A DNA stretch of 64,000 nt from Eubacterium sp. (GTDB lineage: Bacteria; Bacillota; Clostridia; Lachnospirales; Lachnospiraceae). Made by a program: the position numbers and the translations under genes. Below the pieces are notes generated by a model. That model had not been told where the DNA came from and made no database searches. It was given only the letters and a program-made list of their open reading frames with translations. Location of the stretch: NCBI GenBank assembly GCA_022764165.1, contig JALERM010000045.1, positions 25,552 through 89,551 of the forward strand, in the 5' to 3' direction. Below are positions 1 to 64,000 of this stretch, piece after piece (within the stretch, counting starts at the first letter, position 1; each line of letters starts with the position of its first letter).

Positions 1-1032
1 GTTTTATACGGTCTAATGTTAGACCGTATGAGCCTTAGTATCAAAAACCGCTGGTTTGACGAGGAAGATCGGGTATATATTATCTTTACCGTTGAGGAGG
101 TTATGGAACTGCTTGGATGCGGCAGGCAAAAGGCGGTTAAGAATATTGCGGAGCTTGACACAGAAAAGGGAATCGGCCTGATTGAAAAGAAGCGGCTAGG
201 TTTGGGAAAACCGAATGTAATCTATGTAAAAAATTTTATGATTACGGATTGTCCGGAACCGGAGCGTGAGGAGGAACATGAGGAAGTACATAGGGAAGAA
301 CAGCCGGAAAACTCCGCAAATTCACAGAAGTATGAAAATCAAACTTCAAGAAGTATGAATAACGGATTTCAAGAAGTTCCCGAATCAAATTTCCAGAAGT
401 ATGAAAATCAAACTTCAGGAAGTATGAAAAGCGAATTTCAAGAAGTTCCCGAATCAGACTTCAAGAGTTATGAAAATCAGACTTCAGGAAGTATGAAAAA
501 CGAACCTCAAGAAGTTCCAAAATCAAACTGTAATAATACTGATATTAATAAGACTGATTATAACGATACTGATTACAGTTATACAGAATTTAACAAGACT
601 GATATAAGTGAGACTGAGACTATCTTATCTGATCGAATCCAATCAGGGGATGCTGGTACTGCTTTGGGAAGAAAAGATGTGATTGAAAAAATGAACGCAT
701 ACCGGGAACTTATTCGGGAGCGCATTGAGTATTCCTATCATTCAGCGGAAGATGTAGATGAACTTGTAGAACTGATGGTAGAGGTTATGATGATGCCAGA
801 TGACAGCACGATAAGGATTGCGGGAGTGGACAAACCTGTGGCACTTGTAAAGAATAGGTTTATGAAAATGACATATTCGCATATTGAGTATGTATTGTTC
901 TGCCTGCACAGAAATACAACCAAAGTGGGAAATATCAAAGCGTATCTGTTGACAACGCTTTATAATGCGTCAATGACGATAAATAGCTACTATCAGGCGG
1001 AAGTAAATCATGATTTGTACGGAGGTGGATGA
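1..1032 (+). CDS. repA: Replication initiator protein A (RepA_N-like), 5'-truncated by the window edge
   Basis: Reading frame is open to base 1 (VLYGLMLDRMSLSIKNRWFDEEDRVYIIFTVEEVMELLGCGRQKAVKNIAELD...), typical RepA_N winged-helix start, repetitive linker and conserved C-terminal domain. Confidence 0.88.
   Translation, partial: VLYGLMLDRMSLSIKNRWFDEEDRVYIIFTVEEVMELLGCGRQKAVKNIAELDTEKGIGLIEKKRLGLGKPNVIYVKNFMITDCPEPEREEEHEEVHREEQPENSANSQKYENQTSRSMNNGFQEVPESNFQKYENQTSGSMKSEFQEVPESDFKSYENQTSGSMKNEPQEVPKSNCNNTDINKTDYNDTDYSYTEFNKTDISETETILSDRIQSGDAGTALGRKDVIEKMNAYRELIRERIEYSYHSAEDVDELVELMVEVMMMPDDSTIRIAGVDKPVALVKNRFMKMTYSHIEYVLFCLHRNTTKVGNIKAYLLTTLYNASMTINSYYQAEVNHDLYGGG
319..525 (+). repeat. Three 69-bp (23-aa) tandem repeats inside repA
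   Basis: NSQKYENQTSRSMNNGFQEVPES / NFQKYENQTSGSMKSEFQEVPES / DFKSYENQTSGSMKNEPQEVPKS. Confidence 0.9.
535..618 (+). repeat. Pentapeptide (15-bp) repeats xT(D/E)(I/Y/F)(N/S) in repA linker
   Basis: NTDIN-KTDYN-DTDYS-YTEFN-KTDIS-ETE. Confidence 0.85.
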
Positions 1033-1033
1033 A

Positions 1034-1375
1034 ATGAGAATCAGTGAGTTTTTGGGAAAAGTGATATTTCCGGTGGGAGCGGCGATATTTTTAGCCGCAT
1101 TGTTTTATCCTGTGTGTGTGGATAATGGAGTATGTGATTATTTAAAATTGTGGATATTAACAGGCATCCCATTTGGTGTGCATCGGATGTTCGTATGGGT
1201 GATTCCAAAAGGTTTTGATATTGGAGGAACCATAGGAGTTTTAGTCATGAATCTATTGGCGGGCGGTGTAATAGGGGGTGTAATCCTGATCTGGCGTCTG
1301 GTGCTGGCGGCATTTTATCTTATAAAAGGCATTGGTTCGGGTATCCTCTGGCTGGCAGGAAAACGTGCTGTGTGA
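1034..1375 (+). CDS. Small integral membrane protein (DUF6050-like)
   Basis: ORF with ATG at 1034 following repA; several hydrophobic segments. Confidence 0.6.
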   Translation: MRISEFLGKVIFPVGAAIFLAALFYPVCVDNGVCDYLKLWILTGIPFGVHRMFVWVIPKGFDIGGTIGVLVMNLLAGGVIGGVILIWRLVLAAFYLIKGIGSGILWLAGKRAV

Positions 1376-1436
1376 TAGGAACAGTGGCTTTACAGGGGAA
1401 TAAGTGGAGACAGAGAAATGAATAGAGGTTCATAGA

Positions 1437-1467
1437 AGCAGCTAGAGTCATATTTAGCTGCTTTTTT
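1437..1467 (+). terminator. Intrinsic terminator
   Basis: AGCAGCTA...TAGCTGCT followed by TTTTT. Confidence 0.8.
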
Positions 1468-1485
1468 CTGCCTGTTTGGAGGAAA

Positions 1486-1510
1486 ACTTTACGACACGAT
1501 GTCGCAAAGT
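1486..1510. repeat. 25-bp interrupted palindrome, copy 1
   Basis: ACTTTACGACACGATGTCGCAAAGT; identical copy at 20075 and a one-mismatch inverted copy at 63609. Confidence 0.9.
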
Positions 1511-1545
1511 TCTAAAAAGAAAATTTCATGGAAGGAGGTGCCGTA

Positions 1546-1902
1546 TTGGGGAACCGTGCTGTGTCGCAGGGGTTGATTGAGTTAGGGGAACGTATCAGGA
1601 AACGCAGGCAGGAAGTCCATTTATCACAAGAAGCCTTTGCGGAGAAAGCCGGTATCAGTGTCAATACGGTTAGCCGGGTTGAGGGAGGGCAAACGGCGAT
1701 GTCCATTGAAATTTTTAAGAAGATGGTTGAAATATTGGAGGTTGATGCGGATGAGCTGCTAGGGAAGTGTCCGAAAGAAAAAGAAAAAAAAAAATACGAT
1801 ACATTAGTCAGGCGGATTCAGCAGTTAAAAGAAAATGAGCAGAAGATTGTGCTGCAGACAATGGAAGTCCTGATTGATGGGATAAATAAATTCCACAAAT
1901 AA
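1546..1902 (+). CDS. XRE-family transcriptional regulator
   Basis: HTH GERIRKRRQEVHLSQEAFAEKAGISVNTVSRVEGGQ; RBS AAGGAGGT favours TTG start at 1546 over the ATG at 1528. Confidence 0.85.
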   Translation: MGNRAVSQGLIELGERIRKRRQEVHLSQEAFAEKAGISVNTVSRVEGGQTAMSIEIFKKMVEILEVDADELLGKCPKEKEKKKYDTLVRRIQQLKENEQKIVLQTMEVLIDGINKFHK

Positions 1903-2017
1903 GGGGTGTGGACAGATAAATCTCCCCATATTTGCCGAGGGAAAAAAGAAGGTTAGTTGTTAAACTGGATATAGAAAGCGGCTGAAAACACAGGAGCCGG
2001 AAAGGAGGGATGTTGTT

Positions 2018-2170
2018 GTGACGAGGGAAGAAAGTCTGGCTTACCGGAAAAACTGCCCATATGACGCAATGGGAGATTATTCGGTTTTCTTTGCGGAAGA
2101 TAAGCAGAAAAAGGAGAATAAAGAAACAGGACTTTCCCAAACGGATATTTCGGGCAAACAAATAAAGTGA
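2018..2170 (+). CDS. Small hypothetical protein (50 aa), GTG start
   Basis: RBS aaaggaggga 7 nt upstream of GTG; VTREESLAYRKNCPYDAMGDYSVFFAEDKQKKENKETGLSQTDISGKQIK; absent from the ORF track. Confidence 0.5.
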   Translation: MTREESLAYRKNCPYDAMGDYSVFFAEDKQKKENKETGLSQTDISGKQIK

Positions 2171-2186
2171 GTTTTATGAATAGAAT

Positions 2187-2284
2187 CTGTCACAGGCAGT
2201 AAAAGGAGTTTCAGGCTCCCGTTAAAAAAAACGGGTGAGCCGGGAGCCATTTTTTACTGCCTTTTTGTTGGATTCCTGTGACAG
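2187..2284. repeat. Nested inverted repeats with terminator-like core
   Basis: CTGTCACAGG(2187)/CCTGTGACAG(2275); GGCAGTAAAA(2195)/TTTTACTGCC(2252); GGCTCCCG(2214)/CGGGAGCC(2241) followed by ATTTTTT. Confidence 0.8.
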
Positions 2285-2330
2285 CGTACTTTCGGGCCAC
2301 CCGGAGCCTAATGGCAGAAGGGTGGTCTTT

Positions 2331-2996
2331 ATGCTGACATTGCAGGAAGTAAAACAAATGGTAGAGATTCCAAAGGAGGGAAATAAAGTACCGACAGAAA
2401 AACAATTAAGGAATACCGGAACTGCTGTTATAAGCAGACGATTAGATAAGAATACGGAGATCAGAGTATACCGGAGTGGATATGCGGTGTATTACCTTGA
2501 TAAATATAAGACCGTATTTTCTATCCATAGTTGCGGTGATTATTTCTATCAGTCAGACGGCAATATCCTTTGTATAGAAGAAGCCTTTTTTAACAGACAG
2601 GAGTGGTATTTGCGCCTGATATTAGAGGGAGAAGATCGGGTAATCAATAACCGTGAAGCGTGGGAGCGTGAGAAGAATATCTCTTACAGTGACATACCGG
2701 AGACAGGGGGATTAATGGCTGATAATGGGAAATCTCCGGTAGAACAGTTGATCTGGATAGAAAACTTTGAAGAAATGATGATTCTTTTGACAGAGCGGCA
2801 ACGTCTGATTGTCAGACAGTTCTTCTTTCTCCAGAAAACACAAAAGGAGATCGCACAGGAGCTTGGTATTGCTCCGCCAGTAGTATCACGGACAATTAAA
2901 AGTGCAGTACGGCGAATACGCAGACGGCAGCCGGAATTTTCCCAAACCACTAATAGAATACAAGTAGGGAAAGGGGGAGTTTTCCATGCGTGGTAA
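2331..2996 (+). CDS. Sigma-70 family-like protein
   Basis: C-terminal region-4 HTH LTERQRLIVRQFFFLQKTQKEIAQELGIAPPVVSRTIKSAVRRIRR. Confidence 0.75.
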   Translation: MLTLQEVKQMVEIPKEGNKVPTEKQLRNTGTAVISRRLDKNTEIRVYRSGYAVYYLDKYKTVFSIHSCGDYFYQSDGNILCIEEAFFNRQEWYLRLILEGEDRVINNREAWEREKNISYSDIPETGGLMADNGKSPVEQLIWIENFEEMMILLTERQRLIVRQFFFLQKTQKEIAQELGIAPPVVSRTIKSAVRRIRRRQPEFSQTTNRIQVGKGGVFHAW

Positions 2997-3432
2997 GAAA
3001 CCAAAGGAGAGAAAGAGTTATGTGCTGCGTATGGGAGATGGTACGCTTGTGGAAGTAACCAGGGAGGTTTATCTGGAGTGGTATCAATCAAGGCGCAGAG
3101 AGCGGTATCAAAAGGAGAGAAATCAAAAGTATGGCGTATGCAGCCTGAACGAATTGGAGGAAAGGGGAGATTCCTTCATACCCGTGACAGACAGCCTTGA
3201 GGAAACAGCGATTAAGAAGTTGTATATTGAGAAACTTCGGAAGGTTCTGGATGAACTGCCGGAAGCGGATGTTTATCTAATGTATCTACTGTTTTTTGAG
3301 GAAGTGACAGTGAAAGAGGCGGCGCAACTTTGTGGCTGCAGCAGGAAAACGATTGAAAACAGGCGTAAGCGGATTCTAAAGGAATTAAACTGTAAAATGC
3401 AGGAATTGGGAATTGTGGGCGGGTGTTTTTAA
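2986..3432 (+). CDS. Sigma-70 family-like protein (region 4 HTH)
   Basis: ELPEADVYLMYLLFFEEVTVKEAAQLCGCSRKTIENRRKRILKEL; overlaps the previous gene. Confidence 0.75.
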   Translation: MRGKKPKERKSYVLRMGDGTLVEVTREVYLEWYQSRRRERYQKERNQKYGVCSLNELEERGDSFIPVTDSLEETAIKKLYIEKLRKVLDELPEADVYLMYLLFFEEVTVKEAAQLCGCSRKTIENRRKRILKELNCKMQELGIVGGCF

Positions 3433-3729
3433 AGTTAATTCAATGCAGTGGACAGTGTTGATTTTCTGATGCTTCCGGGTTGTTTTTCAAGTGATAGTAG
3501 GAATTAAGAAAGGTTTTATTTTGACTTTTGGGAAAAAGAAAGATGTTATATTTTATACCTTTTCATAAAAACAAACGTGTGAAAAAGGGGAATTTACTGA
3601 TGGATATTCTTTGTGTAAAATAGGATTGAAAATTTTTTTAAAAACTTAAATCCTTTTGAGGGGTTCAGTTGTATATAAAGTGTAAGACGTTTCACAGAGA
3701 GGCGGTGACATAACATCGAAGACTTTATT

Positions 3730-4260
3730 TTGATTAAAAAGATACAAGCTGGTGATACAGAAGCTTTTGATACGCTAGTCCGTAAATATTACCGATCCAT
3801 CTATCAGTTTTGTTATCGCCGCTTAAATGGAGATGCAGATACTGCAGCCGACATTACGCAGGATGTTTTTTTGAAATTATTGGAGAATATCCAGGCGGTT
3901 CGTATGTTGGGAAAGTTTCAAAATTACCTACTTACGATTGCAGTTAATACCTGTAACAATTATTTCAAAAAAGAAAAACCTTATGTAGATTTAGAAACTT
4001 TGGAAATTGTTGATGAGGCAGATAGTTCTTTAGAAAAAGTAATACGGAGGGAAAGTCAAAATGCCGTTAGAAGGGCAATCACTGAATTGCCTGATTATCA
4101 AAAAGAGGTCATTATATTGCGTTTTTATTACGACCTTAAAATAAAAGAAATTGCAACTATTACAAATGCGAGTGTTCCTACAGTTAAGTCCCGGTTACAG
4201 CAAGGTCTGAAGAAGTTGCAACGATATTTGGCTGATTTTAAAGGAGGCAATAATATATGA
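3730..4260 (+). CDS. ECF-type RNA polymerase sigma factor
   Basis: Region 2 (FDTLVRKYYRSIYQFCYRRLNGDADTAADITQDVFLKL) and region 4 (LPDYQKEVIILRFYYDLKIKEIA); TTG start as in the ORF track. Confidence 0.88.
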   Translation: MIKKIQAGDTEAFDTLVRKYYRSIYQFCYRRLNGDADTAADITQDVFLKLLENIQAVRMLGKFQNYLLTIAVNTCNNYFKKEKPYVDLETLEIVDEADSSLEKVIRRESQNAVRRAITELPDYQKEVIILRFYYDLKIKEIATITNASVPTVKSRLQQGLKKLQRYLADFKGGNNI

Positions 4261-5030
4261 GCAAAAAAATGGACGATTTGCAGCAATGGATACAGGATTA
4301 TGATGTTCCAGAAGCACCTGAAAATAGAATGGAAAAGTTAATTTCTATGGGGCAAAGCTACATGGAAGGTCCTGAGTTTAATAAGAACTCTCTGCGAAAT
4401 GTTTTCTTGAGCCAGTTACAATATCTTCCATTTTCTTTTTGGACTGTCCAGGTAGGATTCCTTATGGCAGTGATAGCGGCAGTTTGCCTATTAGGACATT
4501 TTAAGGTTCAGCTTTATTATCCGCTCACTGTTTTGGCAATTACGATTCCTTTTATTGTGCTGTTAGGGGTAAGACAGATTTCCAAAAGTAATACTTATGG
4601 TATGTGGGAGATTGAACAGTCAAGTAGGTGTCAATTAGTAAAATTGGTGGCTTGCCGGATGATGATTGTTGGATTGTTTGACTTGTTTTTCGTAACAGGT
4701 ATATTGGTTCTAATGAGTTATTATTATCAACAACCCATCATCGGAATGATTTTGTACGGAATAGTTCCCCTTAATATATCCTGTGCCAGTTATCTGGTCA
4801 CGATTACAAAAGGAGAAAAATCGGAAGAGTCCTATCACTTGATCGCTTGTATGGTATGCCTTATGATTGCGTTTTCATTTATTTTAAGGCAACAGATTTT
4901 GTTTGAAGTTTCAATGATCTGGATGTGGGCTGTGTTTTATGTATCATCCATTATCTTTTTAGGAAAAGCAATTCAGAAATATTTGAAATATGAAAAAATG
5001 ATTGGAGAGTTGACATGGAACTTACAATAA
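4257..5030 (+). CDS. Membrane protein, possible anti-sigma/ABC accessory
   Basis: Overlaps the ECF sigma stop; polar N-terminus then multiple TM segments. Confidence 0.55.
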   Translation: MSKKMDDLQQWIQDYDVPEAPENRMEKLISMGQSYMEGPEFNKNSLRNVFLSQLQYLPFSFWTVQVGFLMAVIAAVCLLGHFKVQLYYPLTVLAITIPFIVLLGVRQISKSNTYGMWEIEQSSRCQLVKLVACRMMIVGLFDLFFVTGILVLMSYYYQQPIIGMILYGIVPLNISCASYLVTITKGEKSEESYHLIACMVCLMIAFSFILRQQILFEVSMIWMWAVFYVSSIIFLGKAIQKYLKYEKMIGELTWNLQ

Positions 5031-5914
5031 AAGATCTCACAAAAGAATATGGAAGTAAAAAAGCCGTTTGCAATTTCAATGTTACATTAACCGATGGTGT
5101 ATATGGCTTATTAGGAGCAAACGGAGCAGGCAAAACAACATTAATGCGTATGTTATGCGATGTCCAGACCGAGACCAAAGGCGCTATTTTATTGAATGGG
5201 AAAAATATTCATGATCTGGGTGAACAGTACCGTAATGTTTTAGGATATTTACCGCAGCACTTTGGATATTACCCTAATTTTACCGCATATAAATTTCTTA
5301 TGTATATTGCGGCGGTCAAAGGCTTGCCGCATAAAAAGGCACATAATCGTACGTTGGAATTGTTAAAAGAAGTGGACCTACTGGAACAGAAAAATGAAAA
5401 AATCAAGAATTTTTCCGGTGGAATGAAACAGCGATTAGGGATTGCACAGGCCCTTTTGAATAATCCTAAAATTTTGATCCTGGACGAGCCTACAGCGGGG
5501 CTTGATCCAAAAGAACGTGTACGATTTAGGAACCTAATTAGTGCATTAGCAGAAGATCGGATTGTGATTTTATCAACTCATATCGTATCGGATGTTGAAT
5601 ATATCGCGAAAGAAATCCTGATTATGAAAAAAGGAAAATTGGTTCATCAAGGAGCACCGGAGGAAATACTGATGCCAATCGAAAACTATGTATGGGAGTG
5701 TGAAGTTTCACATAAGGAAGCAGGAAGATTGGAAATGGAATATATTACAGCAAATCTCAGGCATAGTAATGGTGCAGAGAGACTACGGATTATTTCAGAG
5801 AAAAAACCTTGCGAAAGTGCATGGAATGTAGAACCGACACTGGAAGATTTGTATTTGTATTATTTTGCGGAGGAATCAGAACATGAAGGATATGATAAAA
5901 GCAGAAAGAACTAA
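5015..5914 (+). CDS. ABC transporter ATP-binding protein
   Basis: Walker A GANGAGKTT, signature SGGMKQR, Walker B LILDEPTAGLD. Confidence 0.95.
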   Translation: MELTIKDLTKEYGSKKAVCNFNVTLTDGVYGLLGANGAGKTTLMRMLCDVQTETKGAILLNGKNIHDLGEQYRNVLGYLPQHFGYYPNFTAYKFLMYIAAVKGLPHKKAHNRTLELLKEVDLLEQKNEKIKNFSGGMKQRLGIAQALLNNPKILILDEPTAGLDPKERVRFRNLISALAEDRIVILSTHIVSDVEYIAKEILIMKKGKLVHQGAPEEILMPIENYVWECEVSHKEAGRLEMEYITANLRHSNGAERLRIISEKKPCESAWNVEPTLEDLYLYYFAEESEHEGYDKSRKN

Positions 5915-6989
5915 AATTATGTTAAGAAAACCGACAAAGATTTTGTTTATTGCCGGGGTTATTCTTACATTGGCCTACTTCTTCTTTTTACAGTTTAATT
6001 ATGCTTCAGTATATTATGATTATGATACAGGTAAGATGAGCACAGTAAGCGGTTTTGCAGCTGTGGAACAGAGAAAAGAAATTGCTGGTCTTTTTGAAGG
6101 AGAATTGACACAAGATACTTTGGAGAGAATACAACAGAAACTGAATGAGGCTGAAAATGCCACAAAGGGCAGGGATGAAAATTCTGTATTTTCTGCCACA
6201 CATGTTTATCGTGATCAGGCGGCTATTTTGGAATATGTAATGAATCCGGATGGAAGTTTGAAAGAACTTCAAGCTGCATATCCAAACAGTAAATCTGTTA
6301 TTTTAGGCTATTGTGACGGATGGGATCTTATGCTGTCAGGAATGGGTGGAGTTTTAAGCCTACTCATGTGCCTGTTAGTAGTGATTGCTTTATCTCCGGT
6401 TTTTGCAGAAGAATATTCCAGCCATACAGATAGCGTGATTTGTGCAGCACGTTATGGGAAAACAAAGTTAGTAACTGCAAAAGTAATTGCCTCACTGGAA
6501 ACAGTAGTCGGAATGTATATTGTTTATCTTTTCCTTTATGCTGTTCTTTATGGTGGATTTTATGGATTTGATGGGTGGAATGTGAGCATCCAGTCATCTT
6601 TGCATTACGCTTCATCGACCTATGCAATTACATTCTTACAGATGTTTTTAATTTCTGTAGCATTAAATATATTAGGGATTATAGCTTTAACAGTGATTAC
6701 GTTATTCTTGTCTGCAAAGATGGGAAGCCCGGTTTCGGCATTAATTATTTCATGTGTTGTATCTTTCCTGCCTGTACTGTTCGATTTTACAGATAGTATA
6801 CCGATTTTGCAAAAAATGCAGGAGATTTGCCCGATTTTCATGCTTCATATCAATGGGGTATTTGCAGCAATGAAAACCTATGCGGGGATTATACAGCCGA
6901 TTATTATGATTGTATTTAATTTAGGGATTGGTGTGGTGTTTTATGTATTAATAAAAAAGACATTTAAAAGACATCAAGTAATCGCATAA
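5883..6989 (+). CDS. ABC transporter permease
   Basis: ATG at 5883 overlapping the ATPase; multi-TM ABC-2-like protein. Confidence 0.75.
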   Translation: MKDMIKAERTKIMLRKPTKILFIAGVILTLAYFFFLQFNYASVYYDYDTGKMSTVSGFAAVEQRKEIAGLFEGELTQDTLERIQQKLNEAENATKGRDENSVFSATHVYRDQAAILEYVMNPDGSLKELQAAYPNSKSVILGYCDGWDLMLSGMGGVLSLLMCLLVVIALSPVFAEEYSSHTDSVICAARYGKTKLVTAKVIASLETVVGMYIVYLFLYAVLYGGFYGFDGWNVSIQSSLHYASSTYAITFLQMFLISVALNILGIIALTVITLFLSAKMGSPVSALIISCVVSFLPVLFDFTDSIPILQKMQEICPIFMLHINGVFAAMKTYAGIIQPIIMIVFNLGIGVVFYVLIKKTFKRHQVIA

Positions 6990-7172
6990 TCATGCAAGGT
7001 AGGTGGTATTTATAGAAAGAATAATGGTAATGGCTTTTTCTGATTCAGAGAAACACATTATGAATAAAGTCCTTGCAGCAGTAGAAAATAGGTCAACAAT
7101 GAGTGGGTATTCTCGAAAGAACAAAAATATGGGGCTGTGTGGAAAGAGTCTGGTAATAGGTGTGGAGTAATA

Positions 7173-7262
7173 ATGACAATCATGATAAGCCAGATTAGGA
7201 AAAAATTGGGTGTTGCGTATATACGGACCGTGATAGGTAGTGGATACAAGTTTGATTTATAA
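7173..7262 (+). pseudogene. Remnant of OmpR/PhoB-type winged-helix regulator (C-terminus only)
   Basis: MTIMISQIRKKLGVAYIRTVIGSGYKFDL matches the C-terminal wing of the 57781-58098 protein. Confidence 0.6.
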
Positions 7263-7265
7263 AAG

Positions 7266-7310
7266 AAGCAGCAGAGGTAGTTTTATTGTTGAGCCACCTC
7301 TGCTGCTTTT
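7266..7310 (+). terminator. Intrinsic terminator
   Basis: Perfect 13-bp stem AAGCAGCAGAGGT/ACCTCTGCTGCTT plus TT. Confidence 0.8.
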
Positions 7311-7498
7311 GGCACTTAGTTGAGAAAGATGTAAATTTGCGATATAATGGTAGGCACGATTCAACAGTAATACATAGAAAATTATAAAAAATAGCAATAG
7401 ACATCTGTGTCGGGTGAAAGAAATAGCGCATTTCTCGCTTTATGTCGTGTTCTTTTACCCAAAGAGAAGGTAGTCTGTTTTTGAAAGGAGGAACGATT

Positions 7499-8182
7499 GT
7501 GAATCCAAAAGAAATAGGAGCATTTTTAAAACAGCTTCGTAATGAAAAGGGAATCACACAGGAACAATTAGCAGAAATTTTGGGGGTTTCAGGGAGAACT
7601 GTTTCAAGATGGGAAACGGGAAACAATTTACCTGACCTGAGCATTTTGGTACAAATTTCTGAATACTACAATGTAGAAATTAAAGAAATTTTGAATGGAG
7701 AAAGGAAAAGCGAGGATATGGATAAAGAATTAAAAGAAACATTATTAAAAGTAGCTGATTATACTGAGCTGGAGAAGCAAAGAGCTGCAAGAAGCGGAAA
7801 TATTTCATTTGGTATTATGTTCCTGGTATGTGCAGCAGCTATTGTTGTACAAATGATTATGACAGGAGATATGTCCCTGATTATTGGGGAAACGGTAATA
7901 CTGATTTTCGGTGCGGGGGTATATATTTTTTCTTCCGTAAACAATGGAGCATGGAATGGAACCCGGATAAAAAGTACACCTAAGAAAGATTTTATCGTCA
8001 GCGTAATATGTGTAGGAATCTTTAGTATTCTGCTCTGTTTGATATTATCCAAAACTATGGTCTTATCTCGTGCTATTGGAATGTCTATTTGCTTTTTTAT
8101 TGTTCTTTCAACAGTATCATATGCTTTGCTAAGAGGGATTTCCTATCTTTCTAAAAAGAAATCTGACGAGTTAAAAGATTAA
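7499..8182 (+). CDS. XRE-family regulator with C-terminal membrane domain
   Basis: HTH NEKGITQEQLAEILGVSGRTVSRWETGNNLPD; TM segments after; GTG start with upstream RBS. Confidence 0.85.
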   Translation: MNPKEIGAFLKQLRNEKGITQEQLAEILGVSGRTVSRWETGNNLPDLSILVQISEYYNVEIKEILNGERKSEDMDKELKETLLKVADYTELEKQRAARSGNISFGIMFLVCAAAIVVQMIMTGDMSLIIGETVILIFGAGVYIFSSVNNGAWNGTRIKSTPKKDFIVSVICVGIFSILLCLILSKTMVLSRAIGMSICFFIVLSTVSYALLRGISYLSKKKSDELKD

Positions 8183-8255
8183 CGAAACGCTGTATAGGGT
8201 AAATGTTGATATTATGTGATGGAGACAATGGAAAGGCGTATTGGAGGAATAACAT

Positions 8256-9119
8256 ATGAGTCAGGACGTGTTAACAGTAAATGGAATCTGTAAGAATTAT
8301 GCGGATTTTTCGCTAAAAAATGTAACATTTCATGTTCCAGGAGGCAGTATCGTTGGTTTGGTTGGAGAAAATGGAGCTGGCAAGTCAACCACTCTAAAAA
8401 CTATATTAAATATCTGTTCTGTAGATGAGGGGAGTGTGGAATTTTACGGAAAAGAAATCCGCACTCTCTCAGCACTAGAGAGAGAAGACATAGGAGTGGT
8501 GTTTGATGACAGCGTTTTTTATGAAAATCTTACAGCACTTGAACTGGAAAAGATTTTTTCAAAGATTTATAAAAAATGGGACTGCACGTATTTCCTGGAA
8601 TTATTGAACCGATTTTATATCTCAGCAGATAAGAAACTGAGTGAGTATTCAAAAGGGATGAAATCAAAGCTGGCTCTTGTCAGCGCATTAAGCCATTATC
8701 CGAAGCTGCTAGTGATTGATGAATCACTGTCTGCTTTAGATCCGGTGATCCGGGATGAGGTATTGCAGATGCTGCATGAATTTGTAGCAGATGGGGAGAA
8801 GGCAGTTTTATTTTCCTGCCATATTGTGGAGGATTTGCAGAAGATAGCAGATTATATCGTGTTTATTAACCACGGAAAGGTTGCTTTTGAGAAAAGTCTG
8901 GATGACCTTTTATGTGGGAATGCGGTGATCCATTGTGTTGGAAATCAAATGCGGGAAATTGAGAAAGAGGATGTGATTGCTTACTGCAGAGAGGGAAATG
9001 AAACAGCAGTTATGATCCGCAACTATGGTCATGCGGGAGAAAAATATCAACAATTTTCTTTTGAGCAGACAACGATGGATGAAATATTGAAAATTATGAT
9101 GAAGGGGGAATGGTCATGA
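8256..9119 (+). CDS. ABC transporter ATP-binding protein (YtrB-like)
   Basis: Walker A GENGAGKST, signature SKGMKSK, Walker B LLVIDESLSALD. Confidence 0.93.
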   Translation: MSQDVLTVNGICKNYADFSLKNVTFHVPGGSIVGLVGENGAGKSTTLKTILNICSVDEGSVEFYGKEIRTLSALEREDIGVVFDDSVFYENLTALELEKIFSKIYKKWDCTYFLELLNRFYISADKKLSEYSKGMKSKLALVSALSHYPKLLVIDESLSALDPVIRDEVLQMLHEFVADGEKAVLFSCHIVEDLQKIADYIVFINHGKVAFEKSLDDLLCGNAVIHCVGNQMREIEKEDVIAYCREGNETAVMIRNYGHAGEKYQQFSFEQTTMDEILKIMMKGEWS

Positions 9120-9754
9120 AAGGCTTATTGCTGAAGGATTTTTATAATTTAAGGACAACACTGAAAACGATGCTGATGATCTTGGTGATATTTTTGGCTT
9201 TTGTAATTATACGGCATTATGAATTTGCACTGCCGCTGATTCCGGTCCTGCTTAGTAGCTCCTTGTTAACAACAGTTATAAATCTGGATAAACATTCCAA
9301 ATGGAATATGCTGATGGTCACAGCGCCGATAGAGAAAAAAGAACTGGTGCAAGAGAAATACGCATTACTTATGCTGCTGAATATATGTGGTATACTGATC
9401 GGCACAGCAGCATCCATTCCGTTTATTTTGTCTGGTAAAATAAAACTGGTCAGTTTTATTGATATGACATTACTCGGATGGAGTATTTCATTACTACAGG
9501 GAACAATTTTCCTTACACTTTCTTACCTGTTTGGTAAGAACCTGATGGAAAAGCTGGAGCTTATGATGGTAGTGTCGTATGTGGTTTCATTTGCAATCAT
9601 CATTCCCGTATATTTCTTAGTGCCGGATTTGTTTGGTACTGAAAATCACAGCCTGATTATTACACATTTCATCATTTTTCTTGCGATATTGGCCGTGTAT
9701 GGAATTTTGGAACAAGTGTCGATTACGAAAAGTATGAAATCAGAAAATTTGTAG
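9116..9754 (+). CDS. ABC-2 transporter permease
   Basis: Six-TM-like protein overlapping the ATPase stop, similar layout to 57083-57727. Confidence 0.8.
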   Translation: MKGLLLKDFYNLRTTLKTMLMILVIFLAFVIIRHYEFALPLIPVLLSSSLLTTVINLDKHSKWNMLMVTAPIEKKELVQEKYALLMLLNICGILIGTAASIPFILSGKIKLVSFIDMTLLGWSISLLQGTIFLTLSYLFGKNLMEKLELMMVVSYVVSFAIIIPVYFLVPDLFGTENHSLIITHFIIFLAILAVYGILEQVSITKSMKSENL

Positions 9755-9766
9755 GGAGGAAAATAG

Positions 9767-10162
9767 ATGGATTTTAATGATGAGAAAGATTATATTATGC
9801 GTATCATTAAAGAAATGGTAAGGGTTCTTTTTTCTTTAATGCTTGGAAAACAGTACAAGTCTGTAGAGTTACCAGAGGAAAATAAGTATGAGGTTTCTGG
9901 AAAAGCATTAGAGGAATTTGAAAAGATGGTAGATCGGGGCTTTGTAAATGAAGCAGAAAATATGCTATTGGAAAACATTAATTATACGAAAAAAGAAGAA
10001 ATTCTTGCTGCGCTACTATTTTATCAATATGTGAGTGAGAAAGATAATGCTTTCTTGGCTTCTCATAATTACTCCAAAGAAGAAGCGTTGGATGGAATTA
10101 AGGCGTTGGCAGAAAGAGCAGGATACGGTGAAATGAGCGAAATATTTCTGGACTCTCTTTAA
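9767..10162 (+). CDS. Hypothetical protein (DUF6483-like)
   Basis: ORF with RBS GGGAGG; MDFNDEKDYIMRIIKEMVRVLFSLMLGK. Confidence 0.55.
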   Translation: MDFNDEKDYIMRIIKEMVRVLFSLMLGKQYKSVELPEENKYEVSGKALEEFEKMVDRGFVNEAENMLLENINYTKKEEILAALLFYQYVSEKDNAFLASHNYSKEEALDGIKALAERAGYGEMSEIFLDSL

Positions 10163-10204
10163 ACAGTGGCGTAGCCAATGGTATTGAAAGGAGGGCGAGC
10201 CTGT

Positions 10205-10642
10205 GTGGGAAAAGTGTTAATAGCTACATTTGACGATAAAGAGGAAACAACATTTGATGAGTTGCTTTCGTTTTTGAAATCAAAAAGCCATATAAAAGTG
10301 CTGAATACTTTTCCTAATGATAGCTATTTGAGATACGATAACTTGATGATAGATGTAAAATATCGAATGGTAGAGAGGGATGGGGAAAGTATTGAACTGA
10401 CTAATTATGAGTTTGAAATTCTTCATTTGCTGGCACAGCATCCCGGACAAGTATTTTCTAAAGAACAAATATATAATCAGGTGTGGAAAGAACCCTATTA
10501 TGGGGCAGAGGACAATGTTATGAGTTTGATCCGCCGGATACGAAAGAAAATAGAACCTGATCCGGCAAAGCCAATCTTCATACTCACGGTTTGGGGTGTT
10601 GGGTATCGCTTCAATCCTCATGTGGCAAGACAGACAATATAA
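10205..10642 (+). CDS. Orphan winged-helix DNA-binding protein (OmpR/PhoB-type, no receiver)
   Basis: Trans_reg_C motif ELTNYEFEILHLLAQHPGQVFSKEQIYNQVWKEPYYGAEDNVMSLIRRIRKKIEPDP...WGVGYRFN; paralogue at 60618. Confidence 0.87.
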   Translation: MGKVLIATFDDKEETTFDELLSFLKSKSHIKVLNTFPNDSYLRYDNLMIDVKYRMVERDGESIELTNYEFEILHLLAQHPGQVFSKEQIYNQVWKEPYYGAEDNVMSLIRRIRKKIEPDPAKPIFILTVWGVGYRFNPHVARQTI

Positions 10643-10985
10643 AAAATAAATAATGAATAATCAAGAAGTAAGCAGTGTTTATTACAGAAAATAACGCTGC
10701 TTATTTTTTTCTCAAAAATATCAAAAAAATTTTCTAAACAGGCTATTTTTTACCCTTTCAAACCTGCGATTAGTGAAGGGGTAAATATTCTTACATTCAA
10801 ATCAAAATTTTTCCCTTTCATCGTACCTTGACAATTTCATCGCCTGCCCGAATTGATACCCGGTATAGGAGTGTGCATCCTGCACACCGTACCGGAGGAA
10901 ACGCTGCGGAACTGGAAAGCCGGAGCTGGAACGGGTTCGTGGAAGAAAACAGGCAAAACGCTCAAATTATATTTCGTGAAAATTA

Positions 10986-11046
10986 GATAACAGTAGATAC
11001 CGTGCGGGGAAGTCTTGGAACTTCCCCGCATTTATGTGCTGTTATC
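10986..11046. repeat. Nested inverted repeat (cruciform/terminator-like)
   Basis: GATAACAG(10986)/CTGTTATC(11039) enclosing TGCGGGGAAGT(11003)/ACTTCCCCGCA(11020). Confidence 0.75.
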
Positions 11047-11159
11047 CTGCAACAGTACAAAACTTAAAAAGAGGAGGGGAGCTGCCATGAAAACATAGGG
11101 AAATAAGAAGTTATCAGATCAGGCGTTTTATCAAATTATGAAAAGCGAGGTATTTAATC

Positions 11160-14100
11160 ATGAAAGGAAAAGTAAAAAGGATTGTTTCGGGGATGCTTTC
11201 GGTAATGACAATCCTGACTTCTGTTGTACAGCCTGTCACAACGTATGCGGCAGAGCCGGAGCCGGCAGCTTATGAAGCAGAATACCCGGCGCTTGAAAAA
11301 GTGCGGGATATGCTGGCAGAGGATGAAGTGGTTACAGCAGAGGACTATGAAGTGGAGATTGGAAGTGATTTTGATGTGGAAACCGATTTTTCCGGTATGG
11401 AGATTAATGAAGAAAAAGTCAAAGTGACTTTCCATGAAGCAAAGAATGAAGCCGGGGAGGACTTTAATGGAAACCATGCGGATTCCTATAAAGCGGTCTA
11501 CTTTGTAGAACCTGCCAGCGGCAATCCTTCTTATCATATTGTCAGGAAGATCATTGTAAAAGAGCCGGCTACTGAATCACAGTCGGAAAAATCGTCCGAG
11601 GCCGGAGGTGATACGGGGCAGTCCGAAGAATCAGAAAGTGAAGATGGAGAATCGGACACCCATTCGGAACTTGCTGCAGAAACAGAAATGTTATCGGAGA
11701 CTGAACTGGACGCTGCGTTAGAGACATCGGAAACACAGGATACCGTTGATGAAGAAAGCGGGCTTACCCTTAGTGATGTCATGCTGCAGGCCGTAGAACA
11801 GGATGTTGATCTTCTTGAGATGGAGGAAGGGGAGACAGTTACATTTACCGCAAGTTCGGCAATGCTTTATGCGGCAAGGGCAACACAAAGTGTAACAGTG
11901 ACAAAAGGTTCCTGGTATTATTATGCGGATTATGGTCTTGGTTCTTATCTCACCTGCCCGTATACGGTTACATTTGGAAGTATAACAGCTACGGCTTATT
12001 GTGTACAGCCATCAAAACCGGGGCCGGGAAATGGAACCTATACGATTACAAAACTGGCAGACAGCAAGACACTTGCAAAGGTTTGCTATTATGGCACAAA
12101 GGCATCTGGTGATGAGGGATTTTTTGAGGAGAAATATCCTGATTTTTCAGCCGGAAAGCGTTTTATCATTACCCATATTGCGGCTGCATATGCAAATGGG
12201 AGCAGCGATGCGTTTTCCGGAACCAACAGTACGGGACAGGCACTTGCAATGGAACTGTATAACTATTGTGTAAGCCAGCCGGATATTCCGGATGTGGCAA
12301 TGTCATTTTCAAATGCCAGTGTAACTGCCTATGTGGATGGGAATGAGCAGCGTACAAAGGAAGTTACCTTTAACGCTGATACATTACAGACAATTACTAT
12401 GAATTTACCGGATGGCGTGAAATTTCATAACGTAACAACGGGAAAGACAAGTAAGGCAGGTGCGTCCGTAGAAGTAGCGGGAGGCACGAAGTTTTATCTT
12501 TCAGCTCCGCTGACACAGACAGCCGATGTATCCGGTTCCTGGTCTGCCACGATGAAAGGAAGTATCACCAAAGATTACTCCGCTTACAAGATTACGACAG
12601 GAAGTGATACACAGGATTTGGCACTCGTGTTTGGCGAAGGTGTTGATGATGAAAAATATGTGGATTTTTCTGTAAAGTGGCTGGAACTTGCAAAGGTTCA
12701 GGTAGTGAAAGTGGATTCTAATAATAAGGACGCAAAATTATCCGGTGCGGTATTTGGTATTTACAGTGATAAAGACTGTACGCAGTTGATTACAAAAATG
12801 CCGGCAACAGACAGTAATGGTGCGTCCACTGTGGAAATTGTAAAGACGCAGGATACCGTGTACTTAAAAGAAATTACAGCTCCAACAGGATACCGTATCA
12901 ATACGACTTCCTACAATGTAACATTGGTTGCAAACAAGACTGCAACAACAACCGTACCGGATGTGGAGCAGCTTGGGGAATTGACTATTTATAAAGAAGG
13001 GCAGGTTTTGGTTGGTGCGGATGTAAGTGAAACAGGTACAGTATTCCGTTATGAGAATCACCGTCAGCCAGGAGCCATTTACAATGTCTATGCCGGGGAG
13101 GATATTGCTACTGCCTATGGTGCGGTTGTATATAAAAAAGGCGATCTTGTAAAAGAAAACCTGACAATGGATTCCAATGGTGCGGTAATCCTGAAAAATC
13201 TGCATCTTGGCACTTACGTTGTGAAGGAAATGCAGGCTCCGGAGAATTTCTATAATGCGGGGGAAGAAAAAACTGTGACATTATCTTATGCCGGACAGAA
13301 TGTTGAAGTAGTATTTTCCGAGACAACTTTCACGAATGACCGTCAGAAGGCAAAGGTAACTGTTACAAAGAAAGATCAGGATACAGAGAATCCGCTGGAT
13401 GGCGGTGTTTTCGGACTGTATGCGAACAGCGATATTATAGCCTTTGATGGTACAGTGATTGTCAAAAAGGGAACGCTGATTGAGAAGGCTGTGACCGGGG
13501 ATGATGGAACAGCGGCTTTTACGGCTGATTTTCCGATAGGCTTTTCTTACTGTGTGAAAGAGGAGCAGGCCCCGGAAGGGTATCTAAGGAACACGAAGGA
13601 TGTATATTCCTTTGCCTTTTCTTATACCAATGATAGTGAAGCGGTGGTTTCTTTCTCCCATACCTTTACTAATGAACGTGTTAATGCAAAGATTTCTCTG
13701 CATAAAAAGGATGCGGAGACGAATCAGGCAGTGCCGCAAGGGGATGCGACACTGGAAAATGCTGTCTATGGCCTGTATGCCCGTGAGGACATTGTGCATC
13801 CGGACGGGGCAACGGGTGTGATCTATAAGGCAGGAGAAAAAGTGGCAACGCTGACAACGGATGAACATGGTGAGGCATCTGTGGAAAATCTGTATCTTGG
13901 CAGCTACTATGTAAAAGAAATTACTCCGCCGACAGGGTATCTGGCAGATGAAAATGAATATGACCTGGTGTGCAGTTATGAAGGCGATCTGGTGGCTACG
14001 GTAGAACGGGAATGTACTTCCCAGGAGCAGGTAGTGAAACAGCCGTTCCAGATTATTAAAGCTGCGGATAATGGAAAGACAGACGCAGATCTGCTTTCTG

Positions 14101-17100
14101 GTGCCGGATTTACCGCTTACCTGGTATCCTCTCTGAGCGTTAAAGAAGATGGAAACTATGATTTTTCTTCCGTAACGCCAGTGGTAATCGGGGAAAATGG
14201 TGCGACAGAAATCTTTACGGATGAAAAAGGCTATGCCTGCAGTATTGCAATCCCATACGGTACATATATCGTCCGTGAGACAACGACACCGCACAATTAT
14301 ACTCCGGTGGATGATTTTATTGTCCGTATTACGGAGCATCATCCAAACACGCCGCAGGTATGGCGGGTACTTCTGGACGATGAATTTGAAGCAAAGCTGA
14401 AAATTGTGAAACAGGATGATGAAACCAAAAAGCCGGTGTTAGCAAAAAATACAGAGTTTAAGATTTATGACCTTGATAATGAGCAGTATGTAGAGCAGGT
14501 AACAACTTATCCAACTACTGTTGTCCATAAGTCCTACTTTACGGATGAGCAGGGGTATCTGATCCTGCCGCAGAATCTGAAAATCGGGCATTACCGGATT
14601 GAAGAAGTAAATGCTCCGTATGGCTATACGCTGAATGAAAATTATTATGAGGTGGCTGTGGATTCCAACACGGCTTATCAGATGGACACTGTTTCCGGGG
14701 ATGTTGTCATTGAAGTGATCTACGAAAATCATCCGGTCAAGGGAGAACTGAAGGTTGTAAAACGTGGTGAAGTCCTGGATGGATTTGATAAGAATTTTAC
14801 TTACAAAGAGGAAACATTGGAAGGGGCTGTGTTTGAAGTATATGCCGCAGAGGATATTTATACGGCTGATTTCCAGAAGGATTCCGATGGAAACCGGATT
14901 TTGGAGTATGATGCGGATGCGCTGGTGGCAACACTGACTACGGATGAAAATGGAGAGGCGTATCTTTCTGATCTTCCGCTTGGTTCTTACCGGATTGTGG
15001 AAGTGACCGCACCGGAAGGATTTGTATTAAATGAGTCAGCACAGACAGTTACCTTTACCTATGCAGATCAGAATACACCTGTGGTTAAACAGGAAGCAGT
15101 CTTTACAAATGAACGCCAGAAGGTGGAAGTATCTGTGATAAAGCAGGATGCTGTGACAAAGGCGGAAGTTGCCGGAGCCGTTTTTGGTCTGTATGCAAAA
15201 GAGGATATTCTGTCTCATGGAGAAGTCATTGTAGAAGCGGATACATTGCTTGGAAAAGCACTGTCAGAGGAAGATGGAAAAGCTGTTTTCGCATTAGATG
15301 TGCCGTTTGGAAATTACTATATCAAAGAGCTGACCGCTCCGGCTGGTTATGTATCTTCCGATCAGGTGCTGGAACTGACCGCTGCTTATCAGGGACAGGA
15401 TATAAAAGTGGTTGAACTGGAGTCTGTGTTTGAGAATGAGCCTACAAGGATTTCGGTAAAGAAAACAGACCTTACTACCGGAGTGGAGCTTTCCGGAGCA
15501 ACATTAACTGTTCTGGATAAGGATGGAAATGTGGTAGATACATGGAAGTCTGTCAAAGGTGAGGAACATATGATTGAACGTCTGACTGTGGGCGAGACAT
15601 ATACGCTGCGTGAGGAACTGGCTCCGTATGGTTATCTGCAGGCGGAGGAAATCACATTTACGGTGGAAGATACCGCAGAGGTTCAGAAAGTAGAAATGAA
15701 AGATGATGTTCCGACGGGGCTTCTCCTGATTAACAAAAAGGGAGAATTTCTGGAAAATGTGTCTGTGATGGATTCAGTTGGCGGATGGATTGCACACCTG
15801 TTTGAGTATATATCCGGTTCCCTGAAAGATGTTACCTTTGAAGTATATGCTTTGGAGGATATTAAAGCTGCTGACGGGGAAAGTGAGGATTATTACAAAA
15901 AGGATGAGCTGATTGCGGAGATTACAACAGATGATACCGGAGTAGCAAGGCTTTCTGATCTTCCGCTTGGCAAATACTATGTGAAAGAAAAAGAGACAGC
16001 CGACGGGTATGTCCTGGATGGGGAAATTCGTGAGATTGACCTGACTTACCGTGACCAGAATACGGAAGTTGTTACCTATTCTTCTGATTGGCAGAATCTG
16101 CGGCAGAAGGTTGAGGTATCGGTTCTGAAAAAGGAAAAGGATTCTGATCGTGTACTGGAAGGGGCCGTATTTGCCCTGGCTGCGAATGAGGATATTACCA
16201 ACAAAGACGGAAAAGTGATCATGGAGGCCGGAACCGTCATTGAGGAGAGAGCAACGGATAAAGACGGGAAACTTACCTTTACGGCTGATCTTCCAATAGG
16301 CTTTTCCTATTCTGTGAAAGAAACAGTACCAGCACCGGGATTTGCAACAACGGATGAGGTTCAGGAATTTATATTCACTTATGAAGATGCAGAAAAAGAA
16401 TCCGTCTCTTTTGCATTTACTTTTGAGGATGAGCCTACTGTGTTTGAGTTTACCAAAACATCCCTGACAGATGGAAAGGAAGTAGAGGGAGCAAAACTGC
16501 GGATTACAGATGAAGATGGCAATGTAGTGGAAGAATGGACTTCCGGAAAGGAACCGTATATCATTAAGGAGCTGGTTGTGGGGAAGGAATATACCATGAC
16601 AGAAACTCTGCCTGCGGATGGTTATGTGACAGCGGAAAATATTACCTTCACTGTGGAAGATACTGCCGAAGTTCAGAAAATCGAGATGAAGGACGATGTG
16701 ACAAAGGTGGAAATCTCTAAAACAGATATTTCCGGTAAGGAGCTGCCGGGAGCAAAATTAACCATTCTTGACAAAGACGGTAATGTGGTGGAAAGCTGGA
16801 CATCCACTGAGGAGCCGCATTATATAGAAATGCTGCCAATCGGAGAATATACACTTCGTGAGGAATCTGCACCGGAAGGGTATCTGGTAGCCGAGGATGT
16901 GAAATTTGAGGTAAAAGATACCGGAGAAATTCAGAAGGTGGTGATGAAGGATGAAGTGAAACCGGAAGAAACACCGCAGACTTCTTCGGACACACCGAAA
17001 ACAGGTGATGATACTCATGCGGTATTGTGGATTATTCTTTGCGGGCTGGCATTTGCAGGACTGGCAGGCTCTGTGGTACTGCTTCGCAGGAAGAAAAAAT

Positions 17101-17102
17101 AA
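11160..17102 (+). CDS. Giant SpaA/CnaB-repeat surface adhesin with thioester domain and sortase-type anchor
   Basis: Signal peptide; TED-like AYCVQPSKPGP ... TGQALAMELYNY; many CnaB repeats (LGSYRIVEVTAPEGFVLNE...); C-terminus TPKTGDD + TM + RRKKK. Confidence 0.9.
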   Translation: MKGKVKRIVSGMLSVMTILTSVVQPVTTYAAEPEPAAYEAEYPALEKVRDMLAEDEVVTAEDYEVEIGSDFDVETDFSGMEINEEKVKVTFHEAKNEAGEDFNGNHADSYKAVYFVEPASGNPSYHIVRKIIVKEPATESQSEKSSEAGGDTGQSEESESEDGESDTHSELAAETEMLSETELDAALETSETQDTVDEESGLTLSDVMLQAVEQDVDLLEMEEGETVTFTASSAMLYAARATQSVTVTKGSWYYYADYGLGSYLTCPYTVTFGSITATAYCVQPSKPGPGNGTYTITKLADSKTLAKVCYYGTKASGDEGFFEEKYPDFSAGKRFIITHIAAAYANGSSDAFSGTNSTGQALAMELYNYCVSQPDIPDVAMSFSNASVTAYVDGNEQRTKEVTFNADTLQTITMNLPDGVKFHNVTTGKTSKAGASVEVAGGTKFYLSAPLTQTADVSGSWSATMKGSITKDYSAYKITTGSDTQDLALVFGEGVDDEKYVDFSVKWLELAKVQVVKVDSNNKDAKLSGAVFGIYSDKDCTQLITKMPATDSNGASTVEIVKTQDTVYLKEITAPTGYRINTTSYNVTLVANKTATTTVPDVEQLGELTIYKEGQVLVGADVSETGTVFRYENHRQPGAIYNVYAGEDIATAYGAVVYKKGDLVKENLTMDSNGAVILKNLHLGTYVVKEMQAPENFYNAGEEKTVTLSYAGQNVEVVFSETTFTNDRQKAKVTVTKKDQDTENPLDGGVFGLYANSDIIAFDGTVIVKKGTLIEKAVTGDDGTAAFTADFPIGFSYCVKEEQAPEGYLRNTKDVYSFAFSYTNDSEAVVSFSHTFTNERVNAKISLHKKDAETNQAVPQGDATLENAVYGLYAREDIVHPDGATGVIYKAGEKVATLTTDEHGEASVENLYLGSYYVKEITPPTGYLADENEYDLVCSYEGDLVATVERECTSQEQVVKQPFQIIKAADNGKTDADLLSGAGFTAYLVSSLSVKEDGNYDFSSVTPVVIGENGATEIFTDEKGYACSIAIPYGTYIVRETTTPHNYTPVDDFIVRITEHHPNTPQVWRVLLDDEFEAKLKIVKQDDETKKPVLAKNTEFKIYDLDNEQYVEQVTTYPTTVVHKSYFTDEQGYLILPQNLKIGHYRIEEVNAPYGYTLNENYYEVAVDSNTAYQMDTVSGDVVIEVIYENHPVKGELKVVKRGEVLDGFDKNFTYKEETLEGAVFEVYAAEDIYTADFQKDSDGNRILEYDADALVATLTTDENGEAYLSDLPLGSYRIVEVTAPEGFVLNESAQTVTFTYADQNTPVVKQEAVFTNERQKVEVSVIKQDAVTKAEVAGAVFGLYAKEDILSHGEVIVEADTLLGKALSEEDGKAVFALDVPFGNYYIKELTAPAGYVSSDQVLELTAAYQGQDIKVVELESVFENEPTRISVKKTDLTTGVELSGATLTVLDKDGNVVDTWKSVKGEEHMIERLTVGETYTLREELAPYGYLQAEEITFTVEDTAEVQKVEMKDDVPTGLLLINKKGEFLENVSVMDSVGGWIAHLFEYISGSLKDVTFEVYALEDIKAADGESEDYYKKDELIAEITTDDTGVARLSDLPLGKYYVKEKETADGYVLDGEIREIDLTYRDQNTEVVTYSSDWQNLRQKVEVSVLKKEKDSDRVLEGAVFALAANEDITNKDGKVIMEAGTVIEERATDKDGKLTFTADLPIGFSYSVKETVPAPGFATTDEVQEFIFTYEDAEKESVSFAFTFEDEPTVFEFTKTSLTDGKEVEGAKLRITDEDGNVVEEWTSGKEPYIIKELVVGKEYTMTETLPADGYVTAENITFTVEDTAEVQKIEMKDDVTKVEISKTDISGKELPGAKLTILDKDGNVVESWTSTEEPHYIEMLPIGEYTLREESAPEGYLVAEDVKFEVKDTGEIQKVVMKDEVKPEETPQTSSDTPKTGDDTHAVLWIILCGLAFAGLAGSVVLLRRKKK

Positions 17103-17128
17103 TATTTTAAAGAGTTACTGATGATACA

Positions 17129-17169
17129 GGCGTTTATGGTCTGCTTTTGCATTCCATGAGCGCCTTTTT
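17129..17169 (+). terminator. Intrinsic terminator after adhesin
   Basis: GGCGTTTATGG/CCATGAGCGCC followed by TTTTT. Confidence 0.75.
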
Positions 17170-17195
17170 GTGTTTATAAGAAAGGGCAGATAAGA

Positions 17196-17342
17196 ATGAA
17201 AGGAATTATGATCGGAGTTGTGGCGGTTGCCGCCTTATTTACATTTTTCCTTTACTGCTGTGTCCGTGTAGGGGCACAGGAGGACAGATGGATGGAAGAA
17301 ATGGAGTGGAAGGATAGACAGGATGTCAGGAGAAGCGGATAA
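17196..17342 (+). CDS. Small membrane protein (48 aa)
   Basis: MKGIMIGVVAVAALFTFFLYCCVRVGAQEDRWMEEMEWKDRQDVRRSG; overlaps next ORF. Confidence 0.55.
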   Translation: MKGIMIGVVAVAALFTFFLYCCVRVGAQEDRWMEEMEWKDRQDVRRSG

Positions 17343-17562
17343 TCAACGGTTTGCAGAAGATAAGCCTGGGGATTGTACCTGCTGTTATTTTTGGGATAAC
17401 CGAAAGCGTTCTTGTACAAAGGAAACCTGTTATTACCTTCTTCCGGAAACGGGAACCGGTAATGACAGCAGAGATTGCAGCGTTTGTCCATATGGCAGGC
17501 ATTCCCCTTGCATTGGGTACTGCCTGTTAAAGATTATTCGGGAAATGCGCCTGCGGATATAA
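17323..17562 (+). CDS. Small cysteine-rich protein, probable metal binding
   Basis: CTCCYFWDNRKRSCTKETCYYLL...CSVCPYGRHSPCIGYC. Confidence 0.6.
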   Translation: MSGEADNQRFAEDKPGDCTCCYFWDNRKRSCTKETCYYLLPETGTGNDSRDCSVCPYGRHSPCIGYCLLKIIREMRLRI

Positions 17563-17585
17563 AGCAGAGAAAGAAGGTGATTATC

Positions 17586-18104
17586 ATGCAGGATGAAGTA
17601 AATGAGAAAACGGTATCCCTCTGTATCAATGGTGGCAAAATTTCCGCACGGATATTGAAAAATGCAATGGCAAAAGCACTCGCAAAGATGGAGCAGGAGA
17701 AGCGGAAAGGGCAGCAGAAAGCAGCAGAGAAAGGGCAGGAGAAAGATACTGCGGTCTATCATGGGAAACAGAGTATGGAGAAACTGATGAAGCAGAACTG
17801 CCAGTTATCGAATATTGAAGTGACAAACGGGAATATAAAGTCCTTTGAGAAATGTGCCAGAAAATACTGCATTGATTTTAGTCTGAAAAAGGATACTTCT
17901 GTATCTCCGCCCCGATATTTTGTGTTCTTTAAAGCAAAGGATGTGGATGTAATGACAGCGGCTTTTAAAGAATATTCCGGAAAGCAGCTTACTAAGAGCA
18001 AAAAGCCTTCTATCCGTAAAAAACTGTCACTGGCGAAAGAGCGTATGGCAAAGCACAGAGAGAGGGAAAAAACCAAACAGAAAGAACGGGGGCCGGAGCA
18101 TTGA
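17586..18104 (+). CDS. pcfB: PcfB family protein (DUF3801)
   Basis: Family-typical sequence directly upstream of and overlapping the coupling protein gene. Confidence 0.85.
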   Translation: MQDEVNEKTVSLCINGGKISARILKNAMAKALAKMEQEKRKGQQKAAEKGQEKDTAVYHGKQSMEKLMKQNCQLSNIEVTNGNIKSFEKCARKYCIDFSLKKDTSVSPPRYFVFFKAKDVDVMTAAFKEYSGKQLTKSKKPSIRKKLSLAKERMAKHREREKTKQKERGPEH

Positions 18105-20026
18105 GTGTAAAAAACAAACAGAAAAATGTGAGCATCCCAATAAGAAAGCTGGCTGCAGATGTAAAAGGAAGGCTGCCCCCTATGGATGGAAAACGGCTAA
18201 TCATGCTGAATATTCCCTATGTGATTGTATTTTATCTTGCGGATAAGGTAGCATGGCTGTACCGTCATTGCATGGGGGATTCTCTGGTAGCAAAAGTGGG
18301 AGTATTGTTTTTAAATTTTCAGCTTGCGTTTGAAAATTTTATGCCTAGCTTTCATATTTATGATCTGATTGCAGGCATGGTTGGTGCTGTGGCAGTAAAA
18401 ACAGCGGTATACCTTAAAGGTAAAAATGCAAAGAAATACCGGCAGGGTGAGGAGTATGGTTCTGCCCGTTGGGGAAATGAGAAGGATATAGCTCCTTTTA
18501 TTGATCCGGTGTTTGAGAATAACATCCTTTTAACGCAGACGGAACGGCTGACGATGAACAGCCGCCCGAAACTTCCAAAATATGCCCGGAATAAGAATGT
18601 AATCGTAATTGGCGGCTCCGGTTCCGGTAAGACAAGATTTTATGTGAAACCGAATTTAATGCAGATGACACCGAATGTCAGCTATGTGGTTACTGATCCG
18701 AAGGGTACGATCCTGGTGGAATGTGGGAAAATGCTAAAACAGGGTTCCCCGAAGATAAAAGACGGGAAGATTGTGCGGGACAAAAATGGGAAGATCGTTT
18801 ATGAACCGTATAAGATAAAAGTCTTAAATACCATCAATTTCCAAAAGTCCATGCACTATAATCCGTTCCGATATATCCGGTCTGAAAAGGATATTTTGAA
18901 GCTGGTGAATACTATTATCGCCAATACCAAAGGGGAAGGGGAGAAATCTTCGGAGGATTTTTGGGTGAAAGCAGAGAGACTTCTGTATTGTGCTTTGATC
19001 GGCTACATCTATTATGAGGCCCCGGAGGAGGAACAAAATTTTTCCACGCTGCTTGAATTTATCAATGCGTCCGAAGCAAGGGAGGATGATGAAGAATTTA
19101 AAAATGCGGTGGATGAGCTGTTTGAGGAACTGGAAAAGGAAAAGCCGGAGCATTTTGCGGTACGCCAGTATAAAAAATATAAACTGGCGGCAGGTAAAAC
19201 AGCGAAGTCAATACTTATTAGCTGTGGTGCAAGGCTGGCTCCTTTTGATATAGCAGAGTTACGGGAACTGACTTCTTATGATGAGATGGAGTTGGATATG
19301 TTGGGAGATCAGCGAACGGCCATGTTTGTCATTATCTCCGATACGGATGATACCTTCAATTTTGTTGTGGCAATCATGTATACGCAGCTATTCAATTTGC
19401 TCTGTGACCGTGCGGATGATGTGCATGGCGGCAGGCTCCCTTACCATGTAAGGCTTTTGCTCGATGAATTTGCGAATATCGGGCAGATTCCGAAGTTTGA
19501 CAAGCTGATCGCAACCATCCGAAGCCGTGAAATATCGGCTTCTATTATTTTGCAGTCGCAGAGCCAGTTAAAAACGATTTATAAAGATGCTGCTGAGACA
19601 ATTCTGGGAAATTGCGACACCATGTTGTTTCTTGGCGGCAAGGAAGGCAGCACGTTAAAGGAGATTTCGGAAACGCTTGGGAAGGAAACGATTGACCTTT
19701 ATAACGAATCGGACACTCGTGGACAGAGCCGCTCCTATGGATTGAATTACCAGAAAACCGGAAAAGAATTAATGAGCCGGGATGAACTTGCGGTTATGGA
19801 TGGAAATAAGTGTATCCTGCAGCTTCGTGGGGTGCGCCCATTTTTCAGCGATAAGTTCGATATTACCCGTCACAAGCGGTATAAGGAGCTGTCAGACTAT
19901 GACAAGAAAAACGCCTTTGACGTGGAGGCGTATATGAAACATCAGCTTCAGATCAGAGTAAAAGAAGAATTTGACCTGTTTGAAGTGGATGGAGATGAAA
20001 ATGAGGATATGGACAGTGAGAAGTAA
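18101..20026 (+). CDS. VirD4/TraG-like type IV coupling ATPase
   Basis: Walker A IGGSGSGKTRF, VTDPKG, LLLDEFANIGQIPKF, SQSQLK. Confidence 0.96.
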   Translation: MSVKNKQKNVSIPIRKLAADVKGRLPPMDGKRLIMLNIPYVIVFYLADKVAWLYRHCMGDSLVAKVGVLFLNFQLAFENFMPSFHIYDLIAGMVGAVAVKTAVYLKGKNAKKYRQGEEYGSARWGNEKDIAPFIDPVFENNILLTQTERLTMNSRPKLPKYARNKNVIVIGGSGSGKTRFYVKPNLMQMTPNVSYVVTDPKGTILVECGKMLKQGSPKIKDGKIVRDKNGKIVYEPYKIKVLNTINFQKSMHYNPFRYIRSEKDILKLVNTIIANTKGEGEKSSEDFWVKAERLLYCALIGYIYYEAPEEEQNFSTLLEFINASEAREDDEEFKNAVDELFEELEKEKPEHFAVRQYKKYKLAAGKTAKSILISCGARLAPFDIAELRELTSYDEMELDMLGDQRTAMFVIISDTDDTFNFVVAIMYTQLFNLLCDRADDVHGGRLPYHVRLLLDEFANIGQIPKFDKLIATIRSREISASIILQSQSQLKTIYKDAAETILGNCDTMLFLGGKEGSTLKEISETLGKETIDLYNESDTRGQSRSYGLNYQKTGKELMSRDELAVMDGNKCILQLRGVRPFFSDKFDITRHKRYKELSDYDKKNAFDVEAYMKHQLQIRVKEEFDLFEVDGDENEDMDSEK

Positions 20027-20027
20027 G

Positions 20028-20055
20028 GGCATGGATTCATAAATGCTCTTTTTTG
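20028..20055 (+). terminator. Probable intrinsic terminator
   Basis: GGGCAT...ATGCTC followed by TTTTTT. Confidence 0.6.
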
Positions 20056-20074
20056 CTGTCTATTTTTGATAATA

Positions 20075-20099
20075 ACTTTACGACACGATGTCGCAAAGT
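20075..20099. repeat. 25-bp interrupted palindrome, copy 2
   Basis: ACTTTACGACACGATGTCGCAAAGT, identical to copy 1. Confidence 0.9.
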
Positions 20100-20267
20100 C
20101 TGGACTTGGGGGGATTATGACCTTTTTTACTGCAATGCCCATTTGTGGCAAACATAAATATCCGCCCATTCGTGCGGAGCCTGTTGAAATGAGAGACAGG
20201 AGATTTTATATGAGCAAACAAAATTATAACAGAAAGGAACCGGATAAATCCGGTAACAGGTATAACT

Positions 20268-20382
20268 ATGGCATTTTTTACTTCAGCAATTAATATTTTG
20301 CAGACACTTGTGGTAGCAATCGGCGCAGGTCTTGCCGTATGGGGCGTGATTAACCTTCTGGAAGGTTACGGAAATGACAACC
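20268..20382 (+). CDS. maff2: Maff2 family protein, 5' exon
   Basis: MAFFTSAINILQTLVVAIGAGLAVWGVINLLEGYGNDN|; continues at 23153 after the intron. Confidence 0.88.
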
Positions 20383-23152
20383 GTGCGACACGTTCGTAAG
20401 TGAAAAGCTTACGCACAAAGTCGAAGGGCAATTGTAGCCCGAAACTTTGGAGAACTGATATTCCGATGGGTGAAATGAGGGGGTAACGTCCCGAAGCGCC
20501 ACCCTAATACTCCGAATGGCGGGGAGCATGCAACGGCTCTCTCCAAAAGTTTATAGAGCTCGGTGAAGTCGGCAGAGAGCAACCGTAAGACTGGTTTTCA
20601 GACCAGACACGAAAGCTGTCCAGAGGTGGATGGTGTTGCCTATATGCCGGGGGTCGGATATCCATGGTGAGAATGTATGAAAATACTGACGAAATTCCGA
20701 ATGTACGAGTCTAAACGTTGATGCTGTCGAAAGGCAGTACACCTTTCATGGTGGTATCTGTGGGCGAGTAAAATTGGTTGTTATGAAAGTCCATGCATCG
20801 TTACAGGCGGTGCGGTTATGCATGACCAGATACAGGCTTAGAGGAAGAACCTAAAGATATCCAATGATAGGAATATCGGAACGTGGAAAGCTGGGGACAC
20901 GGAGGCGGTTGCAGGCCAGTGATGTGGTGGATGGGAATACCTTCGCGGGAGGGCAATAACCATTCTTTATTCCAGTGAGAGTAGTGGCACAGTACCTATG
21001 AAGCCGTGAATAAGTAAGCGGTGGAGGGATAGCCACAAGTCGAATTCAGCAATGAAAATGAAAACACAACAAACACAGCTTCGAGTATGACAAAGAAAAT
21101 CCAAACCGAAGGGAGAGGATGCCTGTGTTGACTTCGGGGCAGCAAGAAAGGAAAAGTAAACAGAGAAAAATCCGCAACTCAGAGTATTACGACATGGAAG
21201 GTACTTTTGACAGGCTGTATGCAGAAAGTAAGAAAGATAAAACCTTCAACCATCTGATGGAAATCATCGAGAGTGAAGAAAATATCAAGCTTGCATACAG
21301 AACGATAAAGAAGAATACAGGAAGTGATACTTCGGGAGTGGATAAAAGGACGATAGCCGACCTTGCAAAGTTAAGCGAGGAAGAATACGTCCGTCTCATA
21401 CGGAAACAATTCAGTAATTATCATCCACGACCCGTAAGGCGAGTGGAGATACCAAAGCCCAATGGAAAGACCAGACCTCTGGGAATTCCAACTATCGTAG
21501 ATCGGATCGTACAGCAATGTATTTTGCAGGTCATGGAGCCGATATGTGAAGCAAAATTCAGTGAGAACTCCAACGGGTTCCGCCCGAACCGTTCCGCTGA
21601 GACTGCTATTGCGCAATGCATGAGGCTGATACAGGTACAGCATCTGTACCATGTGGTTGACCTCGATATTAAAGGCTTCTTTGATAATATCAGCCATACA
21701 AAGCTGATTCGTCAGATATGGGCATTGGGAATCCGGGAAAAAAAGCTGTTATGCATTATAAAAGAGATGCTGAAAGCACCTGTTGTTCTGCCAAATGGAG
21801 AGAAAACATATCCCGCACGGGGTACCCCGCAAGGCGGTATTTTGTCGCCATTGCTTGCAAACATCGTATTGAATGAACTGGATTGGTGGATTGCTTCCCA
21901 GTGGGAGCAGATGCCAACAAAAACAAAATTCAAAACAAGGAGCAATGCGCAGGGAACAGAGATTAAGAGCCACGCCTACAGGGCTCTGCGTCGGAGCAGA
22001 TTAAAAGAGATGCATGCAGTTCGGTACGCAGATGATTTTAAAATTTTCTGCGCAACACATGAGGATGCTGTCAGAGCATACAAGGCAACAGAGTTATGGC
22101 TAAAGGACAGGCTGGGGCTGGAAATCAGCCCTGACAAATCCAAAGTAGTTAATCTCAAAAGACAGTATTCTGATTTTCTCGGGTTCAAACTGAAAGTCCG
22201 TAAAAAGGGTAAGAAATATGTAGTTCGGTCTCATATGAGCGATAAAGCATACAAAAAGGCTCATGAAAAAGTCTCGGAAGAAGTAAAGAAACTGGCTCAT
22301 TCGTCAGATGATAATGCTCAGTTCATGCAGCTTCAGAAATACAACTCTGTAGTTGCCGGACTTCATGAATACTATTGTATTTCTACAGAAGTATCTCATG
22401 ACTTCAGCAGACTTGCCTTCAGTATCAACAAACAGCTCAGAAACAGACTGAACGGCGACTTATCCAAAAAGGGACAGCTCAGAAATGGGTTCATTAAAGA
22501 AAAGTATGGAGCAAGCAGACAGATGAGGTTCCTTCATGGACGTCCGGTGGTTCCACTGGGATATGTCCAGTCAAAGAATGCCCAGCATAAAAGGAAATCC
22601 ATCAATAAATATACGGTCAAAGGTCGGGAACAGATTCATAAGAATCTTGCAATCGACACAGCGACAATGTTATGGCTGATGAGAAATCCTGTAAAGGGCA
22701 GAACCATTGAATATGCGGATAACCGTATTTCCTTGTATGCGGCACAATATGGTAAATGTGCAGTGACGGGAATTCCGATGGATTCCTATGATATTCACTG
22801 CCACCATAAAGTGCCGGTAAGCAATGGCGGTTCAGATGAATACGCAAATCTTATTCTTGTCAGCAAAGCGGTTCATATCCTTATCCATGCTTCTTCAGAA
22901 CCTACGATTGAAAAGTACCTGAAATCCTTAAATCTTGACAATAAACAAATGGAAAAGCTTAACAAACTCCGTACTATGGCAGAAATGCCACTTATTATTC
23001 TTTGAATTTAATGCTGTAACGAAGTGTGTAAGTTGTGTTTAAAAGCCCTGGACGGCTGAATTCGATGGAGCGCCGTGTGCGGTGAAAGTCGCATGCACGG
23101 TGTGGAGCGGGGGAAAATCCGGAGATAACTTCAAAGGATTACCTATCGCTAT
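20383..23152 (+). mobile_element. Group II intron inserted in maff2
   Basis: 5' GTGCGAC; IEP 21119-23005; domain V-like cgccgtgtgcGGTGAAAGTCgcatgcacggtg (23071-23102); 3' end ..CCTATCGCTAT; exons join in frame as GYGNDN-P-GAKSQGIKQLM. Confidence 0.92.
21119..23005 (+). CDS. ltrA: Group II intron reverse transcriptase/maturase with HNH endonuclease domain
   Basis: RT motifs (FDNISH, GTPQGGILSPLLANI, RYADDF) and C-terminal HNH (CAVTG..DIHCHHKVPVSNGGSDEYANL). Confidence 0.95.
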   Translation: MPVLTSGQQERKSKQRKIRNSEYYDMEGTFDRLYAESKKDKTFNHLMEIIESEENIKLAYRTIKKNTGSDTSGVDKRTIADLAKLSEEEYVRLIRKQFSNYHPRPVRRVEIPKPNGKTRPLGIPTIVDRIVQQCILQVMEPICEAKFSENSNGFRPNRSAETAIAQCMRLIQVQHLYHVVDLDIKGFFDNISHTKLIRQIWALGIREKKLLCIIKEMLKAPVVLPNGEKTYPARGTPQGGILSPLLANIVLNELDWWIASQWEQMPTKTKFKTRSNAQGTEIKSHAYRALRRSRLKEMHAVRYADDFKIFCATHEDAVRAYKATELWLKDRLGLEISPDKSKVVNLKRQYSDFLGFKLKVRKKGKKYVVRSHMSDKAYKKAHEKVSEEVKKLAHSSDDNAQFMQLQKYNSVVAGLHEYYCISTEVSHDFSRLAFSINKQLRNRLNGDLSKKGQLRNGFIKEKYGASRQMRFLHGRPVVPLGYVQSKNAQHKRKSINKYTVKGREQIHKNLAIDTATMLWLMRNPVKGRTIEYADNRISLYAAQYGKCAVTGIPMDSYDIHCHHKVPVSNGGSDEYANLILVSKAVHILIHASSEPTIEKYLKSLNLDNKQMEKLNKLRTMAEMPLIIL

Positions 23153-23250
23153 CAGGTGCAAAATCACAGGGAATCAAACAGCTTATGGCAGGCGGTGGCG
23201 TGGTTCTGATTGGTACACAGCTTATTCCCCTGCTTGGAGGTTTGTTCTGA
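23153..23250 (+). CDS. maff2: Maff2 family protein, 3' exon
   Basis: |PGAKSQGIKQLMAGGGVVLIGTQLIPLLGGLF*. Confidence 0.88.
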
Positions 23251-23270
23251 TAAGATAGGAGGATTCGTTC

Positions 23271-24143
23271 ATGTTCGATGGCATATTCGATGCAATCGAG
23301 GAATGGATGAGGGAACTTCTGTCCGGAATGGTTACGTCCAACCTGACAACGATGTTTACCGATGTCAATGAAAAGACCGGGGAGATCGCTACGCAGGTTG
23401 GACAGACACCGCAGGGGTGGAATGGCAGTATATTCAGCCTGATACAGAACTTGTCAAATTCGGTGATTGTGCCCATAGCAGGTATGATTATCACATTTGT
23501 TCTGTGTTATGAACTGATTACTATGCTGACCGAGAAGAACAATATGCACGAAATCGACACATGGATGTTCTTCAAATATTTTTTCAAGATGTGGGTGGCG
23601 GTGTATCTTGTGACCAATACCTTTACCATAGCGATGGCGGTTTTTGATGTGGGACAGCATGTTGTCAATGCGGCAGGCGGCGTCATTAATTCACAGACCG
23701 CTATCAACGTGGATTCCATGATTGATTCTATGGAAACTGCGATGGAGTCTATGGAGATAGGGGAACTTGTAATACTGGCACTGGAGACACTTCTGGTCAG
23801 TCTGTGTATGAAGATTATGTCAGTGCTGATTACGGTCATCCTTTATGGACGTATGATTGAAATTTACCTCTATACCTCGGTTGCGCCAATCCCATTTGCT
23901 ACAATGTCCAACAGGGAATGGGGGCAGGTGGGAAATAATTATTTCCGAGGGCTTTTAGCTCTGGGATTTCAGGGATTTTTTATGATGGTATGCGTCGGCA
24001 TTTATGCGGTGCTGGTATCTACCATTGAGATTTCTGACAATATGCACTCTGCGCTTTTTGGTGTGGCGGCATATACTGTGATTCTGTGTTTCAGCCTGAT
24101 GAAAACAGGAAACCTAAGCAAATCTATTTTCAATGCACATTAG
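23271..24143 (+). CDS. VirB6/TrbL-like conjugal transfer membrane protein
   Basis: Multi-TM protein directly after maff2; AEGGIINSQTAINVDS-like loop and YTSVAPIPFATMSNREWGQVGNNYFRGLLALGFQGFFMM. Confidence 0.88.
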   Translation: MFDGIFDAIEEWMRELLSGMVTSNLTTMFTDVNEKTGEIATQVGQTPQGWNGSIFSLIQNLSNSVIVPIAGMIITFVLCYELITMLTEKNNMHEIDTWMFFKYFFKMWVAVYLVTNTFTIAMAVFDVGQHVVNAAGGVINSQTAINVDSMIDSMETAMESMEIGELVILALETLLVSLCMKIMSVLITVILYGRMIEIYLYTSVAPIPFATMSNREWGQVGNNYFRGLLALGFQGFFMMVCVGIYAVLVSTIEISDNMHSALFGVAAYTVILCFSLMKTGNLSKSIFNAH

Positions 24144-24151
24144 GAGGAAAT

Positions 24152-24709
24152 ATGGAACAGAAAAAATACAATATTATCTATGCTGATCCGCCGTGGCGTT
24201 ATGAAGTGAGCAGAGGGCAGGGAGTGGCAGAAAACCACTATTCCACGATGGGCATAGAGGATATTTGCTATCTTCCTGTAAAGGAGATTGCCGGGAAGGA
24301 TTGCGTCCTGTTTTTGTGGGTAACATTTCCGCAACTTCCGGAAGCGTTCAAAGTTATAAAGGCATGGGGATTTTCCTATAAAACAGTTGCGTTTGTGTGG
24401 TTGAAGCTGAATAAGTCCGGCAAAGGCTTCTTCTTTGGATTGGGGTATTGGACACGCTCCAATGCGGAGATATGCCTGCTTGCGGTAAAAGGGAAACCCA
24501 AACGGGTATCAAAAAAAGTATTCCAGCTTATCGTTACTCCTTTGCAGGCGCACAGCAAAAAGCCAGATGAAACAAGAGAGCGTATTGTGGAGCTGATAGG
24601 CGATCTGCCGAGAATCGAATTGTTTGCAAGGCAGAAATCACCCGGATGGGATGTGTGGGGGAATGAAGTTGAAAATTCTATCATGCTTCATTCTGATGAA
24701 AATATATAG
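24152..24709 (+). CDS. MT-A70 family adenine methyltransferase
   Basis: YADPPWRYE motif, GLGYWTRSNAEICLLAVKGKP, PVARQKSPGWDVWGNE-type C-terminus. Confidence 0.92.
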   Translation: MEQKKYNIIYADPPWRYEVSRGQGVAENHYSTMGIEDICYLPVKEIAGKDCVLFLWVTFPQLPEAFKVIKAWGFSYKTVAFVWLKLNKSGKGFFFGLGYWTRSNAEICLLAVKGKPKRVSKKVFQLIVTPLQAHSKKPDETRERIVELIGDLPRIELFARQKSPGWDVWGNEVENSIMLHSDENI

Positions 24710-24724
24710 AAGGAGGGATTTGTC

Positions 24725-25105
24725 ATGGCATTCGTATCGGTGCCAAAAGACTTAACCAAAGTAAAGAACAAGGTTGTATTGAACCTTACAAAACGGCAGA
24801 TTATCTGTCTGACGATTGCAGCAGCCATAGGGCTGCCTTTTTATTTTCTTACGAGAGGGACTATTGGGACAAGCAATGCGGCAACGGGTATGGTACTGCT
24901 TATGCTTCCGGCCTTTATGTTTGCTATGTATGAGAAAGACGGACTGCCGTTGGAGAAAATACTTTGGAACATCATTAACGTAAAAATTTTAAATCCGGCT
25001 ATCCGCAGGTATGAGGTGGAAAACCTGTATGAAATGCGAGAACAGAAATCTGTTTCAAAGGAGAAGAAAGGGGGAAAACGACGTGGAAAGAAAAAGAAAC
25101 GATGA
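24725..25105 (+). CDS. prgI: PrgI family protein (VirB3-like)
   Basis: FVSVPKDLTKVKNKVVLNLTKRQIICLTIAAAIGLPFYF, two TM segments, upstream of virB4. Confidence 0.88.
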   Translation: MAFVSVPKDLTKVKNKVVLNLTKRQIICLTIAAAIGLPFYFLTRGTIGTSNAATGMVLLMLPAFMFAMYEKDGLPLEKILWNIINVKILNPAIRRYEVENLYEMREQKSVSKEKKGGKRRGKKKKR

Positions 25106-27932
25106 ATTTGCGTGGAATGGAAACCACAAGGCTTATCGTGAACCGCCAGATGATTATTATCTGGATGAGCCGGATGATGAAGAATTTGAGGACTATGATG
25201 CGGATGATCTGCTTAACAGGGTAAAAGGGCAGCCGCCCCGGTATTCGCAGGAACCATATATATCTGGTTATGAAGCATTTGAGCGTAGCCGGGGTAGAAG
25301 AACATCCCGTAAATTAACCAGGCGAGAGAAAAGAGCGATTAAAAAAGCAGAGAAGATGGCTGAAAAACTGCGGAAGGAACAGGAGAAAGCAGATAAGAAA
25401 GCGGCAAAGAAAAATGCGAAAGTCGCTGCTCGTGAAGAAAAAAGAGCTGCCCGTGAGGAGCAGAAGGCATCTAAGCATAAACCGAAGCAGAAAAAATCCT
25501 CTGATAAACATAGTTCTGTGAAAAATGTTCCGATAAAGAGTGGAACGGTAAAAGCATCTCCGGTAAAGGAGACTGGAAACAGAAAGCCTATGTCTAAGGC
25601 AGAGGAGAAGAAAGCAAAAGAAAAGAGACTTTCCGCACAGAAGTCGATTCCATACCGGGAAATGGCAAGGGACGGTATCTGCCGTGTTCAGGATAAATAT
25701 TATTCAAAGACTATCCGGTTTTACGATATAAATTATCAGTTGGCACAGAATGAGGATAAGAACGCTATTTTTGAAAATTGGTGTGATTTCCTGAATTATT
25801 TTGACAGTACCATCCATTTTCAGCTTTCCTTTATCAATCATCACAGCAACATGAAGGAGTATGAATCAGTTATCCAGATCAGGCCGCAGAATGATGCGTT
25901 TGATGATGTGCGCATGGAGTATGCACAGATGCTGAAAAATCAGCTTGCGAAGGGCAACAATGGTTTGGTGCGGACAAAGTATATCACGTTTGGGATTGAA
26001 GCCGATAATATCCGGGAAGCAAAACCGAAGCTGGAGCGTATTGAAGCGGATATTTTAAACAATTTTAAAGTGCTTGGCGTATCCGCCTATCCGTTGAATG
26101 GAGAAGAACGGCTGCAGGTTATGTACGAGACATTTAATCCGGAGGAAAAAGTACCATTCCAGTTTTCCTATGATAAAGTGCTGCGTACCGGGATGGGAAC
26201 AAAGGATTTCATTGCGCCTACCAGTTTTGTATTCAAGAACGGCAAAGATTTTATGATGGGGAATACCATTGGTGCGGTGTCGTATCTGCAGATACTGGCC
26301 CCGGAGCTGACGGACAAGATGCTGGCAGAATTTCTGGATATGGACAGAAATTTAATTGTGAACCTTCATATCCAGTCCTTAGACCAGATGAAGGCAATCA
26401 AGCTCGTAAAGAGCAAAGTAACGGACATCAACCGTATGAAGATTGAGGAACAAAAGAAAGCGGTACGTTCCGGATATGATATGGACATCATTCCATCAGA
26501 CTTAAACACCTATGGCGGCGAAGCAAAGCGGCTGTTAGAGGATTTGCAGTCGAGGAATGAAAGGATGTTTCTTGTAACCGTGCTGTTTTTAAATACGGCA
26601 AAGACAAAACAGGAACTGGACAATGCGGTGTTTCAGACTTCCGGTATCGCACAGAAGTATAATTGTTCGCTGCGCCGCCTGGATTATATGCAGGAGCCGG
26701 GATTGATGAGCAGTATTCCGTTGGGGATTAACTTAATTCCGATTAAACGGGCACTGACTACCACATCTACGGCTATTTTTGTGCCTTTTACCACGCAGGA
26801 GCTTTTTATGGCGGGAGAATCCCTTTATTACGGTTTGAACGCTCTTAGCAACAACATGATTATGGTAGACCGGAAGAAACTGAAAAATCCTAACGGTTTG
26901 ATTTTAGGTACACCGGGTTCCGGTAAATCTTTTTCAGCAAAGCGTGAGATTACCAATGCTTTTTTTGCTACACAGGATGACATTATCATTGGTGATCCGG
27001 AAGGAGAATACTATCCGCTTGTCAATGCGCTTGGCGGGCAGGTAATTCATATCTCCCCTACAAGCCATGATTACATTAATCCGATGGACATCAACCTGGA
27101 CTATTCGGACGATGATAACCCGCTTGGCTTTAAGAGTGATTTTATTTTATCTCTGTGTGAACTTATCATGGGTTCCAGAAATGGGATTGAAGCGGAGGAA
27201 AAATCGGTCATTGACCGTTGCCTGCCGATTGTGTATCAGAAATATTTTGAGAATCCTGTGCCGGAGAATATGCCTGTGCTTGGGGATTTGTACCAATGCC
27301 TTCGGTCACAGAGGGAAGTGCAGGCACAGCGTATCGCAACCGCACTGGAAATCTATGTAAATGGTTCCTTAAAAGTATTCAATCATCGTACCAATGTGGA
27401 ACTGAATAACCGGATTATCTGTTTTGATATTAAAGATTTGGGGAAACAGCTTAAAAAACTTGGGATGCTGATTGTACAGGATCAGGTTTGGAACCGTGTA
27501 ACCATTAACCGTGCCGCTCATAAATCCACCCGGTATTACATAGATGAGTTCCATTTGCTCTTAAAAGAGGAACAGACAGCGGCGTACTCGGTGGAAATCT
27601 GGAAACGATTTAGAAAGTGGGGTGGTATTCCGACAGGAATTACGCAGAATATCAAGGATTTGCTGGCAAGCCGTGAGATTGAGAATATTTTTGAAAACTC
27701 CGATTTTATTTACATGCTGAATCAGGCTGCCGGGGACAGGCAAATACTGGCAAAACAGCTTAATATTTCCCCGCATCAGTTGTCCTATGTGACGAACAGC
27801 GGCGAAGGAGAAGGACTGATTTTCTACGGCAGTACCATTATTCCATTCAAGGATAAATTTGATAAATCGTTGAGGTTGTATAAGCTGATGACAACGAAAC
27901 CTTCGGAAATGGAGAATCGGCAGGGAAAATGA
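25083..27932 (+). CDS. VirB4/TraE-like conjugation ATPase
   Basis: Walker A GTPGSGKSFSAKREI, IIGDPEGEYYPLVNALGG, YYIDEFHLLL; GTG start at 25083 likely. Confidence 0.95.
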   Translation: MERKRNDEFAWNGNHKAYREPPDDYYLDEPDDEEFEDYDADDLLNRVKGQPPRYSQEPYISGYEAFERSRGRRTSRKLTRREKRAIKKAEKMAEKLRKEQEKADKKAAKKNAKVAAREEKRAAREEQKASKHKPKQKKSSDKHSSVKNVPIKSGTVKASPVKETGNRKPMSKAEEKKAKEKRLSAQKSIPYREMARDGICRVQDKYYSKTIRFYDINYQLAQNEDKNAIFENWCDFLNYFDSTIHFQLSFINHHSNMKEYESVIQIRPQNDAFDDVRMEYAQMLKNQLAKGNNGLVRTKYITFGIEADNIREAKPKLERIEADILNNFKVLGVSAYPLNGEERLQVMYETFNPEEKVPFQFSYDKVLRTGMGTKDFIAPTSFVFKNGKDFMMGNTIGAVSYLQILAPELTDKMLAEFLDMDRNLIVNLHIQSLDQMKAIKLVKSKVTDINRMKIEEQKKAVRSGYDMDIIPSDLNTYGGEAKRLLEDLQSRNERMFLVTVLFLNTAKTKQELDNAVFQTSGIAQKYNCSLRRLDYMQEPGLMSSIPLGINLIPIKRALTTTSTAIFVPFTTQELFMAGESLYYGLNALSNNMIMVDRKKLKNPNGLILGTPGSGKSFSAKREITNAFFATQDDIIIGDPEGEYYPLVNALGGQVIHISPTSHDYINPMDINLDYSDDDNPLGFKSDFILSLCELIMGSRNGIEAEEKSVIDRCLPIVYQKYFENPVPENMPVLGDLYQCLRSQREVQAQRIATALEIYVNGSLKVFNHRTNVELNNRIICFDIKDLGKQLKKLGMLIVQDQVWNRVTINRAAHKSTRYYIDEFHLLLKEEQTAAYSVEIWKRFRKWGGIPTGITQNIKDLLASREIENIFENSDFIYMLNQAAGDRQILAKQLNISPHQLSYVTNSGEGEGLIFYGSTIIPFKDKFDKSLRLYKLMTTKPSEMENRQGK

Positions 27933-28714
27933 GTTTGGAAGCGGAAAGACTAATCAATCACGTTTATCAGATGGATTGCCTTGAACTGATGAAGCAGATG
28001 CCGGATGAAACAGTATCTATGATTCTCACAGATCCCCCTTATGGGATTTCTTACCAAAATCAGTTTACCAATCAGAGGCATCTGGTGCTGGAGGGCGATA
28101 GCGGAATCCCATATGAAAGGTTTGCAAGTGAGAGTTACCGTATTTTAAGGGGAAATTCCCATGCGTATTTCTTTACCCGTTATGATTGTTATCCATATCA
28201 TTATGAATGTTTAAAGCAGGCAGGATTTTCTGTGAAAAATTGTATGGTTATTGAGAAGGGGACTATCGGTGGTATTGGAGATTTGAAAGGCAGCTTTGCG
28301 AACAATGCAGAGTGGATCATTTTTTGCCAGAAAGGGCGGAGGGTTTTTAACCGAACTACGCTTCTTGAAAATAAGAAAAAAGAAGGCACTCAATTCCATA
28401 GAGGGCGTGAACCTAGTAAAAAATACAAGACGAGGTTTAACGCTTGCTGGTTTGGAGAAGAATATCCCAAATCTACCTATAATTCCATGTGGCAGAAGAA
28501 GAACCAGATATACCATCCTACGATAAAAAATGTGGAATGTTTGTCTTGGCTCATACAGATTTCTTCTTTGCCTGGGGAATTGATATTTGACGGGTTTATG
28601 GGAACCGGAAGTACGGCACTGGCGGCATTGCTTACTGGAAGAAATTATCTTGGAGCAGAAATTGATCCCGGATATTTCCAGATCATCGGAAAGCGTCTGC
28701 AACAGCAAATTTAA
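27929..28714 (+). CDS. DNA methyltransferase (N4/N6 class)
   Basis: LTDPPYGISYQNQ catalytic motif; FDGFMGTGSTALAALLTGRNYLGAEIDPGYFQ SAM motif. Confidence 0.93.
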   Translation: MSLEAERLINHVYQMDCLELMKQMPDETVSMILTDPPYGISYQNQFTNQRHLVLEGDSGIPYERFASESYRILRGNSHAYFFTRYDCYPYHYECLKQAGFSVKNCMVIEKGTIGGIGDLKGSFANNAEWIIFCQKGRRVFNRTTLLENKKKEGTQFHRGREPSKKYKTRFNACWFGEEYPKSTYNSMWQKKNQIYHPTIKNVECLSWLIQISSLPGELIFDGFMGTGSTALAALLTGRNYLGAEIDPGYFQIIGKRLQQQI

Positions 28715-28732
28715 CGGGAAAGGAAAAGCAAC

Positions 28733-29509
28733 ATGAGGAAATGGCTTGCGGGATTATTACTGATCTGTTCTATTGTACTACTCTCTATCAGTATTTACTC
28801 GTTGATGGGGATGTTCTTTCAGGAGAAAAAAGACGATTCACTACAGAAGCAGTTGGAAGAAATTTATGAAGATGGTGACAGGGCGCAGGAACCGGAGGGA
28901 GAATTACCTTCAGGGGAATCTGCGCCCTTTGTGGTGGATGAGGGGATTCTTGCCCTGCATGAAAAAAATCCGGATTGTATTGGGTGGCTGACTATCGAAG
29001 GAACCATGATTGATTATCCAGTCATGTACCATCCGGAGGAAGAAAATTATTATCTGCATCGGGATTTTAATGGTGAGTATTCCGCAAATGGCTGTTTGTT
29101 TCTATCAGAAAAATGTGATCCGGAAACCAGCGACAATCTCATTATCTATGGGCATCACATGAACAGCGGCAAGATGTTTGCGGCACTGGAAGGATATAAA
29201 CAACAGGCGTTTTGTGCGGAGCATCCGCTGATTCTCTTTAATACTCTGCATGGGAAAGAAACCTATCAGGTCATGGCGGCATTTAGCACTCCTGTTTATA
29301 CAGGGAATGATTTTGCATATTACACTTTTACCAAAGCGGAAAACGAGGGCGAGTATCAGGCTTTTATAAATGCAATTATGGAGCGTTCTTTTTATGACAC
29401 CGGGATTACGGCGGTTTATGGGGACAGGTTGCTGACGTTATCTACCTGTGAGTATTCGCAGAAAAACGGACGGATGGTTGTTGTGGCAAAACAAGTTAAA
29501 ACAAATTAG
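28733..29509 (+). CDS. srtB: Class B sortase
   Basis: N-terminal TM; IIYGHHMNSGKMF and TLSTCEYSQKNGRMVVVAK. Confidence 0.93.
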   Translation: MRKWLAGLLLICSIVLLSISIYSLMGMFFQEKKDDSLQKQLEEIYEDGDRAQEPEGELPSGESAPFVVDEGILALHEKNPDCIGWLTIEGTMIDYPVMYHPEEENYYLHRDFNGEYSANGCLFLSEKCDPETSDNLIIYGHHMNSGKMFAALEGYKQQAFCAEHPLILFNTLHGKETYQVMAAFSTPVYTGNDFAYYTFTKAENEGEYQAFINAIMERSFYDTGITAVYGDRLLTLSTCEYSQKNGRMVVVAKQVKTN

Positions 29510-29529
29510 TGGAAAGGATGGAATTTATT

Positions 29530-29814
29530 ATGGAGATTTATGTGTTGAATATCGGAGAAAAGGATTTACCCAAAGAGGGAAAAGAAATGTTGGATATGAA
29601 GAAAGATGGCGATGGAGAGGAAGTTTTTGGCTGCTTAATGGACGATATGCTGTATCTGGCAGCATTGGTTGATTTGCAGAGTGATCTTCTGCAGATTGCT
29701 GAATTAAGGGACGGTGTCTTGCCGGAAGGATTTGATGATTTTCCGGAATCCGTGAGAAAACTGGCAGATCAGACACTGGCAAAATGGGAGATTTATGCGC
29801 AGCCTGTGGTGTAA
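29530..29814 (+). CDS. Hypothetical protein, conjugation-module associated
   Basis: ORF in operon context; MEIYVLNIGEKDLPKEGKEMLDMKKDG. Confidence 0.6.
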   Translation: MEIYVLNIGEKDLPKEGKEMLDMKKDGDGEEVFGCLMDDMLYLAALVDLQSDLLQIAELRDGVLPEGFDDFPESVRKLADQTLAKWEIYAQPVV

Positions 29815-29832
29815 TGCAAAGAAACGAAGGGA

Positions 29833-32337
29833 TTGTTGACTATGCAGGAACATGAATATAAGGCAAGAGATAAAACTGTAAAGAAAATGAGCCGTGAAGG
29901 GCTAACAGAAGAAAATCTGCATAACCGTGAAACGGTCAGTATCAGCCAGAAAGAAAGGGAAGATATTACACTTCCCGCACGGGTGGAGGATTCGTTTAAT
30001 TTCCAGAATATCCGTAACCAGGGGGAAGATGGAAAACACCGCAGGCTGTATGATTCACGTGCTGACAGAACAGATTTCAGTGGAGAAACAGAGGAAAATG
30101 GTAAGCGAAAAAAGCCACCGCAGCGAACTGCCGATTTGGAAACAGATCAAAAGGTTTCCGAAGATGGGGAAGGGGTGGATTCTGCCAGAGGCGTGTCGGA
30201 ACATTCCGCACGAATGGAAGGCATACGGGGGCATCCGTCCGGGAGTGCCTATGCGGAGGCCGCCGCCGAGGTAAACCATAACTGGAAGAAAAAACAGGTG
30301 CAGGCATATTCCCGAAAACAAAGGGAAAAGCAGGCTGCAACGCAGCGGCGTGAAGGGGAGGCAGAGAAAGAAAATTCTCGTTTTCAGAGGAACCATCAGG
30401 CGGCAGAGCAGTCTATGGAAGGGTTTCGGGAAGAAATCAAGGAAAAAGCAAAGCGTGAGCAGTTACATAAGGAACAGCGGAAGAAAGTTTCTCGTTTAGC
30501 GTTTGGTGATGAAAATGACGGTATGGTGCGTGGCGCCGGCATGGGTATTTCAAAAAGGGTAATTTCAGCAGCGGCAGGTTCTGCCGCTGTTTATCTTCAC
30601 GGAAAAGGGCATGAAGCGGAAGAAGATAACGCTGCGGTTGAAGGTTCCCACAGGGCAGAACTGATGGCAGAAAATGCTTTGCGCCATGCTATGAACAGAA
30701 CGAACCGGGGAGTTAGAAAAAGAAGTTCCAGATGGCAGGAAAATCCTGCGGATGCTGTGACAAAAGGAAGGCTGCAGTTTGAAGCGGTACAGGAAGCCGC
30801 AAAAAGTACCGGACGGCAGGCAGCAGAAATGGAGCAGGCAAAAAAGAGTGCTATCCGGCGTTTCTGGCAGAAGCAAAGATATAAGAAAGCGTACCAGGCA
30901 GCGAAGAATGGTGAAAAAACAGCAGCGGAGACAATGCAGATCACACAGACCGTCTTTGCAAAGGCGAAAAGGGCGGCGGCAGCGGTCATCGGGCGGAATA
31001 AAGGAATATTTGGCGCATTGGCGGCAATGGTGCTGCTCTTTGTATTGATTGCCACAAGTCTGTCAAGCTGCAGTGCATCCCTTCAGGGTGCCACTTCCAG
31101 TATTGCGGGGACAACTTATGCCAGTACGGATGAGGATATTTATGCGGTAGAAAATGCGTATGCAGCGTTAGAAGATGCCTTAAACAGTCAGATTAACAGT
31201 ATAGAGTCCCGCCATTCCGGTTACGACGAATACCGTTATCAGGTGGATGAAATTTCCCATAATCCGTACCAGCTTATTTCTTATTTTACAGCAAAATACG
31301 GGGAGTTTACCTATGGGCAGGTAAAAGACGAGGTGGAAGAAATCTTCCGGCAGCAATACAGCATTTCTACGGAAAGTACAAGGGAGACCGTTACAGAAAC
31401 AAAAACAGTGCGTGTCGGAGAATCTTTGGGGCAGGTTGTAACCAGCGGATATTGTAGCTGTGCAATCTGTTGTGGCGTATGGGCAGGAGGCCCGACTGCG
31501 AGCGGCGTATATCCGACAGCAAACCATACCATTGCGGTAGATGCAAACAATCCATTCGTACCGATGGGAACTAAGGTTGTGATGAATGGTGTGGAGTATG
31601 TGGTAGAGGATACGGGAGCCTTTGCACAATATGGCGTACAGTTTGATGTTTATTACGATGCTCATGCGTCTGCATTAGCACATGGACACCAGACCTGGGA
31701 AGCATATATAGCTGATGACAACGGAAGTCAGGAAGTGGAAGTAACCAGCACGAGGGAAGTAAACCGCCTGGATGTAACCATGACAAATCATAACCTTGAT
31801 GCCGTGCTTCGCAGCAGGATGGATGAAAATGAGGAAAAAAGGTATGACCTTTATAACACCACCTATGGAAACCGCAATTACCTGTTTGACGTAAATACGC
31901 TGCCAGGTGGAGGAGCCGGAGGTTTTGGATATGACATTCCGGCAGAGGCGTTGTCAGATCAGAAGTTTGCAAATATGATCCGGGAAGCGGAGAAATATCT
32001 TGGTTATCCCTATGTATGGGGCGGAGCTTCACCTTCTACCAGCTTTGACTGTTCCGGTTTTGTGAGTTGGGTAATCAATAACTGTGGAAATGGATGGAAT
32101 GTGGGAAGGCAGACAGCGGATGGACTGCGGTCATGCTGTGCTTATATATCTCCATCAGAGGCAAAACCGGGAGATTTAGTCTTTTTCCAGGGTACTTACA
32201 ATACGTCAGGAGCAAGCCATGTGGGAATTTATGTTGGCAATAACATGATGATTCATTGCGGAAATCCCATCCAGTATACGAGCATTGCATCGTCTTACTG
32301 GCAGGAACATTTTATGGCGTTTGGCAGGATTCATTAG
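29833..32337 (+). CDS. Cell-wall hydrolase with 3D domain and NlpC/P60 domain (CD1108-like)
   Basis: 3D: TSGYCSCAICCG...PMGTKVVMNGVEYVVEDTG; NlpC/P60: GYPYVWGGASPSTSFDCSGFVSWV...HVGIYVGNNMMIHCG. Confidence 0.9.
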   Translation: MLTMQEHEYKARDKTVKKMSREGLTEENLHNRETVSISQKEREDITLPARVEDSFNFQNIRNQGEDGKHRRLYDSRADRTDFSGETEENGKRKKPPQRTADLETDQKVSEDGEGVDSARGVSEHSARMEGIRGHPSGSAYAEAAAEVNHNWKKKQVQAYSRKQREKQAATQRREGEAEKENSRFQRNHQAAEQSMEGFREEIKEKAKREQLHKEQRKKVSRLAFGDENDGMVRGAGMGISKRVISAAAGSAAVYLHGKGHEAEEDNAAVEGSHRAELMAENALRHAMNRTNRGVRKRSSRWQENPADAVTKGRLQFEAVQEAAKSTGRQAAEMEQAKKSAIRRFWQKQRYKKAYQAAKNGEKTAAETMQITQTVFAKAKRAAAAVIGRNKGIFGALAAMVLLFVLIATSLSSCSASLQGATSSIAGTTYASTDEDIYAVENAYAALEDALNSQINSIESRHSGYDEYRYQVDEISHNPYQLISYFTAKYGEFTYGQVKDEVEEIFRQQYSISTESTRETVTETKTVRVGESLGQVVTSGYCSCAICCGVWAGGPTASGVYPTANHTIAVDANNPFVPMGTKVVMNGVEYVVEDTGAFAQYGVQFDVYYDAHASALAHGHQTWEAYIADDNGSQEVEVTSTREVNRLDVTMTNHNLDAVLRSRMDENEEKRYDLYNTTYGNRNYLFDVNTLPGGGAGGFGYDIPAEALSDQKFANMIREAEKYLGYPYVWGGASPSTSFDCSGFVSWVINNCGNGWNVGRQTADGLRSCCAYISPSEAKPGDLVFFQGTYNTSGASHVGIYVGNNMMIHCGNPIQYTSIASSYWQEHFMAFGRIH

Positions 32338-32339
32338 AA

Positions 32340-32687
32340 ATGGAGGCAGAAGCATTGAGTAAAAAATTAAATCGGGTTTTGGATGAGATTCAGAAAACCG
32401 AGGAAAAGATTGCGGTATGGCAGGAACATCTGCGGGAATTGAATACACTTCGGGAACAGCTTGAAAATCAGGAGATTATTAAATCTATCCGCTCTATGAA
32501 ACTGGACAGCCGCAGGATGTTGGAATTTTTAGAGGGTATCCAAAGCGGAACCGTTTCTATCCGGTGTGCAGAGGAAGAAGATCACAATACTGTAACGGAG
32601 AACGATATGAAAGATACGTCAGGACAAATACAGATGCAGGAAGAAAGGGCATCAGAAAGTGAGGACAGGAGTAATGAAGAAACTTAA
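32340..32687 (+). CDS. DUF4315 family protein
   Basis: Coiled-coil LSKKLNRVLDEIQKTEEKIAVWQEHLREL; operon position. Confidence 0.8.
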   Translation: MEAEALSKKLNRVLDEIQKTEEKIAVWQEHLRELNTLREQLENQEIIKSIRSMKLDSRRMLEFLEGIQSGTVSIRCAEEEDHNTVTENDMKDTSGQIQMQEERASESEDRSNEET

Positions 32688-33354
32688 AAAGTGGCTGGCA
32701 TTGTTTGTAATGGCGGCGGGGATTGTGTCTTCCGCCAATGTGACAGCATTTGCCTATGCGGAGGAACCTGCGCAGACTGAACCTGTGGAGGCGGCTTCGG
32801 AGATGGAACCGACAGTTCTGGAGGAAAATGTGCAGGAAACAGAAGCAACACCTTTCTCGGTTCCGGGAAATGGACAGGTTGTGGATGATAAAACCAATGA
32901 TGATACAAAGGAGTTTTTAACCATTCAGACAAAGAATGGAAATACATTTTTCCTTGTGTTAGACCGTTCCAGTAACACAGAAAATGTCTACATGCTTTCC
33001 ATGATCGATGAGAATGACCTTGCGGAGTTTATCGAAAATACTTCGGAAATGAATGTGGAAACGGAGGCAGAAGCGGCGCAGGTTGTTATTCCGGAATCAG
33101 AAACCATACCTGAAGAAACAGAGGTGGAAACAGAGAAAGAGCAGGAAAAGGAGAAAGCCGGCGTAAGCACAGGCGTCCTTCTGGCGGCATTGCTTCTGCT
33201 GGCAGGCGGCATTGGCGGCTTCTATTATCTGAAGGTTGTAAAACCGAAAAAGGCGGAAGAAGCTGCGGATGAAGAAGATTTAGAGTTTTATGATGGCGGG
33301 GCGTACATCAATGAAGATACAGATGAGGATTCGGAAAGTGAGGATGGGGAATAA
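32674..33354 (+). CDS. DUF4366 domain-containing membrane protein
   Basis: Signal peptide, NTFFLVLDRSSNTENVYMLSMIDENDL, C-terminal TM. Confidence 0.85.
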   Translation: MKKLKKWLALFVMAAGIVSSANVTAFAYAEEPAQTEPVEAASEMEPTVLEENVQETEATPFSVPGNGQVVDDKTNDDTKEFLTIQTKNGNTFFLVLDRSSNTENVYMLSMIDENDLAEFIENTSEMNVETEAEAAQVVIPESETIPEETEVETEKEQEKEKAGVSTGVLLAALLLLAGGIGGFYYLKVVKPKKAEEAADEEDLEFYDGGAYINEDTDEDSESEDGE

Positions 33355-33399
33355 GTCCTGCGGTGCAATTTGAAAACCATGTGACAATATATAGGAAGG

Positions 33400-33427
33400 G
33401 CAGCCAGTATAACTTGGCTGCTTTTCC
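33400..33427 (+). terminator. Intrinsic terminator
   Basis: GCAGCCA/TGGCTGC followed by TTTT. Confidence 0.7.
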
Positions 33428-33465
33428 TTTGTTGAGGCAGGAGATCTGTCGGAAAGGAGATTGTT

Positions 33466-35568
33466 TTGTATTTAGTATTAGGTGAGAAGCCGAGTGTGGC
33501 GCAGGCACTGGCAAAGGTGTTAGGTGCTAAGAAACGAAAGGATGGCTATTTTGAGGGGAATGGATGGCTTGTAAGCTGGTGTTTGGGGCATTTGGCGGAA
33601 TATGTATCGCCGGAGGCATATGATGAACGGTATCAGAAATGGGAGTTTTCTGACCTTCCGATTTTTCCGGAGGCATGGCAGCTTGCCATAGCGAAGGATA
33701 AAAAAGAACAGTTTCATGTGTTGAAAAAACTGCTCAACCGTGATGATGTGGAGTATGTAGTCAATGGATGTGACGCAGGGCGTGAAGGCGAGCTGATCTT
33801 TAAGAGAGTCTATGACTTGTCTGGGAGCCATCTTCCGGTCAAACGGCTGTGGATCAGTTCAATGGAGGATGCTGCCATTCGGGAAGGGTTTGCCCATTTG
33901 AAAGACGGTGCCGAGTATAAAAATCTTTGTGAAGCGTCGATTTGCAGAGCAAAGGCGGATTGGTTAATCGGCATGAACGCTACCAGGGCATTTACTACAA
34001 AATATTATAAGCGTCTGGTAGTAGGACGTGTGCAGACACCCACGCTTGCGATGCTGGTGGAAAGAGACAGCCAGATTAATCATTTCCAAAAGGAAGCATA
34101 TTATAACGTGCATTTGGATTGCAACGGTCTGGAAGTAATAAAAGAAAAGATTTTTGATAAAGCAGAAGCAGACAGATTAAAGGATGCCTGTAACGGGGCA
34201 TCCGCTGTGGTGGAAAAAACTGTGTCAACAGAAAAAACAGTCAATCCACCAAAACTATATGATCTGACAACATTGCAAAGGGAAAGTAACCGTTATTATG
34301 GTTATACGGCGAAGGAGACATTAGATTTTACACAGAGTTTATATGAAAAAAAGCTGGTTACATATCCGAGAACGGACAGCCAGTATCTTACAGAGGATAT
34401 GGAACAGACGGCGGAACAGGTCATCCGTATGGTGTGCGGGAAATTCGGTTATGGTTCGTCCGTATATCCGTCAAAACCAAATGTAAAACGTGTCATGGAT
34501 AATAAAAGAGTATCCGATCATCATGCCATTATCCCTACGGCAGAGTTGGAAAGCTGCGAGATAGGGGAACTTTCCAAAGGTGAACGGGATATATTACTTT
34601 TGATTTCCACACGTTTGCTCTGCGCAACGGGACCAAAACACCTTTATGTAGAATCTGTAGTTTCCATATCATGTGCCGATGAGATATTTACAGCAAAAGG
34701 AAAAGTAATCAAAGAAATCGGCTGGAAAGCTATTGAAGCAGCGTTTTGTCAGGCGCAGGGAGGAAGAAATCGTAAGGCTGTGGATAAAGAATTAGTGGCG
34801 ATTCCTTTTGTGGCGGAAGGCAATGTTATTGACAGCGTAACGGCAGGAGTGACAGAGCATTTCACGACACCACCCAAACCATACAGTGAAGATACACTTT
34901 TGTCTGCAATGGAGACTGCCGGGAATAAAGAATTTGACGAAGATACGGAAAAGAAAGGACTTGGCACTCCGGCAACGAGGGCAAGCATTATAGAAAAGCT
35001 GGTTTCTTCCGGTTATGCGCTGCGTAAGGGTAAGCAGATAGTTCCTACCAGCGATGGAGCCGATCTGATCGCTGTGCTTCCAGAATATTTGAAATCCGCA
35101 GCCATGACAGCGGAATGGGAAAACAAATTGCTTTTGATGGAAAAGGGACAGCTTGAAGGCAGTGGGTTCATGCAGGGAATCACGGATTTGATTGACCGGA
35201 TGCTTTTGGAGTGCAGTACCATATCTGGAGAGGAACAGAATCGTTTTCATCCGAGGGAAGAAATCGGGAAGTGTCCGTTGTGTGGCAGTCCGGTTTATGA
35301 GGGAAAGAAAAATTTTTATTGTTCCAACCGGGATTGCTCCTTTTCTCTGTGGAAAGAGAACCGCTATCTTTCTGGTATGAGGAAACAGGTAGATAAGCAC
35401 ATGGCAAAGGAATTGCTGCAGCAGGGACGTACCCATGTGGATGATCTGTATTCGCAGAAAAAAGGAAAGACGTTTGCGGCGGATTTGCTTCTTGAGATGC
35501 AGGATGGCCGTGCTAACTTTAAGCTGGAATTTCCCAAAAAGAAAGGAAGTAAAAAGAAATACAAATAA
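33466..35568 (+). CDS. topB: DNA topoisomerase III (type IA)
   Basis: TTG start; LGEKPSVAQALAKVLG, GCDAGREGELIF, YPRTDSQYL, zinc-finger CPLCGSPVYEGKKNFYCSNRDC. Confidence 0.95.
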   Translation: MYLVLGEKPSVAQALAKVLGAKKRKDGYFEGNGWLVSWCLGHLAEYVSPEAYDERYQKWEFSDLPIFPEAWQLAIAKDKKEQFHVLKKLLNRDDVEYVVNGCDAGREGELIFKRVYDLSGSHLPVKRLWISSMEDAAIREGFAHLKDGAEYKNLCEASICRAKADWLIGMNATRAFTTKYYKRLVVGRVQTPTLAMLVERDSQINHFQKEAYYNVHLDCNGLEVIKEKIFDKAEADRLKDACNGASAVVEKTVSTEKTVNPPKLYDLTTLQRESNRYYGYTAKETLDFTQSLYEKKLVTYPRTDSQYLTEDMEQTAEQVIRMVCGKFGYGSSVYPSKPNVKRVMDNKRVSDHHAIIPTAELESCEIGELSKGERDILLLISTRLLCATGPKHLYVESVVSISCADEIFTAKGKVIKEIGWKAIEAAFCQAQGGRNRKAVDKELVAIPFVAEGNVIDSVTAGVTEHFTTPPKPYSEDTLLSAMETAGNKEFDEDTEKKGLGTPATRASIIEKLVSSGYALRKGKQIVPTSDGADLIAVLPEYLKSAAMTAEWENKLLLMEKGQLEGSGFMQGITDLIDRMLLECSTISGEEQNRFHPREEIGKCPLCGSPVYEGKKNFYCSNRDCSFSLWKENRYLSGMRKQVDKHMAKELLQQGRTHVDDLYSQKKGKTFAADLLLEMQDGRANFKLEFPKKKGSKKKYK

Positions 35569-35574
35569 AAAATC

Positions 35575-35594
35575 TCCCCGCATGTAGCGGGGAG
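35575..35594 (+). terminator. Hairpin after topB
   Basis: CTCCCCGC atgta GCGGGGAG. Confidence 0.6.
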
Positions 35595-35661
35595 TGCTAC
35601 CTTATATCAGTGAAAAACTGAGTTATGGATTCATAGATTTGAAAAGAGTGGAGGTTTTATC

Positions 35662-38600
35662 ATGGCAAAATTAAATGATATTCGGATGCTTGCCGGGTAT
35701 GAAGCGAAAGAAGTTGCCGGATCACCGCAGGACTGGATGCGTTATCTGGATACAGCGTCAAGGCTGTACCGTTATCCTTTTTCCGATACACTCTTGATTC
35801 ACGCACAGCGTCCGGATGCTATTGCCTGTGCGGAACTGGAGGTTTGGAATGAGAAGATGCTGCGGTGGGTAAATCGTGGCGCAAAGGGAATCGCCCTGAT
35901 TGACGATACAGGGCCGAGAACGAGGCTGCGTTATGTATTTGACATTTCCGATACCCATATGGTTCGTGGCGGGAGGACGCCTTATCTTTGGAAGCTGCAG
36001 GAACAGCAAAAGGACAGGCTTCTTGACCATCTGGCGGACACCTATGGGCTTGAGGGGGAAAACGCCATAGACCTGCAGTCTGCTTTAATGGCAGTTGCGG
36101 CAGAGATGACGGAAGAAAATCTGAATGAAGCAATGGAAGGATTAGAGTATGAACTGGACGGCACATTTTTAGAGGGGTTGGATGCGGATACAATCCGGGT
36201 AGAGTTCCGGAACCTGTTAATGAACAGTGCGTTCTATTCCCTTTCCAGCCGTTGTGGACTTGATCCGATGGAATATCTGGAGGAAGCAGATTTCTTTGGA
36301 ATCACGGATTTCAATTCCCTTTCTGTTCTGACTTTTTTAGGAAATGCCACAAGCCAGTTGGTGGAGCCGGTACTGCGTGACATTGGCCGGACAGTCCGGA
36401 GGATAGAACTGGAAGAAATACAAAATGAAGCGCAGAATATGGTTGAAAATTCTTCATCCATCGGTTATAATCAATTTAACACGTTAATTCGTGAAAGTGA
36501 AAATATAGAAGGAGGAAAAGAAGATGGAACTGACATATCATCGCAAGGGAGATTACCTGTTTCCGAACCTGACCATAGAGAACGAGGAAGTGACCATAGG
36601 GAAGTACGGGATGCTGCGGAGGACATTTCTGAAGGAGAACAGGAAGAATTGGTATCAGAGCATGTTGCTGAGCGGGAAACTGAACAGACATCTGATGGAG
36701 ATAGAGAAGGCAGCGCAGGAGAGGATGGAAATCCTGATGGATGGACTGCTTACGACATATCCGGCACCGGACAAAGAAGTGGATCAGATAAAGTGGACAG
36801 CGCACATGAATATGCTGAGGGAGATGGCGGAGGAAACCATCTTGACGGAATTGGTGTACAGTTAAGTGAGGATATAACAGAACAGGATTTGAGTAGAGCA
36901 GAGGAAGAAACCGCCTCTGCTTTATCTTTGCCCGATTTGCCTACGGTAAAACAGCAAATACGTTCCATAGAGGAACGGCAGGCGGCCCTTTATGCCGGAG
37001 AGATCGCTATCCCACCGGAAGTGGTGGATGAGGTACTGAGAAAAGGTGGGAATAAGAGACACAGCCATCTTCGTATTATTTACAACTTTATGATTGAGCA
37101 ATCACCGGAGGAATATACTGAGTTTGTACGCCGAGAATATGGTACAGGTGGAATCGGGCTTACGATTGGAGGGAATGAATACTCTGTCTGGTATGATGAA
37201 CTTGGGATGCAGATTGCGGTGGGACATACTGTAAATGACAGGCTTCTGGATAAGGCATTTTTATCATGGGAGGAAGTGGCCGGACGGATTCATCAGCTTT
37301 TAAAGCAGGGAGAATATGCCCCGCAGGTGGTTCTGGATGCGGCAAGTGAGAACGCTGTAAAGGAACACGCACAGGCGCTTGCGTATATGCACGGGGATAT
37401 GGCGGAAGGCGTGGCAGAAATTGTTTTTGGGGAAGAAAATGATTTCGGATATGTTTATCCTAAGAAAACAGACCAGATAGAAAAGCTGATTGTACAGCCG
37501 GAATATCTGGCGGATCTGAACGAACGTCTGGAAGGTCTGGCGGAAGCCTATGCGGAGGATAAAAGTATTATGCGGTTCAACCATTACCGTCCGGACAAGA
37601 TACTGGCGCAGTTCAGGAAATTTGCAAAGGAGGCGGTGCCGTATCAGGCAAGGGATGGGTTTTTATGGGAAGAACATCAGGTGTTTATTACGCAGGATGA
37701 AATTGATGCGTTTCTTGCCGGCGGCGGCCCCTATTCTGACGGGCGGCTTTCCACCTATGCTTTTTTTATTCAGGATAAAAGTGAAAAAGAAAAGGCAGAT
37801 TTTTTAAAACAGAGGTATGGTATTGGAGGGAGCAGCCATGCTCTTTCCGGTGCGGATAATTCCCATGCCGATTATAGTGGAAAAGGTCTGAAACTGGAAA
37901 GGGGGAGCTACGGCAATCCGGATGCCACAGTTTTGTTGAAATGGCCAAAGGTGGCAAAGCGTGTCCAGTTTTTGATTGAGAACGATAAATATTTAAAAGC
38001 CGGTGATTTTTCTCGGATGCCTGTGTATGAGCGGGAACAGATGGCACTTCGTATCATCCGGTTTTATAATCATCTTCCGGATGAGATCGAGCGTCCCTTT
38101 GAGGAAGATTTTTTTAATGAAAACGCAAGAAAAACATTGCCTGTTCTTTTAGAAAATCCGGAGACTGCGGAGAAATTAGTGGCGCAGATGGACGCTGCGC
38201 TTGCTTCCTTGCCTTTGGATTTTGAGGATTATGAAAATCGGGTAGAGATACTATCAACCATCCATCAGTATATAGAGGGGACTTATACGATTTTCCCTGA
38301 GCAGAAGAAAGAGGTTCAAATTGAGGGCAGTGCGAGACAGTTGTCCTTGTTTGATTTTTGGGATACGGGGACGGAGACACCTGTAAAAGTAGAAAAGCCT
38401 ATAGAAAAAACAGCAGAGTCAGAGAATGATGCAAAAGGAGAAAAGCTAACGCCGGAAAATGAGGCGGAAAGTGAAGAAACATATGTAGAAGAAGGCCAGA
38501 AGATGGTTCTGGAGACAACCGAAGCAGAGGAGAATTTGCCTGATCGGGAACCAGAACAGTCAGAAAAAGAACTGGATTCCAATCACTATGAGGAAATCGA

Positions 38601-41600
38601 AAGCAAAATTTCCGAAGCAATGGAAAAGGCGGATACATACTTTGATGAATTTTCCCCGGAACAGACCGATGTAATCTATGCGTCTGCAGAAAAAGGATTG
38701 GATGTAACACCAATGCTGAATACAGAATTTTCTCCGGCGCAGATGCAGCTTATCGCAGATGTTATGGAGCGGATGGCAGCGGATGAAAGGGTGCTGTTTG
38801 GAAATGAAATAGGACAGCTTACCAGCCATGCGATGAATCCGGAGGAAATCAATGCGGTACGGCGGGAGCGCAATCTGCCTTTAGAGCCGACAGATTCCGG
38901 CAGTGAAGAAACACTGGAGCAGAAGATTGAAGCACAGAAAGACAAAGGACAGCAATCTGTAAAGAAACGTCCACATGAAGAAGCAATCCCAAAAACAGAA
39001 CTGATAAACTTCCGCATTACGAATGATGATCTTGGAGCAGGCGGCCCGAAACAGAAATTCCGAGCCAACATGGAAGCGGTGCGTCTTTTGCATCAGTTGG
39101 AGTTTGAGGAACGTATGGCAACACCGGAGGAACAGGAAGTTTTATCCCGCTATGTTGGATGGGGCGGACTTTCCCAGGCGTTTGAGGAAAACAGTAAGGA
39201 TTGGTCGGAAGAATTTACCGAATTGTATACGGAACTGTCACCGGAAGAATATCGGGCAGCAAGAGCATCCACGCTGAATGCTTTTTACACTTCTCCGACA
39301 GTGATTAAGGCAATGTACGAAGCATTAGGAAATATGGGGTTAAAATCCGGAAATGTTCTGGAGCCTTCCTGTGCTATCGGAAATTTTATGGGCCTTGTGC
39401 CGGAAGAAATGGACGGTTTGAAGATGTATGGTGTGGAATTGGATAGCGTATCCGGCAGGATTGCAAAACAGCTTTATCAAAAAAATGCCATTGCCATACA
39501 GGAATTTGAAACTACAGATTATCCGGAAAGTTTTTTTGATTGTGTGATTGGAAACGTACCGTTTGGTGCATATAAGGTGGCAGACCGCAAGTATGACCGT
39601 CATAATTTTATGATCCATGATTATTTTATCGCAAAATCACTGGATTTGGTGCGTCCGGGCGGCGTGGTGGCAGTAATTACATCCAGCGGGACAATGGATA
39701 AGCAGAACTCCAATGTCCGGAAGTATATTGCGAACCGTGCTGATCTGCTTGGTGCCATCCGGCTCCCGAACAATGCTTTTCAGAGAAACGCCAATACAAA
39801 TGTGGTGGCAGATATATTATTTTTACAGAAACGTGACAGGGCATCCCTGGAACAACCGAAGTGGGTGGAGCTTGGAACGACACCGGAGGGATATTCTGTC
39901 AATTCTTATTTTGTGGAACATCCGGAAATGGTGCTTGGCGAGTTTTCTACGGAAAGTACACAGTATGGAAAACAGGAAGTGACTGTAAAACCTATCAGGG
40001 ATGCTGTTCTTTCTGAACAGTTAAAAGAAGCTGTGGGGCATATTCACGGAACGATTACGGAGGTTGAGATAGAAGATTCTGAACTGGATGAAATAGATAC
40101 GTCCATTCCGGCAGATCCGTCCATTAAGAATTTCAGCTTTGCAAATGTGGACGGAAAAGTGTATTATCGTGAAAATTCCAGAATGAACCTGATGGAGCTG
40201 CCGGCCATGACAACGGAGCGTGTGCTTGGAATGATTGCGCTGCGTGATCTGACGCAGGAACTGATCCAGTGCCAGATGGAGGATGGGACGGATGCGGAAA
40301 TCATGTTGCTTCAACAGAAGCTGAATCAGTCTTATGACCGCTTTACGGCAAGATACGGACTGATTAGCAGTAATGCCAATAAAAGGGCATTTTCGCAGGA
40401 CAGTAGTTATTGCCTGCTATCTTCCCTTGAACTTTTGGACGAGAACGGAAATTTGAAGCGGAAGGCAGATATTTTTACAAAGCGGACAATCCGAAAGCCG
40501 GAGCCTGTTACCTCTGTGGATACGGCCAGTGAAGCACTGGCTGTTTCTATCGGAGAGCGGGCAAAGGTAGATGTTTCCTTTATGGCGCAGTTAGCGGGAA
40601 AGCGTGAGGATGAGATCACGGAGGAACTTATCGGGGTAATTTTCAGGAATCCATTGACGGATATATGGGAAACGTCCGATGAATATTTATCCGGGAATGT
40701 CCGGGAAAAACTGGCTGTGGCAAGACAGTTTGCTGAAAATCATCCGGAATATGAAATTAACGTGCAGGCACTTGAACGTGTCCAGCCGAAGGATTTGGAA
40801 GCATCGGAGATTGAAGTACGGCTTGGGGCAACATGGATTGATCCGGAATATATCACGGATTTTATGGGGGAATTGTTTAAAACACCAAAATATTTTCTTG
40901 GGAGCAGCATTAATGTAAAATATGCGCCGATCAATGGACAATGGAATATCAGTGGGAAAAATGCGGATCGGGGGAATGCTCTTGTTACTGCTACTTATGG
41001 TACAGAACGGGCAAATGCCTATCGGCTTCTGGAGGATGCACTAAATCTGCGGGATACCAAAATCTTTGATAAAGTTACAGAGGATGGGACGGAAAAGCGT
41101 GTCCTAAACAAGAAAGAAACCATGCTTGCACAGCAGAAGCAGGAATTGATCCGGGAAGCCTTTAAGGAGTGGATATTCCGGGATATTGACCGCAGGGAGG
41201 ATTTATGCCGGAAATATAATGAACTGTTTAACAGTATCCGTCCCCGTGAGTATGATGGCAGCCATATCCAGTGTGTAGGTATGACGCCGGAGATCACGCT
41301 GATGCAGCACCAGAAAAATGCCGTAGCGCACATTCTCTATGGGCATAATACGCTGCTTGCGCATTGTGTCGGGGCAGGAAAGACGTTTCAGATGATTGCA
41401 GCCGGAATGGAAAGCAAGCGGTTGGGGCTGTCACAGAAAAATCTGTATGTAGTGCCGAATCATTTAACTGAACAGTGGGGAAGTGATTTTCTCCGTCTGT
41501 ATCCCGGAGCCAATGTCCTTGTGGCAACAAAAAAGGATTTTGAGCCGGCGAACCGGAAAAAGTTTTGTTCCAGGATTGCTACCGGGGATTATGACGCCAT

Positions 41601-43917
41601 TATTATCGGACACAGCCAGTTTGAACGGATTCCCCTTTCAAGAGAACGGCAGGCGGCAGCCATTGAACGGCAGATTGATGAGATCACGATGGCGATTGAG
41701 GAGGCGGCAGAAGAAGAAGGCTCCCGTTACACCGTAAAGCAGATGGAAAAAACCAGAAAATCTCTGGAGGCAAGACTGGAAAAACTCAATGACCAGACAA
41801 GGAAGGATGATGTAGTCACATTTGAGCAGCTTGGGGTGGACAGGCTTTTTGTGGATGAAAGCCATAACTATAAAAATTTGTTCCTTTATACAAAAATGCG
41901 GAACATTGCCGGAATCGCACAGACGGACGCACAGAAAAGTTCCGATATGTTTATGAAATGCCAGTATCTGGATGAACTGACCGGGGGAAAGGGTGTAACC
42001 TTTGCGACAGGTACTCCCGTGTCGAATAGTATGGTGGAGCTTTACACTATCATGCGCTATTTACAATATGATACGCTTCAGAAGATGGGCCTGGGGCATT
42101 TTGATTCCTGGGCAGCCGCTTTTGGAGAGACAGTGACGGCGATTGAGCTATCGCCGGAAGGAACGGGCTACCGTGCAAAAACACGGTTCGCCCGTTTTTT
42201 TAACCTTCCGGAGCTGATTGCATTGTTTAAAGAGAGTGCGGATATTCAGACAGCGGATATGCTCAACCTGCCTGTCCCGGAAGCAGAATACATTAATGAA
42301 GTGCTGCAGCCGAGTGACGAGCAGGTGGATTTGGTTAGTTCTTTTGCTGAGAGGGCGGAAATTGTACGTGCCGGGTTAGTGGAACCGACGGAGGACAATA
42401 TGCTCAAGATTACCAACGATGGACGTAAATGTGCCTTAGACCAGCGGTTGATTAACGATATGCTGCCGGATTGTCCGGACAGCAAGGTAAACCTGTGCGT
42501 AAAAAATGCCTTTGACATCTGGCAGGAAACAGCGCAGGAACGCTCCACACAGCTTATTTTCTGTGATCTGTCTACACCAAAAAATGACGGTTCCTTTAAT
42601 GTTTACGATGATGTCAGGGAGAAACTGGCGGCAAAAGGCATACCGAGGGAAGAAATCGCTTTTATCCATGAAGCCGGAACTGAAGCAAAAAAGGCAGAGC
42701 TGTTCGCAAAGGTACGCTCCGGGCAGGTGCGTATCCTGCTTGGTTCCACACCAAAATTAGGGGCAGGAACCAATATCCAGGATAGGCTTATTGCTCTCCA
42801 TCACCTCGATGTGCCCTGGAAACCATCTGATCTTGAACAGCAGGAAGGCAGGATTCTTCGTCAGGGTAATCAAAATCCAAAAGTGAAGATATACCGGTAT
42901 GTAACCGAAAATACGTTTGATGCGTACATGTGGCAGATTTTGGAGAATAAGCAGAAATTTATTTCGCAGATTATGACGAGTAAATCCCCCGTCCGTGCCT
43001 GTGAGGATGTGGATGATACGGCACTTTCCTATGCGGAGATTAAGGCGCTGGCAACGGGAAATCCCTATATAAAGGAGAAGATGGATTTGGATATTCAGGT
43101 CAGTAAGTTGAAACTGATGAAAGCGAACCATACCAGCCAGAAATATCGTCTGGAGACGGACATTGCGAGAAATTACCCGATGCAGATTACAGCGGCAAAA
43201 GAGCGGCTACAGGGCCTTAAAGCAGATGTAGAAGCGGTAGAACCGATCTTTAACAGGGAAAAGGAAAAAGACGATTTTGCTATAACTATTGGGGGAAAGG
43301 TTTATACAGACCGGAAAGAAGCTGGTACGGCCCTGATTGCCGCTTGCGCCGGGTTAAAGGCTGTCCGGACATCCGGGCAAGTGGGAGAGTTTCATGGGTT
43401 TACGATGACAGCGGAATTTGACAGCTTCAATCAGAAGTATATTCTGACGTTAAAACGCCAATGTAGCTACAAGATCGAAGTCGGCAAGGATGCTCTGGGA
43501 AACCTGCAGCGTATCAGCAATGCGCTTTTGGGGATTGCAAAGAAGGTAACAGATACCGAGCAAAAGTTAGAAACGCTGCAGCAGCAGTTAGCTACTGCGA
43601 AGGAAGAAGTGGCAAAACCATTTCCAAAGGAGCAGGAGCTGGCGGAGAAAACGGAGCGTCTGGCAGAGTTAAATTCCCTTTTAAATATGGATGAGAAAGG
43701 GCCGGCGGAAACGCTCGGTATGGATGATGTACCAGAAGTGGCAGACCTTCCGAGAAAAGCCGTAACCTATGCGGGCAGGGTATCTGAAGTATCCAAAACT
43801 GCGGACAGTGTGTGTAAACCATCCGTGCTTGGAAAACTGAAAGCGGCCCAGGAAAGGATTGCCGGGAAAACGGAGGGCAGACAGAAACCGGCAAGAAAAC
43901 AGGAACAGCAATTATAA
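35662..43917 (+). CDS. Giant DNA methylase/SNF2-like helicase fusion of ICE type
   Basis: VLEPSCAIGNFMG + DCVIGNVPFGAY (MTase-like); LLAHCVGAGKTFQM and VDESHNYKN (helicase); LEQQEGRILRQGNQN motif VI. Confidence 0.92.
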   Translation: MAKLNDIRMLAGYEAKEVAGSPQDWMRYLDTASRLYRYPFSDTLLIHAQRPDAIACAELEVWNEKMLRWVNRGAKGIALIDDTGPRTRLRYVFDISDTHMVRGGRTPYLWKLQEQQKDRLLDHLADTYGLEGENAIDLQSALMAVAAEMTEENLNEAMEGLEYELDGTFLEGLDADTIRVEFRNLLMNSAFYSLSSRCGLDPMEYLEEADFFGITDFNSLSVLTFLGNATSQLVEPVLRDIGRTVRRIELEEIQNEAQNMVENSSSIGYNQFNTLIRESENIEGGKEDGTDISSQGRLPVSEPDHRERGSDHREVRDAAEDISEGEQEELVSEHVAERETEQTSDGDREGSAGEDGNPDGWTAYDISGTGQRSGSDKVDSAHEYAEGDGGGNHLDGIGVQLSEDITEQDLSRAEEETASALSLPDLPTVKQQIRSIEERQAALYAGEIAIPPEVVDEVLRKGGNKRHSHLRIIYNFMIEQSPEEYTEFVRREYGTGGIGLTIGGNEYSVWYDELGMQIAVGHTVNDRLLDKAFLSWEEVAGRIHQLLKQGEYAPQVVLDAASENAVKEHAQALAYMHGDMAEGVAEIVFGEENDFGYVYPKKTDQIEKLIVQPEYLADLNERLEGLAEAYAEDKSIMRFNHYRPDKILAQFRKFAKEAVPYQARDGFLWEEHQVFITQDEIDAFLAGGGPYSDGRLSTYAFFIQDKSEKEKADFLKQRYGIGGSSHALSGADNSHADYSGKGLKLERGSYGNPDATVLLKWPKVAKRVQFLIENDKYLKAGDFSRMPVYEREQMALRIIRFYNHLPDEIERPFEEDFFNENARKTLPVLLENPETAEKLVAQMDAALASLPLDFEDYENRVEILSTIHQYIEGTYTIFPEQKKEVQIEGSARQLSLFDFWDTGTETPVKVEKPIEKTAESENDAKGEKLTPENEAESEETYVEEGQKMVLETTEAEENLPDREPEQSEKELDSNHYEEIESKISEAMEKADTYFDEFSPEQTDVIYASAEKGLDVTPMLNTEFSPAQMQLIADVMERMAADERVLFGNEIGQLTSHAMNPEEINAVRRERNLPLEPTDSGSEETLEQKIEAQKDKGQQSVKKRPHEEAIPKTELINFRITNDDLGAGGPKQKFRANMEAVRLLHQLEFEERMATPEEQEVLSRYVGWGGLSQAFEENSKDWSEEFTELYTELSPEEYRAARASTLNAFYTSPTVIKAMYEALGNMGLKSGNVLEPSCAIGNFMGLVPEEMDGLKMYGVELDSVSGRIAKQLYQKNAIAIQEFETTDYPESFFDCVIGNVPFGAYKVADRKYDRHNFMIHDYFIAKSLDLVRPGGVVAVITSSGTMDKQNSNVRKYIANRADLLGAIRLPNNAFQRNANTNVVADILFLQKRDRASLEQPKWVELGTTPEGYSVNSYFVEHPEMVLGEFSTESTQYGKQEVTVKPIRDAVLSEQLKEAVGHIHGTITEVEIEDSELDEIDTSIPADPSIKNFSFANVDGKVYYRENSRMNLMELPAMTTERVLGMIALRDLTQELIQCQMEDGTDAEIMLLQQKLNQSYDRFTARYGLISSNANKRAFSQDSSYCLLSSLELLDENGNLKRKADIFTKRTIRKPEPVTSVDTASEALAVSIGERAKVDVSFMAQLAGKREDEITEELIGVIFRNPLTDIWETSDEYLSGNVREKLAVARQFAENHPEYEINVQALERVQPKDLEASEIEVRLGATWIDPEYITDFMGELFKTPKYFLGSSINVKYAPINGQWNISGKNADRGNALVTATYGTERANAYRLLEDALNLRDTKIFDKVTEDGTEKRVLNKKETMLAQQKQELIREAFKEWIFRDIDRREDLCRKYNELFNSIRPREYDGSHIQCVGMTPEITLMQHQKNAVAHILYGHNTLLAHCVGAGKTFQMIAAGMESKRLGLSQKNLYVVPNHLTEQWGSDFLRLYPGANVLVATKKDFEPANRKKFCSRIATGDYDAIIIGHSQFERIPLSRERQAAAIERQIDEITMAIEEAAEEEGSRYTVKQMEKTRKSLEARLEKLNDQTRKDDVVTFEQLGVDRLFVDESHNYKNLFLYTKMRNIAGIAQTDAQKSSDMFMKCQYLDELTGGKGVTFATGTPVSNSMVELYTIMRYLQYDTLQKMGLGHFDSWAAAFGETVTAIELSPEGTGYRAKTRFARFFNLPELIALFKESADIQTADMLNLPVPEAEYINEVLQPSDEQVDLVSSFAERAEIVRAGLVEPTEDNMLKITNDGRKCALDQRLINDMLPDCPDSKVNLCVKNAFDIWQETAQERSTQLIFCDLSTPKNDGSFNVYDDVREKLAAKGIPREEIAFIHEAGTEAKKAELFAKVRSGQVRILLGSTPKLGAGTNIQDRLIALHHLDVPWKPSDLEQQEGRILRQGNQNPKVKIYRYVTENTFDAYMWQILENKQKFISQIMTSKSPVRACEDVDDTALSYAEIKALATGNPYIKEKMDLDIQVSKLKLMKANHTSQKYRLETDIARNYPMQITAAKERLQGLKADVEAVEPIFNREKEKDDFAITIGGKVYTDRKEAGTALIAACAGLKAVRTSGQVGEFHGFTMTAEFDSFNQKYILTLKRQCSYKIEVGKDALGNLQRISNALLGIAKKVTDTEQKLETLQQQLATAKEEVAKPFPKEQELAEKTERLAELNSLLNMDEKGPAETLGMDDVPEVADLPRKAVTYAGRVSEVSKTADSVCKPSVLGKLKAAQERIAGKTEGRQKPARKQEQQL
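36524..36865 (+). CDS. TnpV-like transposon-encoded protein, nested out of frame in the giant ORF
   Basis: MELTYHRKGDYLFPNLTIENEEVTIGKYGMLRRTFLKENRKNWYQSMLLSGKLNRHLMEIEKAAQERMEILMD; GGAGGA-type RBS (gaaggaggaaaagaag) before ATG. Confidence 0.75.
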   Translation: MELTYHRKGDYLFPNLTIENEEVTIGKYGMLRRTFLKENRKNWYQSMLLSGKLNRHLMEIEKAAQERMEILMDGLLTTYPAPDKEVDQIKWTAHMNMLREMAEETILTELVYS

Positions 43918-43924
43918 ATTTTAG

Positions 43925-43958
43925 CATCCCGTCAGATTACTGGCGGGATGAATTTTTT
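43925..43958 (+). terminator. Intrinsic terminator
   Basis: CATCCCGTCAG/CTGGCGGGATG followed by AATTTTTT. Confidence 0.8.
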
Positions 43959-43967
43959 GGAGGTATT

Positions 43968-46900
43968 ATGGCAGGAAAAAGAGAACAGCAGATGAAGGAG
44001 ATCACGGAACGTCTGGAGCAGGGCGTGAAGAAACTGTTTACTTCGGAAAGGTATATGGAATATCTGAAAACGATGTCGCAGTTCCACAATTACAGTTTTA
44101 ATAATACGATGCTGATTGCTATGCAGAAACCAGATGCAACGCTAGTAGCAGGTTATCAGGCGTGGCAGAAGAAATTTAAGCGGCAGGTTAAGCGTGGGGA
44201 AAAAGGGATTCAGATTATTGCTCCGGCTCCTATCCGTGAAAAAGAAGAAGTAGAAAAATTTGATCCCGTTACAAATGAGCCGATCCTGCGTCCGGATGGA
44301 AAGCCGGAGACAGAGGAAATAGAGCATATTATTCCACGATTTCGTTTGACTACAGTTTTTGATATATCGCAGACTTATGGGGAGCCGCTGCCGGAACTGG
44401 AAACACCAGAGCTTATAGGGAGCGTGGAGAATTTTGAAATTTTTATGCAGGCAATCCGGGAAGTATCGCCTGTGCCTATCCGGTTTGATGAGATTGAGAG
44501 TGGTGCAAAGGGATATTACAGTAATGTGAATAAAGAAATCGTGATCCAGCAGGGCATGAGCGAGAGCCAGACCATGAAAACAGGCGTCCATGAAACTACC
44601 CATGCGAAGCTCCATGACCGGGACATTATGGAAGAATTGGGAGAGAAGAAAAACCAGATGACAAGGGAAGTGGAAGCGGAGAGTGTGGCCTATACGGTCT
44701 GCCAGTATTTCGGTCTGGACACTTCCGATTATTCCTTCCCGTATATCGCCGGGTGGAGCAGCAGCATGGATATGAAAGAACTGCGCTCCTCGATGGATAC
44801 AATACGGAAAACGGCGGGGGAAATGATTGATGGCATGACAGAAGTTATGCAGCGTCTCATGCGGGAGAGGCAGGAAAAAGAGCAGGCAGAGGAAAGAGAG
44901 AAAGCTGCGGAAAATACGGAACGGTATCAGGAAGTGGAGCTTTTTGATGTCCCGGCGCTATTTGCAAACGGGCGTGTGGAACTGGAAACACTTCCGGAAG
45001 GGATATACCGCTATGAGCTTCGGGGAACGGATAGTGATCCCGGCTATCCGTACAGTGTGGAGGAACATGTGACAGTTAACCATGCCGCAACCATCCTGAC
45101 CGCATTTCCATTGAATCTGCCGGAGGAAGGATGGCTGTTAATTGGCGATGAACTGAATTTTACCGGAGGGGATATGACAATCCATGAGTATCAGCAGACG
45201 GTGGCAGACAGAAGTATTGCTGTGGAACAGGAAAAAACGGAGAACGCCATAGGGAGGGCAAATGAAGAATTGTATCTGTCCGGGAAAGAGGACCGCTATG
45301 CGGTTTATCAGATTATCAGTGGGACAAAAGGGAAAGATTACCGATTTATGGGACTGGACTTTGTGGTTTCCCATGATATGAAAGTGGATGCGGCGGATTA
45401 TGGATATGTTTACGGCGGGCGTTTATCCGGGGAAGAAACACTGGATAGCTTGTATGAAAAATTCAATGTCAGCCATCCGGAAGGTTATGAGGGGCATTCC
45501 CTTTCTGTCAGTGATGTGGTTGTGCTGCAGAGGGAAGGAGAGGCAAAAGCCTACTATGTAGACAGTTTCGGGTTCCAGGAACTGCCGGATTTTGTGCAGG
45601 AACGCCTGCATGAAGCTAAAATGGACAGGAAACGTTGGTTTGCTCCTGTGACGTTGGATACGGATGCGGTGGAAATCGAGCAGCATGAGGGATTGTGGCA
45701 CGCTGTTGATAAGCGGGAAATACAGGATGAGATTTTTTATCTGATGAAACACAATGAGTATGGGGATTCGGCTGCCGCTGTGATTGTTGATTCCGAAGGA
45801 AATCTTGCGGCGCAGGAACTGGAAAACGGGTTTGATCGTGGAGCGATGGAAGCCATCAAAGAGTACCTTTCGGAAAAGGGGATAGAATGGGAACCGGGAG
45901 AAGCAGAGCTAAGAGAATTGGGAATAGAGGAGAAAACATTGCCGGAAACGGTATCAGAACAAAAAGTGTATCCTCCGATCTATCCCTATACCCTTGACTT
46001 TGCGGTGGAACACGCTGCCGCAGATGAGTATCTGGATTCCAGAAAATTAAATATTGACTGTAAAAATGCGGTAGAAAATGCTATCCGTACACATTTTGAC
46101 GGACTACACCTTGCCCATGACGCAGTAGATTCAGTGCTGGAAGAATATGGGCGGGAACGTCTTGCGTATGTCCTTGCCTGTACGGTACAGCATAAAGAAT
46201 CAGATGGGCGGTTTTCCAGAGGAACAAAAGAATGGGCCGCAAGTATTCCTGTTGCTGAAAATGTCAGCAGAGGCATGGACTTGAACAATGATTATGTGAT
46301 AGACAGCCATCCGGCTGTGTTGGATGGTTTTATCGGACTTGCCAGAGATAAGTTTGCGGAACTGGAGAAAATGGAGCAACAGAAAAAGGCAGAGCCATTT
46401 ATCGCACAGTATTATGTAGTAAACGATACCTATGGGATAAAGGCAGAAAGGGAATATCAGTATTTTCCTGATCTGGATTCTGCGCTTACGGCTTATATGT
46501 TGCTTCCTAACCATCTTGAAAAGGAAATTGGCATGGAAAGCACAGAGCAGCCACCTTCTCGTATGAGCTTGATTAAATGCCGGAATGGTCTGGAGGTATT
46601 GGAGGATATAGAAGCCGTCTCTTTGAGTGGGAAATGGATAAATACGGAAAGCAGGGAAGCAATGCGGATGGCGGAAATGTATCTGGATAACCATGATACG
46701 GAGATTGCCTACCATTTGGAAACAGCAGGACGGTATTTTTCTATTCAGACAGTATCGGAGGGGTATGACTATACGTTCTATGACAATCATTTCCGGGAGT
46801 TAGACGGCGGCATATATGATAATCCGGATATTTCTTTACAAGAGGCAATGAAGGATATTTTAGAGGATGAAGGGATGTCCTTGTCGGACTGTAAGGTAAT

Positions 46901-49124
46901 GGATTTTGAGGAACTGCAGGAGAAAGTCAATGAAGCAGAGCGGGAACGTGACGAGAAACCGCTGACAGTGGAATCTGTGACTGACCTAAAAGGAAGGAGA
47001 TATGAGTTTAATTCAGGAGCCAGGGAAGCCGTTTATGAATTTGATTGTCTGGTAAATGGGAAAACTGCCGTGCTGACATACACAGTGGGACAGAGGGAGC
47101 ATTTTCACAGCCCTCTCTATGATCGTGGAGAGATTGAGGATGTATTTTCAATCCATACGGACGGTGAGGATGTTTGGGACAGGATGCCAGAGCCTGAATT
47201 GGAAAAGTTGGAAAGGATACTGGCGGGAGAAGCAGAGGCATTTCTGATTGAGGAAAGAATTGCTGAAGCGAGTTCTATCCATGATCTGAAGGAAGTTGAT
47301 TATTATATGATGGATATGGAATCGACTTCTATGACGGATGTACAAAAGAAACGACTTTGGGACGGGATATGCGGTAGAGGAACCATCATTTTAGAGGAGG
47401 CATTAGCTAATGCTGTAAGCAGAGAAGAAATGCAGGGAGTCCGTGATTTACTTACGGCGGCAGAGAGCATTTTAGGAGAAGAACAGTATGAGAATCTGAT
47501 AACAGCAGTCCAAAAAAAGGAATCCGAATTGACAGAATCGAAAGATATTTCTCTTATTTCAGATATGACAAAACCGGAAAAATCTTTAGGAGGTCAGAGC
47601 CGGGCGGAGATTGAGGAAACGGTGCTTTGCTATGCACAGGCACAGATTGATGAAATGGGATTGACGGATGAAGTGAAGCTGCTTGGTGCCCGTGTTTATG
47701 GCAGCCGCACAAGATCAGGTCTGTACCATGATAATTCGGATATAGATGTGGTGCTTTCTTATACCGGGAATATCCATGAGGACAGTTTCTTTAACGCGCT
47801 GCATGAAGATGGTATGAAGATTGCAGGACTTCCACTTGACATCAACCCGATTTCGCTGGAAAAGACAGGGACACTGGAAGAATTTATGGAAAATGCCGGG
47901 AAATATCTGGATATGAAAGAAATACAGCATCTTACATCAGATATTGTAAGGTATGAGTTGGACTATGAACAGGACTTGGATATGCTGAAATTTTGGGATG
48001 GAGATGCGGAAATAGAAACGGAGCCAATTTACCAGGTGCATGAGATTATCGGAAAGGCACTTGAAAAAAAGGAGACTGACAAATTTGTAGAACATCTGGA
48101 ACAGGTTATACATGAACATGGAGCAGAGGAACCGATTGTAAAAGCAGCAGTGGATTTGTTAGGGAAAATTGCAGGAAAAATCGTTGTGGTTCTACCTGAT
48201 GCTAAAGTTGAGATTACTTCTGGGGAAGATAAAGAGATGCAGAAGCTGGCAGAAGAACTTGACAAGTTTGCCCGTGATATTGATCCGTATGAATATCAGG
48301 ATAACGTTGAGAATAGCGAGGATGGCTGCCTTTACATGATGGGATATATTGCAAATGGGGAAACGGAGGGCATTAAAGAACAGTTGGCACTGATTGCAGA
48401 AGAAAATGAAATTCCGGAGAATGTGGCAGAAGCAAAACGTCTGCTTTCCAGATTGGAATATATTGAAAAGCTACAGGCGGGAGTGGAACTGGCTAAAACA
48501 GAACCGGATTCAGAGCAAGTACCAAAGATTTCTTTCTATGTGGCGGAGTGCATGGAGTTTCCGATACTTGGGGAGTACCATGATAATCTGACACTGGAAG
48601 AAGCGGTACGAAAATATAATGAAATTCCGGCAGACAGAATGAATGGAGTGAAGGGCATTGGATTCCGTCTGGAAGATGGGAGTATGTATGACGGAGATTA
48701 TGAGCTGATGTCGGCAGGAACCATATCAAAAGATTTGATTGATCTTGTTCCTCATTACAAAGAAAGTCCGTTGGTACAGCAGGCAATTACCGATTTGGAG
48801 AAGTTACTTTCTGTCGGACAGCGGGAGATAGTTCAGAGACAACCGCAGGAAAAACAGGAAGATAATGCGGAAAAAAGCGTGCAAGAACCGCCATTATCGG
48901 AAGGTAAAGATAATAAGGCCGATACGGTGCGGGAAACAGCTCCAGAACCGTTAAAACAGTCTGAAAAGACACCGGAAAAGGACAATCCTATAGCAGAGGG
49001 ATTAGGAAGAAAACAGTCTGTTTTGAAAGCTCTCCGGGAACGGCAGGCAAAGCTGAAGGAGCAGGAACAGAAAAATACGGAACAGAAAGCACAGCGCCAT
49101 AAGAAGGGAGATCAGGAATTATGA
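43968..49124 (+). CDS. ArdC-like antirestriction protein fused to YodL-type repeats and a nucleotidyltransferase domain
   Basis: ArdC-like N-terminus (YSFNNTMLIAMQKPDATLVAGYQAWQKKFKRQVKRGEKGIQI), HETTHAKLH metallopeptidase motif, YodL-like blocks, MNT motif GSRTRSGLYHDNSDIDVVL. Confidence 0.88.
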   Translation: MAGKREQQMKEITERLEQGVKKLFTSERYMEYLKTMSQFHNYSFNNTMLIAMQKPDATLVAGYQAWQKKFKRQVKRGEKGIQIIAPAPIREKEEVEKFDPVTNEPILRPDGKPETEEIEHIIPRFRLTTVFDISQTYGEPLPELETPELIGSVENFEIFMQAIREVSPVPIRFDEIESGAKGYYSNVNKEIVIQQGMSESQTMKTGVHETTHAKLHDRDIMEELGEKKNQMTREVEAESVAYTVCQYFGLDTSDYSFPYIAGWSSSMDMKELRSSMDTIRKTAGEMIDGMTEVMQRLMRERQEKEQAEEREKAAENTERYQEVELFDVPALFANGRVELETLPEGIYRYELRGTDSDPGYPYSVEEHVTVNHAATILTAFPLNLPEEGWLLIGDELNFTGGDMTIHEYQQTVADRSIAVEQEKTENAIGRANEELYLSGKEDRYAVYQIISGTKGKDYRFMGLDFVVSHDMKVDAADYGYVYGGRLSGEETLDSLYEKFNVSHPEGYEGHSLSVSDVVVLQREGEAKAYYVDSFGFQELPDFVQERLHEAKMDRKRWFAPVTLDTDAVEIEQHEGLWHAVDKREIQDEIFYLMKHNEYGDSAAAVIVDSEGNLAAQELENGFDRGAMEAIKEYLSEKGIEWEPGEAELRELGIEEKTLPETVSEQKVYPPIYPYTLDFAVEHAAADEYLDSRKLNIDCKNAVENAIRTHFDGLHLAHDAVDSVLEEYGRERLAYVLACTVQHKESDGRFSRGTKEWAASIPVAENVSRGMDLNNDYVIDSHPAVLDGFIGLARDKFAELEKMEQQKKAEPFIAQYYVVNDTYGIKAEREYQYFPDLDSALTAYMLLPNHLEKEIGMESTEQPPSRMSLIKCRNGLEVLEDIEAVSLSGKWINTESREAMRMAEMYLDNHDTEIAYHLETAGRYFSIQTVSEGYDYTFYDNHFRELDGGIYDNPDISLQEAMKDILEDEGMSLSDCKVMDFEELQEKVNEAERERDEKPLTVESVTDLKGRRYEFNSGAREAVYEFDCLVNGKTAVLTYTVGQREHFHSPLYDRGEIEDVFSIHTDGEDVWDRMPEPELEKLERILAGEAEAFLIEERIAEASSIHDLKEVDYYMMDMESTSMTDVQKKRLWDGICGRGTIILEEALANAVSREEMQGVRDLLTAAESILGEEQYENLITAVQKKESELTESKDISLISDMTKPEKSLGGQSRAEIEETVLCYAQAQIDEMGLTDEVKLLGARVYGSRTRSGLYHDNSDIDVVLSYTGNIHEDSFFNALHEDGMKIAGLPLDINPISLEKTGTLEEFMENAGKYLDMKEIQHLTSDIVRYELDYEQDLDMLKFWDGDAEIETEPIYQVHEIIGKALEKKETDKFVEHLEQVIHEHGAEEPIVKAAVDLLGKIAGKIVVVLPDAKVEITSGEDKEMQKLAEELDKFARDIDPYEYQDNVENSEDGCLYMMGYIANGETEGIKEQLALIAEENEIPENVAEAKRLLSRLEYIEKLQAGVELAKTEPDSEQVPKISFYVAECMEFPILGEYHDNLTLEEAVRKYNEIPADRMNGVKGIGFRLEDGSMYDGDYELMSAGTISKDLIDLVPHYKESPLVQQAITDLEKLLSVGQREIVQRQPQEKQEDNAEKSVQEPPLSEGKDNKADTVRETAPEPLKQSEKTPEKDNPIAEGLGRKQSVLKALRERQAKLKEQEQKNTEQKAQRHKKGDQEL

Positions 49125-49351
49125 TGGTAAGATTTGAGGAAAATGAATATATGATGATGGCAATGTTCCAGAAGGAAAACCGTCAGCAGACTATGAGAGA
49201 AATCCGCAGCGTCATTCCTTTTGTAAAGGATGATGCGGAGATGCTTTCGCTCATTAACAGCACACTGGAAAAGATGGAGCATATTTCGGATCAGGAATTT
49301 TCCGGGATAGACCTGGAGCCATATAAGCAGGAGCCGATGGAGGACGAGTGA
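49124..49351 (+). CDS. Transposon-transfer assisting protein (TTRAP-like)
   Basis: MVRFEENEYMMMAMFQKENRQQTMREIRSVIPFV...LINSTLEKMEHISDQEF; family-typical position. Confidence 0.75.
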   Translation: MVRFEENEYMMMAMFQKENRQQTMREIRSVIPFVKDDAEMLSLINSTLEKMEHISDQEFSGIDLEPYKQEPMEDE

Positions 49352-50202
49352 TGGAGATCAACCAATTTGCCATATATCAGTTAAAGAATATGCCAGAAAA
49401 CCGGGGTATCCGGTTCCGTTCCTATGAAACGCTGCAGAAGAATCAAATCCAGGTGCGCTATGAAAACTACGAGCAGAAATATCTCGGACGGATGCTGCCG
49501 GGAGACACGCCGGGAAGCATCCGGGAACGGTTCCACAGGCAGACGCCCCGGAGGTTTCAGGGGCATTCTATCAGCGTCAGCGATGTATTGGTACTGAATC
49601 AGGATGGAGAAGTGACTGCCTATTATGTGGAAAAGGAAGGCTTCACGGTGATTGCTGGATTCATCCGCAATGGTTCGTCCGGAGCCTAGATTTCTTATGA
49701 TACTACGGATTTCCACATCGAGGGCAAAGAGGGGAGCTGGCTTGCCTATGACAGCATTATCATAGATGGGAAAGAGTTCTTCCTGATGGAGCATACCACT
49801 TATGGGAAAGAAGCTGCCAATGTGGTGTTGGACGAAGATGGGAAAGTAGTGGTGGATCAGGTTTATCATGGATTTGACGAGACTGTAAAGAAACAGATTA
49901 AAGAGTATCTGAATCCCACGCCATCTGTGCCGGAAACGGAAAAGCGGAAGCCGCCGATGGAGAACTGGCAGAAATACTATGAGAATGGGGAGTATCTGCG
50001 GAGTGCGGAAATGACGGAAGAACAAAACTATAATATGATCGACGGACGCATGAATAATCTTCCATTAAAGCCGAGAATAATGGGGAAACGGATTTCTGTG
50101 CTGGACAGACTGCATTTAAAACAGGCGGAGATTGCAAAGCGCAGTGGAAAGCCTGTACAGCAGATGGCAATGGCAGAGGATATGGAGCGTAGACGAAAAT
50201 AA
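49348..50202 (+). pseudogene. YodL-domain protein interrupted by one in-frame TAG
   Basis: Frames of 49348-49689 and 49786-50202 are the same (438 nt apart); homologous sequence continues across TAG 49687-49689: ...GSSGA*ISYDTTDFHIEGKEGSWLAYDSIIIDGKEFFLMEHTTYG... Confidence 0.75.
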
Positions 50203-50203
50203 T

Positions 50204-50250
50204 AAAAAAGGAAGATGTTTGCCCTTGCGTGGCGGCATCTTCCCTTTTTT
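50204..50250. terminator. Bidirectional intrinsic terminator between convergent genes
   Basis: AAAAAAGGAAGATG...CATCTTCCCTTTTTT. Confidence 0.85.
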
Positions 50251-51193
50251 ATGGAGTTAATCGGTAGCGGGTAATATCTTTCCAGTTTGGTGGGAAACCC
50301 ATCCGATTAAGAAGTTCAGTATTGTCAATATGGATAAGATTTTTTGAGGTATGGTCAATTAACGTAGATAACTTCCGTTTGAAAACCTGAAAATCTTTAC
50401 CTGGAATCAGATAGCGAAAGGCAATCACAACGGCAAACAAATCATTTTTTCCATATTGATATTGGATTCCATTCATCGGTATTGAAAGTTTTTTATGTAA
50501 TGGCAAATCAGAAATATTATCTATTGTCCGATAGGTAAATAAGCGTTCTCCGTGAGCGCATACGTTTCTGAACTTTGTCAGCACAGATAAAAATTGTTCC
50601 ATCTGGCGTCTGTTAATGATACCGAAATTTTTGCATACTTTGGACTGTAGGGATTGCGGAAATACTTTATACATTTTTGAAAGATTTCCAAAGGTCAGGA
50701 CGTTAATTAATACCCATAAGGGGATATTTCCATAAGTGGCTCTATAATAATTGATGTATTCGTAATCAGTAGTTGAAGCTGCCCTTTGCAAGGTTGCGAT
50801 TAAACGGACAACAGTTTTATGATTTTTCCGGCTGTTGTTGAAATTATTTTCGTCCAGATAAGCGGATTGTGCTTCTCCATATTGTTCTGAAAAATAGTAT
50901 GACATCAAAGAACGGAGATGCCGTTCTATTTGCAGCAGATATTTGAAAAACAATTCTCTAAGTTCTTTATCGAACTCATAGAGAGAAACAATTTCTTCAA
51001 AGGAAGTACCATTTTTATATTTCTTTGTTAATGGAATACGGAATAAATGCTTATAGCCGCCCATTAAGGGAAAATAACCAATGCGTTTCAAAATATCTTC
51101 CGCATACTGCTTATCTGAAATGATAATATGCTTTTCTTCATGGAGCCATTCAACCTGTTCCGAAAAAGTGGAAAATTTCTTTTGTGGCAACAT
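50249..51193 (-). CDS. Abi_2-family (AbiD/AbiF-like) abortive infection protein with HEPN motif
   Basis: ATG at 51193 with RBS AAGGAG; FDKELRELFFKYLLQIERHLRSLMSYYFSEQYG and RNVCAHGERLF (R-x4-H). Confidence 0.87.
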   Translation of the reverse strand: MLPQKKFSTFSEQVEWLHEEKHIIISDKQYAEDILKRIGYFPLMGGYKHLFRIPLTKKYKNGTSFEEIVSLYEFDKELRELFFKYLLQIERHLRSLMSYYFSEQYGEAQSAYLDENNFNNSRKNHKTVVRLIATLQRAASTTDYEYINYYRATYGNIPLWVLINVLTFGNLSKMYKVFPQSLQSKVCKNFGIINRRQMEQFLSVLTKFRNVCAHGERLFTYRTIDNISDLPLHKKLSIPMNGIQYQYGKNDLFAVVIAFRYLIPGKDFQVFKRKLSTLIDHTSKNLIHIDNTELLNRMGFPPNWKDITRYRLTP

Positions 51194-51205
51194 TTTTTTC
51201 TCCTT

Positions 51206-51277
51206 AAACAAAAGAGGGAGAGACCCGCAGGTTCTCCCCCGGTCACGGGCTTCGCAAGTTTCCGTAACACGATCACT
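51206..51277 (-). ncRNA. Candidate structured small RNA upstream of the abi gene
   Basis: Bounded by a consensus promoter and an intrinsic terminator; stem GUUACGG/CCGUGAC with inner CUU-GCG-AAG; then GGGAGAACC-UGCG-GGU(C)UCUCCC-UCUUUUGUUU. Confidence 0.55.
51216..51238 (-). terminator. Intrinsic terminator/attenuator inside the abi leader
   Basis: GGGAGA/UCUCCC outer stem with ACC/GGU inner stem, then UCUUUUGUUU. Confidence 0.75.
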
Positions 51278-51283
51278 GAGTCT

Positions 51284-51312
51284 AATATAGCAGGATTGAC
51301 GGAAAAAGTCAA
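51284..51312 (-). promoter_or_regulatory. SigA-type promoter for candidate sRNA/abi
   Basis: TTGACT - 17 nt - TATATT on the minus strand. Confidence 0.75.
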
Positions 51313-51422
51313 TACGCTGGTTCAACTCTGTGTTAGTATATGCCGTATTACCGGAAAAGATACCAGAGAGTGCGTCAGAGAATAAAAATAAGCCTGATCC
51401 TGTGTGAGAGTAGCGATCAGAC

Positions 51423-51623
51423 TTAATCTTTATAATGTGTCGCAATATCCTCAATATTACAATCCAGAATATTGCATAGAGTATTTATAGTGTTCATGCT
51501 TACGCCTTCATTATTTTGCAAGCGATGAAGCAGAGATTTGCTGAAATGATATTCTTTATGCAACGTATATTTAGTTATGCCTTTGGATTTCATGGTATCC
51601 CACAGTTTGTCATACTTTATCAT
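51423..51623 (-). CDS. Small XRE-family regulator
   Basis: MIKYDKLWDTMKSKGITKYTLHKEYHFSKSLLHRLQNNEGVSMNTINTLCNILDCNIEDIATHYKD. Confidence 0.82.
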   Translation of the reverse strand: MIKYDKLWDTMKSKGITKYTLHKEYHFSKSLLHRLQNNEGVSMNTINTLCNILDCNIEDIATHYKD

Positions 51624-51750
51624 TTGCTCATCCCCCTTTCTCTCTTGCGTTTCTTTCATTATAGATTTAGGATAAGAAGTAACAAAGGTTCTGTTTTCGG
51701 AACCCATAATAACCGTTGGATTACGGGGAATAGGATTCGGAGTGGAAGAA

Positions 51751-52197
51751 ATGAAAAGAAAGATAGGTTTTATTTGTGCCGTGTTGGTATGTATCATTAT
51801 CCCTATGATTTCACATACAAGAGAAAAATATACAGAGTGGAAGAAAGATAATTGTGGAATACCGGACGTTGTGAGTAGTATGATAATCAACGATGAGCAT
51901 CATTTGACAGTGGTGGCCAATTCCGGAAAGATTGATGATGAAGAAGCGTTTGCCTGTGAATTAATTGAGATGTGCAGAGATAATGCTTTCCACACAATTA
52001 AGTTTTCAACGGATATAAACGGCTACCCGTCCAGACTGGACATTTCTGTTTATCTGAAACAGAGTGACATAGGAAAACACGAACCTGTCTGCAGGATAAG
52101 ATATGAGCCTTTAGAATATAATGAGGACTACGATATTAAGAATAATGCGGATCAGTATCATCTGTATTTGGATGACGAGGAAATTATTTTGGAGTGA
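51751..52197 (+). CDS. Hypothetical exported/membrane-anchored protein
   Basis: N-terminal hydrophobic segment MKRKIGFICAVLVCIIIPMIS; divergent from XRE. Confidence 0.6.
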   Translation: MKRKIGFICAVLVCIIIPMISHTREKYTEWKKDNCGIPDVVSSMIINDEHHLTVVANSGKIDDEEAFACELIEMCRDNAFHTIKFSTDINGYPSRLDISVYLKQSDIGKHEPVCRIRYEPLEYNEDYDIKNNADQYHLYLDDEEIILE

Positions 52198-52203
52198 AAA
52201 GAG

Positions 52204-52231
52204 GCCGGAGAATGTTTTCACATTCCCCGGC
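52204..52231. terminator. Hairpin between convergent genes
   Basis: GCCGGAGAATG/CATTCCCCGGC. Confidence 0.5.
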
Positions 52232-52250
52232 AATCGGGTGAGGATTCATG

Positions 52251-53900
52251 CTAAGATATATCCTGGTTCTTTTCCTGTTCGGGATGTTTAGCATGATTTT
52301 TTCCTAAAATCATATCCACGTTTGTACAGACAGTTTTTAGTTCGTTTTGATAACCTCGCAGATTTTGGTAGGCTTCATATTGAGTATTTTTCAGAGCAGT
52401 TAGTTTTTCTTTTTCTGCCTTTAGTGTTTTCATTGATGGCAGTTTGCCGCTATCAGATTTTTCTTTTAAAATACGGTGGGCAGTTTCATAAAGTGTAATT
52501 TCAGACAGGTGTTCCTGACGGAATTGTTTCTTGTTTTTGGATTTCAGAAATTGCCCATATACAGATTTATTTGCCAGATATTGTCCGGTATAATGAATCT
52601 GCTCATTGACTTCTTTTAACTGTTGCTCTGTGGAACGCAGGGCTTTACGAATTTCGGTGGTTTGCTCCTGTGCTTCGGAAAACGCTGTCAGCAAATCTTC
52701 CTGCGTATCATATCCATGTTCCTGCACATAGGCAACCGTTTTTGCCATTTGTTGTAAATTGGACAATTTTACACGTCTGGCATATGCGTCACTTTGCTGT
52801 GCCTTGACACAATGCTGCAGATATACAACGAGGCGGAGATCAGACTTAATGAAAATAAAAGCAGGAATGTCTGTCTTTATGGTTTCACCATGTGGGAGAC
52901 TATTTTTCGTAAGAGTATTATCTACCAATGGTGATTCTGATAAGTTCTTTTGTCTTTGCTGTTCTGCATTTCGTTCAAATAATGTAAGCAGATAATCCTT
53001 TTCATAATGTGTACCGAGGTTCCTGCCTGTGATCGGTTTGCTGCGTTCTGGGTGGAGATAACTAAACCGGCCACGGCTGATTTTGAGAGTAACATGGTAA
53101 TTTTCCGCAAGTAGTTGCTGAAACTCGTCCAGATTGCCGGCAGAAGCAGCAGCATTTTCAATCGCTGTCCGGAGAAATTCTTTCTGAGTCTGATATTTGG
53201 TCTGGCGGGGAGTAATGCCTTCGGATTGCATCTGTTTGTTGCGTTCATTTAGTTTTTTCTGCCCTCTGCGGTTTGCATGATATTCACGATCTGAAATTTT
53301 CTTTTCAGCAGGAGTAAGCAAATCTACCTGGTGGAAATGTTCCCGATGGCACATATCCATGACAGATTGTTTTAAGTGAATTAGATAATTTTTAGTCAAA
53401 TGATGTTTGCATCCGGCACGGTATTCGCTTCTTTGCGTCATAAAAGGTTGTTTTTCTATATCGTATTTCCGAAGGCTGTTAATTACAATATGCACATGAA
53501 TGTTGCCGCTTTCATTGTGACCGTCTGTATGGGTACAGACAAGGGCCTGATGTCCGGGAAAATTCTTTTTTGCATATTCCAGTCCCAGTTGTTGTGCTTG
53601 TTCTCCGGTCAAGCCATTTTCCGTCACATCTTTCGGATCAAAGCTAAGGATGTAGTGGTGGGACTTGATTTCGTTGTATTTCTGGTTTTTATGATATTTT
53701 TCGTTTAACTCCCTACACTCTAAATCAAAAGTGAATGGATCACAGTTTATCCCATCAAGATAATATTCCTCACGGGGAATCAGCTCACCATTCTCATCAA
53801 GAATGGGTTTATTGGTATACTCATCATACTGGAACATGAGATACCGCTGTGCTTCTCCATAATCAGCATTTTTACTCGTTATATGTTTCAGTATCGCCAT
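52251..53900 (-). CDS. mobA: Relaxase/mobilization nuclease
   Basis: Relaxase His motif HTDGHNESGNIHVHIVINSLR; coupled to mobC. Confidence 0.92.
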   Translation of the reverse strand: MAILKHITSKNADYGEAQRYLMFQYDEYTNKPILDENGELIPREEYYLDGINCDPFTFDLECRELNEKYHKNQKYNEIKSHHYILSFDPKDVTENGLTGEQAQQLGLEYAKKNFPGHQALVCTHTDGHNESGNIHVHIVINSLRKYDIEKQPFMTQRSEYRAGCKHHLTKNYLIHLKQSVMDMCHREHFHQVDLLTPAEKKISDREYHANRRGQKKLNERNKQMQSEGITPRQTKYQTQKEFLRTAIENAAASAGNLDEFQQLLAENYHVTLKISRGRFSYLHPERSKPITGRNLGTHYEKDYLLTLFERNAEQQRQKNLSESPLVDNTLTKNSLPHGETIKTDIPAFIFIKSDLRLVVYLQHCVKAQQSDAYARRVKLSNLQQMAKTVAYVQEHGYDTQEDLLTAFSEAQEQTTEIRKALRSTEQQLKEVNEQIHYTGQYLANKSVYGQFLKSKNKKQFRQEHLSEITLYETAHRILKEKSDSGKLPSMKTLKAEKEKLTALKNTQYEAYQNLRGYQNELKTVCTNVDMILGKNHAKHPEQEKNQDIS

Positions 53901-54264
53901 GAAATTCCCCCGCCAGTTTTAACACTTCATACTTCATTTCGTAAATTCGTGCAATGCTCTGATTGATTGCTTTTCTCATTTCCTGTGAATGGATGCCGCC
54001 GCTGTTAAAGTGGCGTGCGATCTGATTCAGATTGCTGCCTATTTTTCCGAACTCACCAATCAGCTTTTTCAATTCTGGCAAATCTGCCACAAGCTCATAT
54101 TTTACAATTACCTTTTTATTCATTATCTGCTTACGGGCATATTCTGCGAGTGAGAGGTTTGCGGCCTTTGCATTTGCGGCAACAATCTCATATTCAGTGT
54201 CTGTAAGACGGAGCATAATCTGATGATTGTGTCGTAGTTCTTTTTCTTTTTTTGGTCTTGCCAT
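53872..54264 (-). CDS. mobC: Plasmid mobilization relaxosome protein MobC
   Basis: RHNHQIMLRLTDTEYEIVAANAKAANLSLAEYARKQI...GKIGSNLNQIARHFNSG. Confidence 0.9.
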   Translation of the reverse strand: MARPKKEKELRHNHQIMLRLTDTEYEIVAANAKAANLSLAEYARKQIMNKKVIVKYELVADLPELKKLIGEFGKIGSNLNQIARHFNSGGIHSQEMRKAINQSIARIYEMKYEVLKLAGEFHGDTETYNE

Positions 54265-54280
54265 GTTTTTATCCTTTCCC

Positions 54281-54440
54281 GTGATGGCTTGCCGTCACGC
54301 TGCGACTATTTTTAATAGGAGCCAAATGGCACATTTAAGAAATGTGCAGCAACCGAGGGTATGGGGAAACGGAATCCCCATCAAGATTGCTAGGTAAGTG
54401 AAACTCACAAAGTGAGTTTTGAGTTACTCTAGCGAATCTT
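54281..54440. other. Candidate oriT: four consecutive hairpins upstream of mobC
   Basis: GTGATGGC/GCCGTCAC (54281-54298); GCACATTT-aag-AAATGTGC (54329-54347); ATGGGGA/TCCCCAT (54361-54381); AAGATTGCTAGGTAA...AAACTCAC-aaa-GTGAGTTT...TTACTCTAGCGAATCTT (54383-54440). Confidence 0.6.
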
Positions 54441-54688
54441 GCTCTGAAAGAGAATAAAAGCCCTTCTATAATAAAAGCCGATTTGAGAAAAGGAATGATA
54501 CCTGAAAAAAGAGAAAAGTAATTTGAAATAGGTAATAGCATTGAATCTGTTGGAGGAGATACCAGGAAATCCTATGTTACCATTTTGTTTACATGGATTT
54601 TTAAGGGTGTTTCTTTCTTTTGCCAGCAGGATATTTTATAATCAACCTATCCTATAGGAATCAAATCAGAAAAAGGCGGTTGATATTT

Positions 54689-55507
54689 ATGGTTGAATTT
54701 GGTGAAAAACTAAAGAGGGCAAGAGAAGAAAAGGGAATGACACAGCAGACCTTATCAGACCATCTCTATGTTACCCGGCAGGCGGTATCTCGGTGGGAAT
54801 GCGGGGACAGGTATCCAGACCTTCTGACGGCTAAGAAATTATCAGAAGTGTTAGAGGTATCTATGGATGAACTGCTGTCTGGGGAGGAAATGAAAAAATG
54901 CGTGGAAAAAAATCCTATTGTGGAATCTCCTGTGATAGGTAGAGTACAGTCTGCCTTATATGCCCTTGCAGGGGTAGCATATTTACTTATGAGCATTTCT
55001 ACAATTAGATTTCTAATGCCGGAACTTGCAGGAGCAAACTTGGAAGTGATCGGATATGGAACTGCATATATGTTAGGATATGTGCTGATTACATTGCTGC
55101 TTTTTTGCGGATTGGCATTTTCCATTCGTGGAAAATTAACACCTAAAAAGACAGGAGTGATTGCCGCTTCCTATTTTGGTATGCAAATATTATCAAGTAT
55201 TTTTGAACTAATACAGGTGCCGGGTATATGGACGACTGTATTTCAAAGTATCATTTATCTGCTTTGTATTGCAGTTATTGTCGGATATTATTTCCAGGCG
55301 AGAAGGCTTTCTCCGATACCAGTGTATTGTGTTGCTGCGTTTGGCTTGATAAGAAGTGTTGTCATGTATTTTCAGATGTTGCAGTTGGAAAATGATTTTA
55401 CATTTATCGTAAGAACCATATGCTTGATAGCGGTTGCAGGATATATGGGATTAATGACATACCAGGCATATTCGTTAGGGAAAAAATGGCGATTGGCGGT
55501 AAAATAA
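54689..55507 (+). CDS. XRE-family regulator with membrane domain
   Basis: HTH EEKGMTQQTLSDHLYVTRQAVSRWECGDRYPD; multi-TM C-terminus. Confidence 0.85.
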   Translation: MVEFGEKLKRAREEKGMTQQTLSDHLYVTRQAVSRWECGDRYPDLLTAKKLSEVLEVSMDELLSGEEMKKCVEKNPIVESPVIGRVQSALYALAGVAYLLMSISTIRFLMPELAGANLEVIGYGTAYMLGYVLITLLLFCGLAFSIRGKLTPKKTGVIAASYFGMQILSSIFELIQVPGIWTTVFQSIIYLLCIAVIVGYYFQARRLSPIPVYCVAAFGLIRSVVMYFQMLQLENDFTFIVRTICLIAVAGYMGLMTYQAYSLGKKWRLAVK

Positions 55508-55527
55508 GTAATTCGAAAGATCAAGGA

Positions 55528-55671
55528 GGCGGAGATGTCAGTACAAATGAATATCAAGCCACCGAATGTTGCGGTTTGGCATTGATAAATGTGATTAGCC
55601 AGATTAGGAGGAAAATCAGAAATGGGTATATAGACACTGTGGTTGGGAGCGGGTATCGGTTTGGGGGATAA
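55528..55671 (+). pseudogene. Internally deleted winged-helix regulator
   Basis: First 27 nt (ggcggagATGTCAGTACAAATGAATAT) identical to 57774-57800; C-terminal VISQIRRKIRNGYIDTVVGSGYRFGG aligns to the intact protein, middle missing. Confidence 0.75.
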
Positions 55672-55769
55672 GAGAAGATCTCGGAGTGGTGTTGTGGCTG
55701 CTCCGGGACATTTTTATGTGTTTCCTTATAGAATATCACTTATCTCGCTTTTTCTATACTTCCTCTCCC

Positions 55770-55798
55770 TTGACATATAAACTTGTGCGTTCTATACT
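55770..55798 (+). promoter_or_regulatory. Promoter of GntR-ABC operon
   Basis: TTGACA - 17 nt - TATACT. Confidence 0.75.
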
Positions 55799-55803
55799 GT
55801 ACT

Positions 55804-55818
55804 TGTATTAGCAATACA
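55804..55818. promoter_or_regulatory. Candidate GntR operator
   Basis: TGTATT-AGC-AATACA perfect inverted repeat just downstream of the -10. Confidence 0.55.
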
Positions 55819-55844
55819 CTATAAAACGGTATGGTGGTGAGAAT

Positions 55845-56222
55845 TTGGAGATAGTCGTAAGTAATAAGGCAAGCCGACCTTTGTACGAACAGATAGCGTC
55901 GCAAATTAAAGCAGCAATTATGAGCGGTGAGTTAAAGGCCGGTGAAGCAATTCCGTCTGTAAGGTCATTAGCAAAATCATTGCATATCAGTATTCTAACG
56001 GTTCAAAAAGCATATGCCACGCTTCAGGAAGATGGTTTTATTGAAACAACCGCTGGAAAAGGCTGCTATGTATCTGTACAAAATCAGGACTTCTATCTGG
56101 AGGAACAGCAGAAAAAGATAGAGGAACACTTTAGCGAAGCGATAGAAATTGCACGAAGCAGTGGTATAAGTTTTGACAAGCTCGTTGATCTGCTTACTCT
56201 TTTATATCAGGAGGATGATTAA
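55845..56222 (+). CDS. GntR-family regulator (YtrA-like)
   Basis: PLYEQIASQIKAAIMSGELKAGEAIPSVRSLAKSLHISILTVQKAYATLQEDGFIETTAGKGCYV. Confidence 0.92.
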   Translation: MEIVVSNKASRPLYEQIASQIKAAIMSGELKAGEAIPSVRSLAKSLHISILTVQKAYATLQEDGFIETTAGKGCYVSVQNQDFYLEEQQKKIEEHFSEAIEIARSSGISFDKLVDLLTLLYQEDD

Positions 56223-57086
56223 ATGTCAGAGAATATTTTAGAGGTTAAGAACCTAACAAAAGATTATGGGGATTTTACGTTGGATGGATTGAACTTTACT
56301 ATTCCACGCGGCGTTGTTATGGGCCTGATAGGTGAAAATGGTGCCGGAAAATCTACAACGATCAACTGCATATTAAATGAGATACGAAAAGATGGCGGTG
56401 AAATTTCGATTTTTGGAAAAGATCACATCCAAAGTGAAATTGAGATCAAAGATAAGATTGGTGTAGTATTTGACGAAAATCACTTTCCCGACATTTTCAC
56501 TCCGATGGAAATAGGTAAATACATGGCGGGTATTTATTCTGCATGGGAGTGGCCAGTGTATCGCAAATTCTTAGAACAATTTGAATTACCAGCAGATAAG
56601 AAAATTAAAGATTTTTCTAAAGGAATGAGAGTAAAGCTGGCTTTTGCTGTAGCGCTCTCGCATAAAGCAGAACTTCTGATTTTGGATGAAGCTACCAGCG
56701 GCCTTGATCCTATTATTCGAGATGATATTTTAGATATGCTGATTGATTTTGTACAGGACGAAAATCATTCCGTGTTAGTATCTTCCCATATTACCAGTGA
56801 TTTAGAGAAGATTGCTGATTATATCACCTTTATTCATAAAGGAAAGCTGATTTTTAGCTATCCTAAAGATGATTTAGTTGATAACTACGGAGTTGTTAGT
56901 TGCGGAGCTGCTGTATTTGATACTATGGATAAGTCGGAAGTCGTTGCTTATCGAAAAGAGGATTTTCAGTACAAAATCCTTGTTAAAGATCGTAGTAAAG
57001 CTGCAAGAAATTATCCGAAAGCACTTGTCGGACCTGCTACGATTGAGGAAATCATGTTGTTTCATGTAAAGGGGGAATTGAAATGA
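56223..57086 (+). CDS. ABC transporter ATP-binding protein (YtrB-like)
   Basis: GENGAGKST, FSKGMRVKLAF, LLILDEATSGLD. Confidence 0.93.
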   Translation: MSENILEVKNLTKDYGDFTLDGLNFTIPRGVVMGLIGENGAGKSTTINCILNEIRKDGGEISIFGKDHIQSEIEIKDKIGVVFDENHFPDIFTPMEIGKYMAGIYSAWEWPVYRKFLEQFELPADKKIKDFSKGMRVKLAFAVALSHKAELLILDEATSGLDPIIRDDILDMLIDFVQDENHSVLVSSHITSDLEKIADYITFIHKGKLIFSYPKDDLVDNYGVVSCGAAVFDTMDKSEVVAYRKEDFQYKILVKDRSKAARNYPKALVGPATIEEIMLFHVKGELK

Positions 57087-57727
57087 AGGGATTGCTCACG
57101 AAGGATTATCTGACTATTAAGAAAAAATATGGTGCGGCACGACTTTTCATGGATCTTGCTATTATCATTGCACTTATGAAGGTTTTGGAAGGAGCAGGAG
57201 CTATCTATATTAGCTTTTTACTTATTCCAATCGAAGTTACATCTATGATAATTTCGCTCACAACTTGTGATGAACAATGGAAATGGGGAAAATATGCAGT
57301 TTCTTTGCCGGTATCAAAAAAGCAGATTGTACAGAGCAGATTCTTATTTGCAGCTATAATCTCCCTAATGGGATTGGCTGTTGCATTAGCAGTAAATACA
57401 ATTACCTATTTTTGTTTTCCCGAATACGCATACGGATTTTATCTGTTTATTGCGTTTGCTTCATTTGGCATGACGCTGTTATTCTTAGCATTTATTCTAC
57501 CTTCCAACTATTCTTTGGGGGTCAATGCGGGATTTGCTGCGATGATTGTTTTGGTGATTGTTATTGTTGCATTAGGATTTTGGTCTAAAATGACCGGAGA
57601 TGCAATTATGTGGTTTGTGGTTGATAATTTTGAATTGTGTATAGGAATCTTTTTTACGGCAGTCATTTGTTTATGCGTGATATCTTATGCAATATCGGTA
57701 TCTTTTTTTAAAAGAAAATATGCTTAA
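57083..57727 (+). CDS. ABC-2 transporter permease
   Basis: Multi-TM protein overlapping the ATPase gene. Confidence 0.82.
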   Translation: MKGLLTKDYLTIKKKYGAARLFMDLAIIIALMKVLEGAGAIYISFLLIPIEVTSMIISLTTCDEQWKWGKYAVSLPVSKKQIVQSRFLFAAIISLMGLAVALAVNTITYFCFPEYAYGFYLFIAFASFGMTLLFLAFILPSNYSLGVNAGFAAMIVLVIVIVALGFWSKMTGDAIMWFVVDNFELCIGIFFTAVICLCVISYAISVSFFKRKYA

Positions 57728-57780
57728 ATGGAGGAACGGCGAATGGAATAATTTGCTTGATGTAGTGAGGGAGGGCGGAG

Positions 57781-58098
57781 ATGTCAGTACAAATGAATAT
57801 TAAACGGCAACCCGTCATCGAGCGTGGATGTCTTACCATTGACCTGCAATGCTGTACGGTTATATTGTCGGGTGAACAAATAACTCTATATCCGAAAGAA
57901 TTTGATGTCCTTTATCTATTGGTGCAATATCCTGGTTGGGTGCTTTCCCCGGAGCAGATTTACGAATCTGTATGGAAGGGGGAGATGACCGGATGTGAGT
58001 ATGTGGTCTATAATGTGATTTGCCAGCTTAGAAGGAAACTGAAAAACCCGGATTTGATCCAGACGGTTGTCGGTAGAGGGTATAAGTTTGTGGGGTAG
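57781..58098 (+). CDS. Orphan winged-helix DNA-binding protein (OmpR/PhoB-type)
   Basis: LTIDLQCCTVILSGEQITLYPKEFDVLYLLVQYPGWVLSPEQIYESVWKGEMTGCEYVVYNVICQLRRKL...VVGRGYKFVG. Confidence 0.88.
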   Translation: MSVQMNIKRQPVIERGCLTIDLQCCTVILSGEQITLYPKEFDVLYLLVQYPGWVLSPEQIYESVWKGEMTGCEYVVYNVICQLRRKLKNPDLIQTVVGRGYKFVG

Positions 58099-58144
58099 GA
58101 TGATTTTGTGGAATATTGCGAAGATATAATTTTATGAGTAAAAA

Positions 58145-58187
58145 AGTCCCGAAGTGACGATGGGTGATCACACTTTGGGATTTTTTT
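58145..58187. terminator. Terminator between convergent genes
   Basis: TCCCGAAGTG/CACTTTGGGA flanked by A and T tracts. Confidence 0.7.
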
Positions 58188-58196
58188 TGCGAATTA

Positions 58197-58733
58197 TTAT
58201 TGAGTGTCTATTTTTTCTTTCACAGAGGAAATCCATGATTCGATTGCCTGGACTAAGACAAGCTGCTGCTGTAAAACGGCCATTCCCGTTTCCGGCACTT
58301 CTGCAAGGTTTTCTTTTGCGAGAATATTTTCCTCGATATAGGATTTCAGAATTTTCACGTTTTCTTCAATATTGGCAATACAGGATTTTTGCTGATCGGA
58401 CGAAAGGCTGTCCAGATTTACAATCACTGCATTAAAATCCAGAAAAATGTTGATTGGTTTACGGGCAATTTCCATCATCAGTTTTTCAAATTGCTGTTCT
58501 CCAGCCTCTGTCAAAGAATAAACTGCTTTTTCAGGCATTTTTCCTTCTTTCATGGTCACACCTTTGATCAGTCCCTTTTCTTCTAATTGAATGACTTTTT
58601 TATAAATGGACGGGGTACTGATTTTTACCCATCTTGATATATTACGGTATTCCACCAATTTCTGAATATCATAGGCGCTTAGCGATTCTTTTTTTAACAT
58701 TCCCAATACAATTAAATCTATAGTAGCCATCAT
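58197..58733 (-). CDS. PadR-family transcriptional regulator
   Basis: IDLIVLGMLKKESLSAYDIQKLVEYRNISRWVKISTPSIYKKVIQLEEKGLIKG. Confidence 0.88.
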   Translation of the reverse strand: MMATIDLIVLGMLKKESLSAYDIQKLVEYRNISRWVKISTPSIYKKVIQLEEKGLIKGVTMKEGKMPEKAVYSLTEAGEQQFEKLMMEIARKPINIFLDFNAVIVNLDSLSSDQQKSCIANIEENVKILKSYIEENILAKENLAEVPETGMAVLQQQLVLVQAIESWISSVKEKIDTQ

Positions 58734-58818
58734 ACGTTCTCCTTTATGATTGCGTTTATATTACTGTAATTTATACTAATTTATTTTATGGAGAGTGTCA
58801 AGTAAAAATATCATTACT

Positions 58819-58926
58819 ACTACTATAAAATATAGTAAAAAGATGTTGACAGACACTATAATTTATAGTAGTATAATTACTACTAAATTTATAATATAAA
58901 TTATAGTACCGTAATTTATAGTAAAA
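58819..58926. promoter_or_regulatory. Repeated dyad operator region between padR and MATE genes
   Basis: TACTATAAAATATAGTA, CTATAATTTATAG and AATTTATAGTA repeats around TTGACA. Confidence 0.6.
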
Positions 58927-58944
58927 TATGAAAGGAGTTTTACA

Positions 58945-60321
58945 ATGAAAGAACGTAATAGCAAGATGGAACTTTTGGGGAGTGCGCCTATTCCAAAAGC
59001 ACTGATGTCTCTTGGCATTCCGATTATGATTGGTATGTTAATAAATGCCTTGTATAATTTGGTGGATGCTTATTTTGTAGGCGGATTAGGTGAAAGCCAG
59101 ATGGGAGCGATATCCATTGTGTTCCCATTAGGGCAGGTTGTTGTTGGATTGGGGTTGATGTTCGGTAATGGTGCTGCCTCCTACCTTTCAAGACTATTAG
59201 GTCAGGGAGACAGAGATACCGCAAACAAAGTCGCCAGTACAGCTTTGTATAGCAGTGTTATGATCGGAGCAATTATCATTATTCTTGCGACTATTTTCCT
59301 GAAACCGATATTGGCCTTACTGGGAGCAACAGAAACGATCCTGCCTTATGCATTGGTATATGCCAGGATTTATGTGATTTCGTGTATCTTCAATGTGTTC
59401 AATGTGACTATGAATAATATTGTTGCAAGCGAAGGGGCAGCGAAAACAACGATGTGCGCTTTGTTATTGGGGGCAGTCATGAACATAGGCTTAGATCCGG
59501 TCTTTATCTATGTGTTGGATATGGGAGTTGCCGGAGCAGCCATTGCTACTGCGATTTCACAGTTTGTTTCCACACTCGTGTATTTATCCTATGTACTTCG
59601 TAAAAAGAGTGTATTTTCTTTTAGGCTGAGAGAGTATGCGCCGACAAAGCAGATTCTGTCAGAAATTTTGAAAATCGGCGTGCCGACACTGACCTTTCAG
59701 CTCCTTACCAGCCTTTCTGTCGCACTGATTAACCGTGCGGCAAATGGATATGGAGATGCAGTCATTGCGGGTATGGGAGCAGTTACAAGAGTTACTTCTA
59801 TGGGAACGTTAGTTGTATTTGGCTTTTTGAAAGGGTTCCAGCCGATTGCTGGATTCAGTTATGGGGCGAAGAAATTTGACCGTCTGCATGAGGCAATCAA
59901 AACCTCAATCTTATGGTCAACAATTTTCTGTGTAATTGTCGGAGGATTAATGGCTTTATTCTCCACACAGATCATTTCACAGTTTACAGAAGGAAATGCG
60001 GAGATGATTTCTGTTGGTTCTAAATCTCTCATGGCAAATGGTATTTCATTTATGTTCTTTGGATTTTATACCGTGTATTCTTCACTGTTTCTTGCGCTTG
60101 GGAAAGGAACAGCAGGATTTCTTCTTGGCGCCTGCAGGCAGGGGATTTGCTTTGTTCCTGTGATCCTGATTCTTCCGATGCTTTGGGGAATCAATGGTAT
60201 TCTTTATGCTCAGCCGATTGCGGATGCTTTATCTGCGATTGTTACTGTATTTATGGCCGTGCATCTGGGAAAGGAGTTATCGGAAGCAAAAGCAAAATTC
60301 GTATTAGAAAAGCAACCGTGA
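58945..60321 (+). CDS. MATE family efflux transporter
   Basis: PIPKALMSLGIPIMIGMLINALYNLVDAYFVGGLGESQMGAISIVFP; 12-TM-like. Confidence 0.93.
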   Translation: MKERNSKMELLGSAPIPKALMSLGIPIMIGMLINALYNLVDAYFVGGLGESQMGAISIVFPLGQVVVGLGLMFGNGAASYLSRLLGQGDRDTANKVASTALYSSVMIGAIIIILATIFLKPILALLGATETILPYALVYARIYVISCIFNVFNVTMNNIVASEGAAKTTMCALLLGAVMNIGLDPVFIYVLDMGVAGAAIATAISQFVSTLVYLSYVLRKKSVFSFRLREYAPTKQILSEILKIGVPTLTFQLLTSLSVALINRAANGYGDAVIAGMGAVTRVTSMGTLVVFGFLKGFQPIAGFSYGAKKFDRLHEAIKTSILWSTIFCVIVGGLMALFSTQIISQFTEGNAEMISVGSKSLMANGISFMFFGFYTVYSSLFLALGKGTAGFLLGACRQGICFVPVILILPMLWGINGILYAQPIADALSAIVTVFMAVHLGKELSEAKAKFVLEKQP

Positions 60322-60355
60322 TTGGCTGGTAATGTAAGTTTGAAATAGTAAAAAA

Positions 60356-60386
60356 GCTGTACGGCAGAATAACGCTGTCGTACAGC
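60356..60386 (+). terminator. Hairpin after MATE gene
   Basis: GCTGTACG/CGTACAGC. Confidence 0.55.
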
Positions 60387-60485
60387 AAAGTTTTGTAATG
60401 TATTAGTGGGTTGCCTTATGTTGATTTTTGTGAGAGTTGTTGAAAGATGTCTTATTTTGTCGAATGATTTTTTAAATTATATACC

Positions 60486-60518
60486 ATTCATAACTCATTC
60501 ATAGGTCATTCATAACTC
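60486..60518 (+). promoter_or_regulatory. Three perfect-phase 11-bp direct repeats upstream of a -10 TATAAT (60526-60531)
   Basis: ATTCATAACTC ATTCATAGGTC ATTCATAACTC. Confidence 0.85.
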
Positions 60519-60617
60519 GGTGTTTTATAATGGCAGAAAAAGAGAGAAACCAGCAGAAACAGGGGATTCTTGTTTTACTGGCTCTATGTGAAAAATGAGA
60601 TAGAAAGGGGAGATTTT

Positions 60618-61049
60618 GTGGGGAAAGTGTTGATTGCCACTTTTGGTGATGAAGAAGAAATGGATTTAGAAGAACTAATACTTTTCCTAAAGAAAAAAAG
60701 CAACATTGTATTAGTAAATACTTCCTCAAACAATGGGTTATTAGAATACGATAATTTTGCCATTGATTCCAAATTCCGTACAGTAAAAGTAAATGGACAG
60801 AATGTTGAACTAACAAACTATGAATTTGATATTCTCTACTTATTAGCAAAAAATCCAGGGCAGGTATTTTCTAAAGAACAGATATATAGTCAGGTATGGA
60901 AAACTCCCTATTATGGAGCCGAGGATAACGTTATGAGTCTAATCCGTAGAATACGAAAGAAAATTGAACCAAATCCGGCAAAACCAATTTATATACTGAC
61001 AGTATGGGGGATTGGATATAAATTTAATAGTGCAATTCAAAATAAATGA
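60618..61049 (+). CDS. Orphan winged-helix DNA-binding protein (paralogue of 10205-10642)
   Basis: GKVLIATFGDEEE...ELTNYEFDILYLLAKNPGQVFSKEQIYSQVWKTPYYGAEDNVMSLIRRIRKKIEPNPAKPIYILTVWGIGYKFN. Confidence 0.88.
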   Translation: MGKVLIATFGDEEEMDLEELILFLKKKSNIVLVNTSSNNGLLEYDNFAIDSKFRTVKVNGQNVELTNYEFDILYLLAKNPGQVFSKEQIYSQVWKTPYYGAEDNVMSLIRRIRKKIEPNPAKPIYILTVWGIGYKFNSAIQNK

Positions 61050-61080
61050 GCGGCATCTGTCTGTCATTGGGCAGTGTCGC

Positions 61081-61331
61081 TCATTTCTTATCAGTAATAC
61101 CTAAGAGGTAATCAGTAGACACATGAAAATAGTTTGCAATCGCAACAATTTCATAGTCGGGAACAAATCGTTTTCCCTGTTCAATTCGGAGAATTGTCAA
61201 ATCTGTAAATTCAAATCCTTCTGTCTGCAGACGAGCAGCAAGTGTCTTTTGGGAAATTCCCTGTGCTTTTCGTAATTCTTTAACTTTATTACCCACAATG
61301 TTTTTTGAGTGTCCATTCCAGTATATTTTCA
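61081..61331 (-). CDS. XRE-family regulator
   Basis: VGNKVKELRKAQGISQKTLAARLQTEGFEFTDLTILRIEQGKRFVPDYEIVAIANYFHVSTDYLLG. Confidence 0.82.
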
Positions 61332-61342
61332 TTCCATCCCTC

Positions 61343-61413
61343 ACTTCTAAAGTTGAAGTATCTATAATTGATTCTACCGAGTTGAAGTGTTAATATACTT
61401 CTAAAGATGAAGT
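61343..61413. promoter_or_regulatory. Two 17-bp operator-like palindromes ACTTCTAAAGWTGAAGT
   Basis: ACTTCTAAAGTTGAAGT (61343-61359) and ACTTCTAAAGATGAAGT (61397-61413), extra GAAGT half-site at 61384. Confidence 0.75.
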
Positions 61414-61506
61414 TTTGGGAAAAATATGTTGAATTATTATAGAATGGTCACAATAAATGCACGGGGACACTAAAGTAGGTGTAGATTTTGAAAGGAGAAA
61501 ACTGAT

Positions 61507-61845
61507 ATGCAAAATGAAGTATGGAGTGAAATAGGGATGTTTCTAAATAGTTTGCGTTGCGAAAATGTAAACAGAAGCAGTTATATTCATTTACCAGAAA
61601 TGAAGGAGGCTGAACAATTAAAGAAGGCAACGTATGAGGAATTTGCAATGAGAATGGAGATGCTTGAAACAGATCAGAGACAAGCCGTAGAAAATTATAT
61701 AGAAGTTTTGCAGCAGCGGGCATTTGTGGCTGAAAAACAAGCATATTGTCAGGGATATGTAGATTGTATTCAGTTACTGGCGGGTATAGGATTGTTGGAA
61801 AACAATCCAGATATAGAAAAACTTGTTGGAATAATCAAAAAGTAA
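61507..61845 (+). CDS. Hypothetical protein (DUF6809-like)
   Basis: ORF with RBS gaaaggagaa; divergent from XRE. Confidence 0.6.
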   Translation: MQNEVWSEIGMFLNSLRCENVNRSSYIHLPEMKEAEQLKKATYEEFAMRMEMLETDQRQAVENYIEVLQQRAFVAEKQAYCQGYVDCIQLLAGIGLLENNPDIEKLVGIIKK

Positions 61846-61947
61846 TATGGCGAAAACGGCTCTTTTCCTTAGCATGGAATTGAGCCGTTTTGTGTCAGAA
61901 CTCTAATTATCGGAAATTATCAGCGTTTTACCAAAACTTGTCAAGCC

Positions 61948-62298
61948 TTATTCATTATAATTGTAGGTTGTGTCTGGAGCAGGTTGCAACAAGGCTGTGG
62001 CAGTTGCTAAAAGAACTTGTAATTGCTGTTCATTGCAACGGGTTAATAAACGAAGTAATTGTTTGTATGTACTATTATTAGCATTCCCATTTGGATATAC
62101 ATAATCATCAGCAGAGAGATTCAACACTCTCATGGCTTCGCAAAACAAAGGCAGACTTGGACGCCCTTTGTGTCGTTCCAAATCGCCTAAGTAAGCGGCT
62201 GATACGCCGAGTTTCTCTGCGAGATCTTCCTGCGTCCAGTGCCGATCCATTCGGGCATTTTTTATCATAGTAGCGAAAAGTGTCTTAGGAATATCCAT
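61948..62298 (-). CDS. XRE-family regulator
   Basis: FATMIKNARMDRHWTQEDLAEKLGVSAAYLGDLERHKGRPSLP. Confidence 0.85.
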   Translation of the reverse strand: MDIPKTLFATMIKNARMDRHWTQEDLAEKLGVSAAYLGDLERHKGRPSLPLFCEAMRVLNLSADDYVYPNGNANNSTYKQLLRLLTRCNEQQLQVLLATATALLQPAPDTTYNYNE

Positions 62299-62810
62299 GC
62301 TTATTCACCTCCATAAATATAGTGTATTACCCTATGTTTCAAAAGTGAAAAGGGTATTACCTTAGTATTTTGGTGGGGTTAAAACCTAGATTAATGCACT
62401 CATATCCTTTTTCGGATTAAAAAAAACTTGATTCCGGAAAGGGTTATTTGAGTGCTTTTTCTGTTTCTGGAGTCAATTTGGAGAGTAGAGTGTTTTTCAG
62501 TAAAGATGATGGCGGGCAATATAGCCGTTTTCTGGATATACAGTTAAAAAAATTGAAAGTAGAAATGCTCTGATATGCACCCTTGAACATGGGTTAAAAA
62601 CCTATGTTGAAACGGGGGTAATAAGTGAATTAGTTATAAAGTGCGTCCGATGGGCAATAGCTCGTCAGGGCGCATTTTATATATACGAAAATTTTTTTGA
62701 AAAATTTTTTGATTTTTCGATTTTTCAGGGAAAAATGACTGTCCACGCAACAAAGGGGGCAGCCGAATGTTTTCGAGAACGGCTTTCAGGCGGAAGGGAG
62801 GTGATCTCCC

Positions 62811-63221
62811 TTGAAGCTGACAAAGCAGGAACAGGATATTGTGCGAAGGAAATTCAGTAAATATTGTATTGAGGTTTTGAATGGCGAAGCACTGAACTAT
62901 CTGGAAGAACTGGACAGACTCTGGGAACAGGAAATCAATTTTTCTGATCTCGGAGAAAGTATTTTAAATCAGTTTTGTTCTTATGATGAAATTCCAGAAA
63001 GTGATTATTTTCAGATTATGGGTATGGAAGTGCCTGTCAGAGACGAAGCTATCAGCAATGCGCTGTACCGTTTGCCAGAAAAGAAACGCAAGATAATTCT
63101 TATGACATATTTTCTGGATATGACGGAGAAAGAAATAGCCGAGTGCATGAATCTTGTGCAGAGTACCGTACATTATCATAAAGCGGATTCTCTGCGTTTA
63201 TTAAAGAAAATATTGGAGTGA
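62811..63221 (+). CDS. Sigma-70 family-like regulator of ICE (region 4)
   Basis: LYRLPEKKRKIILMTYFLDMTEKEIAECMNLVQSTVHYHKADSLRLLKKIL. Confidence 0.82.
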   Translation: MKLTKQEQDIVRRKFSKYCIEVLNGEALNYLEELDRLWEQEINFSDLGESILNQFCSYDEIPESDYFQIMGMEVPVRDEAISNALYRLPEKKRKIILMTYFLDMTEKEIAECMNLVQSTVHYHKADSLRLLKKILE

Positions 63222-63226
63222 TACAT

Positions 63227-63466
63227 ATGCGAAACAGAAAAAAGAAAGCGCCGGTTGCGTTTGAGGTTATTGAAGCGGCCATTGCAGGGGATGTTGTGGC
63301 TATTAACCAAATTGTTGACTATTTTCAACCATACATTAACAGCAGATGCAGGAGAAAGTTTATAGATGAATCCGGGCAGATAAAGTATGGGATTGATGAA
63401 TATATGAAACGGCGGATGGAAACGAAGCTAATAACAAAGATTTTGAGTTTTGAGATTCAGCTTTAA
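63227..63466 (+). CDS. HTH-domain protein of Tn916-type regulatory region
   Basis: APVAFEVIEAAIAGDVVAINQIVDYFQPYINSRCRRKFIDESGQIKYGIDEYMKRRMETKLITKILSFEI. Confidence 0.78.
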   Translation: MRNRKKKAPVAFEVIEAAIAGDVVAINQIVDYFQPYINSRCRRKFIDESGQIKYGIDEYMKRRMETKLITKILSFEIQL

Positions 63467-63608
63467 TACTTGTGCATGGGAATTATCCCCTTTTCGCCCA
63501 TGCAAAAGATTATGAAGCACTGTACCTTGACAAGTGCATATTTTATCCTGCAGGACACGAAAACAGTGGAGCTGTGTGACGGATACGCCATGACTACCTG
63601 TGCCTGGT

Positions 63609-63633
63609 ACTTTGCGACATCGTGTCGCAAAGT
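63609..63633. repeat. 25-bp interrupted palindrome, copy 3
   Basis: ACTTTGCGACATCGTGTCGCAAAGT; reverse complement differs from copies 1/2 at one base. Confidence 0.9.
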
Positions 63634-64000
63634 TACCGGACATTGGAAACGAGGAAGTATCGATACCGGTATTGAAGTAAAGGTACGAGCGAGAAATATC
63701 TGATTACAGTCAAAGTTACAGGGACTTTGTGCGAGGATGCTGTTTTTGATAATGAGACTTCCGGAGATAGCTGCTCCGGTCCGAGAGGATGGTGTATACC
63801 AATGAGGCCGTTCCTGACAGCCGCCTGCAGGAGATTATTATTTAGCAGAAAGGGGTAATCTAAAGTGAACCCATTTGTCAAGACATTTTTTTAAAAAATT
63901 TAAGTTGGATTTCGGAAGGGATAATCCCATCCTTCATCTCCCTTGTTTACCCACTAAGTGTGGATATATGAACTGTCAAGGGTGTGCTGCCTGGCAGCTT

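Follow-up and report, generated by a model that had tools for sequence, protein, structure and literature searches.

Does the short RNA that seems to precede an abi gene in this DNA really exist, and is it the partner of the Abi protein? A preliminary description of the window (the whole 64,000-nt stretch that we analyzed) had placed an RNA of about 70 nt, with its own promoter and terminator, in front of a HEPN Abi gene. It had suggested that this RNA either neutralizes or guides the protein. We call the RNA R1, and the features of the locus are:

51307..51312 (-): -35 element TTGACT; its position is kept in 51/55 abi-linked homologues
51284..51289 (-): -10 element TATATT, extended (TGC before it), ending 6 nt 5' of the first RNA base
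51210..51277 (-): R1 RNA, 68 nt; 96.1 bits with the R1 covariance model, supported by covariation, no Rfam family
51242..51268 (-): hairpin 1, with a 7-bp outer helix GUUACGG/CCGUGAC, an AAA/C internal loop, and an inner CUU-GCG-AAG
51206..51240 (-): hairpin 2 and the UCUUUUGUUU tail, an intrinsic terminator ahead of abi
51200..51205 (-): ribosome binding site (RBS) of abi, AAGGAG, read from the sequence
50249..51193 (-): abi gene, 314 aa, encoding an Abi_2 / AbiD-AbiF HEPN protein (putative RNase toxin), from profile matches
50552..50569 (-): HEPN catalytic motif RNVCAH, residues 209-214, aligning with RNSCCH of 8vz6

From 5' to 3', R1 consists of a single-stranded AGUGAUC, hairpin 1, the terminator hairpin, and the U-tract. 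(The window RNA is itself among the sequences used to build the model that gives it 96.1 bits.) The promoter, TTGACT-17-TATATT with TG preceding the -10 element, spans 51312-51284 on the minus strand, and transcription is predicted to start at 51277, where the conserved RNA begins. When folded, the window sequence gives two hairpins: GUUACGG/CCGUGAC around a small inner hairpin, and then the terminator hairpin.

Taken by itself, this evidence is weak. The fold energy is only modestly better than that of shuffled sequences (z of -1.9 to -2.3; 3-10 out of 200 shuffles do equally well), and the region holds no surplus of promoter-like sites (5 found, 8.1 expected). Because of these two results, the features of a single window sequence might be due to chance. 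It is the homologues, and not the fold or the promoter of the lone sequence, that decide whether the RNA is real.

A protein search of bacterial genomes recovered 54 loci. All of the close relatives (at least 67% identity) with an available leader have the identical type of RNA before abi, starting with AGUGAUC and ending with a terminator, and R1 persists down to 43-56% protein identity, including in a Treponema MAG. Across 21 sequences, 96% of the cells are paired, and 11 of the 21 pairs show double-sided changes, as compared to 3.4 in shuffles; none of 500 shuffles scored as high. An extended set of sequences agrees with this result, and the signal disappears if the pairing partner is shifted by 1-3 columns. 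Within hairpin 1, 98.5% of the cells are paired and 5 of the 7 pairs have double changes, which also holds if phage copies are added. Conservation within R1 peaks in the 5' tail and the loops rather than in the terminator alone.

We then used the R1 covariance model to collect further copies. A promoter (at least 9/12 matches) with its -10 element ending 3-7 nt before A1 of AGUGAUC was present in 51 of 55 abi-linked copies, while 1.6 would be expected from shuffles. Among the 53 copies that score 8 or more, this distance is 6 nt in 43. Judging from sequence alone, these are sigma-A-type promoters, and because their position before A1 is fixed, A1 is the likely transcription start (+1).

Thus, most of the preliminary description of the locus held. 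The RNA with its own promoter and terminator before a HEPN Abi gene is confirmed by sequence, strand, coordinates, and homologues; so are the promoter with a start near 51277, the fold, and the length (modeled as about 68 nt). The checks it proposed on the leaders of homologues, for conservation and for covariation, have been run: the RNA is kept from AGUGAUC to the U-tract, with compensatory changes (0/500 shuffles). But the terminator does not end about 7 nt before the RBS, as had been stated. The U-tract runs straight into AAGGAG with no gap.

We also considered that the conserved leader might encode an N-terminal extension of Abi (an open frame of 401 aa), and we rejected this. The frame between the RNA and the ATG varies, with in-frame stops in 8 of 15 cases. 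Since that frame is not kept, the conserved stretch is not protein.

How is abi expressed? Only 16 nt separate the modeled end of R1 from the ATG at 51193, and across R1 copies this spacer is typically 14-31 nt, so there is no room for abi to have its own promoter. We infer that abi must be made by read-through, which has been mapped for RCd22-abiF (PMC12373285). The proposal that read-through sets the ratio of toxin to RNA is supported to this extent: the 16-nt spacing implies read-through into abi.

The protein clearly belongs to Abi_2 (PF07751, 179.6 bits against a cut-off of 25.6; Pfam 1e-52), and it also matches PADLOC's AbiD (236.7 bits, 9.7e-71). Its nearest solved relative in the PDB is the AbiF protein 8vz6 (E 3e-20), from the structure of PbAbiF with its ncRNA (PMC12737573). 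R209, N210, C212, A213, and H214 are invariant among 23 homologues, so the earlier reading of RNVCAH as a HEPN RNase motif holds. The window protein is only about 24-31% identical to those Abi_2 proteins whose leaders carry a classical abiF-type RNA. (The same assembly has a second Abi_2 gene, L002 at G000:C153, without an R1 leader. The sequence upstream of it is Bacteroidota-like, and its contig could possibly be a contaminant.)

The surroundings in the window, at 51423-51623(-), 52251-54264(-), and 43968-50202(+), are those of a mobilizable element. The neighbors include an HTH_26 regulator, a MobA/VirD2-type relaxase, a NikA/MobC-like protein, and an LPD18/DUF4316 protein. One homologous locus (L008) has the same island layout as the window, and in another (L023) abi-R1 sits between unrelated chromosomal genes. 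From the gene content, the abi-R1 pair is probably cargo on a mobilizable element of a gut bacterium.

Is R1 a known RNA? AbiF-type Abi_2 proteins are associated with the abiF RNA (RF03085), but RF03085 does not match the window RNA even at E<=10. In the same library, RF03085 does match the leaders of L050, L071 (phiC2, the RCd22 type), and L072; the matched leaders include those from phiC2, Exiguobacterium, and Oligella. When we scanned the window and the locus with Rfam, only group II introns reached the gathering score. (These are at 20450-20661 and 23068-23152 on the plus strand, RF02004 and RF00029.) A candidate match of freshwater-2 at the locus was rejected, as it had 19.4 bits where 49.9 are needed and lay mostly over the RBS. 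R1 is a previously uncatalogued class of RNA that is absent from Rfam. The preliminary description's pairing of an AbiF-type protein with a non-coding RNA therefore held only in part, as the RNA is not the known AbiF ncRNA.

To see how R1 is distributed, we used 396 genomes from the window's family (the family sample). Abi_2 is found in 122 of these genomes and R1 in 70. Among the 150 Abi_2 matches listed, 46 are immediately preceded by R1; conversely, 47 of the 93 R1 matches directly precede Abi_2, with the domain usually starting 107-126 nt further on. In a tree of 160 Abi_2 proteins, the 49 R1-carrying proteins form one clade (support 0.979), so that R1 requires a single change of label. 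(The 49 are 48 R1-linked proteins and L218, whose R1 copy is downstream of the gene.) More broadly, eight classes of leader RNA on 91 tips require seven switches, which is the minimum possible. The R1 class is strictly inherited with one clade of proteins. As a side observation, one locus (L141) has two R1 RNAs in direct tandem, at 248-315 and 316-383, ahead of one abi, which recalls the ToxI-type repeats.

Other Abi_2 leaders fall into further recognizable classes, of the AACAGAGUUGCC, UCCGGUGUCC, CCGURGGAAGGC, GAAUGACUG, AAGCGUACGACG, and GAGAUGACUAGC types. At least six further types of leader RNA precede other Abi_2 clades (L198, L204, L209, L223, L234, L238, L257, and their relatives), and Rfam had no match to these classes in the loci that we scanned. 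Some RF03085-like leaders score slightly below the RF03085 cut-off. A caveat is that the non-R1 labels rest on simple sequence patterns and many leaders are unassigned, so these labels are a lead and not a curated classification. Also, several Abi_2 clades have no recognizable leader RNA, so the RNA is not obligatory across the family.

In the family sample, 46 of the 93 R1 matches, or about half, have no Abi_2 after them. This is evidence against a fixed pair, and it implies that the RNA can persist alone. Ten of these 46 have fragments of abi directly downstream, two are at the ends of contigs, and a few are additional copies found 3' of abi. There remain about 26 bacterial copies without any trace of abi, one of which is from a wider sample of the phylum. 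In these solo copies, all 182 of the helix-1 cells pair, and wherever a pair has changed relative to the nearest abi-linked copy, it is still a standard one (32 of 32 pairs; 6.9 expected). This pairing test is biased upwards, as the model search favors paired sequences. The promoter is at its standard place in 15 of 28 scored copies that are not abi leaders (26 solos and two copies downstream of abi), while 0.7 would be expected. We did not find a common partner gene among the neighbors of the solo RNAs. In two genomes (L105:1501-1567(-) and L151:1667-1733(-)), a solo R1-like RNA is followed, 217 nt further downstream, by a gene for a zeta-toxin-like P-loop protein (MKKFTIVAGVNGAGKST); neither RNA has a clear promoter.

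R1 is also found in phages. We scanned viral contigs with sequence patterns and checked the hits with the R1 model. Some viral records have both R1 and abi (such as L286, L290, and L297), and fourteen have R1 with no Abi_2 anywhere in the record, although these records may be fragments. A few viral copies are divergent or truncated (L295, 16.6 bits; L307, 38.3; L309, 35.2). In most of the viral records that we examined, the neighbors are phage genes: terminase and portal (L278, L295), portal (L307, L309), a PhoH-like protein and the head protease (L298), the tape measure protein (L292), integrase and DnaD (L299), or a PurZ-like synthetase (L308). Five copies, in records without Abi_2, lie within tRNA arrays, between tRNA-Met and tRNA-Arg:

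L298:2474-2540(-): R1 in a tRNA array
L300:5228-5294(-): R1 in a tRNA array
L301:4092-4158: R1 in a tRNA array
L278:202-268: R1 in a tRNA array
L282:5598-5664: R1 in a tRNA array

The first three and the last two represent two related phage lineages. In these array copies, R1 begins with the base that follows the CCA encoded by the tRNA-Met gene and ends two bases before tRNA-Arg; the copies have lost the U-tract and retained hairpin 2. Their position in the array points independently to A1 as the mature 5' end. Between the two lineages, R1 is 91% identical, whereas the flanking tRNAs are 59-63% identical and the neighboring exonuclease is 36% identical. Elsewhere, hairpin 1 adjoins tRNA-Asn (L307), and an R1-like hairpin follows tRNA-Ser (L295). 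Over bacterial and phage copies together, helix 1 covaries (98.4% paired; 0/500 shuffles). BLAST of the phage RNA against an annotated phage collection gave no match, so we cannot name a host. The presence and the conservation of the phage copies are established. By analogy with pseudo-ToxI, we lean towards the view that they are decoy antitoxins against Abi, but their activity is inferred.

Putting this together, the locus is very likely an AbiF-type pair of an RNA antitoxin and a HEPN RNase toxin, with a new class of RNA, carried by a mobilizable element; this rests on inference from the sequences and on analogy. What is shown at the locus is its anatomy, the covariation, the fixed promoter, the linkage to a single clade, and the HEPN motif. 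Binding, toxicity, neutralization, and triggering by phage are inferred from RCd22-AbiF and PbAbiF. These precedents are only analogies because the protein is about 24-31% identical to the classical-leader proteins and the RNA is not matched by RF03085. In the proposed mechanism, the sigma-A-type promoter would start a ~68-nt RNA at 51277, and with the majority of transcripts ending at the terminator, R1 would be in excess, while read-through would yield a small amount of Abi_2 mRNA. R1 (the 5' AGUGAUC tail, the bulged hairpin, and, as the 3' portion, hairpin 2) would bind the protein dimer and hold the HEPN RNase off. Phage infection would disturb the pair, free the RNase, and stop growth.

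An alternative is that the leader is only a cis-acting attenuator, or a riboswitch-like terminator, that senses a signal, controls read-through into abi, and never binds the protein. The conserved terminator right before the RBS fits with this idea, and premature termination at RCd22 likewise represses abiF in cis (PMC12373285). But an attenuator would not explain the copies without an abi remnant or the promoters of copies that are not abi leaders. Nor would it explain the phage copies in tRNA arrays, which have lost the U-tract and have no abi downstream, or why the 5' tail and the loops, beyond the terminator alone, are the most conserved parts. We consider it unlikely. Even less likely is a guide role for R1, in which it would bring the HEPN RNase to its target RNAs, as in a proto-Cas13 system. 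Abi_2 proteins are structural relatives of the HEPN domains of Cas13 (PMC12165695), but R1 has no variable or spacer-like segment, and, apart from the terminator, its unpaired parts are largely conserved between genera.

Another alternative is that the abi-less copies in phages and bacteria have a role unrelated to Abi, such as small-RNA regulation, and that the abi-linked copies were captured secondarily. The many matches in the family sample without abi would fit. However, one RNA class is tied to a single clade of proteins, the abi fragments downstream of ten copies point to loss of abi, and the solo copies share no common neighbor, except for the two zeta-toxin-like cases. We think that this is unlikely as well. 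Of the two roles that the preliminary description had offered, guiding the protein is not supported, and neutralizing it is the best reading; toxicity and neutralization are inferred, without an experiment on this locus.

The locus in the window is a known kind of system with a new RNA, and it is the phage and solo copies that are the main reason for interest. A bolder reading, which we favor by a narrow margin, is that the phage copies are decoys (some with tRNA-like maturation), that the bacterial solo copies confer immunity to incoming Abi toxins, and that Abi_2 clades each have their own, mostly uncatalogued, class of RNA. The phage copies lead to an arms-race prediction: a 68-nt RNA from a phage should alleviate the toxicity of a named bacterial toxin. 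Should this hold, the tRNA arrays of phages would be a place to seek RNA-based anti-defense elements. AbiF-type proteins have been proposed as ancestors of Cas13, and their RNAs as precursors of guide RNAs. A second RNA class that is strictly co-inherited, with at least six more that are unlisted, provides material on how the protein recognizes RNA and on the exchange of partners.

The closest known system is RCd22-AbiFCd from the C. difficile phages phi027/phiC2. Toxicity, binding of the RNA, neutralization in trans, and the need for the R and H were all shown there (PMC12373285). As in the window, there is a SigA promoter, a short terminated RNA, read-through, and an Abi_2 protein with RNxCAH. 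But RCd22 has two RF03085 motifs in ~100-130 nt, while R1 is a 68-nt RNA of a different class with one such hairpin and no RF03085 match, and the window protein is 28% identical to the phiC2 protein. In the PbAbiF-AbiFr complex (PDB 8vz6; Zilberzwige-Tal et al., via PMC12373285 and PMC12737573), the protein is homologous, including the HEPN R and H, and it binds one RNA per monomer (PMC12737573). The RF03085 RNA, like R1, is a small bulged hairpin that immediately precedes Abi_2 genes. In several RF03085-type leaders (L050, L072), the outer stem leads into the U-tract and, from the sequence, apparently doubles as the terminator; in contrast, R1 has AGUGAUC and the GGAAACUUGCGAAGCC hairpin plus a separate terminator.

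Compared to type III toxin-antitoxin systems, the window shares the upstream RNA gene, the single promoter, and the terminator between the RNA and the toxin. Neutralizing binding of a toxic RNase has been shown only in relatives (PMC12373285) and is an analogy here. The tandem RNA repeats of ToxIN are absent from the window locus, which has a single copy, and they are not a feature of RCd22/AbiFr-type members either. Cas13-like systems are defined by a variable spacer or guide segment, and R1 has no variable unpaired segment.

For the phage copies, the lytic cyanophage S-CREM1 carries a classical RF03085 abiF sRNA (PMC9964418), which is a different class from R1, and the relevant sections of that paper do not propose an anti-Abi role for it. 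The pseudo-ToxI of phage PhiTE is a demonstrated phage strategy, a decoy of an antitoxin RNA (PMC3475682), and RNA anti-CRISPRs are phage RNA copies that act as anti-defense (PMC10651486). Like phage R1, both are phage-encoded copies of a defense RNA without the effector gene. They mimic ToxI or CRISPR repeats, whereas the R1 copies look like an RNA that is linked to Abi_2, and they can sit within tRNA arrays.
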